Positions 1 to 64,000 of a DNA stretch of 64,000 nt are shown here, in pieces. The notes beneath the pieces were generated by a model. The model saw only the letters and a program-made list of their open reading frames with translations. It made no database searches and was not told where the DNA came from. The DNA is from Arcticibacter eurypsychrophilus (GTDB lineage: Bacteria; Bacteroidota; Bacteroidia; Sphingobacteriales; Sphingobacteriaceae): assembly GCF_001730525.1 (NCBI RefSeq), contig NZ_MDFN01000017.1, positions 1 through 64,000 on the forward strand, given 5' to 3'. The position numbers and the translations under genes are program-made. Numbering within the stretch: position 1 is the first letter of the stretch; each line of letters begins with the position of its first letter.

Positions 1-179
1 TAATAACTTGATAGGTTTCAGGGATTGTAGACTTGTTATACCTGAATAGTTGCAAATTTTCGTTTTAATTTTGAACAATTATTTAAATGCTCAGACAAAA
101 AATATTAATTATTAAAGCAGCTGGACAAGCAGAAAGCAATTAAACAAAGAATAAGACTATATGATAAGTTCCTTTTTTA

Positions 180-1010
180 ATGATTGGTCAGTCAAATATG
201 GCCGGGTGCAGATACCTGAAGGATGTCAGGCAAATCTATGATGAACAGATCAAAGGGCTGGTAAACGCCCGTTGGCAGACGATGACAAAACCCATAAATT
301 TTGACCGGCCAACAGCAGGGATAGGACTTGCAGCGTCTTTTGCTGGTGCCTGGAGATTAGCAAATGCGTGCGAGCAGGTAGGTCTGATCCCATGCGCCGA
401 TGGAGGATCCAGTTTGGACGATTGGGCAGTTGGTGGAGCACTTTTCGAAAATGCGGTGTTCCAGGCCAAGTTTGCCCAGCGGAACAGCATACTGAGAGGG
501 ATATTATGGCATCAAGGTGAAAACGATAGTTTTGCAGGACGTTCCGCTGTTTATTACGATAAATTAAGCGTTATTGTCGATGCCTTTCGCGCTGAACTGG
601 ACGCCTCGAACATTCCTTTTATAGCCGGTGGAATTGGTGATTTTTTAAGCGGTGGTAGGTACGGAAAATATTTTACAGAATATAAAGAGGTCAACCAGGC
701 ACTTCAGAAATACGCCGCCGAAACGCCAAATGCTTACTTCGTAACCTCCACTGGTCTTACAGCCAACGATGACGGACTTCATTTCGATGCTGTGTCACAG
801 CGTAAATTCGGAGTTCGGTTTTTCGAATCTTTCTCCGAAATGAAAAGTGTTCTGGCACCGCTTACTGCGGAAAACAACTTGGTAGATATAATACAAGACA
901 GGCCTTTGACGAAAATAGAGAAAATTGCCTTGCTGGAGATCAGTTTTGGCAGCGGTAACATATCATTGAAGGATTTTGAAGAACACTTAATCGTGATTAA
1001 CATCCAATAA
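180..1010 (+). CDS. Carbohydrate acetylesterase-like SGNH protein (CE6/DUF303 type), N-terminus short
   Basis: Probably removes acetyl groups from carbohydrates. The protein opens almost directly on the SGNH block I motif GQSNMAG (Ser5). It also has WHQGEND near residue 110 and a C-terminal DGLHFD carrying the likely catalytic Asp-His pair. This arrangement is typical of the sialate-O-acetylesterase-like/CE6 family. Family members normally have a beta strand, and often a signal peptide, before the GQSNM motif. Both are missing here. An upstream ATG at 161 would join this frame if the T6 run at 173-178 were one T shorter, so a frameshift or 5' truncation is possible. The last 45 or so residues are not recognisable as part of the esterase fold. 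It stands alone, beside degraded genes. Family call is fairly sure; activity is uncertain. Confidence 0.7.
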   Translation: MIGQSNMAGCRYLKDVRQIYDEQIKGLVNARWQTMTKPINFDRPTAGIGLAASFAGAWRLANACEQVGLIPCADGGSSLDDWAVGGALFENAVFQAKFAQRNSILRGILWHQGENDSFAGRSAVYYDKLSVIVDAFRAELDASNIPFIAGGIGDFLSGGRYGKYFTEYKEVNQALQKYAAETPNAYFVTSTGLTANDDGLHFDAVSQRKFGVRFFESFSEMKSVLAPLTAENNLVDIIQDRPLTKIEKIALLEISFGSGNISLKDFEEHLIVINIQ

Positions 1011-1042
1011 TTGCTCAAATAAAGCTATTGTTTCAGAACTTA

Positions 1043-1240
1043 CTATAGCGGAAATCTCGCTTTGTTTAAGTCATATACGTCATATCGTTTCCAGTCCTTA
1101 TAACCTTTATTTCCCAGCATGAAGTGCAGATCACGGTTAGTGGGTGTCAAGGGCAGCCTGTGCTGCATTGTTTCTGCCAGATCGAGGCTGGCAATAAAAG
1201 GCTCTCTAAAAGCGGCCAGATCACTTGACTTGCAGCACAA
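1043..1240 (-). pseudogene. Possible C-terminal fragment of an unidentified protein
   Basis: A 65-codon reading frame ends at 1043. Its composition resembles a real protein C-terminus (aromatic and charged stretch with NKGYKDWKRYDVYDL), but I cannot assign a family. It has no convincing start or ribosome-binding site. At its 5' side it runs into a histidine kinase remnant on the other strand (from 1236). The simplest reading is a gene fragment left by rearrangement. It could also be chance. Confidence 0.25.
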
Positions 1241-1307
1241 CGGCCAAATATGGGCAGAAAGTGAGCTTGTAAAAGGCAGTGCATTTTGGTTTACCTTGCC
1301 TAAATGA
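1236..1307 (+). pseudogene. C-terminal stump of a sensor histidine kinase
   Basis: The last 23 codons of this frame read HNGQIWAESE...KGSAFWFTLPK and then stop. This is the standard end of a HATPase_c domain in hybrid or PAS-type histidine kinases: the G2 box in the form GxIWAESExxKGSxFxFTLP. No other kinase sequence (H box, N box, G1) precedes it; codons upstream of about 1236 do not resemble a kinase. It is therefore a deletion remnant and not a functional gene. Similarity is by eye to a well-known motif. Confidence 0.55.
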
Positions 1308-1438
1308 GTTATTCGTAGCTGAAACTATAGGTTTACTACTATACTGATTTTACCACATATCAAATACTCATCTCATTTTCCTATCAAAATACTATCATTT
1401 TTTAAGACTTTTATACCCAAATCCAATAAGTTGCTTAA

Positions 1439-1717
1439 CTATTTATCATCATAATGGAACCGGCATTGAATAATAGCGCATTGTTGGTCATTGCCCTTGG
1501 TACCTGACACCTGATAAACCAGGCGATGCTCACCTATTATACGTCTGGACCAAAAGCCTTTCAGATTATGCTTCAAAGCTTCAGGCTTTCCCAATCCATG
1601 AAATGGTGTCCTTTTTATTTCTCTCAATAAGTCTCTGATTTTTTTTTCTGCATCTTCATCATTGTCCATCCAATATTCAAAATCCTCCCAAGCTTCAGGC
1701 GTAAATACTATTTTCAT
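1439..1717 (-). CDS. yoeB: YoeB-family mRNA interferase toxin
   Basis: Small ribosome-dependent RNase toxin of the RelE superfamily. At 92 residues it is close to the usual YoeB length (about 84-90). It has the family core WSRRI..EHRLVYQV around residues 55-68 and the catalytic C-terminal block CRFHY at about 85-89, which supplies the His-Tyr pair. It begins 3 bp after the stop of the antitoxin gene, giving the expected antitoxin-first, translationally coupled operon. Both genes look intact, in contrast to the decayed surroundings. Confidence in family is high; toxicity is inferred. Confidence 0.87.
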   Translation of the reverse strand: MKIVFTPEAWEDFEYWMDNDEDAEKKIRDLLREIKRTPFHGLGKPEALKHNLKGFWSRRIIGEHRLVYQVSGTKGNDQQCAIIQCRFHYDDK

Positions 1718-1720
1718 AGT

Positions 1721-1996
1721 TTATGCTTTCAGATTGCTATCCTCATTAAGAGAAAATAACTTTGTATCACCCTTTTTTAAATTTTCCATAGAATGCTCAA
1801 GTCGTTTACGGTTTGCTTTTGTTGACATCAGGTGCGAAGTTTCTATAAGGGCGTTATATTCTTTAATAGAAATCACCACAACGGCATCGTCTTCATTGTT
1901 GTTACGTGGAACAATCAAAATATCTTCAGTCTCACTTACTTCATCGAAATAGGCTTTCATGTTTGTTCTTAAGGAGGAGATAGTTACTGCTTTCAT
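1721..1996 (-). CDS. yefM: YefM/Phd-family antitoxin
   Basis: Antitoxin that should bind and neutralise the adjacent YoeB and repress the operon. At 91 residues it starts MKAVTISSLRTNMKAYFDEV, the typical YefM/Phd N-terminal DNA-binding fold, followed by an ISIKEYNALIET segment, then a charged C-terminal tail expected to wrap the toxin. Its start lies 13 bp from an array of GTAC-cored sites (2009-2038) that resembles the known YefM operator architecture, supporting conditional autoregulation. Confidence 0.83.
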   Translation of the reverse strand: MKAVTISSLRTNMKAYFDEVSETEDILIVPRNNNEDDAVVVISIKEYNALIETSHLMSTKANRKRLEHSMENLKKGDTKLFSLNEDSNLKA

Positions 1997-2008
1997 AGTT
2001 ATATTGAA

Positions 2009-2038
2009 TGTACATCCAAATGTACGTTATCTGGTACG
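2009..2038. promoter_or_regulatory. Predicted YefM operator: three GTAC cores at 12-bp spacing
   Basis: GTAC occurs at 2010-2013, 2022-2025 and 2034-2037, exactly 12 bp apart each time. The contexts are TGTACA, TGTACG and GGTACG. In E. coli, YefM binds adjacent palindromes with a TGTACA core whose centres lie 12 bp apart (established knowledge). The array sits just upstream of the yefM start on the minus strand, where an operator is expected. The third core is one more than the E. coli pair. Confidence 0.65.
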
Positions 2039-2047
2039 TTATAACAA

Positions 2048-2073
2048 ATAAACTAATTACGTAATTAGTTTAT
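2048..2073. repeat. 26-bp perfect AT-rich palindrome
   Basis: Reading outward from the central CG (2060/2061), 13 bases on each side are exactly complementary (half-site ATAAACTAATTAC), with no spacer. It lies 10 bp beyond the GTAC array and about 52-77 bp upstream of yefM. It could be a second operator or an upstream transcription-factor site. A lack of flanking T-runs argues against a terminator. Function unknown. The rest of the interval to 2315 shows no gene. Confidence 0.75.
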
Positions 2074-2315
2074 AAATTAACTAGCCCTTACGTTAAGAAA
2101 AAACTTTATCTTTTATCTAAAAACGGTCTTTAAGCGATTGGTGAAAATTTGTTAAATGGCCCTGCATGCAACATTGGTTTGGAAAGTGGCTGGCCGAACT
2201 AGCTGAACTTCTGTAATTCTTCATATCTTTAGTCAGGTTTGGATCGCCAAATTTTCATTCCCAGTTCTTCTCCAAGCATTTTCCATTAATGACAATTTTA
2301 TAGCGACACCATACC

Positions 2316-2459
2316 ATGATAAAGAGCCTGCTTGACAGCATAAAAAATATAATACCGTTAAGCACGACAGAGAATGACATCGTAATCTCTTTATTCAAAG
2401 AAAAAACTTACAAAAAAGGAGAATTCTTTTTAGCAGATGGAAAAATTTGTAAACATTAA
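2316..2459 (+). pseudogene. N-terminal stump of a Crp/Fnr-family regulator
   Basis: A 47-codon frame starting at ATG 2316 encodes the start of a cyclic-nucleotide-binding-domain regulator of the type common in Bacteroidota: MIKSLLDSI...PLS..., then LFKEKTYKKGEFFLADGKICK, where homologues continue with the rest of the CNB beta barrel and an HTH. Here a TAA follows directly and the remaining ~145 residues are absent. Downstream sequence belongs to a DUF4267 gene. This is a truncated gene; identification is from memory of the family N-terminus. Confidence 0.55.
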
Positions 2460-2525
2460 CCCAAGTGCATGAATGCCGGGTTGCAAGTATGGAAATTTGT
2501 GTCATCATTTAAAGAACACAATGTT

Positions 2526-2910
2526 ATGACACAAAGAATTTCTATTACAATCGCATTCCTGACAGGGTTAGGAATGATCTTCATCGGGGCCAGGTTCCTA
2601 CTTTCGCCCGAAATTGCAGAAGCTGGTTACGGCATACACTTTAACGCAAATGGTGACTATTCGTTTCATTACATCAAAGGCATCCGTGATGCGTTTACCG
2701 GTTTACTAATATGCATACTCATACTAACTAAGCAAACAAAAGCTTTGGGTATCACTCTGGCAGTGGGAACAATTATCCCGACCGTTGATATGCTTATTGT
2801 TTTGTTATACTAGCATCGTACAAGCTATTCCTCATATTTCCGCAATCATAGTTTGCGCTGTAATAGGAACAATTTTATTAATGCATAAACCCTCAAACAA
2901 AGCATTATGA
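2526..2910 (+). pseudogene. DUF4267-type small membrane protein gene with a 3' frameshift
   Basis: The start chosen is ATG 2526 (MTQRISITIAFLTGLGM), where the recognisable protein begins; an upstream in-frame ATG at 2469 adds unrelated residues. It has the family pattern of a first membrane helix, GYGIHFNANGDYSFHYIKGIRD, and further helices. The frame stops early at 2811-2813. In the next frame the missing last helix continues (SIVQAIPHISAIIVC...) to a TGA at 2908-2910. One extra base near 2795-2806, in a T-rich run, would explain this. Either a real inactivating indel or a sequencing error. The stop overlaps the next gene's ATG (ATGA). Confidence 0.6.
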
Positions 2911-3426
2911 AAACGCAGGGATACATCAAACTGATTAGTATCAGCAGATACAAATAAAGATAGTATTATTAAGTTCAATATTATTCCAAACGAAATGACA
3001 CCCTGGCATTACCACACACTTTTTTCGGAGACTTTTGAAGTACTGAACGGAACGTTAGAAGTTGGGCTTAATAGCCGAGTTAGCTGGTTGAAAAAAGGCG
3101 ATAGGGTAACCATGAAGCCAAATGAAAAACACTACTTTCACAACATTTCAGATGATGATGATTGTTTAATGCAAGTGACCGTAAGCCCGGGCAATAAAAA
3201 TTTCGAAAATGCGCTTCTGATATCAAAAGGTCTGGCAAAAGATGGCTTAGCAAGTGAGGCAGGAATACCGAAAAAATTAGCTGACCTTGCTTTATTCGTT
3301 TATTTAAACAACTCTAAAATGGTTGGTCTGCAAAAAATTGCAGGACCTCTTTTTAAGTATCTGGCGACAAGGGCAATTAAAAAGGGACGTTTAAAAGAAC
3401 TGGAACTTAAATATTGCAGACAATAA
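2907..3426 (+). pseudogene. Cupin-domain protein gene with a 5' frameshift
   Basis: The intact 3' part (from 2995) encodes a cupin: WHYHTLFSETFEVLNG, KKGDRVTMKPNEKHYFHN, containing the usual metal-ligand-type His/Glu pattern, followed by a helical tail. Its beginning lies in another frame. ATG 2907 starts MKTQGYIKLISIS and stops at 2955-2957, while the second frame picks up DTNKDSIIKFNIIPNEMTP. One extra base around 2943-2947 separates the two. ATG 2907 overlaps the DUF4267 stop as ATGA, the signature of a once-coupled operon. A shortened product starting at Met 2995 would lack the first cupin strands. Confidence 0.65.
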
Positions 3427-3817
3427 AACAGTGAAAACATCGGTTTGGCATTATGGAAGCTGAAGGGCATATTTTGACACTAAAAAGGATTAATTGGCTT
3501 TCTTTCAGTTTTTTATGATTTAGACAGATTTTTTGAACTAGAATTATTTACTCGTTAAAAGGTCGTTTTTGTTATACCTCATTTTCTTTTTCATAGCTGT
3601 TTTAGATTCTATTTAACATAGGATCAGTTATCAAATCAATGGTTGGAACAGATACGTGGGCCGTATTAAAAAATTGGTTTATCTATATTCCCCTTATTAA
3701 TTATCTGTAACGATTTCTCTCTTCTGTGTTAATCGCCAAAAATGCTAAATGTATTAAATGATCAGAAGATGACTTGTTTATTACCGAAAACGCATCATCT
3801 TTACTCTTGAATTAAGA
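3427..3817 (+). other. Intergenic, nothing recognised
   Basis: AT-rich sequence with stops in all frames. I see no gene remnant, clear promoter or terminator on either strand, although this borders the decaying zone and could contain unrecognisable debris. Confidence 0.5.
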
Positions 3818-4609
3818 TTGCAAAATTTATACCCCGGTTTATTTATGAAAGAGCTTGAGCAGACGATCCGAAGTCATTATCCGAATGTAGAAACTGGTAA
3901 TGAAGTAACAGAATCCTATTTGAACTTTCTGCAGCATGAGTATAACGCTGACTTGTCAAAAATGCTCTTCGCCACATCTTTATGTTGTGATGACATAAAT
4001 GTCTCTACCAATTTTCGAAAGGTATTGACTCGTCCATTTTCGATGGGCGGACTTGGAGGTCTGCCCTTTTCAGGTTTTACAGGAATGGTAGCTTTTGCCC
4101 ATCATATACCTGACGGCGGTGATGCTTTTATCTTTTATGGGCCACATATTGGGATAACAGATGATGGTGAATTGGGTAAAATGATTCGACCCGGACAAAC
4201 GCAATTAACCAACAGCTGCGGTGCTCTGATGCTGGCTCTACAAAGGCTGCAACAGGAATCAGAAGTATATGTTCCAATTAACTCAGAACTTGATTATCAG
4301 CAAACTTTGCTGGAGCGGACAGTTATGCCCTACAAACACCGCATCATTACTGCTGCAAATCCACAAAAGGAAATTACAGAAGTAGCTTATGAAGAAATCC
4401 ATAAGAAGGTTAAATTATTAATCCGCATGAGTAGGCAGGAGTTTAAATGTGACCGGATCTTTTTGTTGGGTGGAGTTATTGTAAATACAAGTCCCGATCA
4501 TCAGGACGCGGTAGATATACGCAATTTTGAGGTCGTAAACACACGTGAAAGTAATGACAACGTGCCGGCATTCTCCATATTGGAGTCTGATGCATTTAAG
4601 AATTTATAA
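3818..4609 (+). CDS. LCIB/C-type carbonic anhydrase-like protein
   Basis: Resembles the low-CO2-inducible LCIB/LCIC family, zinc enzymes with a beta-CA-like fold first known from algae and found in some bacteria. Using the TTG at 3818 as start, visible motifs are SLCCDDI (Cys56, Asp58), GGLGGLPFSGFTGMVAFAHH at 76-96, GPHIGI (His110) and NSCGAL (Cys134). Cys56, His110 and Cys134 are the plausible zinc ligands. The frame is open back to 3773 but has no ATG upstream; Met10 (3845) would delete part of the conserved YPG start, so TTG or another non-ATG start is favoured. No signal peptide, hence cytosolic. Neighbours do not suggest a role. Activity is inferred. Confidence 0.65.
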   Translation: MQNLYPGLFMKELEQTIRSHYPNVETGNEVTESYLNFLQHEYNADLSKMLFATSLCCDDINVSTNFRKVLTRPFSMGGLGGLPFSGFTGMVAFAHHIPDGGDAFIFYGPHIGITDDGELGKMIRPGQTQLTNSCGALMLALQRLQQESEVYVPINSELDYQQTLLERTVMPYKHRIITAANPQKEITEVAYEEIHKKVKLLIRMSRQEFKCDRIFLLGGVIVNTSPDHQDAVDIRNFEVVNTRESNDNVPAFSILESDAFKNL

Positions 4610-5107
4610 CATTGGGATAAGGTTTCGATGGTTATTTAGTTTACAAAATCAAAGAAGTTTCTGTAGTGGTATGACTTTATAATAAATGTAGACGTAGATT
4701 AAGTTCCAGGAAGTGATAAGATTATCTTACTGATTTTCGGAGTATCTTCCTCAATGTGTTGATCTTAGAAATGAGATGACTATATGCTCAGTTTTTTTTC
4801 AGTTTTTCTACTCACAAATTGATTGAATTGTGAGTGGAATTGACGAATTTTGCGTACTTTATAGAAAGCAGTTTGTAGTCCTTACAAGCTAATCAAGGCA
4901 TTGCTAAAATGTAATAATTTATAATATAGTGAATAAATTTTTAAGGTAACATTTAAAAATTTGTTAACTTTTTATTTAGGCTATACGATTATTTTACTGT
5001 AAGTCAAGTTTTTATATTTTTGTTTTGTAAACATTTAAAAAAAAGTTCTCTATTTAGCTGTGCAAATTTGTAAGTTTGACTTTCCATAAAATTCAAATAT
5101 ATAATCA
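4610..5107 (+). other. Long AT-rich leader region upstream of nrdJ
   Basis: No gene is seen. I looked for a cobalamin riboswitch, expected for some B12-linked genes, and could not find a B12-box-like segment. Several TAnnTTTG-like boxes lie close to nrdJ (for example 5015-5022 and 5071-5078). Confidence 0.5.
5071..5078 (+). promoter_or_regulatory. Candidate -7 box (TAAGTTTG) for nrdJ
   Basis: Exact match to the Bacteroidota TAnnTTTG element, 30 bp before the start codon. No good TTTG -33 partner is visible at the usual spacing, so this is tentative. A second exact match lies at 5015-5022. Confidence 0.3.
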
Positions 5108-7660
5108 ATGAAAGTTGCAAATAAAGCTGAAATCAAAAAAACATATACTTCCGATGAAGCCTATCAGGAGTCGCTTAAATATTTTGATGGAGATGACCTT
5201 GCGGCACGTGTTTGGGTAAATAAATACGCGCTGAAGGACTCCTACGGTGCTATATTTGAAGGCACTCCAGATGACATGCATCACCGTATCGCTTCAGAAA
5301 TTGCCCGCATTGAGCAGCGTTATCCTAACCCGTTAAGCGAGGAGGAAGTTTTCAACTTAATAAAGAACTTTAAATATATCATCCCACAAGGAAGTCCGAT
5401 GACTGGTATTGGTAATCCATATCAGATCGCATCGCTTTCCAATTGTTTTGTAATTGGAAATGATGGTGAATCAGATTCCTATGGTGGCATCATGAAAGTG
5501 GATCAGGAGCAGGTGCAACTGATGAAACGACGAGGTGGTGTAGGTCACGATTTATCGCATATTCGTCCAAAAGGTTCACCCGTTAAAAATTCGGCTCTTA
5601 CATCAACCGGTATAGTTCCTTTTATGGAACGTTATTCGAACTCCACAAGGGAAGTAGCACAGGATGGAAGAAGGGGAGCGCTGATGTTATCTGTAGCAAT
5701 CAAACATCCCGATTCAGAAGGATTTATTGATGCCAAACTAGAGCAGGGGAAAGTGACCGGCGCAAATGTTTCGGTACGTATCGATGATGCTTTTATGCGA
5801 GCAGTAGAAGCAAATGAAACTTATATTCAACAGTACCCAGTAGATAGTTTGAATCCTACCTATAAAAAGGAGATCGACCCTACGTTATTATGGAAAAAAA
5901 TAGTGCATAACGCCTGGCGTTCTGCAGAGCCAGGAATCTTGTTCTGGGATACGATCATTCGTGAATCGGTGCCGGATTGTTATGCAGATCTTGGTTATAA
6001 AACAGTATCTACCAATCCATGTGGTGAGATTCCTTTATGTCCATATGATTCCTGCCGTTTACTGGCTATAAACTTATTTTCTTATGTTGAAAAGCCATTC
6101 ACTAAAGAAGCTTATTTCAACTGGGATCTGTTTAAGAAACACATTAACGTTGCACAGCGGATGATGGATGATATCATTGATCTGGAACTGGAGAAAATTG
6201 ATGCTATTTTGTTGAAGATAGCGGAAGATCCGGAAGGAGATGAAGTGAAACGTACCGAACGGAATCTGTGGTTAAATATCCAAACTAAGGCAAATGAAGG
6301 AAGAAGAACTGGAATTGGTATCACTGCAGAAGGTGATATGCTTGCCGCTTTAGGTCTGCGTTATGCCAGTGAAGAAGGTTCTGCATTTGCCGTGGAAGTA
6401 CATAAAACTATTGCATTGGAAGCGTATCGTGCATCTGTGCTTTCAGCAAAAGAAAGAGGACCTTTCAGCATTTTCGATGCGGAGAGAGAAAAAAATAATC
6501 CTTTTATCCTGCGCTTAAAAGAGGCAGATCCACAGCTTTATTTTGAAATGCTGGAATATGGTAGAAGGAACATCGCTTTATTGACGATTGCTCCTACTGG
6601 TACGACCAGTTTGATGTCGCAAACCAGCTCTGGTATAGAGCCTGTATTTATGCCGGTTTACAAAAGAAGAAGAAAAGTAAACCCAGGAGATAAGGATGCA
6701 CGTGTTGACTTTGTAGATGAAGTTGGTGATTCATGGGAAGAATATGTTGTTTTTCATCATCGTTTTAAACAGTGGATGCTTGTAAACGGACATGATTTGA
6801 CTAAGAATTACGGACAGAAAGAGTTGGATGACCTGGTTATGCAATCTCCTTATTATAAATCTACCTCCAATGATGTAGATTACATGAAAAAGGTACAGAT
6901 GCAGGGAGAAATTCAGAAATGGGTAGATCATTCAATTAGTGTAACCATCAATATGCCTTCGGATGTAACTGAAGAATTGGTTGGTGAGTTATATATGGCA
7001 GCATGGAAGGCAGGATGTAAGGGTGTAACGGTATATCGTGACGGGTCACGTTCGGGAGTACTGATTGCCAATACGGATGCACCGGAGAAGGAAGAAGAAA
7101 TAGAATCCAGTCATTTTCCTACCATCAGACCAATTACACTGAAGGCAGATGTGGTTCGCTTTCAGAACAACCGTGACAAATGGATTGCTTTCATAGGTTT
7201 AATTGATGGAAAGCCGTATGAGATCTTTACCGGGTTTTCGGATGATGAAGACGGTATTTTGGTTCCAAGATGGGCTAATGATGGTTTGATTATCAAAAAT
7301 AGAGAACCAGACGGCAGTTCTCGTTATGACTTTCAATACCAAAATAAACGCGGACACAAAACAACTATTGAAGGGTTATCCTATAAGTTTAATCCAGAAT
7401 ACTGGAATTACGCAAAGTTGATTTCCAGTACGTTGCGACATGGGATGCCTATTGTTAAGGTGGTAGAGCTGATCAACAGTCTTCAGCTGGATGAATCAAT
7501 TAATACCTGGAAAAACGGGGTAGCGCGTGCGTTGAAACGGTATGTGCCGGATGGTACTGAAGCTAAAAAGCAGAAATGTCAGAATTGTAATTCTACAAAT
7601 TTAATGTACCAGGAAGGATGTTTAACCTGCAAGGATTGCGGCTCATCTAAATGTGGATAA
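5108..7660 (+). CDS. nrdJ: Adenosylcobalamin-dependent (class II) ribonucleotide reductase
   Basis: Reduces ribonucleotides to deoxyribonucleotides with a B12-generated radical, needing no oxygen. At 850 residues it has an N-terminal cone region, the substrate/specificity region, the active-site block NPCGE at 303-307 (Cys305, Glu307), and the IAPTGTTS...SGIEPVF loop near 497-516. After about residue 670 a TSCPD-like C-terminal domain follows. It ends in a zinc-ribbon-like tail with Cys824, 827, 838, 841, 844 and 849; the CxxC-rich tail probably also relays electrons from thioredoxin. The gene is monocistronic between a 500-bp leader and a clear terminator. No NrdR-box or B12 riboswitch was recognised. 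Confidence 0.92.
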   Translation: MKVANKAEIKKTYTSDEAYQESLKYFDGDDLAARVWVNKYALKDSYGAIFEGTPDDMHHRIASEIARIEQRYPNPLSEEEVFNLIKNFKYIIPQGSPMTGIGNPYQIASLSNCFVIGNDGESDSYGGIMKVDQEQVQLMKRRGGVGHDLSHIRPKGSPVKNSALTSTGIVPFMERYSNSTREVAQDGRRGALMLSVAIKHPDSEGFIDAKLEQGKVTGANVSVRIDDAFMRAVEANETYIQQYPVDSLNPTYKKEIDPTLLWKKIVHNAWRSAEPGILFWDTIIRESVPDCYADLGYKTVSTNPCGEIPLCPYDSCRLLAINLFSYVEKPFTKEAYFNWDLFKKHINVAQRMMDDIIDLELEKIDAILLKIAEDPEGDEVKRTERNLWLNIQTKANEGRRTGIGITAEGDMLAALGLRYASEEGSAFAVEVHKTIALEAYRASVLSAKERGPFSIFDAEREKNNPFILRLKEADPQLYFEMLEYGRRNIALLTIAPTGTTSLMSQTSSGIEPVFMPVYKRRRKVNPGDKDARVDFVDEVGDSWEEYVVFHHRFKQWMLVNGHDLTKNYGQKELDDLVMQSPYYKSTSNDVDYMKKVQMQGEIQKWVDHSISVTINMPSDVTEELVGELYMAAWKAGCKGVTVYRDGSRSGVLIANTDAPEKEEEIESSHFPTIRPITLKADVVRFQNNRDKWIAFIGLIDGKPYEIFTGFSDDEDGILVPRWANDGLIIKNREPDGSSRYDFQYQNKRGHKTTIEGLSYKFNPEYWNYAKLISSTLRHGMPIVKVVELINSLQLDESINTWKNGVARALKRYVPDGTEAKKQKCQNCNSTNLMYQEGCLTCKDCGSSKCG

Positions 7661-7678
7661 TAATTTAAGATAATGATT

Positions 7679-7716
7679 AAAAAAGGGTGCTCAGAGAGAT
7701 TTGACGCCCTTTTTTG
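7679..7716 (+). terminator. Rho-independent terminator after nrdJ
   Basis: AAAAAAGGG (7679-7687) pairs with CCCTTTTTT (7707-7715). The A/T arms provide the terminal U-run. It lies 18 bp after the nrdJ stop. Confidence 0.8.
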
Positions 7717-7718
7717 TG

Positions 7719-7898
7719 TTATGGATCTTTCTCTTTGTAATTTCCCAGTAATTTAAAAATCATGAGATCAATACGGAGAAAGTCATCGTGGTTAACCTCG
7801 TAAGTGGTGAAAACCAGATTAGGTTTGAATGTAGTTAATGATAAATGAGCCGCATATTCTAACATAGATAATGCCTTGTTAACTTTGCTCCAATTCCT
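7719..7898 (-). pseudogene. Remnant of a RES-domain toxin gene
   Basis: In the same frame as the upstream antitoxin and directly after its TGA, the minus strand encodes about 59 residues: KALSMLEYAAHLSL...PNLVFTTYEV and so on to a TAA at 7719. This matches the middle of RES-domain toxins (the A-L-xx-LE-xxxH-L segment followed by a beta strand). The RES N-terminus with its key Arg and the C-terminus are missing, so no toxin can be made. Identification is by eye from a short segment. Confidence 0.45.
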
Positions 7899-8171
7899 TC
7901 AAAATCGGGAGCAAACGAACTTGTCATCGTTCTTCTTTTTATGAATCGTTGCAGTAGTGGTGCCGAATATCTTGGATAAACTGGTAAAGTCTAAACTCGT
8001 AAGATCTTTTAGTCCATCAAGTACATGTCTTGACAATCCTCGCTTTACTTCCACCATCTTATTAAAGTTAGAGCCATCTCTTATAATTTCAATGATTTTA
8101 TTGAAATTATGATTTTCAGCACTTTTAACTTTTCTAGTATGTTTAGGGGCGTAAATATTCTTTTCAGCCAT
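7899..8171 (-). pseudogene. Xre/MbcA/ParS-type antitoxin gene, C-terminus lost
   Basis: The 90-residue product carries the N-terminal region of Xre-type antitoxins of Xre-RES modules: VKRGLSRHVLDGLKDL (about residues 42-57) followed by an HTH-like SLSKIFGTTTATIHKKK. Intact members run about 140-160 residues with a C-terminal DUF2384-type toxin-binding domain. Here the frame ends in VCSRF right after the HTH, and the next in-frame codons belong to a RES toxin. A deletion fused the two genes and removed the antitoxin C-terminus and toxin N-terminus. DNA binding might survive; the module is non-functional. Confidence 0.6.
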
Positions 8172-8210
8172 AAAGTATACTTTTTTACTAAGGTAACTTT
8201 AAAAATATAC
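8172..8210. promoter_or_regulatory. Candidate operator of the Xre antitoxin gene
   Basis: A perfect 12-bp palindrome AAAGTATACTTT (8172-8183) abuts the antitoxin start codon. A second related half-like site (ATATAC, 8205-8210) lies 30 bp further upstream. Palindromes at this position are usual for self-repressing antitoxins. The assignment is inference. Confidence 0.4.
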
Positions 8211-8450
8211 TTATTGTATGAAGACAAACGTAAGTTTATTTCATAGGATACAGCTTTAAAATATCTTCATGTATTTCTCCGAATTGATGGGGGCTGGTTT
8301 TTGGAAACGGGATATGCAGATCAGGAGAAATATAATGAAGAATAATCAGTCAAATAATGAGTGGGGCAACAAAGTTTATTTAATTATTTTTAATTTGCCG
8401 GCGGTAAATGCATTACCAGATTTTGTACCCTTTTCACACGCAAATTTTAG

Positions 8451-9485
8451 ATGAAGTATAATTTCAAGAACGACTATACTACAGGATGTCATCCCAATAT
8501 TTTAAAAGCATTAGCCTCAAGTAATTTGATTGCTCAGGAAGGTTATGGTGAAGATCAATACTGTAAAGAAGCGATTGATTTAATCAAAGAGAAAATTGGT
8601 CACGAAGATTCTGTGGTTCATTTTGTTTCTGGAGGAACTCAGGCTAATCTAATTGTTATTGCCTCTTTATTAAGGCCATACGAGTCTGTTATTGCAGCGG
8701 AAACTGCACATATTCAAGTACATGAAACCGGGGCAATTGAAGCGACAGGTCACCGGATTCAAACGGTTAAATCTGCAGATGGAAAATTAGCACCTGATGG
8801 TATTCAGAAACAATTAGATCTGTTTGAGGAGGTTCATACCACTATTCCCCGTATGGTTTATATTTCTAATTCAACGGAGATCGGAACTATTTATTCTTGC
8901 GATGAATTAAAAGCACTGTCGCTTTTTTGTAGAGTGAATAACCTGATTTTATTTATGGATGGAGCGAGATTGTCATCTGCGTTAACTTCTTCTGCAAACG
9001 ATGTGACGCTAAAGGATCTGGCAATTTATACGGATGTTTTTTATATCGGGGGAACAAAAGCAGGAGCGCTTTTAGGTGAAGCTATTGTGCTTAATAACAA
9101 AACGCTACAAAAGGATTTTATATATAATATGAAACAACGTGGTGCCTTGCTGGCTAAAGGAAGGTTGCTTGGGATTCAGTTTCTGGAATTATTCAAGGAC
9201 GATTTGTTTTTTGAATTAGGAGATCATGCCAATAGGATGGCACAAAAGATCAGTGCAGGGATATCGGATCTTGGTCTTTCATTTTTAACGCCAACGTATA
9301 CCAATCAGCTGTTTCCTGTATTTTCTAATGTGGTGATCGCTAAACTGATGGAAGATTATGTTTTTTTTACCTGGATCAAAATAGATGAAGAGGTTTCGGC
9401 GGTACGACTGGTGACAAGCTGGTCTACTGAAGAGCAGGCTGTTGATGAATTTATAGAAGATTTGAAAATTGCAGTAGGGGTTTGA
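8451..9485 (+). CDS. Threonine aldolase / beta-eliminating lyase family protein
   Basis: PLP-dependent fold-type I enzyme expected to cleave L-threonine/allo-threonine to glycine and acetaldehyde. At 344 residues it is typical for the family. Visible motifs are NDYTTGCHP at the N-terminus, EGYGED (about 32-37), HFVSGGTQAN (about 61-70), FMDGARL (about 172) and YIGGTKAG with the PLP lysine at 203. No signal peptide, so cytosolic. A separate 80-residue gene follows after 12 bp on the same strand. Low-specificity L-threonine aldolase (ltaE) is the likely role, but the family also contains other beta-eliminating lyases. Confidence 0.82.
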   Translation: MKYNFKNDYTTGCHPNILKALASSNLIAQEGYGEDQYCKEAIDLIKEKIGHEDSVVHFVSGGTQANLIVIASLLRPYESVIAAETAHIQVHETGAIEATGHRIQTVKSADGKLAPDGIQKQLDLFEEVHTTIPRMVYISNSTEIGTIYSCDELKALSLFCRVNNLILFMDGARLSSALTSSANDVTLKDLAIYTDVFYIGGTKAGALLGEAIVLNNKTLQKDFIYNMKQRGALLAKGRLLGIQFLELFKDDLFFELGDHANRMAQKISAGISDLGLSFLTPTYTNQLFPVFSNVVIAKLMEDYVFFTWIKIDEEVSAVRLVTSWSTEEQAVDEFIEDLKIAVGV

Positions 9486-9497
9486 TAAACTTATTGA

Positions 9498-9740
9498 ATG
9501 TATTTGTATATAGCTGCAAATTTAGATATCAGTGATCGTTTGAATGAACAACAGGTTCTAATGTTGCGGTTGTTGAAAAATCCTCTTACAGAAAAGGATT
9601 TCTTAGAAATACGTAAGCTTGCGGTGAAGCTAATATCAAAAATATTAGACGAAGTAGTAGAAGATTGGGAATTAAATAAGGATATTAAACCCGAGAATTA
9701 CGATAATCTGAGTAAAGGCCATTTCCACTTCAAGCATTAA
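9498..9740 (+). CDS. Conserved-looking small hypothetical protein
   Basis: Encodes 80 residues, mostly helical by composition, with the pattern LNEQQVLMLRLLKNPLTEKDFLEI..LAVKLISKILDEVVEDWE and a basic tail. I have an impression of similar short proteins in Sphingobacteriaceae but know no function. It lies 12 bp after the threonine aldolase gene and may be cotranscribed. No signal peptide or membrane segment. Confidence 0.55.
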   Translation: MYLYIAANLDISDRLNEQQVLMLRLLKNPLTEKDFLEIRKLAVKLISKILDEVVEDWELNKDIKPENYDNLSKGHFHFKH

Positions 9741-10329
9741 CTTTAATGAAGATTGTCCTTAATTCTGTTGCCTCCTGCCACTATTTATCTATGTTAAATA
9801 TTGTCAAAGTGTTCTTCGATTTTGGAGGTGGCTGTTTTTTATTGTAGATTAGTATGTAGTTTATTGTGATTATTTGATGAAATAGCTAACCATTATTTTT
9901 ATTCCAAAGTATTTATTATTTTCCTGTTTTAAAGATTTGTAATCATGATCCTATTCGTATCTCAATTAGCAAATTTTGTAAATCAATTCCATAAGAGCGC
10001 TCCGGTTAGTACTATTTACATTCAAATACGATGACAATATTATAATCAGGTTCTTGTTCGATTTAAATAACTAAATACGGTATCTATTGTGCTATGATTT
10101 TATGGTGGGTAATGGCTGGTATCGGCCACATACGGAAGAAGGTTAAAGCTGCCTGTATTGATAGGGGGCGGGATATACATCAGATTATGGAAGCTGATTT
10201 TACTCTGTATTACAAGTATCGTATTTCAAATGGGTCTGCCGGGCACATGAAGGCCAGTCTGTAAAAAATGTTACCAAAAAGGGAGGCTATTTTAATTTAA
10301 CCTAAATTACGTTTTAAACATCCTGGATT
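9741..10329 (+). other. Intergenic region, one weak short ORF
   Basis: Almost 590 bp without a supported gene. A 56-codon frame from ATG 10094 to 10264 is slightly more GC-rich than its surroundings, but I recognise nothing in it. No LacI-type CG-centred palindrome like that at 14508 was seen before the transporter gene. Confidence 0.4.
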
Positions 10330-11574
10330 ATGGATCAAGAAGTATCGGGCTCCCGTAAATCATATAAATGGGAAATGCTGGCCTGGCTGTGGTTGGCTTT
10401 TTTTCTTAATCAAGCAGATAGGCAGGTTTTTAGTGTGGTCCTCCCTCTGATTAAGATTGATTTGAAACTAACGGATGGCGAACTGGGATTGATCGCTTCC
10501 GCACTGGTTTGGACGTATGGTGTGCTGGTTCCTTTTGCTGGATTTATTGGGGATCGTCTGAGTCGTAGAAACATCATCGGAACGAGTTTACTGGTATGGA
10601 GTGCGGCTACATTGACAACAGGACTATGCCATACTTTAATTCAGTTTATCTTTTTAAGAGGTATTGCTACGGGGGGAGGAGAGGCTTTTTATGCGCCGGC
10701 AGCGAATGCCCTGATCAGTGAGGAACATAAAAATAAACGTTCCTTAGCTTTAGCGCTGCATCAGACAGCGGTTTATTTTGGAATCATATTAAGTGGATTA
10801 ATTGCAGGGTATGTAGCCGAATTATATGGCTGGAGGCATGCCTTTTACTTGTTTGGTGGTTTTGGCGTTTTGATAGCCTTGATTATTTTCCTTCGTCTGA
10901 AAAAAGATCTGCCTGCGCAAGTGACTGAAAAAGTGGATGTGATAACTACTGCGAAGTTAATCTTCAAAAAACCAACAGTAATTCTATTAACCTTTTCTTT
11001 CGCCTGTATGGTTTTTGTGAACGTAGGGTATCTGACTTGGATGCCCTCCTTACTTGCTGAAAAGTTCAATCTATCTTTAGCTGCAGCAGGATTTTCCTCG
11101 ATGTTTTATCACCATATAGGGGCTTTTATAGGAGTAATTTTAGGAGGGTCTCTATCGGACCGGTTTTCGAGAATAAATCCGGCAAACCGCTTGGTGGTAC
11201 AAGGTGTTTCGTTACTTCTGGGTGCGCCTTTCATTTATTGGATCGGATCAGGTGAGACTGTAACGATTACCTATGTTGCTTTATTTATGTTTGGAATATT
11301 TAGAGGTGCGTATGATTCCAGCATATTTGCATCTTTATATGAGGTGGTTAAGCCTGAAATTAAATCGTCTGCTTCGGGTCTAATGTTGATGTGCGCCTTT
11401 TTAATTGGCGCTTTTTCGCCTGTTCTGTTGGGTTATTTAAAACCTACTTTAGGTATTGAAGCTGGTGTTTCTTATTTATGGATTAGCTATTTTATAGGAG
11501 CACTGAGTTTATTTACTGCGGTATTGTTTTTCTTTAAAAAAGACAGGGAAAAGATAGAAGAAATTAAGAGGTAG
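10330..11574 (+). CDS. MFS transporter, probably for (methyl)glucuronate or its oligomers
   Basis: Inner-membrane proton symporter type. The 414 residues contain about 12 hydrophobic segments. Near the N-terminus is LNQADRQVFSVVLPLI, the ACS/hexuronate-permease-like TM1 pattern, and between TM2 and TM3 the MFS signature GFIGDRLSRRNIIG (about 76-89). A matching D-R-x-x-R type loop (LSDRFSR) occurs in the second half. It heads a same-strand gene run with a GH2 enzyme, alpha-glucuronidases and uronate enzymes, so import of released (4-O-methyl)glucuronate is the natural guess. Substrate is inferred only from context. Confidence 0.78.
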   Translation: MDQEVSGSRKSYKWEMLAWLWLAFFLNQADRQVFSVVLPLIKIDLKLTDGELGLIASALVWTYGVLVPFAGFIGDRLSRRNIIGTSLLVWSAATLTTGLCHTLIQFIFLRGIATGGGEAFYAPAANALISEEHKNKRSLALALHQTAVYFGIILSGLIAGYVAELYGWRHAFYLFGGFGVLIALIIFLRLKKDLPAQVTEKVDVITTAKLIFKKPTVILLTFSFACMVFVNVGYLTWMPSLLAEKFNLSLAAAGFSSMFYHHIGAFIGVILGGSLSDRFSRINPANRLVVQGVSLLLGAPFIYWIGSGETVTITYVALFMFGIFRGAYDSSIFASLYEVVKPEIKSSASGLMLMCAFLIGAFSPVLLGYLKPTLGIEAGVSYLWISYFIGALSLFTAVLFFFKKDREKIEEIKR

Positions 11575-11639
11575 AAGTCTTGTGGATTTGTTTTACAGCT
11601 AATAAGTTTTAAGTATACTTGCTTAGCCAAAAATATCAA

Positions 11640-14438
11640 ATGACCTATTTATTCAAACACATCCTACTTTTGTTTTTTTTAAGTCTGCAGAGCTATTCCA
11701 TTTTTGCTCAAAAAACGGTGTTTCAGTATTTATCCGGAACCGATAAGGATCATACCGTTTTATGGGATTTCAAGTGTTCCAGTGGGCGTAACAGCGGAAA
11801 ATGGACTACAATTCCGGTGCCTTCTAATTGGGAACTTCAGGGTTTTGGCACTTTTAATTATGGATGGGAGAAGAATGATGGAGAAGATGGATTTTATAAA
11901 CATACTTTTCAATCGGTTCCTTCATTTAAGAATAAGCGGGTACAGCTGGTATTTGAGGGTTCTATGACAGATACTGAAGTTCGGATCAATGGAAAGGTAG
12001 CCGGACCCATTCATCAGGGAGCTTTCTATCGTTTTAAATATGATATTACTAAATTATTAAAGGCTGAGGGAGAAAACTTACTGGAGGTAACTGTTCGTAA
12101 AGTTTCATCGGATACCTCAGTGAACCGGGCTGAGAGGATGTCTGATTATTGGGTATTCGGAGGGATCTACAGACCTGTTTATCTGGAGGTGCTGCCTAAG
12201 CAATTTATAGACTGGACTGCTGTTGACGCGAAAGCAGACGGCTCTTTTTTAATGGAGGTTCATCCTGCTGATGTAACCGATGCCACAAAGATAGAGGCTC
12301 AGATTTTCAGTATGGATGGAAAGGCTGTGGGTGTCCCATTTTCTAAAGCATTTAAAAAGGGTGAATCTAAAGTGACGATTTCGACTAAAATAGATAACCC
12401 TTTGATTTGGTCTCCTGAATTTCCAAACCGTTACCAGGTTTCAGTCCGGTTGATGAATGCAAAGGGTGCCGTGCATACAATAACGGAGAAATTTGGTTTC
12501 CGGACGGTTGAGTTTAAGGAAGGAGTAGGCTTTTTTGTCAACGGAGCAAAGATCATGTTTAAGGGGGCAAACCGGCATAGTTTCTGGCCTAAATCGGGAA
12601 GGACAACGAGTAAGGAGATTAATGTGATGGATGTGACCCTGATGAAGGATATGAATATGAATGCGGTTCGTATGTCGCATTATCCACCTGATGTCGACTT
12701 TTTAGATGCTTGTGATTCGTTGGGACTTTTTGTATTGGATGAATTAGGGGGCTGGCAAAAGAAGTATGATACGCCTGTAGGGAAAAAGCTAGTGAGGGAG
12801 ATGATGATGAAGGATGTGAATCATCCCTCTATTGTGATCTGGGATAACGGCAATGAAGGAGGAAATAATTTTGATCTTGATGATGAATTCGCGAAATATG
12901 ATCCACAAAAACGGCAGGTGATTCATCCATGGAATATTTTTCGAGGTATAGATACGCAGCATTACAGGGGATATGATTGTTGTGCTGGATCGTTTTATAA
13001 TGGAAACGAGGTATTTTTCCCAACAGAGTTTTTGCATGGTTTATATGATGGGGGTAATGGTTCCGGATTAGAGGATCACTGGAAATTAATGCTGAGTAAA
13101 CCCTTATCGGCAGGCCTCTTTTTATGGGCGTTTGCGGATGAAGGGATTGTGAGAGGAGATCGTAATGACAGCATAGACGTAAAGGGCAATTTAGCACCTG
13201 ATGGAATAGTAGGCCCTTATCGGGAGAAAGAGGGGAGTTTTTATACCATAAAAGAGATCTGGAGTCCTGTTCAAATCGGGATGGAGAAGATATTGAATGA
13301 TTTTGATGGTCGGTTTCCGGTGAAGAATTACTATTTCTATACGAATTTGAATGTAGTGACCTTTAGTTGGCGGTTATCCAAAATGTCATCTCCTTCTCCG
13401 TCTTCTGGTGATGATCAAGCTTCAGAAATAATACTAGAGAAAAGTGAATTTAAAGGACCTGATCTTGCTCCTCAGGAACAGGGAGTTTTAAATTTGAATC
13501 TTCCAGCTGATTACAGGAAGGCGGATGTGTTGTTTCTTAAGGCAACTGATCAGTATGGGAGAGAACTTTATACCTGGTCATGGCCTTTGAAATTGCCTCA
13601 GGAGATTACTAAGGCTCTTTTACAAAAGGATGTTAAGGATCAGGTTAATGCTGCGTTTGGTCGTGTTAAGGTTCGGAATAAAGAGGACTTATTGTTGGTT
13701 TCGGCAAATAATGTTGAAATCGGATTGAGTAATACAACAGGTTTACTATTCTCCGTTATAAGTTCCGGATCGAAGATATCTTTCAGTAACGGACCTGTGC
13801 TTGCTGTTGGGAAAACTACTTTTAAGAGTTTAAAACACTATAGGGAAGGGGAAAATCAGGTTGTGGAGGTGATGTTTTCCGGAGACATGAAAAGATTGAA
13901 GTATACAATGCAACCATCAGGGATCCTCCAAATGGATTATGCCTACTCGGCTGATTCGCGTAAGGAGCATGACTTTTTAGGAATTAATTTTAATTATCCG
14001 GAGGATCAGATTACTGGAGTTCAATATCTGGGCAGGGGACCTTACCGGGTGTGGAAGAATAGGATGAAGGGGGGATCCTTTAATGTATGGCATAAAAAGT
14101 ATAATAATACGGTTACCGGCCAATCATGGGACTATCCTGAGTTTAAGGGTTATTACAAGGATTTGAACTGGGTCGTAATTGAGAATAAGGAGCATCTTTT
14201 TAAAATCTTTACGGATACACCCGATTTGTTTCTACGCTTGTATACACCAGAAAAACCTAAAGCTGCTGGTAATGATAATACGTCTCCAGCTTTTCCTAAT
14301 GGGGATATTTCCTTTTTACATGGCATTAACAGTATCGGGACTAAGTTTGACGGGGCAGAGAGTCATGGTCCGCAGGGAGGCAAGAATAAGGTGGGAAATA
14401 GTTGGGTCGAGGGGAGGTTGTATTTTGATTTCAGGTAA
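11640..14438 (+). CDS. GH2-family glycoside hydrolase (beta-galactosidase-like), exported
   Basis: The start chosen is ATG 11640, which gives a clean signal peptide ending near FAQ (residue 24); ATG-less upstream extension to 11619 adds nothing. The domain order is GH2 sugar-binding jelly roll with SNWELQGFGTFNY, immunoglobulin-like domain, TIM barrel with acid/base Glu406 in WDNGNEGG and likely nucleophile Glu463 in PTEFLHG, and a C-terminal beta-galactosidase small-chain-like supersandwich domain. Context with alpha-glucuronidases suggests action on xylan-derived or other uronic side chains, but linkage specificity cannot be read from sequence. Periplasmic or cell-surface location is likely. 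Starts 65 bp after the MFS gene. Confidence 0.82.
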   Translation: MTYLFKHILLLFFLSLQSYSIFAQKTVFQYLSGTDKDHTVLWDFKCSSGRNSGKWTTIPVPSNWELQGFGTFNYGWEKNDGEDGFYKHTFQSVPSFKNKRVQLVFEGSMTDTEVRINGKVAGPIHQGAFYRFKYDITKLLKAEGENLLEVTVRKVSSDTSVNRAERMSDYWVFGGIYRPVYLEVLPKQFIDWTAVDAKADGSFLMEVHPADVTDATKIEAQIFSMDGKAVGVPFSKAFKKGESKVTISTKIDNPLIWSPEFPNRYQVSVRLMNAKGAVHTITEKFGFRTVEFKEGVGFFVNGAKIMFKGANRHSFWPKSGRTTSKEINVMDVTLMKDMNMNAVRMSHYPPDVDFLDACDSLGLFVLDELGGWQKKYDTPVGKKLVREMMMKDVNHPSIVIWDNGNEGGNNFDLDDEFAKYDPQKRQVIHPWNIFRGIDTQHYRGYDCCAGSFYNGNEVFFPTEFLHGLYDGGNGSGLEDHWKLMLSKPLSAGLFLWAFADEGIVRGDRNDSIDVKGNLAPDGIVGPYREKEGSFYTIKEIWSPVQIGMEKILNDFDGRFPVKNYYFYTNLNVVTFSWRLSKMSSPSPSSGDDQASEIILEKSEFKGPDLAPQEQGVLNLNLPADYRKADVLFLKATDQYGRELYTWSWPLKLPQEITKALLQKDVKDQVNAAFGRVKVRNKEDLLLVSANNVEIGLSNTTGLLFSVISSGSKISFSNGPVLAVGKTTFKSLKHYREGENQVVEVMFSGDMKRLKYTMQPSGILQMDYAYSADSRKEHDFLGINFNYPEDQITGVQYLGRGPYRVWKNRMKGGSFNVWHKKYNNTVTGQSWDYPEFKGYYKDLNWVVIENKEHLFKIFTDTPDLFLRLYTPEKPKAAGNDNTSPAFPNGDISFLHGINSIGTKFDGAESHGPQGGKNKVGNSWVEGRLYFDFR

Positions 14439-14507
14439 GGCTGAGTGCTGTTGAATGTAGAATTGAAACGAACTGAATGGAAAGGTGGAACGAAAATAAA
14501 TCAATAT

Positions 14508-14533
14508 AAAATATGCAACCGATTGCATATTTT
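14508..14533. promoter_or_regulatory. LacI-family operator upstream of the regulator and glucuronidase genes
   Basis: Inverted repeat with 11-bp perfect arms, AAAATATGCAA and TTGCATATTTT, around CCGA. The core TGCAACCGATTGCA fits the LacI/GalR consensus (TGCAAnCGnTTGCA) including the central CG. It is 33 bp before the lacI-type gene at 14567 and overlaps the predicted -33 element, consistent with autorepression of the whole downstream run. Confidence 0.8.
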
Positions 14534-14552
14534 ATAAATAATTCTTAATTTG
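14523..14552 (+). promoter_or_regulatory. Predicted promoter for the glucuronoxylan regulator operon
   Basis: A TTG at 14523-14525 is followed after 19 bp by TTAATTTG at 14545-14552, one mismatch from TAnnTTTG. The spacing is that expected for the Bacteroidota housekeeping sigma factor. The -33 half lies inside the right arm of the LacI-type operator. The leader to ATG 14567 would be very short. Confidence 0.5.
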
Positions 14553-14566
14553 CGCTAAATACCAAT

Positions 14567-15613
14567 ATGAGCCAGGACAAGATTATAACTATTTATGATA
14601 TTGCTGAAAAGCTGAAGTTATCCCCTTCGACTATAAGTAGGGGGCTCCAGAACAATACGGCTGTTAATGCAAAAACAAAAAAGAAGATTTTTGATACTGC
14701 AAATGAAATGGGTTACCGGTTTAACACGTTTGCGCGAAACCTCCGTACTCAAAACACAAATACCATCGGCGTAATTGTGCCCCGTTTGAATAGTTATTTT
14801 ATCTCTGCAGTATTGGCTGGCATTGAAAAGGTGATCAATGGAGCGGGTTATAATATGTTGATCAGCCAGTCCCTTGAGTCAAGTGAAAAAGAAGTGGAGT
14901 ATACTAAAACAATGATGCACAACCGGGTGGATGGTTTAATCGTCACTCTTGCAGCTGATACTACTAATTTCGATCACTTTCTGCCTTTCGTGAAACATCA
15001 TATTCCTTTGTTATTTGTAGATAGGGTAATTGACGATGAAAATTATTCTAAAGTTGTGATTGATAACTCAAAGTCAGGTTACGATGCGACTACCCATCTT
15101 ATTGATCAGGGATGCAAGCGGATTGTTCATATAACAGGCAATACCTTGAGGAATGTCTATCGGGATAGAAAATTAGGGTATGAAAAGGCCTTAATTGATC
15201 ATGGGATACCTGTTGATCATGAACTTCTGTTTGAAACTGATTTAACTGAAGTGTCCGCTCTGAAATCTGTTGTTAAAATTCTAAAGATGAATCCTTTGCC
15301 TGATGGCTTATTTGTTTCCAATGACTTTTGTGCCGCCATATGCCTGAAAAAGTTAAAGCAGGCAGGCATAAAAATACCTGAAGATATGGCCATTGTTGGG
15401 TTTAATAATGATACGACATCACGAATTACAGATCCTGCCTTATCCACAATTAATTATCCCGGACAGGAGATGGGAGAGGCTGTAGCAACGAACCTGATTA
15501 ACTGTTTGAGTAATAAAGATATTTCTGCTAAAGCGCAAACCATTGTGCTTAAATCGGAACTGATAGTTAGAGAATCTTCCTTCAGGAGAGAGCATAAACC
15601 GATTAAATTGTAA
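14567..15613 (+). CDS. LacI-family transcriptional regulator of the glucuronoxylan genes
   Basis: At 348 residues this is a full-length regulator. The N-terminal HTH is ITIYDIAEKLKLSPSTISRGLQN (about 7-29), with a hinge region (YRFNTFARNLRTQNT) leading to a periplasmic-binding-protein-like effector domain (IGVIVPRLNSYFISAVLAGIE ... FVSNDFCAA ... IVGFNND). The stop is 4 bp before the GH67 gene, so the two are one transcript. The palindromic operator directly upstream predicts autoregulation and derepression by a uronate or xylo-oligosaccharide ligand. Effector identity is inferred from neighbours. Confidence 0.9.
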   Translation: MSQDKIITIYDIAEKLKLSPSTISRGLQNNTAVNAKTKKKIFDTANEMGYRFNTFARNLRTQNTNTIGVIVPRLNSYFISAVLAGIEKVINGAGYNMLISQSLESSEKEVEYTKTMMHNRVDGLIVTLAADTTNFDHFLPFVKHHIPLLFVDRVIDDENYSKVVIDNSKSGYDATTHLIDQGCKRIVHITGNTLRNVYRDRKLGYEKALIDHGIPVDHELLFETDLTEVSALKSVVKILKMNPLPDGLFVSNDFCAAICLKKLKQAGIKIPEDMAIVGFNNDTTSRITDPALSTINYPGQEMGEAVATNLINCLSNKDISAKAQTIVLKSELIVRESSFRREHKPIKL

Positions 15614-15617
15614 AGTG

Positions 15618-17771
15618 ATGAAAAAAAGGCTACTGATCCTGACGCTATTGTTCTGGAATGCAACAAGCCTCCTTGCCGAAAGTGGATATCGGTTATGGAT
15701 GAGGTATGATTTGGTCATTAATGAAGAACAGCGAGGTGAATACATAAACTTGCTCAAAAATATAGCGATGAAGACTCCATCTGCTTCACTTCGGGCAGCA
15801 TCGCAGGAGTTGGAACAGGGACTGTCTGGTTTGCTTGGAAGAAAGATCCCAGTTGTAGTCTCTGGTATTACTGCAGGTTCCATTGTTGCGGGAACGCCTT
15901 TATCATCAACTATTATAAAGGGGTTGAAGTTAAATATACGACTAGAAACTTTAGGTGAAGAAGGTTATTTGTTATCATCGATTGTATATCAGAGTAAAAA
16001 GGTGACCGTTATAGCTGCTAATTCGGATATAGGGGTTATGTATGGCGTTTTCCATCTACTTCGGCTCATTCAAACGAATCAATCTGTTTCAGATCTGAAT
16101 ATAACAGATCAGCCACGTTTGAAGTACCGGGTACTCAATCATTGGGATAATCTGGACCGCACGGTAGAGCGTGGTTATGCTGGTTTTTCTTTGTGGAACT
16201 GGCATACGCTCCCTGGATATGTTCAGCAACGCTATGTTGATTATGCCCGTGCAAATGCTTCAATTGGTATTAATGGTACTGTTTTAACCAATGTAAATGC
16301 CAATTCTTTAATCTTAACTGATGAGTATCTTCCAAAGGTGGCTGCTATAGCAAATGTGCTAAGGCCTTACGGTATTAAGGTATATCTGACTGCACGATTT
16401 AGTTCTCCTATTGAACTGGGTAAGCTTAAAACTGCAGATCCTTTAAATGAGGAAGTGAAGAAATGGTGGAAGGATAAGACGGATGAAATCTATACGTATA
16501 TTCCAGACTTTGGTGGCTTTCTGGTCAAGGCAAACTCAGAAGGTCAACCGGGCCCACAGAGTTATGGCCGATCGCATGCCGATGGTGCCAATGTTTTAGC
16601 GGATGCGTTGGCTCCTCATAAGGGTATAGTCATGTGGCGAGCCTTCGTATATAGTAATGACAAACCGGAAGATCGTTTTAAACAAGCATTTAATGAGTTT
16701 AAACCATTAGATGGCCAGTTTCGTGCCAATGTGATGGTACAAGTAAAAAATGGGCCTATAGATTTTCAACCCAGAGAGCCCTTTTCTCCGCTTTTTGGTG
16801 CTATGCCTAAAACGCCCTTAATGATGGAGTTTCAAATTACACAGGAATACCTGGGACAGGGAACTCATCTCGTTTACCAGGCGCCATTGTACAAGGAAGT
16901 ACTGGATGCCGATACCTACACTAAAGGAAAGGGTTCAACTGTTGCTAAGGTAATCGATGGAAGTTTGGATAATCATTCGATTTCAGGGATGGCTGGTGTG
17001 GCTAATATCGGAGATGATCTGAATTGGACAGGTCATTTATTTGGACAATCGAATTGGTATGCATTCGGAAGGTTAGCATGGAATCACGAATTAAGTTCAA
17101 TTGCGATTGCGGATGAATGGACACGAATGACTTTTACTAACGATACCCGATTCGTTCAGACTGTAAAGGGGATTATGATGAATTCAAGGGAGAACCTGGT
17201 TAATTACATGACTCCATTGGGATTACATCATATTATGGGTTGGGATCACCATTATGGTCCCGGACCCTGGATTAAAGATAAACCGCGTGCAGATTGGACT
17301 GCTTTTTACTATCATAAAGCGGATCGTACTGCAATAGGATTTGATCGAACAGCATCAGGCAGTAATGCTTTATCTCAATATGCTCCTGAAGTTTCCAGCT
17401 TTTATGGAGATTTAAAGACTTGCCCTCCTGAATACTTACTTTGGTTCCATCGCTTACCTTGGACCTATCAATTGAAAGATGGAAAGAGCTTATGGGAATC
17501 ATTATGCCAACGTTATCAATTTGGTGCAGCGAGTATGGAAGGGGTACAAAAAGATTGGAATTCTATAGCTGGAATTATCGATCAGGAGCGATTTGAACAA
17601 GTTAAAATGCTCTTGGCGATTCAGAAAGAAGAGGTTTGGTGGTGGCATGATGCATGTCTGGCATACTTTCAGTCCCGTTCAGAGTTGCCTTTTCCCGCAA
17701 GAATTACAGCACCTAAAAAATCATTGGAATTTTATGAAAATCAGGTGTTTCATTTTGTGCCAGGGATATAA
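15618..17771 (+). CDS. GH67 alpha-glucuronidase
   Basis: Removes (4-O-methyl)glucuronic acid from the non-reducing-end xylose of xylo-oligosaccharides. ATG 15618 is preferred over the GTG at 15615. The signal peptide ends near LLAES. Family motifs abound (RVLNHWDNLDRTVERGYAG, MGWDHHYGPGPW). By spacing, the catalytic acid is Glu308 (ANSEG) and the carboxylate pair is Asp382 (NGPIDFQ) and Glu410 (TQEYLG), matching the E292/D365/E393 arrangement of the Cellvibrio enzyme. The product (717 residues) is of normal family length. Overlapped tightly by its regulator upstream, followed by GH115 after 152 bp. Confidence 0.95.
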   Translation: MKKRLLILTLLFWNATSLLAESGYRLWMRYDLVINEEQRGEYINLLKNIAMKTPSASLRAASQELEQGLSGLLGRKIPVVVSGITAGSIVAGTPLSSTIIKGLKLNIRLETLGEEGYLLSSIVYQSKKVTVIAANSDIGVMYGVFHLLRLIQTNQSVSDLNITDQPRLKYRVLNHWDNLDRTVERGYAGFSLWNWHTLPGYVQQRYVDYARANASIGINGTVLTNVNANSLILTDEYLPKVAAIANVLRPYGIKVYLTARFSSPIELGKLKTADPLNEEVKKWWKDKTDEIYTYIPDFGGFLVKANSEGQPGPQSYGRSHADGANVLADALAPHKGIVMWRAFVYSNDKPEDRFKQAFNEFKPLDGQFRANVMVQVKNGPIDFQPREPFSPLFGAMPKTPLMMEFQITQEYLGQGTHLVYQAPLYKEVLDADTYTKGKGSTVAKVIDGSLDNHSISGMAGVANIGDDLNWTGHLFGQSNWYAFGRLAWNHELSSIAIADEWTRMTFTNDTRFVQTVKGIMMNSRENLVNYMTPLGLHHIMGWDHHYGPGPWIKDKPRADWTAFYYHKADRTAIGFDRTASGSNALSQYAPEVSSFYGDLKTCPPEYLLWFHRLPWTYQLKDGKSLWESLCQRYQFGAASMEGVQKDWNSIAGIIDQERFEQVKMLLAIQKEEVWWWHDACLAYFQSRSELPFPARITAPKKSLEFYENQVFHFVPGI

Positions 17772-17923
17772 TGAATATAGAATAGCTTGAAAAGAAGAAG
17801 TATGTCAGGGGGTGTTGGATATATGAATTAGCAGTAGAGAACGAAGGAAAAGAATATCACCTTTTTTTTCTAATTTAAACTGCAAGTGGCGCACTTTGAT
17901 GTGGTAAATTTAAAAGAAATAGT

Positions 17924-20770
17924 ATGATCAGAAAAATTAGTTGCTTCCTTCCTTTACTTTTTATGCAGGTTTTTTTAAGTAAGGCTGCAGACACCTTCGT
18001 CTCTAGTCATTATGTGCCTGGTAGTTTCTCTATAAGTTCAAAAGGAAACGTGGCTACTTTATTGCTTAGTGATAATGAATGGGAGGGGGTGAACCGGGCA
18101 GCAAGGGATCTCGCTTCTGACTTGCAAAAGGTAACTGGAATAACTCCTGAATTCAAGTTAAACGGATCTTCTGGTCCTTCCATAATCATTGGAACTATAG
18201 GGAAAAGTAAACTGATAGACCAGTTAATTAAACAAAAGAAAATAAATGTTGCCGGAGTTGCAGGTCAGTGGGAGAGTAACTTAATTCAGGTGGTGTATAA
18301 TCCAATAAAAGGGGTTGATAGTGCGTTGGTAATTGCAGGAAGCGACAAACGGGGAACAATCTATGGAATTTATGAATTGTCATACCAGATCGGCGTTTCT
18401 CCGTGGTATTACTGGGCAGATGTCCCTGTTAAAAAGCAAAGTCAGTTGTATGCGCTGGGAGGAAGGCATATTACTTCATCTCCGGTAGTGAAATACCGTG
18501 GTATTTTTTTAAATGATGAGGCACCAGCCTTGTCCGGCTGGGCAAAAGAGAAGTTTGGTGGATTTAATCATCAGTTTTATGAAAAGGTTTTTGAGCTTAT
18601 ATTAAGGTTGAAGGGAAACTATCTATGGCCAGCAATGTGGGGAAATGCTTTTAATGATGATGATCTGATGAATTCTGTTAAAGCGGATGAGTATGGCATT
18701 GTGATGGGCACTTCACATCATGAACCTTTAATGCGAGCGCATGCTGAATGGAAAAAGTATGGAGAGGGTTTGTGGAATTACGATAAAAATGAAACCGTTT
18801 TAAAGAAGTTCTGGAAGACGGGTTTGGAGCGTACGCAAGGGAAGGAACAAATTGTAACTGTAGGAATGCGGGGGGATGGGGATGAACCTATGACAACGGG
18901 TACAGCAACTAGTCTACTGGAAAGAATTGTTAGAGATCAACGGAGTATTATTGAAGAAGTCAGTGCTAAGCCTGCATCAGCATCTCCACAGCTTTGGGCA
19001 TTATATAAGGAGGTGCAGGATTATTATGACCAGGGGATGCGTGTCCCTGATGATGTCACCCTTTTGTTGAGTGATGATAACTGGGGTAATCTACGGAAGT
19101 TGCCTAAATTAAATGAAGCGCCTCGAAGTGGTGGTTACGGCATTTATTATCACTTTGATTATGTGGGTGGTCCAAGGAATTATAAGTGGATCAATACGAA
19201 TCCTATTCAGAAAATATGGGAACAAATGAACCTAGCTTATGAGTATGATGCGAATAAGATCTGGATTGTAAATGTGGGCGATTTAAAGCCGATGGAATTT
19301 CCAATTGAATTCTTTTTAGACTATGCCTGGACACCCTCAGCTTTCCCTTCAAGTCAATTAAAGGATTATACCGTGAGATGGTGCAGTAAACAATTCGGAG
19401 ATGCTTATGCGGTTGAAATTGCGAATATACTTGATTTATACACTAAATATAATGGGCGGGTTAAGCCTGAATTGTTAAATGCAGATACATATAGTTTGGT
19501 GAGCGATGATGAATATGAAGGCGTGGTTAAAGAATATGAAGAGCTTGTTCAAAAAGCTTCATATATCAATGAGCAAATATTGCCGGAGCAGCGTGATGCC
19601 TATTATCAGTTGATCCTTCATCCGGTTATTGCTAGTGCGAATCTATATGCGCTTTATTATGCGACTGCTAAAAATCGTTTATATGCGAAGCAAGGCAGGA
19701 ATAGCACCAATGAATTTGCTTTAAAAGTGAAAGAATTGTTTCAAAAGGATGCAGATATAACAAATTATTATAATCACAAGTTAGCGAATGGTAAATGGAA
19801 TCATATGATGGATCAAACCCATATTGGTTATAAGATCTGGCAGCAACCTGCTACTGATACTATTCCCCGCACAGATTCAGTTGCGATAAGATCTAAAGCG
19901 ATGATGGGTCTGTCAATTGAAGGGAGTGAGTCATATTGGTCAGGAAAAGTAACCCTGAACGAAAGTTTTCCTATTTATGATAATGTGAGCAACGATGAGC
20001 ATTATTTTGAAATCTTTAACCGAGGAGGACAATCTTTTACTTATCAGGTAAAAGCGCCCGCTTTCTTTACGTTATCGTCTAATAAAGGAACGATAAAAGA
20101 AACGAAGCGAATCTGTTTGAGTGTTGACTGGACTAAAGCACCAGCAGGCGAGCATACTTCTTCGATTCAGATTAAAGCAAGTGATGGTTCTGAAATTAGC
20201 ATTCCGATACGAACCATAAAGATTGCTCATGCTGCTGAAATAGGTGGTTTTGTGCAAAATAACAGGTTGGTATCCATGGAAGCCGTCCATTATTCAAGGG
20301 CTGTTGAGGCAAGACCTGTCCAATGGCAGATTATTCCAGGATATGGTAAAACAGCGGGAGGTGTATTTCCTGTACCTGTTACTTCTCCTGTTCAGGTACC
20401 AAAGGAAGGGAGTCCTCATTTAGAATATGACTTTTATGTCTCAGAAACAGGACCGGCAACTTTGTCCGCGTATGTATCCCCTACTATTGATTTTGCTAAT
20501 ATAGGGGGACTGAAATATGCAATTTCTATTGATGATGGCAAACCTGTTGTCGTGAATATAAATAAGGATTATATGAATGATTATCAATGGGGAAAATCCG
20601 TTGCCAACAGTATTAAAATATTAACTACTCCGCATACATTCACTAAATCTGGTAAGCACGTTTTAAACTACTGGATGATTAATCCGGGTATTGTATTACA
20701 AAAATTAGTCATAGATTTTGGCGGTTTAAAGTCTAGTTTTTTAGGTCCTAAAGAAACATTTATTAAATAA
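17924..20770 (+). CDS. GH115 xylan alpha-1,2-glucuronidase
   Basis: Releases glucuronic acid from internal xylose units of long xylans, complementing GH67. The 948 residues begin with a signal peptide (cleavage near LSKAAD). The domain order is N-terminal alpha/beta domain (DNEWEGVNRAARDLASDLQKVTG), TIM barrel (KYRGIFLNDEAPALSGW, LKGNYLWPAMWGNAF, VGMRGDGDEPM, WIVNVGDLKPMEFP), a helical domain, and a C-terminal beta-rich domain ending in VLQKLVIDFGGL. These are the strong GH115 signatures. 24 bp separate it from the GH43 gene. Localisation is periplasmic or surface. Confidence 0.95.
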   Translation: MIRKISCFLPLLFMQVFLSKAADTFVSSHYVPGSFSISSKGNVATLLLSDNEWEGVNRAARDLASDLQKVTGITPEFKLNGSSGPSIIIGTIGKSKLIDQLIKQKKINVAGVAGQWESNLIQVVYNPIKGVDSALVIAGSDKRGTIYGIYELSYQIGVSPWYYWADVPVKKQSQLYALGGRHITSSPVVKYRGIFLNDEAPALSGWAKEKFGGFNHQFYEKVFELILRLKGNYLWPAMWGNAFNDDDLMNSVKADEYGIVMGTSHHEPLMRAHAEWKKYGEGLWNYDKNETVLKKFWKTGLERTQGKEQIVTVGMRGDGDEPMTTGTATSLLERIVRDQRSIIEEVSAKPASASPQLWALYKEVQDYYDQGMRVPDDVTLLLSDDNWGNLRKLPKLNEAPRSGGYGIYYHFDYVGGPRNYKWINTNPIQKIWEQMNLAYEYDANKIWIVNVGDLKPMEFPIEFFLDYAWTPSAFPSSQLKDYTVRWCSKQFGDAYAVEIANILDLYTKYNGRVKPELLNADTYSLVSDDEYEGVVKEYEELVQKASYINEQILPEQRDAYYQLILHPVIASANLYALYYATAKNRLYAKQGRNSTNEFALKVKELFQKDADITNYYNHKLANGKWNHMMDQTHIGYKIWQQPATDTIPRTDSVAIRSKAMMGLSIEGSESYWSGKVTLNESFPIYDNVSNDEHYFEIFNRGGQSFTYQVKAPAFFTLSSNKGTIKETKRICLSVDWTKAPAGEHTSSIQIKASDGSEISIPIRTIKIAHAAEIGGFVQNNRLVSMEAVHYSRAVEARPVQWQIIPGYGKTAGGVFPVPVTSPVQVPKEGSPHLEYDFYVSETGPATLSAYVSPTIDFANIGGLKYAISIDDGKPVVVNINKDYMNDYQWGKSVANSIKILTTPHTFTKSGKHVLNYWMINPGIVLQKLVIDFGGLKSSFLGPKETFIK

Positions 20771-20794
20771 AAATTAACCATTATAACGTATACA

Positions 20795-21892
20795 ATGAAA
20801 AAGCAGGTAAACAAGATTCTCTTTATTTCGGCTGCCCTGGTGGTAAGCCTGGCAGGCTGTCAGAACAGCACAAAAGTTGTTAGTACTCAAAATTCAGGAT
20901 TGACGAAAGATACTTCTAAGTTTTTGTCACAACCATTGGTGACCGATATCTATACGGCAGATCCTTCGGCACATGTATTTAACGGAAAAATCTATATTTA
21001 TCCTTCTCATGATATTGACGCAGGGATTCCGGAGAATGATAATGGCGATCATTTTGATATGCGGGATTACCATATTTTTTCCATGGATAGTATCAAGGGG
21101 AAAGTTACAGATCATGGTGTGGCCTTATCTGTGAAGGATATTCCATGGGCTGGAAGGCAACTTTGGGCACCTGATGCTGCATTTAAAAACGGAACCTACT
21201 ATTTATATTTTCCTGTAAAGGATAAGAAAGATGTTTTTAGAATGGGTGTAGCGCTATCAAAATCTCCTTCTGGTCCCTTTAAAGCTGAGGCAAAACCTAT
21301 TGAAGGAAGTTTTAGTATTGATCCCGCAGTTTTTACGGATGATGATGGCGTGTCGTATATGTATTTCGGAGGGATCTGGGGTGGACAATTGCAAAGGTGG
21401 AAAGATGGTCAGTATGATGCAAATGGATCTAAAACAGACTCTCAAAAAGAAGATGAACCCGCATTATCTGCCAAGGTGGCTAAGATGAGTGCCGACATGC
21501 TTGGTTTTGATGGTGCGGTTAAGGATGTGCAGATTGTGACTAAAGAAGGAAAATTGCTTTTGACAAAAGACCATGACAGGCGCTTCTTTGAAGGGTCATG
21601 GATGCATAAATACAAGGGTCAATATTATTTTACTTACTCTACCGGGGATACGCATTACTTAGCTTCTGCGATTGGACATAGTCCAATGGGCCCATTTGTT
21701 TATCAAGGTACGTTTATGAATCCGGTACAAGGCTGGACATCACATCATTCTATTCTGGAGGTAAATAAAAAGTGGTACATTTTCTACCATGATACTCAAA
21801 TCTCCAATAAAACTCATTTGAGAAATATTAAGGTAACGGAGCTGGTTCACAATGATGATGGAACTATCAAATTAATTGAGCCGATTAAATAA
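20795..21892 (+). CDS. GH43 beta-xylosidase/arabinofuranosidase-type lipoprotein
   Basis: Five-bladed beta-propeller glycosidase, probably trimming xylosyl or arabinosyl residues. The signal peptide ends in lipobox LAGC (Cys22), so it is membrane-anchored. The three catalytic carboxylates are visible: Asp56 in TADPSAHVF (base), Asp176 in SIDPAVF (pKa modulator) and Glu266 in FEGSWMH (acid). At 365 residues it is a single-domain enzyme without a carbohydrate-binding module. It lies in tight series between GH115 and uxuA. The split between xylosidase and arabinofuranosidase cannot be decided here. Confidence 0.88.
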   Translation: MKKQVNKILFISAALVVSLAGCQNSTKVVSTQNSGLTKDTSKFLSQPLVTDIYTADPSAHVFNGKIYIYPSHDIDAGIPENDNGDHFDMRDYHIFSMDSIKGKVTDHGVALSVKDIPWAGRQLWAPDAAFKNGTYYLYFPVKDKKDVFRMGVALSKSPSGPFKAEAKPIEGSFSIDPAVFTDDDGVSYMYFGGIWGGQLQRWKDGQYDANGSKTDSQKEDEPALSAKVAKMSADMLGFDGAVKDVQIVTKEGKLLLTKDHDRRFFEGSWMHKYKGQYYFTYSTGDTHYLASAIGHSPMGPFVYQGTFMNPVQGWTSHHSILEVNKKWYIFYHDTQISNKTHLRNIKVTELVHNDDGTIKLIEPIK

Positions 21893-21918
21893 TAAAAGAT
21901 TCATATACGATTTATGAC

Positions 21919-23139
21919 ATGGCATTAGAGAAAACGTGGAGATGGTTTGGCAAAACTGATAGTATAAAATTGTCGCAACTCAAACAGTTTGGTGTAGAAG
22001 GAATAGTTACAGCCTTGCATCATATAAAAGGCGGAGCTGTATGGCCTGTTGAAGAGATAATGGCGGTAAAGGAGGAGATTGAAAGTTATGGTATGCGCTG
22101 GAGTGTGGTGGAAAGTTTGCCTGTTTCGGAGGAGATCAAAATTAACAGTCCACAACGGGAAGAACTAATTAACAACTATAAAATATCACTTAAAAATCTG
22201 GGGGAATGTGGTATAGATACGGTTTGCTATAATTTTATGCCGGTATTAGATTGGGCAAGAACCAACCTGCATTATGTACAGGAAAGTGGTGCCGAGTCGA
22301 TGTTTTATGATCATGAGACCTTTGCTGCCTTCGATATTTTCATCTTAAATCGCCCCAATGCTAGAGCGGATCATTCAGCAGAGGTCATAGCTAAAGCGGA
22401 AGAAATATATTCCAAAATGAGTGAGGAGGAACAGAATACGCTCGCTTATAACATTATAGTGGTAACCCAAGGTTTTATAAATGGCACGGTGGGCAATGTG
22501 CAGAATTATAAACAGGTGTTTCTGGATTATTTGAGCAGGTACAATGCTATCGATAAAAATGCGCTAAGAAACAATCTGGTCCTGTTTTTAAACGAGGTCA
22601 TTCCGGTAGCGGAAGAGGCAGGCATTAATCTTTGTATTCATCCAGACGACCCACCCTTCTCTTTGCTTGGCTTGCCTAGAATAGCAAGCACGCAGGAAGA
22701 CTTTGATTGGATCTTTTCTCAGAATAAGTCGCTGAAGAACGGATTAACCTTTTGCAGCGGCTCATTGTCAGTAAGAGAGGATAATAATCTGGTGGAGATT
22801 GTAAAGCGTTTTGCCGAAAGAATACATTTTGTACACCTAAGAAACATCAAACGAGTGGGTGCGAGAAGTTTTTATGAATCGGCCCATCTTGATGGGGTAG
22901 CAGATATGTATGGTGTGCTTAAAGCTTTGTTAGAGGAGCAGAATAAAAGAAAAGCGAGTGGAAGAAAAGATCTCAGAATGCCATTCAGGCCTGATCACGG
23001 CTTAAAGATCCTGGATGATTTCAATAGGCAAAGTAATCCGGGTTACCCTTTAATAGGAAGAATGAAGGGTATGGCTGAAATATCAGGTCTGGAATTAGGA
23101 ATTGAAAGCGCATTAAATATAAAAGAAAATGAAAAATAA
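21919..23139 (+). CDS. uxuA: D-mannonate dehydratase
   Basis: Cytosolic metal-dependent enzyme turning D-mannonate into 2-keto-3-deoxygluconate, the third step of glucuronate breakdown. At 406 residues it is the usual length. It starts EKTWRWFGKTDSI and has the UxuA hallmarks TALHHIKGGAVWP (about 32-44), CYNFMPVLDWARTN, CIHPDDPPFSLLG and FCSGSLSVR, with FRPDHG near the C-terminus. Its 3' end overlaps the SDR gene by 11 bp, indicating coupled translation. The presence of a uronate catabolic gene in the run ties the exported glucuronidases to intracellular use of the released sugar. Confidence 0.95.
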   Translation: MALEKTWRWFGKTDSIKLSQLKQFGVEGIVTALHHIKGGAVWPVEEIMAVKEEIESYGMRWSVVESLPVSEEIKINSPQREELINNYKISLKNLGECGIDTVCYNFMPVLDWARTNLHYVQESGAESMFYDHETFAAFDIFILNRPNARADHSAEVIAKAEEIYSKMSEEEQNTLAYNIIVVTQGFINGTVGNVQNYKQVFLDYLSRYNAIDKNALRNNLVLFLNEVIPVAEEAGINLCIHPDDPPFSLLGLPRIASTQEDFDWIFSQNKSLKNGLTFCSGSLSVREDNNLVEIVKRFAERIHFVHLRNIKRVGARSFYESAHLDGVADMYGVLKALLEEQNKRKASGRKDLRMPFRPDHGLKILDDFNRQSNPGYPLIGRMKGMAEISGLELGIESALNIKENEK

Positions 23140-23947
23140 TTTATTTGATATCAGCGGTAAAGTAGCAGTAGTAACCGGAGCCGGTGGAGTTTTAGGAGGC
23201 AGTATTGCATTAAGTTTAATGAAAGCTGGAGTTAAAGTTGTTGCTACAGATATCCGTCAGGAAAATCTGGATGCTCGTGTAGCAGAACTGAAGAAAATAC
23301 ATGAGGATGTTATTGGTGTGGCGGGAAACGTTTTGGATATCAATAATCTGAGAGAGCTTGCTCAAACGGTACAAGCAAAATGGGGAACAATAGACATCCT
23401 GGTAAATTGTGCGGGTGGTAATATTCCCGGCGCAACGTTAAGAGAAGACCAGAATGTGTTTGATATGAAAATAGAGGACTGGGAAAAGGTCACTAATCTG
23501 AACTCCAATGGTACTGTATATCCATGTCTGGCTTTCGGTGAGATCATGGCTCAGCAGGGGAGTGGTAGTATCATCAATATATCTTCGATGGCCACCTACT
23601 CTGCTATAACAAGAGTACCTGGGTATTCAGTAGCAAAAACGGGAATTAATATCTTCACACAATGGCTGGCAACAGAGTTGGCGCTTAAGTTTGGTGAAAA
23701 GGTAAGGGTAAACGCTTTAGCGCCTGGATTTTTTATAGGTGATCAGAACAGAGCGGTTTTAATTAACCCGGACGGAAGTTATACAGAAAGAAGCGTGAAG
23801 GTTTTGGCAAGAACACCAATGAATCGGTTTGGAGATATCTCTGAATTGAATGGTGCTATTCAGTTTTTATGTTCCGATGCTGCAAGCTTTATTACGGGGG
23901 TAATTCTTCCGGTTGATGGTGGCTTTACTGCTTTTAGTGGGGTTTAA
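23129..23947 (+). CDS. SDR oxidoreductase, likely D-fructuronate reductase
   Basis: The Rossmann-fold SDR has the nucleotide motif TGAGGVLGGSI (16-26), NCAGG (93-97), Ser152/153, and catalytic Tyr166-xxx-Lys170, with a C-terminal PVDGGFTAF. SDRs placed after uxuA in Bacteroidota and Firmicutes act as D-mannonate oxidoreductase (fructuronate to mannonate), replacing the polyol-dehydrogenase-type UxuB. The 11-bp overlap with uxuA supports that role here. It is the last gene before the strong terminator at 24197. The family call is certain, the substrate inferred. Confidence 0.85.
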   Translation: MKNNLFDISGKVAVVTGAGGVLGGSIALSLMKAGVKVVATDIRQENLDARVAELKKIHEDVIGVAGNVLDINNLRELAQTVQAKWGTIDILVNCAGGNIPGATLREDQNVFDMKIEDWEKVTNLNSNGTVYPCLAFGEIMAQQGSGSIINISSMATYSAITRVPGYSVAKTGINIFTQWLATELALKFGEKVRVNALAPGFFIGDQNRAVLINPDGSYTERSVKVLARTPMNRFGDISELNGAIQFLCSDAASFITGVILPVDGGFTAFSGV

Positions 23948-24196
23948 ATTGCAATTATTTATATTGAAATGTAGAGAGTACTATATGAATTAAAGCTTCC
24001 TCACTGTTTAAGTGTCAATTGTTTAAGATAAAATGCAATCTTTTTATTGTTATATAAACTAATTCAGCTTGCTGAACCTGAACATACATTAAGTTGTACT
24101 TACCCGTTTCAGCATACTGGGTTTAACTTGATTTCAGGCTAAGATTGTCAGGACAATTGTTTCATTAGAAGGTGGAATTAGATCTTAAAAAGAATG

Positions 24197-24247
24197 CATT
24201 AAAACAAAACCCCCTTTAAAAGCTTTAAAGGGGGTTTTGTTTTAATG
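24197..24247. terminator. Bidirectional terminator with 24-bp perfect stem
   Basis: Arms 24197-24220 and 24224-24247 are exact reverse complements separated by AGC. The stem contains CCCCC/GGGGG, flanked outside by A-rich/T-rich tracts, so it yields a GC core plus U-run in both directions. It serves the uronate operon on the + strand and could insulate the minus-strand tRNA gene that ends 5 bp away. Confidence 0.85.
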
Positions 24248-24251
24248 AAAG

Positions 24252-24323
24252 TGTCCTCGGGGGGATTCGAACCCCCATCAATGGTACCGGAAACCATTAT
24301 TCTATCCATTGAACTACGTGGAC
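24252..24323 (-). tRNA. tRNA-Arg (anticodon CCG)
   Basis: The minus strand folds into a full 72-nt cloverleaf: acceptor GTCCACG/CGAGGAC, D arm GTTC...GAAT, anticodon stem ATGGT/ACCAT with loop TTCCGGT (anticodon CCG, reads CGG), T arm GGGGG TTCGAAT CCCCC and discriminator A. CCA is not encoded. The acceptor stem has one A5-A68 mismatch. This is the only tRNA seen in the window. Confidence 0.93.
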
Positions 24324-24702
24324 GTAAGTTTGCAAATATAGATAATCCTTGTTAAGTATTTTGGTTTTGCTAAATAAGAATAAAGGAAATTTAATTAATA
24401 GATGTGGAAGCTTCAAACTCTGTTTATTTTAGCGGATGTTTTTAGTTATTGCTGCGCTTTTAAAAGAAAAAGCTTACAATTGCTTTAAATTAACTGAATG
24501 TTTGAATATGTTCCTAAATACGCTATTCAATGTAAATATTTATATTTTAATTCATAGGTATGAATGTACAGATACAGAACTCCTGTTATCAACAGGCTGG
24601 AATAATCTAAAATAACAAGATAGTATGGCGTATTCACTAGCAAGTAAAGCGCGAATAGAATAAACCTTTTACAAGACCCAAATTAAGACCTAAAATATAT
24701 AA
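24324..24702 (+). other. Intergenic leader before the alpha-galactosidase gene
   Basis: No gene is seen. A small perfect hairpin (CCTGTT ATC AACAGG, 24582-24596) lies about 105 bp before the GH36 start; its function is unknown. It has no T-run. No LacI-type palindrome was found here. Confidence 0.4.
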
Positions 24703-26913
24703 ATGAAGAGCTTCAAGCAAATAATAAGCAAAGTGAAATTACTCGTTTTATTTATAATTCTATATGGGTTAGGTTTAGGTGTAAAAGCTCAAACAATCAT
24801 CATTCCTGTAGAAACGGCTAAAAATGCACTTGTCCTTCAAGTAGGTTCGAATAGAGACCTTAATGCAATTTATTTTGGCGAAAAGCTATTAAACTCTGCA
24901 GAGTATAGTCAAATTCCTGGAACATTCAAACAAACGGAAGATTATACAAGCCTTTTAAATTCAGCATATACCCCTTCGGGTTCCCGCAACCTGATGGAAC
25001 CGGCTATCACTGTTACACATGCAGATGGAAATAACTCATTGGATTTACGGTACGTAAGTCACCAGATCAAGAAGGTGGATGATGATGTAAGCCTGTTAAG
25101 CATCCTTTTAAAAGACCCTGTATATAATTTCGAAGTAACCTTATTTTACAAATCTTACTTTAAGGAAGATGTAATAGAACAATGGACGGAGATCAGGCAT
25201 AAAGAAAAAGGGAATGTGGTTTTGCATAAGTATGCTTCTGCAAATTTATATGTCAAGGCAGGGAGTTATTGGTTAAACCAGTATCATGGGGATTGGGCAA
25301 AGGAAATGCAGCCCGAAGAGTCTCAATTGACACATGGCATTAAGACCCTGGATACCAAACTTGGAACACGTGCAAATTTATTTCAACCATCTGTATTCAT
25401 GATTTCTCTGAATCAACCGGCTTCAGAAGATGAGGGCAGTGTTTTATATGGAGCAATGGAATGGAGCGGTAACTTTCGGATAGATCTTGAAGTGGACTAC
25501 CAGGATAACCTGCGCATTATTGCCGGAATGAACAATTATGCATCGCCTTATACGCTGAAACCAAATGAAACCTTTAGCACTCCTGCGTTTTTATATACCT
25601 TTTCCGATAAGGGAAAAGGGGAGGCTAGTCGTAAATTACAAAGCTGGGCACGTAATTACAGGTTGCTGGATGGGAAAGGCACCCGTTTGACACTGCTCAA
25701 TAACTGGGAATCTACCTACTTTGACTTTAATGAAAACAAACTGGCCGAACTGTTAAAAGACACTAAAAAGCTGGGAGTTGATTTGTTTCTACTGGATGAT
25801 GGCTGGTTTGGGAACAAATATCCAAGAAATGATGATCGGGCAGGGCTTGGTGACTGGCAGGAAAATAAAAGCAAACTCCCCAATGGCATTTCTTCCTTAG
25901 TGAAGGAAGCACAGAGCAATGGCGTTAAATTCGGAATCTGGATAGAGCCTGAAATGGTGAATTCTAAGAGTGAACTGTATGAGAAGCATCCCGATTGGGT
26001 GATTAAACAACCTTTAAGGGAGGAACATTACTTTAGGAACCAGCTGGTATTGGATTTAAGCAACCCGAAGGTTCAGGATTTTGTGTATGGAATTGTAGAT
26101 AAGCTGTTCATGGATAATCCGAATCTGGCGTATATCAAATGGGATTGCAATGCAGTGATATATAATGCCTATTCAGCTCATTTGAATAACCAATCGCACT
26201 TTTATATCGACTATGTAAAGGGTTTATATAAAGTACTGGAAAGAATCCGGTCTAAGTATCCCAAGGTTCCTATGATGTTATGTTCTGGTGGTGGAGGTCG
26301 TGTTGATTATGCTGCCTTAAAATACTTTACTGAATTTTGGCCAAGTGATAATACCGATCCGCTGGAACGAATTTTCATTCAATGGGAATATTCCTATTTC
26401 TATCCAGCAATCAGCAGTTCCAATCATGTGACAGACTGGGGCAAACAACCCATTAAATTCCGTACCGATGTAGCTATGATGGGCAAGCTGGGTTTTGATA
26501 TCGTGGTAAGTAAGCTGAATGGAAATGATCTTAAATTTTGTCAGGATGCGATACAGACTTATGATGTAATGAAGCCGGTGATCTGGCAGGGCGATCAATA
26601 CCGTTTAGCCAATCCCCGGGAAGGAAGTGTAGCCTCGGTATTGTATTTGAATGCAGAGAAATCTTCCGGAGTCATCTTTAACTACCTGGTCAATAATCGT
26701 TACGGAGAGGGTAGTAAACGTCCAATACTACTGAAAGGTCTGGATGCAGCTCAAAAATATAAACTGAAAGAAGTGAATTTGTATCCAGGCGTAAACTCTA
26801 CTATAGATGACTCGAGAATATATACAGGTGACTTTCTGATGAAAGTAGGCTTTAATCCGGATGTGAATGCCGGCAGAACAAGTGTTGTATTACAATTAGA
26901 TGAATTGAGATAA
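24703..26913 (+). CDS. GH36 alpha-galactosidase, exported
   Basis: Hydrolyses terminal alpha-galactosyl units, as in raffinose-type sugars or galactomannan. The 736 residues carry a signal peptide ending near VKAQ. An N-terminal beta-supersandwich domain precedes the TIM barrel with LLDDGWFG, GIWIEPEMVN, the nucleophile Asp481 in IKWDCN, CSGGGGRVD, and the acid/base Asp549 in WPSDNTD. These are canonical GH36 motifs. The next gene, a carbohydrate esterase, begins 22 bp downstream, so the two form an operon. No dedicated regulator sits immediately upstream. Confidence 0.94.
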   Translation: MKSFKQIISKVKLLVLFIILYGLGLGVKAQTIIIPVETAKNALVLQVGSNRDLNAIYFGEKLLNSAEYSQIPGTFKQTEDYTSLLNSAYTPSGSRNLMEPAITVTHADGNNSLDLRYVSHQIKKVDDDVSLLSILLKDPVYNFEVTLFYKSYFKEDVIEQWTEIRHKEKGNVVLHKYASANLYVKAGSYWLNQYHGDWAKEMQPEESQLTHGIKTLDTKLGTRANLFQPSVFMISLNQPASEDEGSVLYGAMEWSGNFRIDLEVDYQDNLRIIAGMNNYASPYTLKPNETFSTPAFLYTFSDKGKGEASRKLQSWARNYRLLDGKGTRLTLLNNWESTYFDFNENKLAELLKDTKKLGVDLFLLDDGWFGNKYPRNDDRAGLGDWQENKSKLPNGISSLVKEAQSNGVKFGIWIEPEMVNSKSELYEKHPDWVIKQPLREEHYFRNQLVLDLSNPKVQDFVYGIVDKLFMDNPNLAYIKWDCNAVIYNAYSAHLNNQSHFYIDYVKGLYKVLERIRSKYPKVPMMLCSGGGGRVDYAALKYFTEFWPSDNTDPLERIFIQWEYSYFYPAISSSNHVTDWGKQPIKFRTDVAMMGKLGFDIVVSKLNGNDLKFCQDAIQTYDVMKPVIWQGDQYRLANPREGSVASVLYLNAEKSSGVIFNYLVNNRYGEGSKRPILLKGLDAAQKYKLKEVNLYPGVNSTIDDSRIYTGDFLMKVGFNPDVNAGRTSVVLQLDELR

Positions 26914-26935
26914 TTTTTTAAACCTAAGTTAAATT

Positions 26936-28933
26936 ATGAAACATTATTGTATGGGGTTGTTGCAAAAAAGTCTGATTTTGGCTGTTTTGTCTATTGGTTT
27001 TAGTGCGCAGGCAAAAGTAGTATTGCCGGCAGTATTTAGTGATAATATGGTGCTTCAGCAGAAAACCAATGCGGCTATCTGGGGCAAAACAGATGCAGGT
27101 AAAACTGTGCGGATTAGTATAACCTGGAGCAAGAAGAGTTATTCTGCAAAAGCGGATCAAACAGGAAACTGGAAAATTATGATTCCAACACCTTCTTATG
27201 GAGGTCCTTATGAGATGACTATTTCCGACGGAGACAAAACTATCTTAAAAAATATGCTAATCGGGGAAGTTTGGTTATGTTCCGGACAATCTAATATGCA
27301 GTTGCCATTAGCAGGATGGGGTAAAATTAATAATTATCAGCAGGAAATTGCCGATGCTAATTATCCTAATATCAGGTTGTTGCAGGCGGAACACATTGCC
27401 AGCAATACTCCACTGGAAGATGTTAAGGTGCAATATGGCGGTTGGAACCCTTGTACACCACAGAACATAGCTGAATTCTCTGCCGTTGCCTACTTTTTTG
27501 CCAGAGAGATTTATAAAAAGAAAGGTGTACCTATTGGATTGATCCATACTTCCTGGGGAGGTACAATTGCTGAAGCCTGGACAAGTGGGGAAACGCTTAA
27601 GAATATGCCTGATTTCGCAATGGCAGCAGATAAGATTGCTCAAAGTGGCCAGGTGAAAAGTACCTTAAGTTATGCCCAACAGTTAGAAGCATGGAATCGT
27701 GCCTTAATGCAGAAAGATGCAGGTTATGCCCAACAAAAACCGATATGGGTAGCATCGTCTTTTGATGCCACTGCATGGAAAACAATGGTTGTGCCCGCCT
27801 TCTGGGAACAATCTGCTCTTCCCGATTTTAATGGTGTAGTTTGGTTCCGTAAGAAAGTAATCATTCCTGCATCTTGGGCTGGGAAAGAACTTAAAATCTA
27901 CCTGGGCACTATTGATGATGATGATATTGCTTATTTTGACGGAGAAAAGGTAGGTGAAACGCAAGGGTTTACTAAAAACCGCGTTTACACTATCCCTGCT
28001 GATAAAGTGAAGGCAGGGGAGTTTGCGCTTGCTGTACGTGTGTTCGATGGTGCTGGTGGCGGTGGCTTTTACGGTGATAAAAATGTGGTGTCTGTTGCCT
28101 CTGCAAATGGTGGACGTGTTTCATTAGATGGAGACTGGCAGTATAAGGAAGGCGTAAATCTAAAGGATATCGACGCAATGCCTGCTTCTGATAATGAGCC
28201 TAACAGGCCCACTGTATTATATAATGCGATGGTTCATCCTTTTATTCAGTTTGCTATAAAAGGTGCAATTTGGTATCAGGGAGAGAGCAATGCAGATCGC
28301 GCTTCTCAATATCGTACTCTTTTCCCTGCTATGATTACAGATTGGAGAAAGTACTGGAACATAGGTGATTTTCCATTTTACTACGTTCAGTTAGCCAATT
28401 TCATGAAAGTAAATGAGCAGCCAGTGGCATCTGCATGGGCGGAATTGAGGGATGCTCAGCTTCAAACTTTGTCAGTGCCCAATACAGGTATGGCAGTGGC
28501 CATTGATATAGGAGATGCTGTTGATATTCATCCGAAAAATAAGCAAGAGGTAGGTCGCCGTCTGGCTTTAATTGCCCTTGCTAATACCTATGGAGAAAAA
28601 ATAGCTTACTCCGGACCTCTATTTCAATCTCAAAAAATATCAGGTAGTGCCATTAAACTTAATTTTAAATTTAACGAAGGAGGTTTAAAAGCCAAAGATG
28701 GTGGCGTATTAACTGGTTTTTCTATTGCGGGTGCTGATCAAAAATTCCATTGGGCCAAAGCAGTTGTTCAGGGCAACGAAATCAGTGTGAGTAGTGATGA
28801 AGTGCAGCATCCGGTTGCAGTTAGATATGCATGGGCAGATAATCCGGTTTGTAATTTAGTTAATGGGGCAGGACTTCCAGCTTCACCTTTTCGTACGGAT
28901 AAATGGACTGAAAGTACATATGGAAAGAAGTAG
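26936..28933 (+). CDS. Large SGNH carbohydrate acetylesterase (sialate O-acetylesterase-like)
   Basis: A 665-residue deacetylase with signal peptide (cleavage near AQA, 24-26). An N-terminal beta domain is followed by the SGNH hydrolase core: LCSGQSNM with Ser119, SWGGTIAEAW, then an inserted jelly-roll domain similar to GH2 sugar-binding domains (about 275-385, KKVIIPASWAGKEL..YLGTIDDDD), resuming with IWYQGESNAD and ending with the catalytic DIHPKNKQE. This split architecture is known for xylan and sialate acetylesterases. Together with GH36 it suggests processing of acetylated hemicellulose such as galactoglucomannan, which is inference. Confidence 0.86.
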   Translation: MKHYCMGLLQKSLILAVLSIGFSAQAKVVLPAVFSDNMVLQQKTNAAIWGKTDAGKTVRISITWSKKSYSAKADQTGNWKIMIPTPSYGGPYEMTISDGDKTILKNMLIGEVWLCSGQSNMQLPLAGWGKINNYQQEIADANYPNIRLLQAEHIASNTPLEDVKVQYGGWNPCTPQNIAEFSAVAYFFAREIYKKKGVPIGLIHTSWGGTIAEAWTSGETLKNMPDFAMAADKIAQSGQVKSTLSYAQQLEAWNRALMQKDAGYAQQKPIWVASSFDATAWKTMVVPAFWEQSALPDFNGVVWFRKKVIIPASWAGKELKIYLGTIDDDDIAYFDGEKVGETQGFTKNRVYTIPADKVKAGEFALAVRVFDGAGGGGFYGDKNVVSVASANGGRVSLDGDWQYKEGVNLKDIDAMPASDNEPNRPTVLYNAMVHPFIQFAIKGAIWYQGESNADRASQYRTLFPAMITDWRKYWNIGDFPFYYVQLANFMKVNEQPVASAWAELRDAQLQTLSVPNTGMAVAIDIGDAVDIHPKNKQEVGRRLALIALANTYGEKIAYSGPLFQSQKISGSAIKLNFKFNEGGLKAKDGGVLTGFSIAGADQKFHWAKAVVQGNEISVSSDEVQHPVAVRYAWADNPVCNLVNGAGLPASPFRTDKWTESTYGKK

Positions 28934-28953
28934 AATAAACCAGGTGAATTTAC

Positions 28954-28979
28954 TCAGGTGGCAGATCTCTGCTACCTGA
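28954..28979 (+). terminator. Hairpin after the acetylesterase gene, possible terminator
   Basis: TCAGGTGGCAGA and TCTGCTACCTGA pair with a single G-T. It lies 21 bp past the stop codon. The following sequence (ATAAATCATTT) is only weakly U-rich, so termination efficiency is doubtful. Confidence 0.5.
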
Positions 28980-29089
28980 ATAAATCATTTAAACACCAGA
29001 TAGTTTAAGAAATCAAATTATACAAGCTCTTTCAAATTCAATTGAACGTTAAGAAATTAAATTAAAGAAGGGATTGTAGGAAAAGCCTG

Positions 29090-29097
29090 TATATTTG
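29090..29097 (+). promoter_or_regulatory. Candidate -7 box (TATATTTG) of the maltodextrin regulator gene
   Basis: An exact TAnnTTTG match 39 bp before the start codon at 29136. No clear -33 element at the expected distance. Confidence 0.4.
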
Positions 29098-29135
29098 AAT
29101 GCCTGTTTGCTTCAAATAGTATAATATTGCTTTTA

Positions 29136-30149
29136 ATGGATTCTATAAATATAAAACAACTTGCTGAAAAACTTAAGGTCTCAACCTCTACTATTTCGAG
29201 GGCATTTAGGGGGCATAACGACATTAGTAAGGAGACCAAAGAGAAAATCCTGTCAATGGCTCTGGAGCTCAATTACCAACCTAATCATTTAGCGAGTAAT
29301 CTCAGAGAAAAAAAAAGTAAGACTATTGCTGTTATAGTTCCTGAAATAGCGAATAACTTCTTTTCAAGGGCAATAAACGGTATCGAAAGAGTTGCCCGTG
29401 ATAACGGCTTTCATGTCCTGATTTATCTCACAAATGACGATTTTGATAAGGAGGTTGCCTTTATAACAGAACTTCATCATGGTAGAGTCGATGGCATCAT
29501 CATGTCTGTGACTGGTGAAGCTCAGGATCATAGTTATATGCATAAGATCAGGAAGAAGAGTATTCCACTTGTCTTTTTTGACCGGGTGTACGATGATGTG
29601 ATCACTTCCAAAGTGGCTACTAATGACTACGATAGTAGCTATTTAGCTACCAGGCATTTGATTGAGCAAGGCTGTAAAAGAATAGTTTACCTCGTTGTGA
29701 ATAAAAATCTATCCATCGGTAAAATGAGGATGCAGGGGTACTTCGACTCTTTGCAGAGCTCCGGTGAAACTATCAGGGAAGAATTGGTTATTGATTGCAG
29801 TAATGATATGGTTAAAAATACATTGATCCTGGAACATGTATTTAAGCATTTAAAGCCAGATGGCGTGTTTGCCTCAGTAGAGCGGCTTGCTTTAGCGAGT
29901 TATTATGTGTGTCACGATATGAATATTGCCATAGGTACTGATATAAAGATCGTGTGTTTCTCAAGCCTTGAGATTGCGCCGTTGCTTAATCCTTCACTGT
30001 CTACCATTACTCAACCTGCTTATGATATGGGTGTTGAGGCGGCGCGAATTTTATTCAGAAGCTTAGAAAATCCTGAAGATAATGAGAACTACGAAAATGT
30101 AGTACTAGACTCGGAGCTTATCATTCGTAAGTCTACCTCAGGTATATAA
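29136..30149 (+). CDS. LacI-family regulator of the maltodextrin locus
   Basis: The start at ATG 29136 gives MDSINIKQLAEKLKVSTSTISRAFRGH, the normal LacI HTH onset; an upstream TTG adds only three residues. The HTH and hinge (about 4-60) are followed by a full effector domain (IAVIVPEIANNFFSRAINGIE, GIIMSVTG, VFFDRVYDD, SSLEIAPLLNPSLSTITQ). It is 337 residues in total. Two CG-centred palindromes lie between it and susC. In Bacteroidota other than Bacteroides itself, maltodextrin loci are commonly run by LacI-type regulators in place of SusR (family knowledge). Ligand probably a maltooligosaccharide, by inference. Confidence 0.9.
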   Translation: MDSINIKQLAEKLKVSTSTISRAFRGHNDISKETKEKILSMALELNYQPNHLASNLREKKSKTIAVIVPEIANNFFSRAINGIERVARDNGFHVLIYLTNDDFDKEVAFITELHHGRVDGIIMSVTGEAQDHSYMHKIRKKSIPLVFFDRVYDDVITSKVATNDYDSSYLATRHLIEQGCKRIVYLVVNKNLSIGKMRMQGYFDSLQSSGETIREELVIDCSNDMVKNTLILEHVFKHLKPDGVFASVERLALASYYVCHDMNIAIGTDIKIVCFSSLEIAPLLNPSLSTITQPAYDMGVEAARILFRSLENPEDNENYENVVLDSELIIRKSTSGI

Positions 30150-30233
30150 TTACTATTTTATTTAAGGTTTGAACATTAATTTGAGCAGTCAAAATTGCTG
30201 AAGCATGAAGAGGATTGTCTAAAGTTATTAACA

Positions 30234-30251
30234 TTCGGGAACGATCCCGAA
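30234..30251. promoter_or_regulatory. Distal LacI-type operator (O2) upstream of susC
   Basis: TTCGGGAACGATCCCGAA is an 18-bp inverted repeat with one mismatched pair next to the central CG. It shares its half-site with the proximal operator at 30423. Its centre is 189 bp upstream of that operator's centre. Confidence 0.7.
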
Positions 30252-30417
30252 AGAAACATATACCTTTTTAGTTCGTGTCATAACTAAAATTTGAAATTTC
30301 ACTAATGTACCTATCAGATAATCAGGACGTTATTTGGAGCCTAAGTTAGTGTATTCGATACACGGAAGTTTAATAAAAAACAAAATAAATAATGTGGATA
30401 ACTTTCATGTTAAATAT

Positions 30418-30448
30418 TTTAGTTCGGGAACGTTCCCGATTATCTTTA
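30418..30448 (+). promoter_or_regulatory. Candidate susC promoter
   Basis: TATCTTTA (30441-30448) is one mismatch from TAnnTTTG and abuts the proximal operator. A TTTAG sits roughly where a -33 element would be (30418-30422). The operator would fill the spacer, a position that permits direct repression. Confidence 0.4.
30423..30440. promoter_or_regulatory. Proximal LacI-type operator (O1) upstream of susC
   Basis: The central 16 bp (TCGGGAACGTTCCCGA, 30424-30439) are a perfect palindrome centred on CG, the LacI-family hallmark. It is 72 bp before the susC start. The adjacent LacI-family gene is the obvious candidate binder. Confidence 0.8.
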
Positions 30449-30511
30449 CATCACTGTAAAACGCAGATGTGATTACTAACCACATAATGTAAAACTTAAT
30501 TAAACAACCAA

Positions 30512-33484
30512 ATGAAAAAACATTACATGCTTCTAATGCTGTTTTTCGTCGTGTTATCCAGTTGGAGCTATGCTCAAACCGGAAGCATCAGTGGACAGGT
30601 TTTAGATGAGACCAATCAGCCACTTCCTGGCGCTTCTATTAGCATCACTTCTTTAAACAGAGCCACATCCACAGATGGGAACGGTCAGTTTAAGTTAAAT
30701 GCAATTCCAACGGGGACTTATTCGATATCAGCTTCATTTATAGGATTCGAAATCCTAAAGCGTAACGTTACTGTTGTAAGCGGAGACACTAAGGTGAATG
30801 TGAAATTAACTCCTTTAGCTCAAAACCTGACAGAGGTGGTCGTAATTGGATACGGTACCCAACAAAAAAAGGATGTCACTGGTTCCATTGCAACTGTTGG
30901 TGTTAAAGATTTCCAAAAAGGTACTATAACATCACCAGATCAATTAATTGTTGGTAAGATTGCTGGGGTTCAGGTAACTACCAATGGTGGTGCTCCCGGT
31001 AGTGGTAGTACGATTCGTATTCGTGGAGGGGCATCCTTAAATGCCAGTAACGATCCGCTTATCGTGGTAGATGGGGTTCCATTATCTGGAAGCACTATAC
31101 CAGGCGTTAGTAATGCCCTGGCGATGATCAACCCGAACGATATTGAAACCTTTACGGTATTGAAAGATGCAAATGCGACTGCTATTTACGGTTCAAGAGC
31201 ATCAAACGGTGTTGTTTTGATTACTACGAAAAAAGGTAAAAGTGGCGCTCCTATAATTAATTTCAGTACTCAGAACTCAGTAGCAACTGTGGCAAAAAAG
31301 GTTGATGTATTGTCAGCAGACCAAATGCGTACCTATGTAAACGAAAATGGAAATGCAGCTCAAGTAGCAATGGTTGGTACAGCTAATACCGATTGGCAGG
31401 ATGAAATTTATCGGAAAGCCTTTACCACTGATAATAATTTTAGCGTTGCAGGTTCTACAAAAGATATGCCTTACCGAGTATCTTTTGGTTACTTGAATCA
31501 AAATGGAACGTTGTTAACGGACAACTTGAAGCGTACTTCCGCTGCGGTAAGTTTGAATCCTAAGTTCTTTGATAATCATTTGAAAGTCGATTTGAACTTA
31601 AAAGGATCTTTATCCAAATCGCAGTTTGCTAATCAGGATGCGATCGTGAATGCCATTCAATTTGATCCAACTCAATCAGTTACTGCAGAAAATCCATTTG
31701 ATAATTACTTTGAGTGGACCACTGGATCAGGAACTACCTTGGTGCCAAATCCAAATGCTCCAAGAAACCCCGTATCCCTTATTAAAAACAAGGACGATGA
31801 TGGTAATACAAAAAGAAGTTTTGGCAATGTGCAATTTGATTATTCGTTCCATTTTCTGCCTGAATTACACGCTAATCTGAACTTGGGTTACGATGTATCA
31901 AGAGGTAAAGGAGCAACTTTCATTTTTGCCAATGCTGCTCAGAGTTATTCAACACAAGGTTCTTATCATAAATATCAGTCAGATATATCAAATCAAGTAG
32001 CTGAGTTTTATTTAAACTATAATAAGGATATAAAAGCAATTAAAAGTAGTATCAGTGCAACTGCAGGCTACGGTTATTATGCTAATAAAACCAAAAACTT
32101 AAATTTCAGTACTTATAGGGCCGACAGTACAACTGTTATTTCTACTCCAACATTCCCATATGATCAGCCAGAAAACAGGTTGTTGTCCTATTACGGTCGT
32201 TTAATTTATACCTATAACGATAAGTATACTGTTTCGGGAACCGTTCGTACGGATGGATCTTCACGTTTTAGTGAAGAAAATAGATGGGGTGTATTTCCTT
32301 CAGCAGCATTTACCTGGAGAATTAATCAGGAAAACTTCTTAAAAGGTACTACTGTTCTATCTGACTTGAAACTTAGATTAAGCTATGGAGTAACCGGACA
32401 ACAGGAAGGAATAGCTAATTATTCTTATCTGCCGAATTATTCTACCAGTGTCAATGAAGCCATGTATCAGATAGGCGATACTTTTTATAGTATGAATGCC
32501 CCAATTGCTTATGATAAAAACATTAAATGGGAAACAACCACAACCATTAACGGGGGCTTAGATTATGGTTTTCTTAATGGTAGAATAAATGGAAGTTTAG
32601 ATATCTACAAGAAAAAAACAAAAGATCTTTTAAGCTCAATCCCTATTCCTATAGGTTCAAATTTTAGTAACTTTCTGTTAACCAATGTGGGTAATATGGA
32701 AGCATCTGGAGTAGAATTTGCTATTAATGGCAAACCGATCTTGAAAAATGATTTCTCATGGGACTTAGGATTTAACGTTACCTATAACAAGACAAAAGTG
32801 ACCAACCTTACTGCCTCTTACGATCCAAGTTACCAAATTTCAACAGGTGGTATAAAAGGTGCTACAGGATATTACATTCAGGCACACACCTTAAATGCTG
32901 CTCCTAATACGTTCTTTGTATATAAGCAAGTTTATGGAGATGATGGTAAACCATTGCAAGGCGTTTATGCTGACTTAAATGGAGATGGAGTAATTAACGA
33001 AAGTGGTGATCGGTATTTTTATAAATCCCCTGCTCCAAAGATAACATTAGGTTTCTCAACCTCTGTTAATTACAAACAATGGGCATTAAGTACAGTATTA
33101 AGAGCCAACCTAGGGAACTATGTATACAATAATGTGGCTTCCAGTTTTACTTCGAGAGCCAGCCTGCTGAACTCCGGAGCCGGAATTCTTAATAACGTCC
33201 CTACAAGTTTTTTTGATACCCAATTTATAAATAATCAATTAACTACAGATTTCTACGTACAGAATGCTTCATTCATGAAAATGGATAATATTGGATTGAG
33301 TTATAATGCAGGTAAAATTCTACATGATCACACAATGGGAAATTTGACTATCTCTGCCAATGTTCAGAATGTGTTCACCATTACCAATTATACTGGTATC
33401 GATCCTGAAGTATATAGCGGTATTGATTATCAATTATACCCAAGACCCAGGACATTTGTATTAGGTTTAAACCTTGGATTTTAA
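30512..33484 (+). CDS. susC: SusC/RagA-type TonB-dependent outer-membrane transporter
   Basis: Imports maltooligosaccharides across the outer membrane with SusD as lid. The 990 residues comprise a signal peptide (to about 21, SYAQ), a carboxypeptidase-regulatory-like N-terminal domain (GSISGQVLDETNQPLPGASI), a TonB-box region (TEVVVIGYGTQQKKD, about 107-121), a plug (KDANATAIYGSRASNGVVLITTKKG) and a beta barrel ending in an aromatic residue (LGLNLGF). It is first in a susC-susD-susE run with 18-bp spacing to susD. The two operators upstream predict LacI-type control. Use for starch is inferred from GH13/GH65 neighbours. Confidence 0.95.
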   Translation: MKKHYMLLMLFFVVLSSWSYAQTGSISGQVLDETNQPLPGASISITSLNRATSTDGNGQFKLNAIPTGTYSISASFIGFEILKRNVTVVSGDTKVNVKLTPLAQNLTEVVVIGYGTQQKKDVTGSIATVGVKDFQKGTITSPDQLIVGKIAGVQVTTNGGAPGSGSTIRIRGGASLNASNDPLIVVDGVPLSGSTIPGVSNALAMINPNDIETFTVLKDANATAIYGSRASNGVVLITTKKGKSGAPIINFSTQNSVATVAKKVDVLSADQMRTYVNENGNAAQVAMVGTANTDWQDEIYRKAFTTDNNFSVAGSTKDMPYRVSFGYLNQNGTLLTDNLKRTSAAVSLNPKFFDNHLKVDLNLKGSLSKSQFANQDAIVNAIQFDPTQSVTAENPFDNYFEWTTGSGTTLVPNPNAPRNPVSLIKNKDDDGNTKRSFGNVQFDYSFHFLPELHANLNLGYDVSRGKGATFIFANAAQSYSTQGSYHKYQSDISNQVAEFYLNYNKDIKAIKSSISATAGYGYYANKTKNLNFSTYRADSTTVISTPTFPYDQPENRLLSYYGRLIYTYNDKYTVSGTVRTDGSSRFSEENRWGVFPSAAFTWRINQENFLKGTTVLSDLKLRLSYGVTGQQEGIANYSYLPNYSTSVNEAMYQIGDTFYSMNAPIAYDKNIKWETTTTINGGLDYGFLNGRINGSLDIYKKKTKDLLSSIPIPIGSNFSNFLLTNVGNMEASGVEFAINGKPILKNDFSWDLGFNVTYNKTKVTNLTASYDPSYQISTGGIKGATGYYIQAHTLNAAPNTFFVYKQVYGDDGKPLQGVYADLNGDGVINESGDRYFYKSPAPKITLGFSTSVNYKQWALSTVLRANLGNYVYNNVASSFTSRASLLNSGAGILNNVPTSFFDTQFINNQLTTDFYVQNASFMKMDNIGLSYNAGKILHDHTMGNLTISANVQNVFTITNYTGIDPEVYSGIDYQLYPRPRTFVLGLNLGF

Positions 33485-33502
33485 TTAAAGAAAGGAACTA
33501 AG

Positions 33503-35083
33503 ATGAAAAAATATAATAAAATAGTGTTAGCATTCTGTGCATTGCTATTCATGGTCACTTCATGTAAAGATGACTTAAACCTCACCCCAACCAATGATAT
33601 AACAGCAGATGTGGCGTATGCTACCCCTGAAGGATATAAAAAAGGGATTGCTAAGGTTTATGGAAGTATAGGGACTTCGGCCAATGGAGGACCATCTGCT
33701 ACTACAGGAGATATCGGTGGTGTAGATGCTGGTACATCAGATTTTATACGCTCTTTCTGGATGTCACAGGAATTGCCAACAGATGAAGCCGCATGCGCAT
33801 GGGGAGACCCTGGTCTTCCAGAGCTAAATTTCATGACCTATACTTCTTCAAACGTCCTTTTATTAGGATTGTATGCCCGTAGTGTTTATCAAATTACTTT
33901 GGTCAATGAATTTTTAAGAGAGAGCACCGATGCCAAACTTTCTGCCAGAGGAATTACAGGAGACGATGCCACAGAAATCAAATACTATATATCTGAGGCC
34001 CGTTTTTTAAGAGCCTATCAGTATTGGGTCTTGATGGATGCATTTGGTAACCCTCCTTTTATTACCGAAGAAAGTACTGTCGGTAAAGAGTCTCCTAAGC
34101 AAATTTCAAGAGCAGATTTATTCACTTATGTTGAATCTGAATTATTAGCTATTGAACCAACGCTGAAAGAAACCAATGAATATGGACGTGTAACACAAGG
34201 AGCAGATTGGGCCCTTTTAGCTCGTGTATATTTAAATGCGCAAGTTTATATCGGTACTCCTAAATTTACTGAAGCTGCTACCTATGCAGAAAAAGTAATT
34301 AATTCAAAACGTTACACGCTGCATACTTCTTATGCCAATCTCTTTAAAGCAGATAATAACCTGAATAACCCAGAAGTAATTCTATCTGTAAATTATGATG
34401 GCACAAGCACTCAGAATTATGGAGGATCAACCTTTTTAATTAATGCAGCAATTAATGGTGATATGGGTACTGCATCTTTTGGTGTTCCTAGTGGTGGCTG
34501 GGGTGGTAACCGAAGTAGAGCAACTCTTCCACAAAAATTTGGTAATTATGCAACTACAGCTGATAAAAGAGCGATGTTCTATGGAACAACTCCAGCGATT
34601 ACTGATATAACGATCTTCACACAAGGTTTAGCCGTAACCAAGTTTACCAACAAAACATCTACAGGAGCAACAGCTCCTTCTGTAAACGGGATCTTTTGTT
34701 CTACAGATTTCCCTCTTTTCCGCTTAGCTGAGATGTATTTAGTCTATGCAGAAGCAGTATTAAGAGGAGGATCTGGAAGTCCAGCTACAGCTATCAATTA
34801 TGTCAACCTTTTGCGCCAACGTGCTTATGGTAATACATCAGGCAATGTCAGTTCGCTTACAGTTGATGATATCTTAAATGAAAGATCAAAAGAACTGTAT
34901 TGGGAATGTTTCAGACGTACGGATTTAGTTCGCTACGGTAAATTTACTGAAGCATCCTACCTATGGCCATATAAAGGCGGAGTGATTAATGGTAAGGGAG
35001 TTGAGTCTTTCCGTAATCTCTATCCTCTTCCTTCAACTGATGTGATTGCCAATACAAACTTAATTCAAAACCCTGGCTACTAG
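33503..35083 (+). CDS. susD: SusD/RagB-type surface glycan-binding lipoprotein
   Basis: Pairs with SusC and captures oligosaccharide at the surface. The signal peptide ends in lipobox VTSC (Cys21). TPR-like helices include AEARFLRAYQYWVLMDAFGNPPF-type sequence (here SEARFLRAY, about 157) and the C-terminal RTDLVRYGKF and LYPLPSTDVIANTNLIQNPGY pattern that almost all SusD homologues share. At 526 residues it is typical. It sits directly between susC and susE, same strand. Confidence 0.95.
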   Translation: MKKYNKIVLAFCALLFMVTSCKDDLNLTPTNDITADVAYATPEGYKKGIAKVYGSIGTSANGGPSATTGDIGGVDAGTSDFIRSFWMSQELPTDEAACAWGDPGLPELNFMTYTSSNVLLLGLYARSVYQITLVNEFLRESTDAKLSARGITGDDATEIKYYISEARFLRAYQYWVLMDAFGNPPFITEESTVGKESPKQISRADLFTYVESELLAIEPTLKETNEYGRVTQGADWALLARVYLNAQVYIGTPKFTEAATYAEKVINSKRYTLHTSYANLFKADNNLNNPEVILSVNYDGTSTQNYGGSTFLINAAINGDMGTASFGVPSGGWGGNRSRATLPQKFGNYATTADKRAMFYGTTPAITDITIFTQGLAVTKFTNKTSTGATAPSVNGIFCSTDFPLFRLAEMYLVYAEAVLRGGSGSPATAINYVNLLRQRAYGNTSGNVSSLTVDDILNERSKELYWECFRRTDLVRYGKFTEASYLWPYKGGVINGKGVESFRNLYPLPSTDVIANTNLIQNPGY

Positions 35084-35102
35084 TTAAAGATATAAGTTCT
35101 TT

Positions 35103-36161
35103 ATGAAAAAGATATTCAAAAATATAGGGATCATTACGCTAACCATGTTAGTGTTTGCATCCTGTAAAAAAGACGAAGAGAAGTTGAGTGTTACTGCTGG
35201 AGAGGCTCCTGCATTAGCGGTATCAACCAACACCTTAGTATTAACCCCGGCAACAGCGAGCGATACTGTTATTACATTTTCATGGAATAAACAGGAAGTA
35301 ACCTGGTCCACTCCGGCTAATGCAACTGATATTACAACTTACACACTGGAGATTGATTCTGCTGGCCAGAACTTTGCTTCTCCTTATGATGTGGATTTTA
35401 CTGGATTTGTTAAAGGAAAATATACTGGTGCTGATTTTAACGCTTTGATGGTCAGTAAGGTTAACTTACCAAGCGATGTAGCGTCTCATATTGAATTGCG
35501 CTTAAAAACTTCTATTGCCCCTAATCAAAGTCCTGTTTATTCCAATGTGGTCTCCTTAACAGTTACCCCTTATGTGGTCATTCCAGAATATGTATCCTTG
35601 TATGTAGCAGGTAGTCATCAGGGATGGGCTCCTTCAACTGCTCCTGCAATTGGATCAGTAAAGGATGACGGCACTTATGAAGGATTTGTTAATTTTCCTG
35701 ATGCCAGCACAGATTATAAATTAACAAGTGCGAGAGACTGGAATAATACCAATTATGGTGATGGCGGAACAGGGCTCCTGAGTACTACGGGTGGTAATAT
35801 TACTCAAGCCGGTGCAGGATATTATTATATCAAAGCGGATATTAATAAAATGACAGTGTCTGCTGAAAAAACAGCATGGGCTGTAATAGGTGCCGCAACT
35901 TCAGGTGGTTGGGATACAGAAACTGCTCTTACTTACGATATAAACGCGAAAGTGTGGAAAGCAACGGTTAATCTTACAGCCGGAGAATTTAAATTCAGAG
36001 CGAATAACGCTTGGGCATTGAATATGGGAGCAAGTACTATCGATGGAGTGTTGAAAATTGGTAGTAATGATAATCTTTCAGTTTCTGATGCTGGATCTTA
36101 TACGATTACACTGGATCTATCACATCCTGCGTATTATATGTATAAATTAAAGAAAAATTAA
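35103..36161 (+). CDS. susE: SusE-like outer-membrane starch-binding lipoprotein
   Basis: Signal peptide with lipobox FASC (Cys21). A SusE N-terminal domain (about 25-155, LSVTAGEAPALAVSTNTLVLTP, FTWNKQEVTW-like pattern) is followed by two tandem starch-binding-type domains: about 165-250 (SLYVAGSHQGWAPSTAP) and about 258-350 (WAVIGAATSGGWDTETAL, FKFRANNAWALNMG). This is the SusE/SusF layout, here with two C-terminal binding domains. It is the last gene before a terminator and 19 bp after susD. Exposed on the cell surface to bind alpha-glucan, by family knowledge. Confidence 0.9.
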   Translation: MKKIFKNIGIITLTMLVFASCKKDEEKLSVTAGEAPALAVSTNTLVLTPATASDTVITFSWNKQEVTWSTPANATDITTYTLEIDSAGQNFASPYDVDFTGFVKGKYTGADFNALMVSKVNLPSDVASHIELRLKTSIAPNQSPVYSNVVSLTVTPYVVIPEYVSLYVAGSHQGWAPSTAPAIGSVKDDGTYEGFVNFPDASTDYKLTSARDWNNTNYGDGGTGLLSTTGGNITQAGAGYYYIKADINKMTVSAEKTAWAVIGAATSGGWDTETALTYDINAKVWKATVNLTAGEFKFRANNAWALNMGASTIDGVLKIGSNDNLSVSDAGSYTITLDLSHPAYYMYKLKKN

Positions 36162-36167
36162 TGCTAA

Positions 36168-36200
36168 AACCTGTCTGCTTATTAGCAGGCAGGTTTTTTT
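36168..36200 (+). terminator. Rho-independent terminator after susE
   Basis: AACCTGTCTGC (36168-36178) pairs with GCAGGCAGGTT (36185-36195) with one wobble pair and a TTATTA loop, followed by a T-run to 36200. It separates the susCDE transcript from the downstream enzyme genes. Confidence 0.88.
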
Positions 36201-36397
36201 ATAAACCACCACTATCAGTAAATGCCTGTCTGTCTAATCTGTATTCCCCAAGAGTTATCATTCTAAGAAATTACTTAGTTGAATGCTAGGAATCATTTAT
36301 GCTGTTTTTTATTAATAAGCATTAAAACCTATTAACTAATGGGCAACTAACAGGGACTTACCTTTCAACTCAAACGCATTTTGCTTTCATGCGGAGC

Positions 36398-36441
36398 GAA
36401 CAAGGTGCGAACAAGGTGCGAAGGAGGTGCGTCTGAGGTGG
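36398..36441. repeat. Four degenerate 11-bp tandem units
   Basis: Units at 36398, 36409, 36420 and 36431 read GAACAAGGTGC, GAACAAGGTGC, GAAGGAGGTGC and GTCTGAGGTGG. The first two are identical. The block is purine-rich and much more GC-rich than its flanks. It lies about 100 bp before the neopullulanase gene. It could be a regulatory array or the edge of a dispersed repeat. The remainder of the interval 36201-36539 shows nothing else. Confidence 0.7.
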
Positions 36442-36539
36442 GTACAAATTAAGATTATCTATTGAGGAAATAGTATACATAATGATAGTACTACACATCA
36501 CCAATAGTTGATATTAATGTAATTTAATTACTATAAATA

Positions 36540-38393
36540 ATGAAAGTTAAAATCAGTTCTATTCTGTTTTTTCTGTTGATCAGTGTATCAGTTTTTGCAC
36601 AGATACCAGCACTTGAACGCGTTGAGCCTTCCTTTTGGTGGGTAGGGATGAATAATCCGAAACTCCAGTTAGTGGTTCATGGCAATCAGATTGCTTCCCG
36701 GGAAGTGAGTTTGAATTATGAAGGAGTTAAGCTGGTTAAAATAAATCGGGTAGAAAACCCCAATTACTTATTTCTTGACCTTGAAATTAACCCTGGTACT
36801 ACACCAGGAAAGTTTGAAATAGCATTTACAAAGAAAAATGCAAAGAAACTGAGTTACAGTTATCAGTTAAAGGCCAGGGATAAATCCCCAAACCGCATAC
36901 TAGGCGTAACCAATAAAGACTTTGTTTATCTCATTATGCCTGATCGTTTTGCAAACGGAGATAAAAAGAATGACATCGTTAAGGGGATGGAGGAAACAAC
37001 TCTAAACCGTGATTCAATGTATTACAGGCACGGCGGTGACATTCAGGGAATCATTAATCACCTGGATTATCTTCAGGAGCTCGGTGTAACCACCTTATGG
37101 CTCAACCCGGTTTTAGAAAACAATCAGCCTAAAACCTCCTATCACGGCTATGCCGTTACCGATAATTATAAAATAGATCCCCGCTTTGGTACCAATGCAC
37201 TTTATAAAAAGCTCATTGATGACTGCCATTTAAAGGGCATGAAGGTGATAAAAGATTTGGTGCATAATCATTTAGGAAGCGAACACTGGATCATCAAAGA
37301 TATGCCATCAAAAGATTGGGTACATCAATGGCCAACCTATACGAAGTCTTCTTTTAAAGACCAGGTGCTTTTTGACCCATATGCAGCTGCAAATGATAAA
37401 AAACAAATGACTGACGGATGGTTTGATCACCATATGCCTGATGTCAATCAGAATAACGAATTTGTAAAGAATTACTTCACACAAAGTCATATCTGGTGGA
37501 TTGAATATGCCGGAATAGATGGTTTCAGACTGGATACCTATGCCTACAACGATCCGGTTTATATGGCAGAATGGGGAAAGGCGATCAAGGCAGAATATCC
37601 ACGCTTTACCTTTTTTGCAGAAACATGGGTACGTGGTGTACCTAATCAGGCCTTCTTTACTCAGGGGAATACTATTAATAGAGGCTTCGACACAGAGTTA
37701 CCCGGCGTAACTGATTTTCAGGCTTTATGGGGAATAAATGAAGCCTTGAACGGAAAACAGGGATGGGATGACGGTGTTAATCGTCTCTATACCACCATTG
37801 CCAGTGATTTTGTTTATCAGGATGCTACCCGCAATGTGGTATTTCTGGACAACCATGACCTGAGTCGCTTTTATTCAGTGGTAGGAGAAGATTTTACTAA
37901 ATATAAATCAGGAATTGCCTGGTTATTGACTACACGTGGAATCCCCCAGTTATATTACGGAACAGAGTTGTTGATGAAGAATTTTTCTAATCCCGATGGA
38001 TTAGTACGTGATGATTTCAAAGGAGGATGGGCAGAGGACAAAGTGAATAAATTCACAGCTTCTGGCCGAACAGAAAAAGAGAATGAAGCCTTCAACTTTG
38101 TGAAGACGCTGGCTAATTACCGCAAAAACAATGAGGTTTTGCAAACGGGAAAACTGATGCAATATGTACCCGAAAACGGTATTTACGTATACTTCAGATA
38201 CAATGCGGATAAAACGGTCATGATCATCATGAACAGCAATGACAAAGAGGAAATACTCAATACCTCTCGTTTTGAAGAACGCACTGCTGGTTTTACCCAA
38301 GCTTTAAATATCACTTCTGCAACAAAAATTAATTCATTAAAAACATTAACGATCCCTGCCAAAACTACACTGGTATTGGAATTGCAAAAATAA
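36540..38393 (+). CDS. GH13 neopullulanase/cyclomaltodextrinase (SusA-like), periplasmic
   Basis: Cleaves maltodextrins or pullulan to short sugars. The signal peptide ends near VFAQ (21). An N-terminal cyclomaltodextrinase-type domain (about 25-120) precedes the GH13 barrel with VYLIMPDRFANGD, LWLNPVLE, DLVHNH, FRLDTY (nucleophile Asp332), FAETW (acid Glu361) and LDNHD (Asp440), followed by a C-terminal beta domain. The product (617 residues) fits the family. One base separates its stop from pgmB, so translation is likely coupled. It lies outside the susCDE transcript, beyond a terminator, hence probably has its own promoter. Confidence 0.93.
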   Translation: MKVKISSILFFLLISVSVFAQIPALERVEPSFWWVGMNNPKLQLVVHGNQIASREVSLNYEGVKLVKINRVENPNYLFLDLEINPGTTPGKFEIAFTKKNAKKLSYSYQLKARDKSPNRILGVTNKDFVYLIMPDRFANGDKKNDIVKGMEETTLNRDSMYYRHGGDIQGIINHLDYLQELGVTTLWLNPVLENNQPKTSYHGYAVTDNYKIDPRFGTNALYKKLIDDCHLKGMKVIKDLVHNHLGSEHWIIKDMPSKDWVHQWPTYTKSSFKDQVLFDPYAAANDKKQMTDGWFDHHMPDVNQNNEFVKNYFTQSHIWWIEYAGIDGFRLDTYAYNDPVYMAEWGKAIKAEYPRFTFFAETWVRGVPNQAFFTQGNTINRGFDTELPGVTDFQALWGINEALNGKQGWDDGVNRLYTTIASDFVYQDATRNVVFLDNHDLSRFYSVVGEDFTKYKSGIAWLLTTRGIPQLYYGTELLMKNFSNPDGLVRDDFKGGWAEDKVNKFTASGRTEKENEAFNFVKTLANYRKNNEVLQTGKLMQYVPENGIYVYFRYNADKTVMIIMNSNDKEEILNTSRFEERTAGFTQALNITSATKINSLKTLTIPAKTTLVLELQK

Positions 38394-38394
38394 T

Positions 38395-39045
38395 ATGGCA
38401 CAAATAACAGCTTGTATATTCGATCTTGACGGTGTAATTGTTGATACAGCGGTATATCATTACCGTGCCTGGAAACGCCTGGCTAACGAGCTTGGTTTTG
38501 ACTTTACAGAAGAAGATAATGAAAAATTAAAAGGAATAAGCCGGGTAAAATCACTGGAGCTTATTCTTGGATGGGGGGGTATAGAAAAGACTGAAACAGA
38601 GCGCGAAGAACTGGCTTCCCGTAAAAATACATGGTATGTGGAGATGATTCAATCCATGCGTCCTGATGAAATTCTTCCAGGTGCTAAAGAATTCCTGCAA
38701 GAGATGAAGGCCGCAGGTCTAAAAACAGCATTAGGCTCAGCCAGTAAAAATTCAGGACTGATTCTGGAAAGAACAGGTTTGCTCCCTCTTTTTGACGTAT
38801 TGGTAGATGGTAACCATGTCTCTGCATCAAAGCCTAATCCTCAGGTTTTCTTAAAAGGAGCTGAAGCATTAGGAATCGAACCTGCGAATTGTGTCGTGTT
38901 TGAAGACGCTGTAGCAGGTGTGGAGGCCGCAATAGCAGCGGGAATGAAGGTAGTAGGCATTGGCTCTGCAGAGGTTTTAAATCGCGCGGATCTGGTGGTT
39001 AAGGGACTCTTTGAAATACATGTCCCACAACTCAATAACTTATAG
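38395..39045 (+). CDS. pgmB: Beta-phosphoglucomutase
   Basis: Cytosolic HAD-superfamily enzyme converting beta-glucose-1-phosphate to glucose-6-phosphate. The 216 residues start CIFDLDGVIVDTA with nucleophile Asp10 and acid/base Asp12. A helical cap includes the WKRLANELG motif. The core continues with LGSASKN, SKPNPQVF and FEDAVAGVEAAIAAGM, all beta-PGM specific. It stands between a neopullulanase and a GH65 phosphorylase, whose product is exactly its substrate. This makes the assignment firm. Confidence 0.95.
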   Translation: MAQITACIFDLDGVIVDTAVYHYRAWKRLANELGFDFTEEDNEKLKGISRVKSLELILGWGGIEKTETEREELASRKNTWYVEMIQSMRPDEILPGAKEFLQEMKAAGLKTALGSASKNSGLILERTGLLPLFDVLVDGNHVSASKPNPQVFLKGAEALGIEPANCVVFEDAVAGVEAAIAAGMKVVGIGSAEVLNRADLVVKGLFEIHVPQLNNL

Positions 39046-39080
39046 ATTGATATAACATATAGCATAGATTTTACAGGAAA

Positions 39081-41417
39081 ATGAAGAATTATATCGTTGA
39101 AGATGAATGGAATATTATTGAATCAGGCTTCGATCCTCATTTAAATAAAATATCTGAAAGTATCTTTAGTATTGGCAATGGCCTTATGGGGCAGCGTGCT
39201 AATTTTGAAGAGTCCTATTCAGGTGATACCTTACAGGGTAATTATGTTGCCGGAATCTATTATCCGGATAAAACTCGTGTAGGTTGGTGGAAAAATGGTT
39301 ATCCTGAGTATTTTGCGAAGGTTTTAAATGCAGCAAACTGGATAGGGATTGGTATCAAAATTGGCGAAACAATACTCGATCTGAACAAATGCGAGATCAT
39401 TGATTTTAAGCGTGTTTTGAATATGAAGGAGGGTTATCTTGAACGTTCTTTCGTTATTTCTTTAGAGGGAAACAGGCAGGTAAGTGTGGTAGCAAAAAGG
39501 TTTTGTAGTATTGTTGATGACGAAACAGGTGCAATAAGCTATGCAATTACTCTTCTAAATTTTGATGATGAACTGACTATTACTCCTTTCATTGATGGTG
39601 ATGTGCAAAATCAGGATGCCAACTACGATGAGAAATTCTGGGATGAGCTATATCATGAAGTGCATGATCAATCTGCTTTTCTGGGACTGTGCACTAAAAA
39701 GACCAATTTTGAGGTTTGCACCGGAATGCAGTTTGACATTCAAACTGAAAAAGGGCAAGCTATTCCTGTATCTCGAAAAATAACCAAGGAGAAGTATGTA
39801 GCTAATGAGGTGAAAATAAGGGTACAAAAAGAGGAGAAGCTGACTATATATAAGTATGCCGCTAATCTGTCGTCAGAGAATTACCCTAAAGAATTACTTT
39901 TAGCTACCTGCCATACTATGCTTCAGGAGGTTGCTGATAAGGGTTTTGATAAAATGCTGGCTGAACAGGCAGCAGCCTGGGCGAAAAAATGGGAAGAAAG
40001 TGATATTGTGATTGAAGGGGATGTTGCCGCACAGCAAGCTATTCGCTTTAATATTTTTCAGTTAAACCAAACTTATACAGGGGAGGATGCCCGTCTGAAT
40101 ATTGGGCCTAAGGGATTTACTGGTGAAAAATATGGTGGCTCTACCTATTGGGATACCGAAGCTTATTGTGTGCCCTTTTATTTGGCAACTGCTTCACCTG
40201 AAATTACAAAGAATCTACTTATATATCGGTATAAACATTTAGCTAAGGCAATTGAAAATGCTGAAAAGCTTGGTTTTAACAATGGAGCCGCACTTTATCC
40301 AATGGTGACCATGAACGGTGAGGAATGCCACAATGAGTGGGAAATTACCTTTGAGGAAATCCATAGGAACGGAGCAATTGCCTTTGCGATCTATAATTAT
40401 ATCCGCTATACGGGCGATAAAGATTACTTGATTACATACGGCCTTGAAGTACTGGTTGCCATATCCCGCTTCTGGAGTCAACGAGTAAATTGGAGTGCCG
40501 ATAAAAAGCAATATGTTATGCTTGGTGTTACGGGACCGAATGAATACGAAAATAACGTGAACAATAATTGGTATACCAGCACTATAGCTACCTGGTGTAT
40601 GAAATATACGTTAGAATCATTGGATTATGTTCGTATTCAATCTCCGGAAAGCTTTATGGAATTGACGGAGCGAATCCGGTTCGATGAGTTCAAAGAAACA
40701 ACGGAATGGAAGTCCATAATTCAAAATATGTACTATCCAAAGGATGATAACCTGGGGATCTTTCTGCAACAGGACGGCTATCTAGATAAAGAGCAGGTGT
40801 TGGTTAAAGACCTGAATCTTTCGGATCGGCCTATTAATCAAAAGTGGAGTTGGGACAGGATTCTGCGTTCCGTATTTATTAAGCAGGCAGATGTGCTTCA
40901 GGGAATCTACTTATTGGAAGATCAGTTTGATGAAGACACGATCAGGCGCAACTTTGATTTTTACGAACCACGTACGGTTCATGAAAGTTCGCTATCTCCT
41001 TGTGTGCATGCTATTTTAGCGGCTAAACTGGGCGATGAGCAACGCGCTTACGATTTTTATCTCCAAACGTCGCGTCTCGATTTAGATGATTATAATAATG
41101 ATACCGATGATGGTCTTCATATTACCTCTATGGCAGGAACCTGGATGAGCGTTGTGGAAGGCTTTGCTGGTATGCGAATTAAAGATGATCAGCTTTATTT
41201 TCATCCCTTTTTACCTGTAAGATGGCAATCTTTTTCTTTCAATATTATTTTCAGGGGATCAGTGTTAAATGTCAAAATTGGTCATGACGGGGTTCATTTA
41301 GAAAATAAATCAGTTACACCTCTTACGGTTTGTATTTTTGACAAAGCCTTTGAGGTAAATCAATATGCCAATTTATATGTGGCTAATTCTGATTCAAAAA
41401 GTGAAATCCAGATTTAA
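39081..41417 (+). CDS. GH65 maltose phosphorylase
   Basis: Splits maltose with phosphate into glucose and beta-glucose-1-phosphate in the cytosol. At 778 residues without signal peptide it has the GH65 N-terminal beta-sandwich (MGQRANFEESYSGD), the (alpha/alpha)6 barrel with YGGSTYWDTEAY and the catalytic acid Glu488 in TGPNEYENNVNNNWYT. That position equals the known Glu487 of the Lactobacillus maltose phosphorylase. HESSLSPCVHA and a C-terminal beta domain follow. GH65 also contains trehalose and kojibiose phosphorylases; the maltodextrin context favours maltose. Confidence 0.9.
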   Translation: MKNYIVEDEWNIIESGFDPHLNKISESIFSIGNGLMGQRANFEESYSGDTLQGNYVAGIYYPDKTRVGWWKNGYPEYFAKVLNAANWIGIGIKIGETILDLNKCEIIDFKRVLNMKEGYLERSFVISLEGNRQVSVVAKRFCSIVDDETGAISYAITLLNFDDELTITPFIDGDVQNQDANYDEKFWDELYHEVHDQSAFLGLCTKKTNFEVCTGMQFDIQTEKGQAIPVSRKITKEKYVANEVKIRVQKEEKLTIYKYAANLSSENYPKELLLATCHTMLQEVADKGFDKMLAEQAAAWAKKWEESDIVIEGDVAAQQAIRFNIFQLNQTYTGEDARLNIGPKGFTGEKYGGSTYWDTEAYCVPFYLATASPEITKNLLIYRYKHLAKAIENAEKLGFNNGAALYPMVTMNGEECHNEWEITFEEIHRNGAIAFAIYNYIRYTGDKDYLITYGLEVLVAISRFWSQRVNWSADKKQYVMLGVTGPNEYENNVNNNWYTSTIATWCMKYTLESLDYVRIQSPESFMELTERIRFDEFKETTEWKSIIQNMYYPKDDNLGIFLQQDGYLDKEQVLVKDLNLSDRPINQKWSWDRILRSVFIKQADVLQGIYLLEDQFDEDTIRRNFDFYEPRTVHESSLSPCVHAILAAKLGDEQRAYDFYLQTSRLDLDDYNNDTDDGLHITSMAGTWMSVVEGFAGMRIKDDQLYFHPFLPVRWQSFSFNIIFRGSVLNVKIGHDGVHLENKSVTPLTVCIFDKAFEVNQYANLYVANSDSKSEIQI

Positions 41418-41458
41418 AACCAAGACGAATTATGTTTATTAAAGTTTATTGCTAAAAA

Positions 41459-43258
41459 ATGAAAACAGTTCTCTTTTTTGCCTTGTTCAGTTTGTGTATA
41501 CTGAATGCTTGCAGTAATCGATCAAAACCGAGCAAACTTTCTATGGATAATAAGGAAAACATAGATAATCATAAACTGATTATCTATCAAATGATGGTAC
41601 GGCATTTCGGTAATACCAATACCACTAATAAGTTCTATGGATCTATAGAAGAAAATGGAGCTGGCAAGTTTAATGATATCAATGCGAAGGCTCTTGATGA
41701 ACTAAAAAAATTAGGTGTAACGCATCTTTGGTTCACCGGTGTGATTGAACATGCCACCATGACCGATTATTCGGCCTATGGAATCAAGATGGATGATCCG
41801 GATATTGTTAAAGGAAGAGCAGGATCGCCTTATGCAATTAAGGATTATTATGATGTAGATCCCGATCTTGCAGTGAATGTAAAGAAGAGGATGGCAGAAT
41901 ACAAAGCCCTGATTACACGAACCCATAAACATGGCTTAAAAGTGATTATGGATTTCGTTCCTAATCATGTAGCCCGTACTTATAACTCAGACGCCAAACC
42001 TGCCGGCGTAAAGGATTTTGGCGAAGGAGATGACAGGACAAAAGCTTTTTCTACGCTCAATGATTTCTATTATATCCCAGGTGAATCATTTGTTGTGCCT
42101 GAAGGAACTGATGCTGGAGGTAAAAACTTTAAAAGCCCGCTTAAAGATTTGCTTTTCGATGAAAATCCTGCCAAAGCAACAGGGAACAATGTCTTTGCAG
42201 CAAATCCGGGTTTAGGCGACTGGTCTGAAACGATTAAACTCAACTATGGGATCGATTATCAGAATAAAGAAAAGAAATATCTGGACCCTATTCCTCCAGT
42301 TTGGGTAAAAATGAAGGACATCCTGGTATTCTGGGCCCAAAAAGATGTGGATGGTTTCCGATGCGATATGTCTGAAATGGTTCCTGTAGAGTTTTGGAAC
42401 TGGGTGATTCCTCAAATCAAAAAACTCCATCCTAACATCATCTTTATTGCTGAAGTTTATAATCCCAAGCTATATAAAGAATATATCACCGTTGGTAAAT
42501 TTGATTATTTGTATGATAAAGTAGGTTTGTATGATGGGTTGCGGAAATTGATAAAAAACGAATCAGAGGCTGATGTTAAAGACATCAGTTTCGTGGCCAA
42601 TGAAGAAAGTAAAGACTTTTCTGATCATATGCTTCGCTTTTTGGAGAATCATGATGAAGAACGGATTGCATCCGATGGTTTTGCCAAAGATCCGGCATAT
42701 GCGCTCCCTGCTATGATTGTATCGGCAACACTTTCCGGTGGACCCGTGATGATTTATTCCGGACAGGAAGTAGGGGAGCCCGGTCGTGGAAATGAAGGCT
42801 TTGGGGGAGAAGACAACCGTACCAGTATCTTTGATTATTGGGGTGTCCCAGAGCATCAGAAATGGATGAATGGTGGTGCTTTTGATGGAGCACTGTTATC
42901 CGAAAAGCAAAAGCAACTGCGAAACTTTTATGCAAACCTGTTTCATGTTTGCACTCAGAGTGAAGCTATTAGCCAGGGTCAATTTTATGAATTAAAAGAT
43001 CAACCCGGATTTAATAACAGGATGTATGCCTATATCCGTTATACCAAGAACGAACGCGTATTAATTATTGCCAATTTTGACCGTGAAAAGAGTCTGGAAA
43101 CCACTATTCAGCTTCCGGATTTAATAAGTAAAGGTCTGGCCAATAACCAGTTTAAACTAACCGATATGTTAAGTGGCGAAAGCAGCACTATTCCTTCCGT
43201 AAAGCAAGGGATTCATATCAAACTAGCCCCTGTACAAGCAAAAATGTTCCGATTTTAA
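41459..43258 (+). CDS. GH13 alpha-amylase-type lipoprotein
   Basis: The signal peptide has lipobox LNAC (Cys18), so it is anchored in a membrane, probably at the surface or periplasmic face. The GH13 catalytic set is complete: FRCDMSE with nucleophile Asp303, FIAEVYN with Glu332, and ENHDEER with Asp399; DFVPNH marks region I. The C-terminal beta domain ends in KMFRF. Region GGPVMIYSGQEVGEPGRG is normal for amylases. A second partial copy of its 3' end sits 40 bp downstream (43299-43325). Expected to cut alpha-1,4 glucans to oligosaccharides. Confidence 0.9.
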   Translation: MKTVLFFALFSLCILNACSNRSKPSKLSMDNKENIDNHKLIIYQMMVRHFGNTNTTNKFYGSIEENGAGKFNDINAKALDELKKLGVTHLWFTGVIEHATMTDYSAYGIKMDDPDIVKGRAGSPYAIKDYYDVDPDLAVNVKKRMAEYKALITRTHKHGLKVIMDFVPNHVARTYNSDAKPAGVKDFGEGDDRTKAFSTLNDFYYIPGESFVVPEGTDAGGKNFKSPLKDLLFDENPAKATGNNVFAANPGLGDWSETIKLNYGIDYQNKEKKYLDPIPPVWVKMKDILVFWAQKDVDGFRCDMSEMVPVEFWNWVIPQIKKLHPNIIFIAEVYNPKLYKEYITVGKFDYLYDKVGLYDGLRKLIKNESEADVKDISFVANEESKDFSDHMLRFLENHDEERIASDGFAKDPAYALPAMIVSATLSGGPVMIYSGQEVGEPGRGNEGFGGEDNRTSIFDYWGVPEHQKWMNGGAFDGALLSEKQKQLRNFYANLFHVCTQSEAISQGQFYELKDQPGFNNRMYAYIRYTKNERVLIIANFDREKSLETTIQLPDLISKGLANNQFKLTDMLSGESSTIPSVKQGIHIKLAPVQAKMFRF

Positions 43259-43278
43259 ACAAGTAATAGACAACAGGC

Positions 43279-43325
43279 ATGAAAACAGTTGACAACTCTA
43301 CAAGCGAAAATGTTCCGATTTTAAA
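43279..43325 (+). repeat. Partial duplicate of the preceding GH13 gene (start plus end, middle missing)
   Basis: ATGAAAACAGTT at 43279-43290 equals the first 12 bases of the gene at 41459. TACAAGCGAAAATGTTCCGATTTTAAA-like sequence at 43299-43325 repeats the gene's last 27 bases (43233-43259) with one change. Eight unrelated bases join them. It reads as the scar of a second gene copy whose body was deleted. The 3' match is strong, the 5' match short. Confidence 0.6.
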
Positions 43326-43344
43326 ACCATAAAAAACCTAAAAT

Positions 43345-44700
43345 ATGAACCCAGTAATAGATAAACTGAAACTTTTGGCTAAGCCGAAGCTTTCTTTTCT
43401 GCAAATATTCAATATGAGCTTCGGCTTCTTCGGAATCCAATTTGGTTTTGCACTGCAGAATGGGAATGCTTCCAGAATACTGCAAACCTTTGGTGCAGAT
43501 GTAGAACATCTTTCACTCTTTTGGCTGGCAGCACCTATTACTGGAATGATTATTCAGCCGATCATTGGCCATTACAGCGATCGGACATGGAACAGGTTGG
43601 GTAGGCGCAGACCGTATTTTCTTACAGGAGCAGTACTTGCGGCCCTGGCATTAATCTTTATGCCAAATTCGGCCATGTTAGCTTATTTATTGCCACCTAT
43701 ACTAGTAGGAGCAGGGATGTTGATGATCATGGATGCTTCTTTTAATGTGGCAATGGAGCCCTTCAGGGCTTTAGTTGCGGATAACCTTCCCAACGATCAG
43801 CATAGTATTGGTTTCTCCGTACAAACCTTCCTAATTGGCGCAGGTGCTGTTATTGGTTCATGGCTCCCTTATGTGTTTTCGGAATATCTGGGCGTTTCAA
43901 AGATTGCAGCAGTTGGTGTAATTCCTAATAATGTCATTTATTCATTCTATGTTGGAGCAGCGGTCCTGTTATTTTCATTAGTGTGGACGGTGGTCACTAC
44001 AAAAGAATATTCTCCCGAGGAACGTGCACGGTTTCAGGAAAGTGAGCCCGAAGTAGGGGAGCAAAAGGGAATCATGAGTATCTTCACTGATTTCTCCAAT
44101 ATGCCTGCCACGATGAAACAGTTAGGATTGGTTCAATTCTTCTCCTGGTTTGCTTTATTTTCCATGTGGGTGTTTTCCACTCCCGCCATTGCACAACATG
44201 TTTATAATGTCCTTCCCGGAGATACTACTTCTTCCCGCTATGCCGATGCAGCGAATTGGGTAGGCATCTTGTTTGGTATTTACAATGGAGTGTCAGCCAT
44301 ATATGCATTGTGTCTTCCCTCAATAGCACGAATGACAAGCCGGAAAATAGCACATGCCTTTTCATTATGTGCCGGGGGAATAGGCCTGCTCTCGATCTAT
44401 TTTATTTCTGATCCCCAAATTCTTATCTTCTCCATGATTGGTATTGGTCTGGCCTGGGGTAGTATCCTTGCTATGCCTTATGCTATTTTATCAAGTTCTA
44501 TTCCTGCACGGAAAATGGGAGTTTACATGGGCATTTTTAACTTTTTCATCACCTTCCCGCAAATTGTAAATGGTTTCTTTGGAGGAATGATCGTTAAACA
44601 GCTTTTCGGCGGACAAGCAATTTACGCGCTCGTTATGGCAGGTGTTTTAATGCTCGCTGCAGCTGTCTCTATACTAAATGTTCGGGATAGCCAGGGTTAA
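43345..44700 (+). CDS. Sugar transporter of the MFS/GPH type, probably maltose permease
   Basis: The 451 residues contain about 12 membrane segments. The N-terminal half has FGIQFGFALQNGNASRILQTFGA and HYSDRTWNRLGRRRPYF, the latter the cytoplasmic loop signature of GPH-cation symporters (sucrose/maltose type). In the second half the ARKMGVYMGIFNFFITFPQI motif is likewise typical of Bacteroidota maltose transporters found in such loci. It follows the amylase gene and precedes another GH13 gene. It should carry maltose into the cytosol for phosphorolysis. Substrate from context. Confidence 0.87.
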   Translation: MNPVIDKLKLLAKPKLSFLQIFNMSFGFFGIQFGFALQNGNASRILQTFGADVEHLSLFWLAAPITGMIIQPIIGHYSDRTWNRLGRRRPYFLTGAVLAALALIFMPNSAMLAYLLPPILVGAGMLMIMDASFNVAMEPFRALVADNLPNDQHSIGFSVQTFLIGAGAVIGSWLPYVFSEYLGVSKIAAVGVIPNNVIYSFYVGAAVLLFSLVWTVVTTKEYSPEERARFQESEPEVGEQKGIMSIFTDFSNMPATMKQLGLVQFFSWFALFSMWVFSTPAIAQHVYNVLPGDTTSSRYADAANWVGILFGIYNGVSAIYALCLPSIARMTSRKIAHAFSLCAGGIGLLSIYFISDPQILIFSMIGIGLAWGSILAMPYAILSSSIPARKMGVYMGIFNFFITFPQIVNGFFGGMIVKQLFGGQAIYALVMAGVLMLAAAVSILNVRDSQG

Positions 44701-44751
44701 ATTCCTTCTTCGTCATTAAACCTAATCCATTATGTTTTTAAAAAACCTCCT

Positions 44752-47337
44752 ATGAAAAGTATATATTTATTATTATTGCTACCCTTAATTATTAGTACAG
44801 GTTGCCGTAAGAAAGACATGAATGATACAGAAATTCCGGTTGTTGAAGCCTCTGCAGGATTGATAACTTGGTCGCCTTCATTCCCTACAGGGGATGATCC
44901 GTTGACTATAACCTTCGATGCTTCCAGAGGAAATCAAGGACTTAAAAGTATATCCGGTAATGTTTATATGCACGCGGGGGTGATTACAGATAAGAGTACA
45001 GGCGCGGGCGACTGGAAGTATACCAAAAGCAGTTCGTTTAATGTACCCGATCCTGCGTCTGTTTTAACTCCTATGGGGAATGGGATTTATGAAATAACTA
45101 TTAGCCCAAGAGCCTTCTTCAACGTTCCTGCAGGAGAAAAGATTCAAAAGATCGCCATGGTTTTTCGCAATGCGGATGGAACCCTGGTGGCCAGGAATAG
45201 AGATAACAGTGATATCTATTTGCCCATTACAGAGTCCGGAAAATTAGACGTTCGGTTTATTGATCCTGAATTTGAGCCTTTATATTCACCTGCGCCAGCC
45301 ATACAAGTTCAGGTTGTCGGTCAGGAATTAAACATCTCTGCTATAGCTTCGAAGGCTGCTGACTTAACCCTTTATTTAAATGGGGTCAGTATAGGGACTG
45401 CTAGTAATGTCAGTTCAATTACAACAAAAGTAAAATTAACGACAGTTGGTTCACAACTTGTTAGAGTAGTTGCTACTAGTGCCGGAGTAACGGCAGAAAC
45501 TTCATTTACTTTTACATTAAACGGCACCGTTCAGGAAGCGAGCTTACCTGCAAATGCTAAAGATGGGGTAACCTATATTAATAATGGCAGGTCCGCTATC
45601 TTCAATTTATATGCTCCGGGAAAACAATTTGTGTATGTAATTGGAGAATTAGACGACTGGAAAGCTACCCCTGCTAATTTCATGAAACGTACACCTGATG
45701 GAACTCGTTGGTGGGTACAACTGGATAATCTGGATCCTGATAAAGAATATGCCTATCAGTATTGGGTGAATGGAACATTAAAAATTGCGGATCCTTATAG
45801 TGAGAAAGTACTTGATCCTTCTAATGATTCTTTCATTCCATCCGCAATTTATCCTTCTCTGAAAGCATATCCTACAGGAAAGACAAGTGGTATTGTAAGT
45901 ATTATGCAGGCCAATCAACCTATATATAACTGGAAAAATGCCAGTTTTGTAAGGCCTGACCCTAAGAGCCTGGTCATCTATGAGTTACACCTGCGTGATT
46001 TTTTAGGCAATCATAACTACTCCACATTGAAAGATACGCTGAACTATCTCAGCCGGCTTGGAGTTAATGCCATAGAACTGATGCCAATTGAAGAGTTTGA
46101 AGGGAACTCCAGCTGGGGATATAATCCTTCCTTCTATTTCGCTCCTGATAAATATTATGGAACAAAAATGGCCCTTCAACAGATGATTGATGAGTGCCAT
46201 ATCCGAGGGATCGCTGTAATTATGGATATGGTGTTGAACCATTCCTTTGGACAGTCTCCTATGGTGCAGCTCTATTTTGATCAGGCAACTAGTAAACCTA
46301 CTGCTGACAATCCCTGGTTTAATACTGATCCTATGCATCCTTACAATGTAGGGTATGATTTTAATCATGAAAGTCAGGCTACCAAGTACTTCGTCAAGAA
46401 TGTTGTCAAGTTTTGGATGCAGCAATATAAAATAGATGGTTTCCGCTTCGATCTGTCCAAGGGTTTCACTCAAAAGAATTCGGGTACAACAGATGCTGCG
46501 GTAAGTACCTGGGGTGCTTATGATGCCAGTCGCATTCAGATCTGGAAGGAATATAATTCTTATATGAAGTCCATTGACCCTAATTTCTATGTGATACTCG
46601 AGCATTTCGCTGCTGATGCAGAAGAAAAAGAACTGAGTGATAATGGAATGATGTTATGGAATAATCTCAACGGTGCCTTCAATGAGGCCAGTATGGGATA
46701 TATAGGTAATTCAGACTTTTCAAGAGCCTTTTATGATAAACATGGTTTCACCCAAACAGACAAACTGGTCACATATATGGAGAGCCATGACGAAGAGAGG
46801 TTGATGTACAAGAACCTTCAATATGGTAATTCCGCAGGAACATACAATATAAAAACGTTTGAAACTGCTCTTAAACGCCAGGCATTAGTTGCTGCTTTCT
46901 TCTTTGCGGTTCCCGGACCTAAAATGATCTGGCAATTCGGAGAACTGGGATACGACATTTCAATTGACCAAAATGGCCGTACAGGAGAGAAGCCTGTACT
47001 TTGGGACTACTCGGCTAATGCCAATCGGAAGGCACTATATAACGTATATTCAAAACTGATTAACCTTAGGAAGAATAATGCGGTGTTTGCTACGACTGAT
47101 TTTCAATACAATTTGACGGGCTCAATAAAGTATATTGTATTGAAAAGTTCGACCGTAAATGTAGTGGTAACGGGTAATTTCGATGTGACGGCTAAGTCCA
47201 TGGATGTTCCTTTCCCTTCCAGCGGAGCATGGTACGACTACTTTACAGGTGCTACTGTTAACGTTTCAGGAACAGTATATCCGACAACACTTGCACCTGG
47301 CGAATATCATATTTATAGCAGTAGTCCACTGAAATAA
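44752..47337 (+). CDS. Multidomain GH13 lipoprotein (glycogen-branching/pullulanase-like fold)
   Basis: Lipobox STGC (Cys18). An N-terminal SusE-like/Ig region (about 25-160) and a further beta domain (about 185-265) precede a CBM48-type module (FVYVIGELDDWKATPANF, about 300). The GH13 barrel follows: VIYELHLRDFLGN, GYNPSFYFAPDKYYGT, DMVLNHS, FRFDLSKG (nucleophile Asp567), ILEHF (acid Glu617), ESHDEER (Asp680). The YELHxRDF and CBM48 features put it among branching/debranching-related GH13 enzymes, so alpha-1,6 or transfer activity is possible. The 861 residues include added binding domains for surface use. Last gene of the locus, before a terminator. Confidence 0.85.
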   Translation: MKSIYLLLLLPLIISTGCRKKDMNDTEIPVVEASAGLITWSPSFPTGDDPLTITFDASRGNQGLKSISGNVYMHAGVITDKSTGAGDWKYTKSSSFNVPDPASVLTPMGNGIYEITISPRAFFNVPAGEKIQKIAMVFRNADGTLVARNRDNSDIYLPITESGKLDVRFIDPEFEPLYSPAPAIQVQVVGQELNISAIASKAADLTLYLNGVSIGTASNVSSITTKVKLTTVGSQLVRVVATSAGVTAETSFTFTLNGTVQEASLPANAKDGVTYINNGRSAIFNLYAPGKQFVYVIGELDDWKATPANFMKRTPDGTRWWVQLDNLDPDKEYAYQYWVNGTLKIADPYSEKVLDPSNDSFIPSAIYPSLKAYPTGKTSGIVSIMQANQPIYNWKNASFVRPDPKSLVIYELHLRDFLGNHNYSTLKDTLNYLSRLGVNAIELMPIEEFEGNSSWGYNPSFYFAPDKYYGTKMALQQMIDECHIRGIAVIMDMVLNHSFGQSPMVQLYFDQATSKPTADNPWFNTDPMHPYNVGYDFNHESQATKYFVKNVVKFWMQQYKIDGFRFDLSKGFTQKNSGTTDAAVSTWGAYDASRIQIWKEYNSYMKSIDPNFYVILEHFAADAEEKELSDNGMMLWNNLNGAFNEASMGYIGNSDFSRAFYDKHGFTQTDKLVTYMESHDEERLMYKNLQYGNSAGTYNIKTFETALKRQALVAAFFFAVPGPKMIWQFGELGYDISIDQNGRTGEKPVLWDYSANANRKALYNVYSKLINLRKNNAVFATTDFQYNLTGSIKYIVLKSSTVNVVVTGNFDVTAKSMDVPFPSSGAWYDYFTGATVNVSGTVYPTTLAPGEYHIYSSSPLK

Positions 47338-47379
47338 GTTTAGATGTGATAAGAAAAATTCAGTATTGAAGATATGTAT

Positions 47380-47422
47380 AACAGAAAAAGACTGTCCCTA
47401 TTAGAGACAGTCTTTTTCTGTT
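47380..47422. terminator. Bidirectional terminator between the starch locus and ychF
   Basis: A perfect 17-bp stem: AACAGAAAAAGACTGTC (47380-47396) and its complement (47406-47422), with a 9-nt loop. A/T-rich outer ends give a U-run in each direction. It sits between convergent genes. Confidence 0.88.
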
Positions 47423-47447
47423 ATTAAGAATTAATACCTTTTGATTA

Positions 47448-48548
47448 TTAAACATTAAAACGGAAGTGCATGATATCACCATCCGAAACTACATATTGTT
47501 TGCCTTCCACACTTAACTTACCAGCCTCTTTACATGCCGCTTCAGAACCATATTTAATAAAGTCATCATACTTAATCACCTCTGCACGGATAAAACCTTT
47601 TTCAAAGTCACTATGGATCACTCCGGCAGCCTGTGGAGCAGTAAACCCCATTGTAATGGTCCATGCCCGTACTTCCTGTACACCAGCAGTGAAATAGGTG
47701 CCCAGTTTTAAAAGTTTATAAGCAGCCTGAATAAGCTGACTTACTCCTGATTCTTTCAAACCAAGGTCATTCAAAAATTCCTGTCTTTCTTCGTAACTCT
47801 CCAGTTCAGCAATCTCTGATTCTATTTTAGCCGAGATGATCAAAACTTCAGCATCTTCTTCTTTCACAGACTCACGTACCAGGTCTACATAATGGTTGCC
47901 CGCAGTAACCGAATTTTCATCCACATTACATACATAAACAACCGGTTTAGCGGTAAGCAAAAACAGATCATCAATATACTCCTTATCTTCATCAGAAAGT
48001 AGGGCAGTACGAACAGATTTGCCCGATTCAAGATGCGCTTTGACGATATTGCAAACCTCATAGGCTTTTTTAGCGTCCTTGTCTCCACCCGTCTTTGCCA
48101 TCTTTTCCACTTTCTGGATCTTTTTGCCAACAGCCTCAAGATCCTTCAACTGAAGTTCTGTATCTATAATTTCTTTATCACGAATAGGATCTACCGAACC
48201 ATCTACATGGATTACATTGCCATCGTCGAAACAACGAAGTACATGAATAATAGCATCGGTTGCCCTGATGTTCCCCAGGAATTGATTTCCTAAACCTTCT
48301 CCCTTGCTTGCGCCCTTAACCAAACCTGCGATGTCTACAATTTCTATTGTATTGGGCACGATCCGATTAGGTATTACCAGCTCGGCAAGTTTAGTTAAGC
48401 GCTCGTCAGGAACAGTTATAACACCCACATTCGGTTCTATCGTACAGAATGGGAAGTTTGCTGCCTGTGCTTTTGCATTTGATAAACAGTTAAATAGAGT
48501 TGATTTTCCGACGTTGGGTAAACCAACAATTCCACATTGTAAAGCCAT
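47448..48548 (-). CDS. ychF: Redox-regulated ATPase YchF (Obg-like)
   Basis: Universal ribosome-associated P-loop NTPase that prefers ATP. At 366 residues it is exactly family length. It begins [20 protein letters not shown] (Walker A), has switch [20 protein letters not shown], a coiled-coil hairpin near 125-195, and a C-terminal TGS-like domain with FFTAG-type [11 protein letters not shown] and [14 protein letters not shown]. It ends MHFRFNV. The usual NKxD is replaced by NVDE, as in all YchF proteins, explaining ATP specificity. Housekeeping gene, downstream of speB on the same strand with a 47-bp gap. Confidence 0.97.
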
Positions 48549-48595
48549 TTATATAGTAAGTTGAATTTTTATATGTATGCTAATTTTGATAATAA

Positions 48596-49477
48596 CTAAG
48601 AGATAAATCGGTAGCCCAGTAATTTATAGGCCAGTTTAGCCAGCGTATATTCTGATAAGATGCTTCCTTTGATGGGCACACATTCTACAATGTCGAAGCC
48701 AACCACATTTCTTTCTTTACATACCAGGTGAAGTAACTGAAGCGTTTCAGTCCAAAATAAACCGTTAGGTTCTGCTGTTCCCACTCCTGGCATGATTGAA
48801 GGATCAAATCCATCCGCATCTATTGTGATGTATACATCATTGCTTAAGGGTGCTATGATTTCCTCCATCCATAACGGATTTCTTCTGATCTGATGGGCAT
48901 AAAAAGTATTGATGTTATCCGATTTTTTTATCAGCTCAGCTTCTTCGCGTGACAGTGCACGAATACCTGCCTGGCAAATTGTAAGTCCCATATCATGAAT
49001 CCGTGCCATCACACAGGCATGCGAAAGCTTGTTCCCCTGGTAACTTTGCCTTAAATCGGAGTGCGCATCGATCTGCAGGATACTTAAGTTCTTATATTTT
49101 TTGGCAAAAGCTTTTACTATTCCATACGTAGCAGTATGTTCGGCTCCAAAGGAAACAACAAATTTGCCATCCTTTAATAACTCAGCCGTCGACTCTTCGA
49201 TAAGGGAAATTGCTTCCGCATTAATCAGCGATCCAAACACTAAAGGAGCAAGTGTATTGATACCAATCCGTTCGGCAATTTCGGTGTCAATTTCCTCATC
49301 ATAACACTCGACAAACTCCGAAGCCTTTACTATGGCTGCTGGTCCGGCTTCAGATCCTGTAACATAGGATGAAGTGTGCTCATAGGGGATTTGTTGAATG
49401 ACTACTTTGCTACTTTCATAGGTATGCAAAGAGAGATCCTGTAGTCCCAAGAAGTGATGATCAGTTGTCGCCTTCAT
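48596..49477 (-). CDS. speB: Agmatinase-type ureohydrolase
   Basis: Mn-dependent arginase-superfamily enzyme probably converting agmatine to putrescine and urea. It is 293 residues. Metal-binding motifs appear in order: GAEHT (about 112-116, a variant of GGDHS), IDAHSDLR (about 138), and ITIDADGFDPSIMPGVGTAEPNG (about 218-240). PxxSSYVTG..GP near residues 35-46 is typical of agmatinases. No signal peptide. It precedes ychF on the same strand. Distinguishing agmatinase from other ureohydrolases needs comparison; agmatinase is the common annotation in this phylum. Confidence 0.86.
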   Translation of the reverse strand: MKATTDHHFLGLQDLSLHTYESSKVVIQQIPYEHTSSYVTGSEAGPAAIVKASEFVECYDEEIDTEIAERIGINTLAPLVFGSLINAEAISLIEESTAELLKDGKFVVSFGAEHTATYGIVKAFAKKYKNLSILQIDAHSDLRQSYQGNKLSHACVMARIHDMGLTICQAGIRALSREEAELIKKSDNINTFYAHQIRRNPLWMEEIIAPLSNDVYITIDADGFDPSIMPGVGTAEPNGLFWTETLQLLHLVCKERNVVGFDIVECVPIKGSILSEYTLAKLAYKLLGYRFIS

Positions 49478-49638
49478 TATGGAAAATAAAGGGCAAAGAT
49501 ATAAAATATGTATTAGAGTAAATAGGGTACTAAAGGTTCATTAAAGAAGGGAGAGTTTTAAAGTTTTGCTCTTTATCTGTATTTCTCTGTCATTGCTTAA
49601 TTTTTATTTAAATTAGCTTTATAATTTAAATTTCTCCT

Positions 49639-49941
49639 ATGGATACCATGCTTATACAATTGACCAACCAAAAAGCTGCAGGACTTTTGCATGAATTGGA
49701 AGAACTGCATTTGATTAAAGTGTTGGAAAAGAATAATGCTCCATTTAAGACAAAACTCTCAGATAAGTATAAAGGCATCATCAGTAAGGAGCAAGGGCAA
49801 AACCTGAATGAACACCTCAAGAAAATGCGTAGCGAATCAAAGAGTATTGATAATATTAAAGCAGGATTAGAAGAAATGCAACTTTTTACAAAAGGACAAC
49901 TACAAACCACATCTGCTAAAGACTTTTTGAATGAGTTATGA
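49639..49941 (+). CDS. Small hypothetical protein, antitoxin-like in size and composition
   Basis: 100 residues, highly helical and charged. It opens MDTMLIQLTNQKAAGLLHELEELHLIKVLEK, which resembles orphan antitoxin-like proteins of Bacteroidota, in which a short beta strand precedes a helix. It ends KDFLNEL. No toxin gene accompanies it: the next gene is convergent. The second ATG (Met4) is an alternative start. Function unknown. I would not call it an antitoxin without further evidence. Confidence 0.6.
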   Translation: MDTMLIQLTNQKAAGLLHELEELHLIKVLEKNNAPFKTKLSDKYKGIISKEQGQNLNEHLKKMRSESKSIDNIKAGLEEMQLFTKGQLQTTSAKDFLNEL

Positions 49942-49950
49942 GATCTATTA

Positions 49951-49982
49951 AAAAAATAAAACCATGCAGTTCTTGCATGGTT
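49951..49982 (-). terminator. Terminator for the PUR-domain gene
   Basis: On the minus strand, AACCATGCA / TGCATGGTT (9-bp perfect stem, 49960-49968 and 49974-49982) is followed by TTATTTTTTT. It lies 40 bp past the stop at 50023. The + strand side lacks a T-run. Confidence 0.75.
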
Positions 49983-50022
49983 GAAATAGTATAAATGAGA
50001 AACAGGTACTTAAACTCTGTCT

Positions 50023-50346
50023 TTAAAATGTGAAATCATCTTCTGTTTTAGCCACTTCAACGGGGTGTTCAGTGAATTCATACTTCTTTTCTATAACATC
50101 CTGGTGATCTTTAATATAATCGACCGTCCCCTTAAATCCTTCAGCAAACTTCTCAAAATCCTCTTTGTATAAAAAGATCTTGTGTTTAACAAAAACACCG
50201 TCCTCTAAACGTTTCTTGCTTTCCGTGATCGTAATGTAATAGTCGTTCGAACGAGTCGACTTTACATCGAAAAAATAGGTGCGCTTTCCAGCTCTTACTT
50301 TCTTTGAAAAAACCTCTTCTCTCTCTTTGTTATCAAAATCTCCCAT
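50023..50346 (-). CDS. PUR-alpha-like DNA/RNA-binding protein (DUF3276)
   Basis: The start at 50346 gives MGDFDNKEREEVFSKKVRAGKRTYFFDVKSTRSNDYYITITESKK, the conserved beginning of the bacterial PUR-repeat protein; the 16 residues encoded upstream do not resemble the family. The product is 107 residues. It contains one PUR fold (four beta strands plus helix, with KHKIFLYKEDFEKFAEGF as the helix region). Such proteins bind purine-rich single-stranded nucleic acid, as shown for the Borrelia member (family knowledge). Monocistronic with its own terminator, 79 bp downstream of the ABC exporter gene. Confidence 0.9.
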   Translation of the reverse strand: MGDFDNKEREEVFSKKVRAGKRTYFFDVKSTRSNDYYITITESKKRLEDGVFVKHKIFLYKEDFEKFAEGFKGTVDYIKDHQDVIEKKYEFTEHPVEVAKTEDDFTF

Positions 50347-50425
50347 GTTATAGTTAAAGTTTGGTTGGGGTAAATATAATATTTTAATTATCAAAGTTCA
50401 AAATACATTTAACACGAAAATTTGT

Positions 50426-52219
50426 TTATTTTTCCTCTGTAATTTCTTCTTCCAGGAGCTGTCTGTCGTATAAAAGTTTGTACACCCCATCCCGTTTTAA
50501 CAGTTCATAATGATTTCCCTGTTCCACGATCTTGCCATTGTCAAAAACAAGAGTAATATCTGCGTTTTTAATGGTTGAAACGCGATGGGCAATCAATATA
50601 CTGGTACGCCCGTGCAGATTAGCACCCAGATGTCTTAAAATCTCTTCTTCTGTTTTGGTATCTATGGCGGACAGGCAATCATCCATAATGAGCAGTTTGG
50701 GCGATTTAATTAGCGCCCTGGCTATGGAAACCCGCTGTTTTTGTCCCCCCGATAGCGTAACACCCCGTTCGCCAACCATGGTTTCAAACCCATGTTCAAA
50801 CTTAATGATGTTGTTAAATACGGCTGCATCTTTGGCTGCCTGATATACCTTCGCCATATCTGTTATGCGCTCTCCAAAGGCAATGTTGTTGGCAATCGTG
50901 TCCGAAAACAGGAATACATCCTGAGGTACGAAGCCAATATTATTCCGATATCTGCTTAAATCTACCTCCTTTAACGGGATTCCATCAATAAGAATCGTTC
51001 CACTTGTGGGGTCGTACATACGCATAATCAAATTAGCAATACTCGTTTTCCCTGAGCCTGTCCGTCCAATGATGGCCATAAACTGACCTGGTTTTACCGT
51101 AAACGATACATTATCAAGCGCTACAATTCCTGTATCCGGATAAATAAAAGTGACATTTCTAAATTCAATTTCTCCCGTCATCGTATATTCCGGCAAACTA
51201 ACAGAAGTAATATCCGATTCAGTTTTCAGAAATTCATTGATTCTTTTTTGTGATGCTGCGGCACGTTGAATGAGTGAGGTGACCCAACCCAGGGACATCA
51301 CAGGGAACATCAGCATGTTTACATAGACCACAAACTCAGCAATATTTCCCGCCGAAATGGAACCATTAATCACTTCTGCGCCCCCTATATAAATGGTAAC
51401 AATGGTACTAATGCCAATCAATAACATCAGAACCGGGTAAAATACGGCCTGAACCTGTACCAGATTTAGCGATGCCTCTTTATAATCTTCACTCTCATCA
51501 GCAAACTTCTCCCGAATATGATCCTCACGTCCATAGGCTTTAATTACCCGGATTCCGGAGAAATTTTCCTGAACAAAGCCCGAAAGTTTAGATAACTGTT
51601 TCTGAATCTGTTCACTTTTAACGTTGATGCTCGAGTGGATGTAATAAATGATTACCGCCATGATGGGTAAGGGCAGGAGACTGAAAAAGGCAAGTTTGAG
51701 GTTGACGTTGACCATAGAAATAATGATCAGTGCAAATAGAACCACAGTATTTAAACTATACATAATGGCGGGCCCTACATACATTCGAACACGGCTCACG
51801 TCTTCGGTTACCCTATTCATCAGGTCTCCGGTGTCATTCTTTCTATAAAAGCTCATAGAGAGCTTTTGGTAATAGTTGTAAATTTCGTTCTTAAGGTCGT
51901 ATTCAATATGGCGCGACATCAGGATAATGGTTTGTCTCATAAAAAAAAGAAGGATCCCCCTGATTAGTGCTAGTACAAGTACCAGTGCTCCAAAAAACAA
52001 TAAACTGGTTCCGAAGATCTGATAAACAAGCTCTTGTCTTTCAAAGCCATTGAAAAGACGGAAGACGTCAATGTTTTCGCTCACCAGGTCGAAGGCGATG
52101 CGAATGACACGGGCTGGCAGTACCCCAAAAATATTGGACGTGATCACAAAGATGATCCCGGGGAGCATTCGCCAGCGATATTTGAAGAAGAATTTATTTA
52201 GATATGCAAGATGTTTCAT
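50426..52219 (-). CDS. ABC exporter, fused permease and ATPase (MsbA/MDR type)
   Basis: 597 residues: an N-terminal six-helix transmembrane domain (about 1-330), then an ATPase domain with Walker A GRTGSGKTS (about 390), Q-loop FVPQDVFLFSDT, signature LSGGQKQRVSIARAL, Walker B LLIMDDCLSAID and H-loop IAHRVSTI. The residue after the Walker B Asp is Asp where Glu is usual. That change is well known from the degenerate site of heterodimeric exporters, but no partner half-transporter gene adjoins. Substrate (lipid or drug) cannot be told. Divergent from the dehydrogenase gene upstream. Confidence 0.92.
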   Translation of the reverse strand: MKHLAYLNKFFFKYRWRMLPGIIFVITSNIFGVLPARVIRIAFDLVSENIDVFRLFNGFERQELVYQIFGTSLLFFGALVLVLALIRGILLFFMRQTIILMSRHIEYDLKNEIYNYYQKLSMSFYRKNDTGDLMNRVTEDVSRVRMYVGPAIMYSLNTVVLFALIIISMVNVNLKLAFFSLLPLPIMAVIIYYIHSSINVKSEQIQKQLSKLSGFVQENFSGIRVIKAYGREDHIREKFADESEDYKEASLNLVQVQAVFYPVLMLLIGISTIVTIYIGGAEVINGSISAGNIAEFVVYVNMLMFPVMSLGWVTSLIQRAAASQKRINEFLKTESDITSVSLPEYTMTGEIEFRNVTFIYPDTGIVALDNVSFTVKPGQFMAIIGRTGSGKTSIANLIMRMYDPTSGTILIDGIPLKEVDLSRYRNNIGFVPQDVFLFSDTIANNIAFGERITDMAKVYQAAKDAAVFNNIIKFEHGFETMVGERGVTLSGGQKQRVSIARALIKSPKLLIMDDCLSAIDTKTEEEILRHLGANLHGRTSILIAHRVSTIKNADITLVFDNGKIVEQGNHYELLKRDGVYKLLYDRQLLEEEITEEK

Positions 52220-52327
52220 TCAGCGATATGCAAAAGTAATGAATAAAGCGTTATCCATGATTGTAAATTTGTCATATCCGGGTAGGAGAGGAGATCGTAA
52301 TGAGTAGGTCATTGCTATATACCTGAG

Positions 52328-52417
52328 TCGCTGCTCGCAGGCTGCTTGCTCCTTTGGTCACCGCTAAAAACACTGTTTTAGCGAAGCTGCAAGCGTGAGC
52401 GAACGAACAAGCAGCGA
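52328..52417. repeat. Nested GC-rich imperfect palindrome
   Basis: The outer arms TCGCTGCT (52328-52335) and AGCAGCGA (52410-52417) are exact complements. The inner hairpin CGCTAAAA/TTTTAGCG (52362-52369 and 52376-52383) has a 6-nt loop. Between them GCTCGCAG...GCTTGCT and AGCTGCAAGCGTGAGCGAAC pair partially. The segment is GC-richer than the flanks and lies between divergent genes. It may be a REP-like element or structured RNA. The rest of 52220-52560 shows no gene. Confidence 0.6.
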
Positions 52418-52562
52418 AGATGCATTAAAACCATATTCTTCTTGTCTCCTTAATGTGTTCAAGTAAGTATCAATATGTCCGGAATTATCTGTTAGCTTGA
52501 ACTAACGGATTAATTCCCTTTATATTATCGCTATTAAAGATAAATAATTAAGAAAAAGTATT

Positions 52563-52570
52563 ACTTTTGA
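52563..52570 (+). promoter_or_regulatory. Candidate -7 box (TACTTTTG) for the dehydrogenase gene
   Basis: An exact TAnnTTTG match 24 bp before ATG 52594. No TTTG is visible at the -33 position. Confidence 0.35.
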
Positions 52571-52593
52571 GCTCTCATTCCGTCACGAAAAAT

Positions 52594-53682
52594 ATGTCTT
52601 TAAAGTCGTTTGAAGAAAGTTCTGTATTTAATCAGCTTAGTAAATGTTCCCATCAGAATGTGGTTTTCTGCAGTGATGAGGACACCGGATTACAAGCTAT
52701 TATTGCCATACATGATACTACATTAGGTCCTGCACTTGGTGGAACCCGTATGTGGACCTATGCAACCGAAGCAGATGCGTTGAAAGATGTATTGCGTCTT
52801 TCGCGTACTATGACCTATAAGGCTGCAATCACAGGATTGAATCTTGGTGGTGGAAATGCCGTGATCATTGGCGATAGTTCTACCGGTAAAACTGAAGCGC
52901 TGATGCGTCGTTTTGGACGGTTTATCAAAAATCTGAATGGTTCATTTATTACTGCTGAAGATTTGGGTACGAATCCGAAAGATATGGAGTACATCCGCAT
53001 GGAAACTCAATATGTAACGGGCGTTCCTGAAACACTTGGAGGCAGCGGAGATCCGTCTCCAATTGCTGCAAAAGGTGTTTTGATGGGGATTAAGGCCTGT
53101 ATAAAAGAACATTTTGGTAACGATAGTTTAATTGGCCGTACGGTTGCTGTGCAGGGAGCGGGACAGGTAGGAGAGAACCTGATCCATTTGCTTCGTGAAG
53201 AGCATACAAAGGTATATGTGAGTGATATAAATGAAGAACGGGCGATGCTGGTTGCTGCTAAATATGGCGCTCATGCCATCCCCAACAACAGTATCCTTGA
53301 TCTGGAGTTTGATGTTTACGCTCCATGTGCTATGGGTGCAACGATTAATTCGGAAACTATTCCCCGAATGAAGTGTGCAATTATAGCTGGATCGGCAAAT
53401 AATCAGCTGGCGGATGAAGATGTACATGGACAGATGCTTCTTGAAAAAGGAATTCTGTATGCACCGGATTACCTGATTAATGCAGGTGGAATGATTAATT
53501 GTTATTCGGAGCTGGCCGGGTTTAGTCGTAAGCGTACCATGCAGCTGGCAGAGAATATTTATTCGGCTACCAGAGGAGTATTACAAAAATCAATACGTGA
53601 TCAAATTCCAGCGAATCGTGCTGCAGATATCATTGCGGAAAAAAGAATTTCTGACATAAGAAAAATCAAGGGATCATTCTAA
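52594..53682 (+). CDS. Glu/Leu/Phe/Val dehydrogenase family protein with altered catalytic motif
   Basis: The start at ATG 52594 (MSLKSFEESSVF) is chosen over the in-frame TTG 52567. The 362 residues show the two-domain amino-acid dehydrogenase fold: LGPALGGTRMW, MTYKAAITGLNLGGGNAVIIG (Lys76, Asn88), TAEDLGT, GGSGDPSP, VAVQGAGQVGENL (dinucleotide fold), and PCAMGATIN. Leucine dehydrogenase has two active-site lysines 12 residues apart (Lys68/Lys80). Here the second is Asn88. Activity as an oxidative deaminase is therefore questionable unless the change is lineage-wide. The strong branched-chain-type length and motifs fit Leu/Val dehydrogenase more than GDH. Confidence 0.85.
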   Translation: MSLKSFEESSVFNQLSKCSHQNVVFCSDEDTGLQAIIAIHDTTLGPALGGTRMWTYATEADALKDVLRLSRTMTYKAAITGLNLGGGNAVIIGDSSTGKTEALMRRFGRFIKNLNGSFITAEDLGTNPKDMEYIRMETQYVTGVPETLGGSGDPSPIAAKGVLMGIKACIKEHFGNDSLIGRTVAVQGAGQVGENLIHLLREEHTKVYVSDINEERAMLVAAKYGAHAIPNNSILDLEFDVYAPCAMGATINSETIPRMKCAIIAGSANNQLADEDVHGQMLLEKGILYAPDYLINAGGMINCYSELAGFSRKRTMQLAENIYSATRGVLQKSIRDQIPANRAADIIAEKRISDIRKIKGSF

Positions 53683-53764
53683 ATATTTAAAGCTTTCTGC
53701 CTTTTGCAGTAGGCTTAAATGATCAAAAATAATAGTACAAATTTATATAAATCGTTCTTATAAC

Positions 53765-54712
53765 ATGTTAAATAGAAGGCAGCTTAGAGTGAAGGTATTG
53801 CAGGTTTTATATGCATACCAGGCATCTGAAGACAAAGTAGTTAAAACTTTTGAAAAGAAATTATTAGAAAGTGTAGACGAAGTTTACGAAATGTACATCT
53901 CGCTGCTGGGTTTACTTGTTAATGTAGCAGATTATGTTTTGGTCGATGCGGATGAGCGCGCCAATAAACACCGTCCGGATGAAACCGACCTTCATGCAAA
54001 TACTAAGTTAAACACCAATAGATTTATTCAGTTATTACGTGATCATCCTGCCTACCAGGCTGGAGCACAAAAGTATGCATTGGAGTATAGCTTTGATCGC
54101 GAAGTGATTAAGGATATTTTCAATATCTTAAAATCGTCGGAAGCTTACGAGGCCTATCTGTTGAGTGAAGATACTTCGTTACGTTCGGAAAAGGAAATTA
54201 TCAAATATATTTTTAAAAAGATTATTCGTAAGACTCCGGGCATCGAACAAGTTTTTGAAGAGAAATTTATCAACTGGTCTGTAGATAAGGATGTGCTTGA
54301 AGCGATGATGGCTAAAACATTCAGCAATTTCCAGAGCGAGGTGGCTAAAGAGAATAAATTGTCGCTGATTAGTGCATCATGGAGTGAGGACCGGGATTAT
54401 ATTCTTGATCTGACCAGAAGGGTGATTACATTTGATCAGGAGTTTCAAAAATACATCGCTGATAAAACAGAAAAATGGGATGCGGAGCGAATTGCTGTGA
54501 TCGACATCCTACTAATGAAAATGGCTATTTCCGAGTTGGTACATTTTCCGGAGATCCCTGTAAAGGTGACCATGAATGAATATATAGAAATTGCAAAAGA
54601 GTTTAGTACACCTAAGAGTAATTTGTTTATTAATGGTATTTTAGACAAAATTATGTTGGACCTTAGAGCTGCCGGAAAAATCCGTAAAACTGGTAGGGGA
54701 TTAATAGAATAA
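53765..54712 (+). CDS. nusB: Transcription antitermination factor NusB (long form)
   Basis: RNA-binding partner of NusE/S10 in rRNA antitermination. The 315 residues begin LNRRQLRVKVLQVLYAY, the NusB first helix. The C-terminal half (about 195-305) carries the canonical DRDYILDLTRRV, WDAERIAVIDILLMKMAISELVHF and EIPVKVTMNEYIEIAKEFSTPKSNLFINGILDKI. NusB in many bacteria is about 140 residues; Bacteroidota forms are roughly twice as long, with an inserted helical region, as here. It heads a same-strand block with a DUF1573 lipoprotein, yajC, ybbR and coaE. Confidence 0.95.
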   Translation: MLNRRQLRVKVLQVLYAYQASEDKVVKTFEKKLLESVDEVYEMYISLLGLLVNVADYVLVDADERANKHRPDETDLHANTKLNTNRFIQLLRDHPAYQAGAQKYALEYSFDREVIKDIFNILKSSEAYEAYLLSEDTSLRSEKEIIKYIFKKIIRKTPGIEQVFEEKFINWSVDKDVLEAMMAKTFSNFQSEVAKENKLSLISASWSEDRDYILDLTRRVITFDQEFQKYIADKTEKWDAERIAVIDILLMKMAISELVHFPEIPVKVTMNEYIEIAKEFSTPKSNLFINGILDKIMLDLRAAGKIRKTGRGLIE

Positions 54713-54720
54713 AACTAGAT

Positions 54721-55155
54721 ATGAAAAAGTTTCTTATTATCGCGATCGCTGCTATTGCCGTTAGTGTGAGTTCATGTAACAGCAATAAATCTAAAGTAAC
54801 CAGTGCAGATTCAATCGTTTCTGACTCGGTGAGTAAGGCTACTATGGTCTTCGAAAGTAGTGTCTACAACTTCGGTAAAATTACTGAAGGGGACAAGGTT
54901 GCTTATGATTTTAAATTTAAAAATACAGGGACTGACCCTTTAATCATTTCAAATGCTACGGCTAGTTGTGGTTGTACAGTGCCTGATTATCCACACGAGC
55001 CCATTGCACCGGGTGCAAGTGCTGCGATTAAAGTAGTATTTGATAGTACCGGCAAAAGTGGAATGCAAAACAAACAGGTAATGATTACCTCCAATGCCGT
55101 AAACGCTTCAACCGAACTATTTCTTAAAGGGGAAGTTCAATCTTTAAATAAATAA
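54721..55155 (+). CDS. DUF1573 lipoprotein
   Basis: 144 residues. The signal peptide has lipobox VSSC (Cys19), so the protein is probably lipid-anchored. An Ig-like DUF1573 domain follows, with YNFGKITEGDKVAYDFKFKNTGTDPLIISNATASCGCTVPDYPHEPIAPG: the ASCGCT motif and glycine-rich loop are its signature. Role unknown. The gene lies 8 bp after nusB and 8 bp before yajC, the usual arrangement in this phylum, so it is likely cotranscribed with them. Confidence 0.92.
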   Translation: MKKFLIIAIAAIAVSVSSCNSNKSKVTSADSIVSDSVSKATMVFESSVYNFGKITEGDKVAYDFKFKNTGTDPLIISNATASCGCTVPDYPHEPIAPGASAAIKVVFDSTGKSGMQNKQVMITSNAVNASTELFLKGEVQSLNK

Positions 55156-55163
55156 CCATAAAA

Positions 55164-55481
55164 ATGACTACATCAATTTTATTACAATTACCAGGTACTT
55201 CTCAACTGATGAGTTTCCTGCCGATGGTGTTAATTATCGTCGTATTTTACTTTTTCATGATTCGCCCTCAAATGAAGAAGGCGAAGGATCAGAAGAAATT
55301 TATTGAAGAACTTAAAAAAGGTGATAAGGTGATTACTTCTGCAGGTATTCATGGAAAAATTGTTGAAATGAATGATACTTCTTTCCTTATCGAAGTGGAA
55401 AGTGGTACTAAAATTCGCTTTGATAAATCAGCAATTTCTCTTGATGCTTCTAAGGCAATGAACACCAACGTTAAAGCTTAG
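55164..55481 (+). CDS. yajC: Preprotein translocase accessory subunit YajC
   Basis: 105 residues with one N-terminal membrane segment (about 15-34, SFLPMVLIIVVFYFFMIRPQ) and a small cytoplasmic domain, KKGDKVITSAGIHGKIVEMNDTSFLIEVESGTKIRFDKSAI. Part of the SecDF-YajC complex of the inner membrane. The MIRPQxKK motif after the helix is diagnostic. 8 bp from the DUF1573 gene. Confidence 0.96.
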   Translation: MTTSILLQLPGTSQLMSFLPMVLIIVVFYFFMIRPQMKKAKDQKKFIEELKKGDKVITSAGIHGKIVEMNDTSFLIEVESGTKIRFDKSAISLDASKAMNTNVKA

Positions 55482-55680
55482 AAAAAGAAATAGGGAGATT
55501 GCTATTTTTGAATAGTGTAGCTCTTTTTTAATGCATTACTTCCTCAAAATTAATCTGTAATGGATTTTAATTTTGGGGATTATTTGTTTAATTGATTTTT
55601 ATCAAAAAGGCATTCCTCTAATCGTATTAGATACAGATGCTTTGTTTGGTAGGGGTAATTTTATTATATATTTACGAATT

Positions 55681-56625
55681 ATGCCCCTGACAAGTTTAAA
55701 TCGGATTGAAAGACGAAGGCTGACAGTTTTTTTAAGCTGTTTAATAGTCGCGTTTGCAACCTGGATGCTAATCGCCTTGTCTGGTAATTATAAATACAGG
55801 GTAGATTCCCGGATTAACTATATTGATCCTCCTGAAAACCGTGCCTATCATCCTTTGCAGGAAGATAGCGTTTCACTGCAGATTGAAGGATCAGGATGGC
55901 AGTTATTGTTTTCGAGGTTGCGACTTCAACCCCCGGTTATTAATGTTAGTTTGAGCGCCCTGAGTTCGCGTAGTTATATTGTGTTTTCAAATCAGATGAA
56001 TGATCTGAATAAGCAGTTTGAATCTAATCAGCGTGTTATTGCAGTTAATCCGGATACCCTTTTCTTTGATTTTTCTAAGCGATCGGTCAAGAAGGTCCCC
56101 ATTAAATTGATTAAGGACATCTCATTTGTGCCTACCTATGGAATTTCAGGACCTATCAAACTGATTCCGGATCATGTAATCGTGAATGGAGCAGCGGTTG
56201 ATTTGAAAAAGTTCAAATTTTGGCCTACATCCGTCTTTAAAAGAGTTGATGTTAAAGATACTATTTTGGCCAAAGTAGGCTTTATAAAATCGAACGTTGA
56301 TAATATGGATATTTTCCCCTTGTCCGTTAAAGTCGAAATTCCTATAGAACGATTTACTGAAAAGATAGTTAAAGTTCCTATTAAAGTGTTAAATGCGGAG
56401 GGTTATGATGTGCATGTGTTGCCTGAAAAGGTATCGATCACTGTATTAACCGCTTTAAGCCGCTATGCAAGTGTAAATCAGGACTCCTTCGAGGTATCTA
56501 TAAATTTAAAGGATTCCAGAGAACAGGGATATTCTCAACTTCCGTTAAAGCTTACACATATTCCGGGATATTCAAAACTGGTTAAGGTTGATCCGCAGGT
56601 AGTTGATTTCTTCATAAAAAAATGA
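55681..56625 (+). CDS. YbbR-domain protein
   Basis: The start at ATG 55681 gives a short basic N-terminus followed by one membrane helix (RRRLTVFLSCLIVAFATWMLIAL, about 11-33), the expected topology; the 36 codons before it look like leader sequence. The exported part (314 residues in total) contains YbbR-like beta repeats (PVINVSLSALSSRSY, KKVPIKLIKDISFVPTYGISGPIKLIPDHVIVNG). In Firmicutes, YbbR/CdaR regulates the diadenylate cyclase CdaA, but no such gene adjoins here. Its stop overlaps the coaE start (ATGA). Confidence 0.8.
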   Translation: MPLTSLNRIERRRLTVFLSCLIVAFATWMLIALSGNYKYRVDSRINYIDPPENRAYHPLQEDSVSLQIEGSGWQLLFSRLRLQPPVINVSLSALSSRSYIVFSNQMNDLNKQFESNQRVIAVNPDTLFFDFSKRSVKKVPIKLIKDISFVPTYGISGPIKLIPDHVIVNGAAVDLKKFKFWPTSVFKRVDVKDTILAKVGFIKSNVDNMDIFPLSVKVEIPIERFTEKIVKVPIKVLNAEGYDVHVLPEKVSITVLTALSRYASVNQDSFEVSINLKDSREQGYSQLPLKLTHIPGYSKLVKVDPQVVDFFIKK

Positions 56626-57221
56626 TGTTAAAAATTGGAATTACAGGCGGGATAGGTACCGGTAAAACAACGGTATGCCGGATATTCGAGCTACTGGGGG
56701 TTCCGGTGTATTATGCTGATGCACGTGCTAAGTTAGTGATGCATACGGATAAAGAGCTTATTGCATCTGTTAAAGCAGTATTTGGTGATGAGGTTTATTC
56801 CTCTGGGGTACTCAACCGTTCCATGCTTGGTGCTCTGGTTTTTAACGATGCCAACTTACTTAACAAACTCAACGCATTGGTTCATCCTGCGGTGTTTCGT
56901 GATTTTAAACAATGGTCGGAGGATCAGAATTGTAAATATGTATTGAAGGAGGCTGCTATACTTTTCGAAAGTGGCTCCGATCAGGATTGTGATTATACCC
57001 TGTTGGTAAAGTCGCCTTTGTCGCTTCGGATTTCCCGGATCATGCAGCGGGATACCATGAGCAGGGATGATATTATGAAAAGAATGGATAAACAGATGAG
57101 TGAGGAAGAGAAGGAAAAGCGGGCGGACTTCTGCGTTCTGAATGATGAGCTGAACCTAATTATTCCTCAGGTATTGGAGCTGCATAAGCGATTTGTTACT
57201 TTATCGGAAGGTAAGATATGA
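56622..57221 (+). CDS. coaE: Dephospho-CoA kinase
   Basis: Last step of coenzyme A synthesis: phosphorylation of dephospho-CoA. It is 199 residues. P-loop GITGGIGTGKTTVC (about 6-19), YYADARAKLVM (substrate region), LVHPAVFRDF, EAAILFESG and a LID-like RISRIMQRD are all CoaE-typical. Two adjacent ATGs (56622, 56625) are possible starts; the first overlaps the ybbR stop. Its own end overlaps the next gene by 4 bp, indicating a translationally coupled series. Confidence 0.95.
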   Translation: MMLKIGITGGIGTGKTTVCRIFELLGVPVYYADARAKLVMHTDKELIASVKAVFGDEVYSSGVLNRSMLGALVFNDANLLNKLNALVHPAVFRDFKQWSEDQNCKYVLKEAAILFESGSDQDCDYTLLVKSPLSLRISRIMQRDTMSRDDIMKRMDKQMSEEEKEKRADFCVLNDELNLIIPQVLELHKRFVTLSEGKI

Positions 57222-58159
57222 TTTTGCCTGACTTTATTCGTGTGGGTGATCATGGTCTATATTGTGCCGTTGGAGCGTTTTATCTGGATCCTAAATTACC
57301 GGTAAAGGTTGCACTGATTTCTCATGCGCATGGAGATCATGCCTGTCCGGGTAATGATACGATCTATTGTACGCCTGCTACGGAGTCTATTATGAAGCTA
57401 CGGTTAAGGAAAAATGCTGGTAGGGAATTTCATTTATTTGATTTTCATCAGCCTTTTTATATCAATCAGGTAAAGATTACTTTTATTTCTGCGGGTCATA
57501 TTCTGGGTTCTGCACAGATCCTGATGGAGTATGAGGGAATGCGATACCTGTATACGGGAGATATTAAAATGCAGGCTGATCCAACGTGTGAGCCGCTTGA
57601 AAGTGTGCAGGCTGATGTGTTAATTACGGAAACTACTTTTGCAAATCCTGAGGTGATTCATCCAGATCCGATAGAAGAAATTAAGAAATTAAATGCTTCA
57701 AACCATAATGTATTGCTCGGTTCTTATGCTTTAGGGAAAAGTCAGCGGTTAATTCATCTTATTTCAGCATATTGTCCTCAACGAAGTGTACTTTTGCATC
57801 ATTCAATGCTCGGTATTACAAAGATTTACGAGGATTATGGATTTAATCCAGGAGATTATCAGCCTTATAACAGAAAATTGATGAAGTTTCCCGATAAGGG
57901 ATTTGTTTATATCGTTCCTCCACTTACCTTTAATTGCTATTTTAGGGCTAAAGGAGTTTTAAGGGCGTTTGCCTCTGGATGGAAAAAATTACAGGCCAGC
58001 AATGACCTGGAATTATATATATCGGATCACGCAGATTGGAATGATATTTTGAAATATATACAGGAAGTTAATCCTGCAGAAATATGGACTCTTCATGGGG
58101 ACGGCGAGCATCTTAGAAAGCATTTTTCAGGTGTTTTACCGGTTAAAATTTTAATGTAA
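57218..58159 (+). CDS. Metallo-beta-lactamase-fold exonuclease-like protein
   Basis: 313 residues. The HAHGDH metal motif sits at about 36-41 (ISHAHGDHACPG), with further MBL positions SAGHILGSAQ, YTGDIKM and SDHADW. This is the beta-CASP-like/YSH1 subgroup annotated as ligase-associated DNA exonuclease when next to LigB-type ligases, or as an mRNA 3'-end processing factor homologue. No DNA ligase gene is visible nearby, so the DNA-repair label is uncertain. The ATG overlaps coaE, and the stop overlaps the following mini-gene as TAATG. Confidence 0.8.
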   Translation: MILPDFIRVGDHGLYCAVGAFYLDPKLPVKVALISHAHGDHACPGNDTIYCTPATESIMKLRLRKNAGREFHLFDFHQPFYINQVKITFISAGHILGSAQILMEYEGMRYLYTGDIKMQADPTCEPLESVQADVLITETTFANPEVIHPDPIEEIKKLNASNHNVLLGSYALGKSQRLIHLISAYCPQRSVLLHHSMLGITKIYEDYGFNPGDYQPYNRKLMKFPDKGFVYIVPPLTFNCYFRAKGVLRAFASGWKKLQASNDLELYISDHADWNDILKYIQEVNPAEIWTLHGDGEHLRKHFSGVLPVKILM

Positions 58160-58317
58160 TGCTGATAGAAAAGCAGGATTATTATTTTAATAAAGAAGGG
58201 AAAATGGTCTTAACTCAGTTGTATCATCTAAAAAGAGGATACTGCTGCAAAAACAAATGCATACACTGCCCATGGAATTACGGACAATCAGATGAAATAA
58301 AAGTGATTAACCGTTAA
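58159..58317 (+). CDS. Cysteine-rich 52-residue mini-protein (DUF5522-like)
   Basis: Starts at ATG 58159, whose A is the last base of the preceding stop (TAATG), implying coupling. The product has MVLTQLYHLKRGYCCKNKCIHCPW around residues 16-39: a YHLKRGYCCxxxCxHCP pattern with four cysteines and a histidine, plausibly a metal site. I recognise it as the family often found as a tiny conserved protein in Bacteroidota (DUF5522). Function unknown. Its tight coupling to the nuclease-like gene suggests a shared role. Confidence 0.75.
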   Translation: MLIEKQDYYFNKEGKMVLTQLYHLKRGYCCKNKCIHCPWNYGQSDEIKVINR

Positions 58318-58329
58318 TTTTTTTAAAAA

Positions 58330-58779
58330 ATGGAACTAGAGAAGGAGATTCATCAGGTAAGGTTTAAAAATGACTATCATAAACTGGTAGTGAATATGAT
58401 TTATTCCTACAGTTGGATTACAGGGCTTGTAAAAGAGCGTTTGAGCACAGAACAGGTTACCTTGCAGCAATATAATGTATTGCGGATTTTGAGGGGACAG
58501 TACCCTAAGCCAGCAACAATCAACCTGGTTAAGGAACGGATGCTGGATAAAATGTCGGATGCGTCCAGAATTGTGGAGCGCTTAGTTCAAAAGGAGTTGG
58601 TTACCCGTACGGTTAATTCAGTTGATCGCAGGGCAGTAGATATTGTTATTACGCAACTTGGACTTGATGTTTTAGCCTATCTGGATCCTATTGTTACTCC
58701 TGAAGATATTCTGAAAAAGAACATCACAGAAGAAGAAGCGCATCAGCTTAATGTGCTGCTGGATAAACTTAGGGGTTGA
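58330..58779 (+). CDS. MarR-family transcriptional regulator
   Basis: 149 residues with the MarR winged helix: YSWITGLVKERLSTEQVTLQQYNVLRIL (N-terminal and HTH helices), KPATINLVKERMLDKMSDASRIVERLVQKELVTRTVNSVDRRAVDIVITQLG (recognition helix and wing). MarR proteins bind as dimers to palindromes; none was noticed nearby. It is 12 bp after the mini-gene, same strand, and converges on the ZIP gene. Ligand unknown. Confidence 0.9.
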   Translation: MELEKEIHQVRFKNDYHKLVVNMIYSYSWITGLVKERLSTEQVTLQQYNVLRILRGQYPKPATINLVKERMLDKMSDASRIVERLVQKELVTRTVNSVDRRAVDIVITQLGLDVLAYLDPIVTPEDILKKNITEEEAHQLNVLLDKLRG

Positions 58780-58823
58780 TCAATGCAGCAGAAAGCCCGC
58801 TTATAGAAAGCTAGGTCGGTCGG

Positions 58824-59537
58824 TTAGTGTAACAAAAAGCCTATTAATGCAATACTGGTTCCTGCAAGTACGGCAACCAATTTGCGTTTATTGAAATGAT
58901 GATCCACGCTTGATTCAAATAGTATGGTTGTAGAGATATGTAGAAAAATACCGATTACTACAGCCATTATTCTATTGAAATAAGCATCGATATTTCCCAT
59001 TGATCCATTGCTGATTCCGGCGCTTAATAAATAGCCACCAGGAGTCATGAGGGAAAATAAAACGATCATGCCAATGATCATATTTTTGTTCACCCGGTTT
59101 TGTAGTAATACACTGGCAAGGGCAAAAGAGGCGGGGATATGATGTAAGGCTATTCCAAATAACAATTCATTTTGATGTCCTTGTGTGAGCGGCATGCCTT
59201 CCAAGAGAGCATGAAGACAGAGACTGATCATGATGGCAAAAGGGAATACGTATTGATTATGCTCCGGACGGTGTACATGCCCGTGTTCTATACCATCTGA
59301 AAATTGTTCCAAAACGATCTGGAAGAGAAACCCGCCTAAGATGAACAGGCCGATATAATGGTCTGCTACCTTGTATACATCGGGAATAAGGTGTAAAACG
59401 GTAATCGAAAACAGATAGGCTCCACTAAAGGAAAGCAGAAGCTTTATTCGTTTGGGATTCTCTTTTTGGAAAAGGAATACACTTATTCCTCCGAAGAAGC
59501 AGCTAGAAAATAATATAATTAGTTTCCAGTATTCCAT
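58824..59537 (-). CDS. ZIP-family divalent metal transporter
   Basis: 237 residues, eight hydrophobic segments. Signature helices are SFSGAYLFSITVLHLIPD (TM2), CLHALLEGMPL (TM4, metal-site His and Glu) and GIALHHIPASFALASVLL (TM5, His-His). A His-rich loop (IEHGHVHRPEHN) lies between TM3 and TM4. Imports zinc or iron across the inner membrane. Its 5' end overlaps the PAP2 gene's stop by 19 bp, so the three minus-strand genes are likely one operon. Confidence 0.88.
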   Translation of the reverse strand: MEYWKLIILFSSCFFGGISVFLFQKENPKRIKLLLSFSGAYLFSITVLHLIPDVYKVADHYIGLFILGGFLFQIVLEQFSDGIEHGHVHRPEHNQYVFPFAIMISLCLHALLEGMPLTQGHQNELLFGIALHHIPASFALASVLLQNRVNKNMIIGMIVLFSLMTPGGYLLSAGISNGSMGNIDAYFNRIMAVVIGIFLHISTTILFESSVDHHFNKRKLVAVLAGTSIALIGFLLH

Positions 59538-60100
59538 ATTTGTTTAGTGTAAAGTGTTAGAAATGTTGAACCTGTGATATAGCCAACGACTGAACCTAGT
59601 AAGGCACCGGTGGTGACATCAATAGGGAAATGGACGCCTACATAGACTTGTGCAAAGGCGACACAAAATGCCCATCCTAATGCCAATGGCAAAATAGGTT
59701 TCCAACGATGATAAAATACAACGATCAGAAAGACAGCTATAGCGAAGTGATTGGTGGCATGTGAGGAAGGGAAACTGAATCCACTGCCGCAACTGATTAG
59801 AGAGCGTACTTCTTCTTTAAAGTCGGGTGCATTGCATGGCCTTAACCGTTCAAATAAGGGTTTTACCATTGAGGCGCTAACAAAATCGCTTATAGCAAAT
59901 GTGATCAGTAAAAAGATGATACAGATCCAGCCATATTTATTATAATTTCTGACCAGGAAAACGATTAGGAATAAATACAGAGGTGCCCAGAAGTATCTGT
60001 TCCTGAACAAAGGCATAACCCAATCAAAGAAAGGATTTGCCAATCTCTGATTGATTTCCAGAAACAACTGGTGGTCTAATTGTAATAATTGATCAAACAT
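59519..60100 (-). CDS. PAP2-superfamily membrane phosphatase
   Basis: 193 residues with about five membrane helices. The three PAP2 motifs are present: KPLFERLRP (motif 1, about 80-88), PSSHATNH (motif 2, about 113-120) and VYVGVHFPIDV (motif 3, His and Asp). Probably dephosphorylates undecaprenyl pyrophosphate or another lipid phosphate at the periplasmic face. Overlaps the methyltransferase gene by 8 bp at its start and the ZIP gene at its end. Confidence 0.9.
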   Translation of the reverse strand: MFDQLLQLDHQLFLEINQRLANPFFDWVMPLFRNRYFWAPLYLFLIVFLVRNYNKYGWICIIFLLITFAISDFVSASMVKPLFERLRPCNAPDFKEEVRSLISCGSGFSFPSSHATNHFAIAVFLIVVFYHRWKPILPLALGWAFCVAFAQVYVGVHFPIDVTTGALLGSVVGYITGSTFLTLYTKQIWNTGN

Positions 60101-60830
60101 CTGCTTTACGGCAAATAAATATTAGTCTATTTGATGTGCTCTCGTTGTACGCGTTCAATGCGTAATCTCCAAAAGTATTAATTATTTCAAATCCGCTTAG
60201 CTTGAATAATCTTTCAAAGTCTGCGCAAGAGAAAGCGACAACTTCTTCGGTATAGTGGTACGCACGGCCCTTATCTTCAAAGTCAATGGTCTTAATAATT
60301 TTGCTATTCTCCACCCTTTTAGTTATATGGAAATCTATACCATCAATAGTTTTGGTTTCCCTATCCGTTAGATCACTCAGTATTCTCGTACTGTTAAAAT
60401 AATCCAATACTAATAAACCATTAGGCTTTAGAGATTTACGGAAGGATACCAGTGCATTAATATGATCTTTTTCTGTTTCAAAATAGCCAAAACTAGTGAA
60501 TAGGTTGAGTGCCAGATTGAAGTAGTTAATATACAGTAAGTGCCGCATGTCATGCTCATAAAAATGAAGTTTTTCATTCTCGTAAGCTTTGGCAAATTCT
60601 ATGTTCGCTTGAGATAAGTCAATCCCTGTTACGTCAAATCCTTTTTTATTTAAATAAATGGAATGCCTGCCTCTACCGCAAGCAATATCCAAAATTGAGG
60701 CAATTGCATCAGGGTGTAGTTTTGAACAAAGATTATCGATAAATAATTCTGCCTCCGAATCGTTGTGCTGACTATATAGAATGTGATAATAAGGGGAGTT
60801 AAACCAGCTTTGATACCATTTATCAGGCAT
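60093..60830 (-). CDS. Class I SAM-dependent methyltransferase
   Basis: 245 residues. The SAM-binding motif I is ILDIACGRGRHSIYLNKKGFDVTGIDLS (about 42-69), followed by HFYEHDMRHL and LALNLFTSFGYF (motif II/IV region). This variant (ACGxGRHS, TSFGYF) is common among small-molecule methyltransferases in Bacteroidota. No signal peptide. First gene of a three-gene minus-strand operon; substrate cannot be assigned. Divergent from glmM with a 143-bp spacer. Confidence 0.88.
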   Translation of the reverse strand: MPDKWYQSWFNSPYYHILYSQHNDSEAELFIDNLCSKLHPDAIASILDIACGRGRHSIYLNKKGFDVTGIDLSQANIEFAKAYENEKLHFYEHDMRHLLYINYFNLALNLFTSFGYFETEKDHINALVSFRKSLKPNGLLVLDYFNSTRILSDLTDRETKTIDGIDFHITKRVENSKIIKTIDFEDKGRAYHYTEEVVAFSCADFERLFKLSGFEIINTFGDYALNAYNESTSNRLIFICRKADV

Positions 60831-60973
60831 ATTTTATATTATTTACAAAGGTGCAAACTTACGTAAATTTTATTGCTCTCTAAGGAAGGGTTAGGAATAG
60901 GTATTAAAGATGATTTGAGTGAATTAAGCCATTTATTATTAATTTTGGGTTTTACACATTTTAAATACATAGC

Positions 60974-62362
60974 GTGACTCTCATAAAATCAATTTCAGGA
61001 ATCAGAGGTACTATAGGAGGTAAGGCAGGCGAAGGTCTGACTCCGGTAGATATATTAAAATTTACGGCTGCTTATGGCAAATGGATCGTATCCAAGACAG
61101 GTAAAAATAAAATTGTTATTGGTCGGGATGCACGTATTTCAGGCGAAATGATGCGGAATCTGATAGCAGGTACTTTACAAAGTATCGGTATAGATGTGGT
61201 AGACCTGGGTCTTTCTACTACGCCTACCGTAGAAATTGCCGTGACTGAAGAAAGGGCTGGTGGAGGAATCATCATTACGGCCAGTCATAATCCCAAACAG
61301 TGGAATGCGCTCAAATTGCTAAATGCAGATGGGGAGTTTATCAGTGATCAGGATGGCAAGGATGTATTGGAATTGGCGGAAACCATGGACACGATCAATT
61401 TTTCGGAGGTTGATGAACTGGGATGTGTTCGTTTAGATGGTACCTATTTGCAAAAGCATATTGATAAAATCCTGGCTCTACCTTTGGTGAATGTCGAACT
61501 CATCAGAAAAGCGAATTTTAAGGTGGTGATAGATTGTGTTAATTCTACCGGCGGTATTTTCGTACCTGCTTTGTTGAAAGCACTTGGAGTGGAGACTATT
61601 CACGAACTTTATTGTACGCCGGATGGAAACTTTCCGCACAATCCGGAACCACTACCTGAGAATCTGGTTGCGCTATCGCAAGAAGTACTAGCTAAAAAGG
61701 CAGACTTTGGTATTGCAGTTGACCCGGATGTTGATCGCCTTTGCTTTATAGCAGAAGATGGAGTGGCATTTGGGGAAGAATACACCCTTGTAGCCGTATC
61801 GGATTATATTTTAAAAGCTCAGGGTGGTAATACGGTTTCTAATTTATCATCTACCCGCGCTTTACGCGATGTAACCGAGCAGGCTGGATTTACTTATAAT
61901 GCCTCTGCTGTGGGTGAAGTCAACGTCGTGAACAAGATGAAAGCTACACATGCTATTATAGGAGGTGAAGGAAATGGCGGAGTAATTTATCCGGAGTTGC
62001 ATTACGGTCGTGATGCATTGGTTGGAATAGCTCTCTTTTTAACACATCTGGCTCAATTAGGGAAGTCTGTTTCTCAATTAAAGGCGTCTTATCCTTTGTA
62101 CTTTATATCTAAAAATAAGATGACCCCTACTGAGGGAATGGATATCGATGGACTCCTGAAAAAAGTTCAGGATAAATATATAGATCAGCCTCATTCCACA
62201 ATTGATGGTTTGAAAATTGAATTTGGCAAGGAATGGGTTCATCTAAGAAAATCGAACACAGAAGCGATTATTCGAATCTATTCGGAATCTACTTCTGAAG
62301 CAAATGCAAATAATTTGGCTACTAGATTAATTGCAGATATGAATGAAATATTAGGAGCTTAA
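60974..62362 (+). CDS. glmM: Phosphoglucosamine mutase
   Basis: Converts glucosamine-6-phosphate to glucosamine-1-phosphate for cell-wall precursor synthesis; the wider family includes phosphomannomutases. It is 462 residues, starting at a GTG (60974), as no suitable ATG is available before the conserved SISGIRGTIGG. The active-site serine is Ser104 in TASHNPKQWN. The metal loop is DPDVDRL (about 251), the sugar loop GGEGNGGV, and the phosphate loop is near RKSNTEAIIRIY. The 9-bp gap to the cysteine desulfurase gene suggests cotranscription. Confidence 0.88.
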   Translation: MTLIKSISGIRGTIGGKAGEGLTPVDILKFTAAYGKWIVSKTGKNKIVIGRDARISGEMMRNLIAGTLQSIGIDVVDLGLSTTPTVEIAVTEERAGGGIIITASHNPKQWNALKLLNADGEFISDQDGKDVLELAETMDTINFSEVDELGCVRLDGTYLQKHIDKILALPLVNVELIRKANFKVVIDCVNSTGGIFVPALLKALGVETIHELYCTPDGNFPHNPEPLPENLVALSQEVLAKKADFGIAVDPDVDRLCFIAEDGVAFGEEYTLVAVSDYILKAQGGNTVSNLSSTRALRDVTEQAGFTYNASAVGEVNVVNKMKATHAIIGGEGNGGVIYPELHYGRDALVGIALFLTHLAQLGKSVSQLKASYPLYFISKNKMTPTEGMDIDGLLKKVQDKYIDQPHSTIDGLKIEFGKEWVHLRKSNTEAIIRIYSESTSEANANNLATRLIADMNEILGA

Positions 62363-62371
62363 TTATATAAA

Positions 62372-63496
62372 ATGCGTGTTTATCTTGATAATGCTGCCAC
62401 CACTCAGCTTGATAGTGAAGTTTTAAAGGAAATGGTTGCGGTAATGGAAAATTATTATGGCAATCCATCATCCATCCATGGGCATGGTAGAGAAGCCAGA
62501 TCGCTGATTGAAAAAGCCCGTAAAACAATAGCTAATTTAATCCATGCCTCTCCTTCAGAAATATTTTTTACTTCTGGTGGTACTGAAGCAGATAATATGG
62601 CTATCCGTTCCGGAATTACTAGTTATGGTATTAAACATGCTGTAACCTCTAAAACAGAGCATCATGCCGTATTGCATACACTAGAGTCGATGGAGAAAAG
62701 CGGTCAGATCAGATTAAGTTATGTACGCGTTGATGATAAAGGGAATGTTGACCTGGCTCATTTAGAAGAGTTAATTTCTCAGGAACGCAGTTTTGTTTCT
62801 CTCATGCATGCTAATAATGAATTGGGAACTTTGACCGATATTGAAGCTGTTGGTGATATATGCGAAAAACATCAGGCACTTTTTCATTGTGATACGGTAC
62901 AGACAATGGGGCATTATCCGCATGATGTACAAAAGTTGAAGGTTCATTTCCTGGTTTGTGCGGCACATAAGTTGCACGGACCTAAAGGGGTGGGTTTCAT
63001 TTATATCAGTCATCAGGTAAAAATTGAGCCATTGATCAATGGGGGATCACAGGAAAGAAATATGCGTGGGGGTACAGAGAATATTTATGGAATAGCGGGA
63101 CTTGCTAAAGCCTTAGAAACAGCTTATACCGAAATGGATGCTCACCAAACGCAGATTCAGGGTATAAAAACATATATGGTTCAACAGTTGGCAAGCATTC
63201 CGGGAATCACTTATAATGGCGAAGAAGATAGTAACAAAAGTCTCTATACGATTTTAAATGTTTCGTTTCCAGAGATGGAAATGGCGGATATGTTGTTGTT
63301 TAATTTAGATATATCGGGTATTTCAGCTTCTGGAGGGAGTGCTTGTAGTTCGGGTACAAACATTGGTTCGCATGTTCTGGAAGCAGTTGGTGCTAACCCT
63401 AATCGTCCTGCTGTTCGTTTTTCTTTCAGTAAATTCACCACTAAGGAAGAAATTGACTATACAATTGAAAAACTAAAAAATGTAATTTCATATTAA
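62372..63496 (+). CDS. Cysteine desulfurase (NifS/IscS family)
   Basis: PLP enzyme mobilising sulfur from cysteine for Fe-S clusters and tRNA thiolation. The 374 residues begin VYLDNAATTQLD. HVxx-type TKTEHHAVL and HANNELGT are conserved. Lys200 in CAAHKLHGPKG binds PLP, and Cys325 in GGSACSSGT is the sulfur-carrying residue. The short ACSSG loop resembles group II/NifS-like proteins more than E. coli IscS, though both share it. No iscU or suf genes lie in this window. Confidence 0.93.
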   Translation: MRVYLDNAATTQLDSEVLKEMVAVMENYYGNPSSIHGHGREARSLIEKARKTIANLIHASPSEIFFTSGGTEADNMAIRSGITSYGIKHAVTSKTEHHAVLHTLESMEKSGQIRLSYVRVDDKGNVDLAHLEELISQERSFVSLMHANNELGTLTDIEAVGDICEKHQALFHCDTVQTMGHYPHDVQKLKVHFLVCAAHKLHGPKGVGFIYISHQVKIEPLINGGSQERNMRGGTENIYGIAGLAKALETAYTEMDAHQTQIQGIKTYMVQQLASIPGITYNGEEDSNKSLYTILNVSFPEMEMADMLLFNLDISGISASGGSACSSGTNIGSHVLEAVGANPNRPAVRFSFSKFTTKEEIDYTIEKLKNVISY

Positions 63497-63661
63497 TTAT
63501 AACGATCTTAATAATTTGTTAACCTGTTTATTGTTAACGCTGTATCATCAAAGAGGCAAATTAAAGGCCCTTTTACAAGTATTGTAATATTTGACTTTAT
63601 TTCAAACAAAACACCCAAGGATATCTGTTATGGCTAATGTTAACACTTAATTTAATTACCC

Positions 63662-64000
63662 ATGGAATTATTTGATAAAAAAGACCAGGAAAGAGAAAGA
63701 GTAGATAATGTCTATTTTGGACCTAAGGACGATGAAGATGATGAATTATTGTCCGATGACGATGGCGAAGATGATGAAATATTGTCTGACGATGAAGAGG
63801 ATTGGGATGTAGAAACAGAACAAGTTCTTGACGATGATGAGGATGAGATCGTGGATGTAACAGATCCGGATGATGATGACTACGATTTTTCAAGTGACGA
63901 TGACGCTGATCTTGATGATGAGACGGTAGATGACGATGACGCTACAACAGAAACCAAGGCGCCTCAAACATTCAGCCCCGACAACACTGGGCTTAGTTCA
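63662..64000 (+). CDS. Start of a very acidic Asp/Glu-rich protein, runs off the window
   Basis: From ATG 63662 the frame stays open for 113 codons to the last base. After MELFDKKDQERERVDNVYFG, the sequence is dominated by runs such as DDEDDELLSDDDGEDDE and VTDPDDDDYD; about half of the visible residues are Asp or Glu. Towards the edge it becomes TKAPQTFSPDNTG. No signal peptide. The family is unrecognised. Such tracts occur in chaperone-like, ribosome-associated or nucleic-acid-mimic proteins, none of which can be shown here. Confidence 0.7.
   Translation, partial: MELFDKKDQERERVDNVYFGPKDDEDDELLSDDDGEDDEILSDDEEDWDVETEQVLDDDEDEIVDVTDPDDDDYDFSSDDDADLDDETVDDDDATTETKAPQTFSPDNTGLSS

Follow-up and report, generated by a model that had tools for sequence, protein, structure and literature searches.

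Most of what is known about long-range regulation by DNA looping comes from a few Escherichia coli operons, and discussion of how polysaccharide loci are regulated in Bacteroidetes has centred mostly on SusR, hybrid two-component systems and ECF sigma factors. The locus described here, in front of a susC gene of Arcticibacter eurypsychrophilus, resembles E. coli lac O1-O3 in combining a main operator at the promoter with an auxiliary operator upstream, and recalls lac O2 in the operator-like site that some relatives carry within their first gene; unlike LacI, its regulator has no tetramerisation tail, and the spacing of its operator pair is not conserved. GalR is a tail-less LacI-family dimer that loops between the gal operators OE and OI, 113 bp apart, in a helical-phase-dependent and HU-assisted manner (PMC4693257). 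The likeness to gal lies in a tail-less LacI-family dimer, two palindromic operators and, as we propose, long-range action that depends on distance and phase; here, however, one of the operators falls within the promoter spacer, with its distal partner about 200 bp upstream, and many relatives do without the second.

Ravcheev et al. 2014 (PMC4052901) surveyed LacI-family targets: about 20% had more than one site, the spacings peaking at 13, 22 and 32 bp, and some 7% of the sites lay more than 200 bp upstream. Among these RegPrecise tandem sites, the 13-bp overlaps and the 32-bp class are matched in our relatives by 12-bp doublets and 32-33-bp pairs, respectively, whereas 44-bp pairs, 189-bp pairs and a base-exact promoter distance are absent from the peaks quoted there; of the findings below, it is the 44-bp pairs and the base-exact distance that are less familiar. 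The Bacteroides sus locus is likewise a susCDE-type starch/maltodextrin locus under dedicated control, but SusR is an activator bound to the membrane, and its sites are direct repeats (PMC3878776), whereas the protein here is a cytoplasmic LacI-family regulator: neither a membrane-spanning sensor nor direct repeats were found, the architecture being that of the LacI family and the sites palindromic. Our literature search found no study of this regulator or this promoter.

A LacI-family regulator and its predicted operators in front of susC

The window is the whole 64-kb stretch analysed (contig NZ_MDFN01000017.1, positions 1 to 64,000). Genus labels are those of our genome search: g1 is the genus of the window, and we take g15 to be Mucilaginibacter (the one of these two labels based on a named record, L007/L119) and g14 to be Pedobacter. 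The features are:

29136..30149, + strand: LacI-family regulator gene (Pfam LacI and Peripla_BP_1/3), with orthologues in about 130 family loci
30221..30233, + strand: F motif, AAAGTTATTAACA, abutting the distal operator and conserved in g1, g15, g18 and two g19 loci
30234-30251, no strand: distal operator, TTCGGGAACGATCCCGAA, the upstream copy
30347..30365, no strand: P palindrome, TAGTGTATTCGATACACGG, the sole exact match in the genome
30393..30405, - strand: R motif (inverted F), centred 42 bp upstream of the -7 box (41-43 bp in g1, g15 and g18)
30418-30422, + strand: -33-like element, TTTAG (TTTTG in several relatives)
30423-30440, no strand: proximal operator, TTCGGGAACGTTCCCGAT, the copy inside the promoter spacer
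30441-30448, + strand: predicted -7 element, TATCTTTA, fitting the Bacteroidetes consensus
30512..33484, + strand: susC-like TonB-dependent receptor gene, the first gene of the regulated operon
33503..44700, + strand: rest of the maltodextrin locus (susD, susE, cyclomaltodextrinase, HAD hydrolase, GH65, GH13, MFS transporter)

The two palindromic sites are centred at 30242.5 and 30431.5 and are thus 189 bp apart, as the earlier note had stated. At three or fewer mismatches they are the sole matches within the 64 kb (0.01 expected), and in the whole 4.69-Mb genome only these two are good matches, the third having three mismatches, which is the control level. That note had described the proximal copy (its O1) as a perfect palindrome in the promoter spacer and the distal copy (its O2) as nearly perfect. 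The proximal operator does occupy exactly the 18-bp gap between TTTAG and TATCTTTA, elements that agree with the Bacteroidetes -33/-7 promoter consensus TTTG/TANNTTTG (PMC6847099), and its 16-bp core (30424-30439) is a perfect palindrome, but the outermost pair is non-complementary; the description of the distal operator holds, one of its nine pairs being mismatched.

Both sites lie directly downstream of the regulator gene, whose product has an N-terminal LacI helix-turn-helix and a periplasmic-binding-protein-like sensor (PF00356, PF00532 and PF13377, all above cut-offs) and is 96% identical to its closest relative, from Arcticibacter svalbardensis. The open reading frame was listed from a TTG at 29127; the orthologues start at the ATG at 29136 (MDSINIK), and the listed start is probably three codons too early. 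The sites have even symmetry and a central CG, are close to the regulator gene and are conserved in relatives, in keeping with the LacI-type assignment made before. From these features we infer binding by the neighbouring LacI-family regulator, and we assign both sites as its operators, located around the susC promoter. The gene set from susC to the MFS transporter gene is a maltodextrin locus, in which the HAD hydrolase is probably a beta-phosphoglucomutase. A second LacI-family regulator gene occurs in the window at 14567-15613, beside a GH43 and UxuA locus.

The proposal that a tetrameric LacI-type repressor acts here was not borne out. Alignment of the regulator spans residues 7-338 of 340 with CcpA and residues 8 to 336 with PurR, its match to LacI ends at residue 306, and no leucine-heptad tail was visible by eye in the C-termini of twelve orthologues; judged by these alignments, the protein is without the LacI tetramerisation tail and terminates like CcpA and PurR. 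Since tail-less GalR dimers can loop, the missing tail counts against the tetramer as the agent, not against looping.

Operator spacing and promoter distance in relatives

The earlier note had taken the 189 bp as 18 x 10.5 bp, a phasing favourable to looping, and proposed conservation of the spacing as a check. The arithmetic is right (18.0 turns at 10.5 bp, and 17.06 turns at the 11.08-bp repeat from PMC1762422, where fitted in vivo helical repeats of lac loops are 11.1-11.6 bp), but 3 of every 10.5 spacings come within 1 bp of a 10.5 multiple by chance, and 'exactly 18 turns', taken alone, is weak evidence. Across six g1 genomes the distal-to-proximal spacings were 189, 189, 189, 191/179 (an overlapping doublet), 182 and 184 bp; three species share one spacing and the other three depart from it, and 10.5-bp phasing is not maintained throughout the genus. 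The spacings of 182 and 184 bp are about half a turn off, and the distal sites there are weak (three and four mismatches). Not every species needs the distal site: in L018 and L019 it is weak and off-register, in L017 a doublet takes its place, and neither g18 species has it. The proximal operator was found in six of six g1 and two of two g18 species. In L014-L016, on the other hand, a strong distal site has kept its exact distance in diverged surroundings. The 171 bp between the operators are only 32% identical (ungapped) in L014 and L016, and the region 45-185 bp upstream of the -7 box is 28% identical (shuffled sequence, 32%); since both nonetheless keep exactly 189 bp, selection on length is suggested.

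We collected about 130 orthologous family loci, some 99 of which have susC next door, and measured the distance from operator centre to predicted -7 box (L112 and L115 were excluded because of a mis-assigned start; L068 has two candidate -7 boxes). In each of the eight g1 and g18 loci the promoter operator stands 9.5 bp from the -7 box, and in three of the six g1 species the distal operator is at 198.5 bp; because the proximal distance never varies, 189 is simply 198.5 minus 9.5. Loci of g15 that have no promoter operator also have their distal operator at 198.5 bp in four cases, and at 200.5 bp in a fifth, so operator-operator looping cannot explain the distance there. The inner site of g19 loci is at 198.5-200.5 bp, with L068 at 199.5 bp.

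Other lineages hold other positions as tightly. In 43 Pedobacter-type loci the two operators lie 222.5 and 266.5 bp from the -7 box, and the inner one averages 222.6 bp (sd 0.7); the outer operator of 31 doublet loci (g14, g21, g2) is at 233.6 bp (sd 0.8), and the doublet arrangement in Pedobacter-type loci is 221.5/233.5 bp; the control interval, from regulator stop codon to operator, had sd 7.4 in pair loci and 83 in doublet loci. Pair-type loci are mostly of one genus with intervals averaging 46% identity, and are thus not fully independent; nine Pedobacter pair species whose intervals are mutually less than 45% identical gave 221.5-225.5 bp, five of them exactly 222.5, and seven doublet species selected likewise gave 232.5-237.5 bp, four of them 233.5. 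One exception is the g15 locus L042, whose sites, at 214.5 and 257.5 bp, do not fall on these registers. The distance is thus held to about 1 bp across DNA whose identity has often dropped to near-random levels.

The positions of the lineages differ by roughly multiples of 11 bp, and helical phase across lineages is suggestive only: a Rayleigh test gave P = 0.22 with weak sites included and was significant only for hand-picked strong classes, and the two registers of the doublet blur the argument. Which arrangement is older is not settled, because the regulator tree groups g1 with the g15 single-site clade at weak support (85/46) and splits g18. What seems constrained and lineage-fixed, to judge from these comparisons, is the operator-to-promoter distance. 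The distal distance thus appears to be under selection, as a distance to the promoter and not to the other operator, and the 189 bp most likely reflect an operator-to-promoter geometry that does not depend on the presence of the promoter operator.

Other conserved elements and variants

F and R form an inverted 13-mer pair, AAAGTTWTYMACA, with a DnaA-box-like core, and a 15-mer, AAAGTTWTYMACATT, has exactly two genomic occurrences, both at this locus. A genome-wide search for a tandem TTATCCACA cluster found none, and the exact 13-mer was at background (6 vs. 5 in the control); on these grounds we set aside DnaA boxes and treat F/R provisionally as a locus-specific motif. The palindrome P (TAGTGTA-N5-TACAC) is present in nearly all susC-linked loci at a lineage-fixed 85, 163 or 184-185 bp from the -7 box. 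It is a probable site of a second regulator; it does not match the Bacteroides Crp palindrome (wwwTATGTTnTAnAACATAwww, PMC3878776). Proteins at F/R and P are candidate loop partners.

Operator-like sites, TCCGGGAACGTTWCCGTW, occur within susC of L132, L138, L158, L160, L119, L021, L022 and L023, relatives that have no promoter operator. These cannot be treated as one inherited site, being at about +210 in g19 and g21 and about +270 in g15, in different codons. Overlapping operators 12 bp apart, making a palindrome of up to 30 bp, lie upstream of susC in L021, L022, L026, L027, L038 and others, and resemble the 13-bp overlapping class known for GntR. A g15 clade (L055, L057, L059-L062, L065, L152, L153, L155-L157, L159, L161, L163, L165) has close homologues of the regulator with no susC adjacent, and no operator copy was found downstream in these loci; its target has probably changed there.

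Action of the two operators

In the model that we favour, with confidence that is about evenly balanced, the proximal operator blocks the promoter and the distal site acts through a length-constrained loop. Both sites would be bound by the adjacent, locus-specific LacI-family dimer. At 30423-30440 the dimer would cover the -33/-7 spacer and so block RNA polymerase directly, a step that we propose because of the position of the proximal site and general knowledge of such operators. The upstream site, 198.5 bp from the -7 box, would be a separate element acting on the promoter complex, as the evolutionary constraint on its distance suggests; the distal dimer may contact the promoter-bound dimer, RNA polymerase or a factor at the F/R motifs. 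A maltodextrin-derived effector would release the repressor. Binding, repression, effector release, loop formation and the contact partner are all inferred steps. Long-range action is plausible, and appears better supported by the relatives than by the arithmetic of 18 turns.

A stricter GalR- or LacI-like loop, in which dimers at the two operators join, with or without an HU-type protein, and the 189 bp are selected for that contact, would account for the retention of 189 bp in three species over diverged DNA, for a spacing near integral phase at both 10.5 and 11.08 bp, and for the degraded distal sites of both off-phase species. We nonetheless consider it unlikely, given the equal distal distance in g15 loci that lack a promoter operator, the variable spacing within the genus and a regulator with no tetramer tail. 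Another reading is that the distal operator has merely been left over from an older arrangement, and that the promoter operator does all the work in the genus. This is suggested by g18, which carries the promoter operator only, and by the degenerate distal sites of L017-L019; the strong, exactly placed distal sites of L014-L016 in diverged surroundings argue otherwise, and we think this quite unlikely too.

The distal operator might instead be an activator or anti-activator site working with P- or F/R-binding proteins, independently of promoter repression. Dual-acting LacI-family members are known (Cra and PckR, PMC4052901) and would serve as precedents, and most relatives have upstream operators only, some 200-270 bp from the -7 box and beside P or F, but the operator in the promoter spacer of g1 implies repression, and we hold this reading to be improbable. 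Least credible, and hardly to be expected, is that the palindromes serve to end transcription of the regulator gene: a scan flagged the proximal copy as terminator-like, but that copy sits between promoter elements, no T tract stands behind the distal copy, and the Pedobacter copies are followed by A runs rather than T runs. We rejected terminators because the T tract is missing at the right place after the stem.

Extended to the family, the preferred model of a promoter block with a length-constrained distal contact becomes a more tentative proposal, which we offer as possible but doubtful: in Sphingobacteriaceae a LacI-family dimer some 200-270 bp upstream would control susC by contacting the promoter complex in a base-pair-exact and helically phased manner, needing neither a promoter operator nor a tetramer tail, and Arcticibacter would have added an operator that blocks the promoter. 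Evolution seems to have run the spacing experiment, with dozens of species holding the operator-promoter distance to about 1 bp while much of the intervening DNA was rewritten. If so, long-range, phase-dependent control becomes testable in Bacteroidetes.
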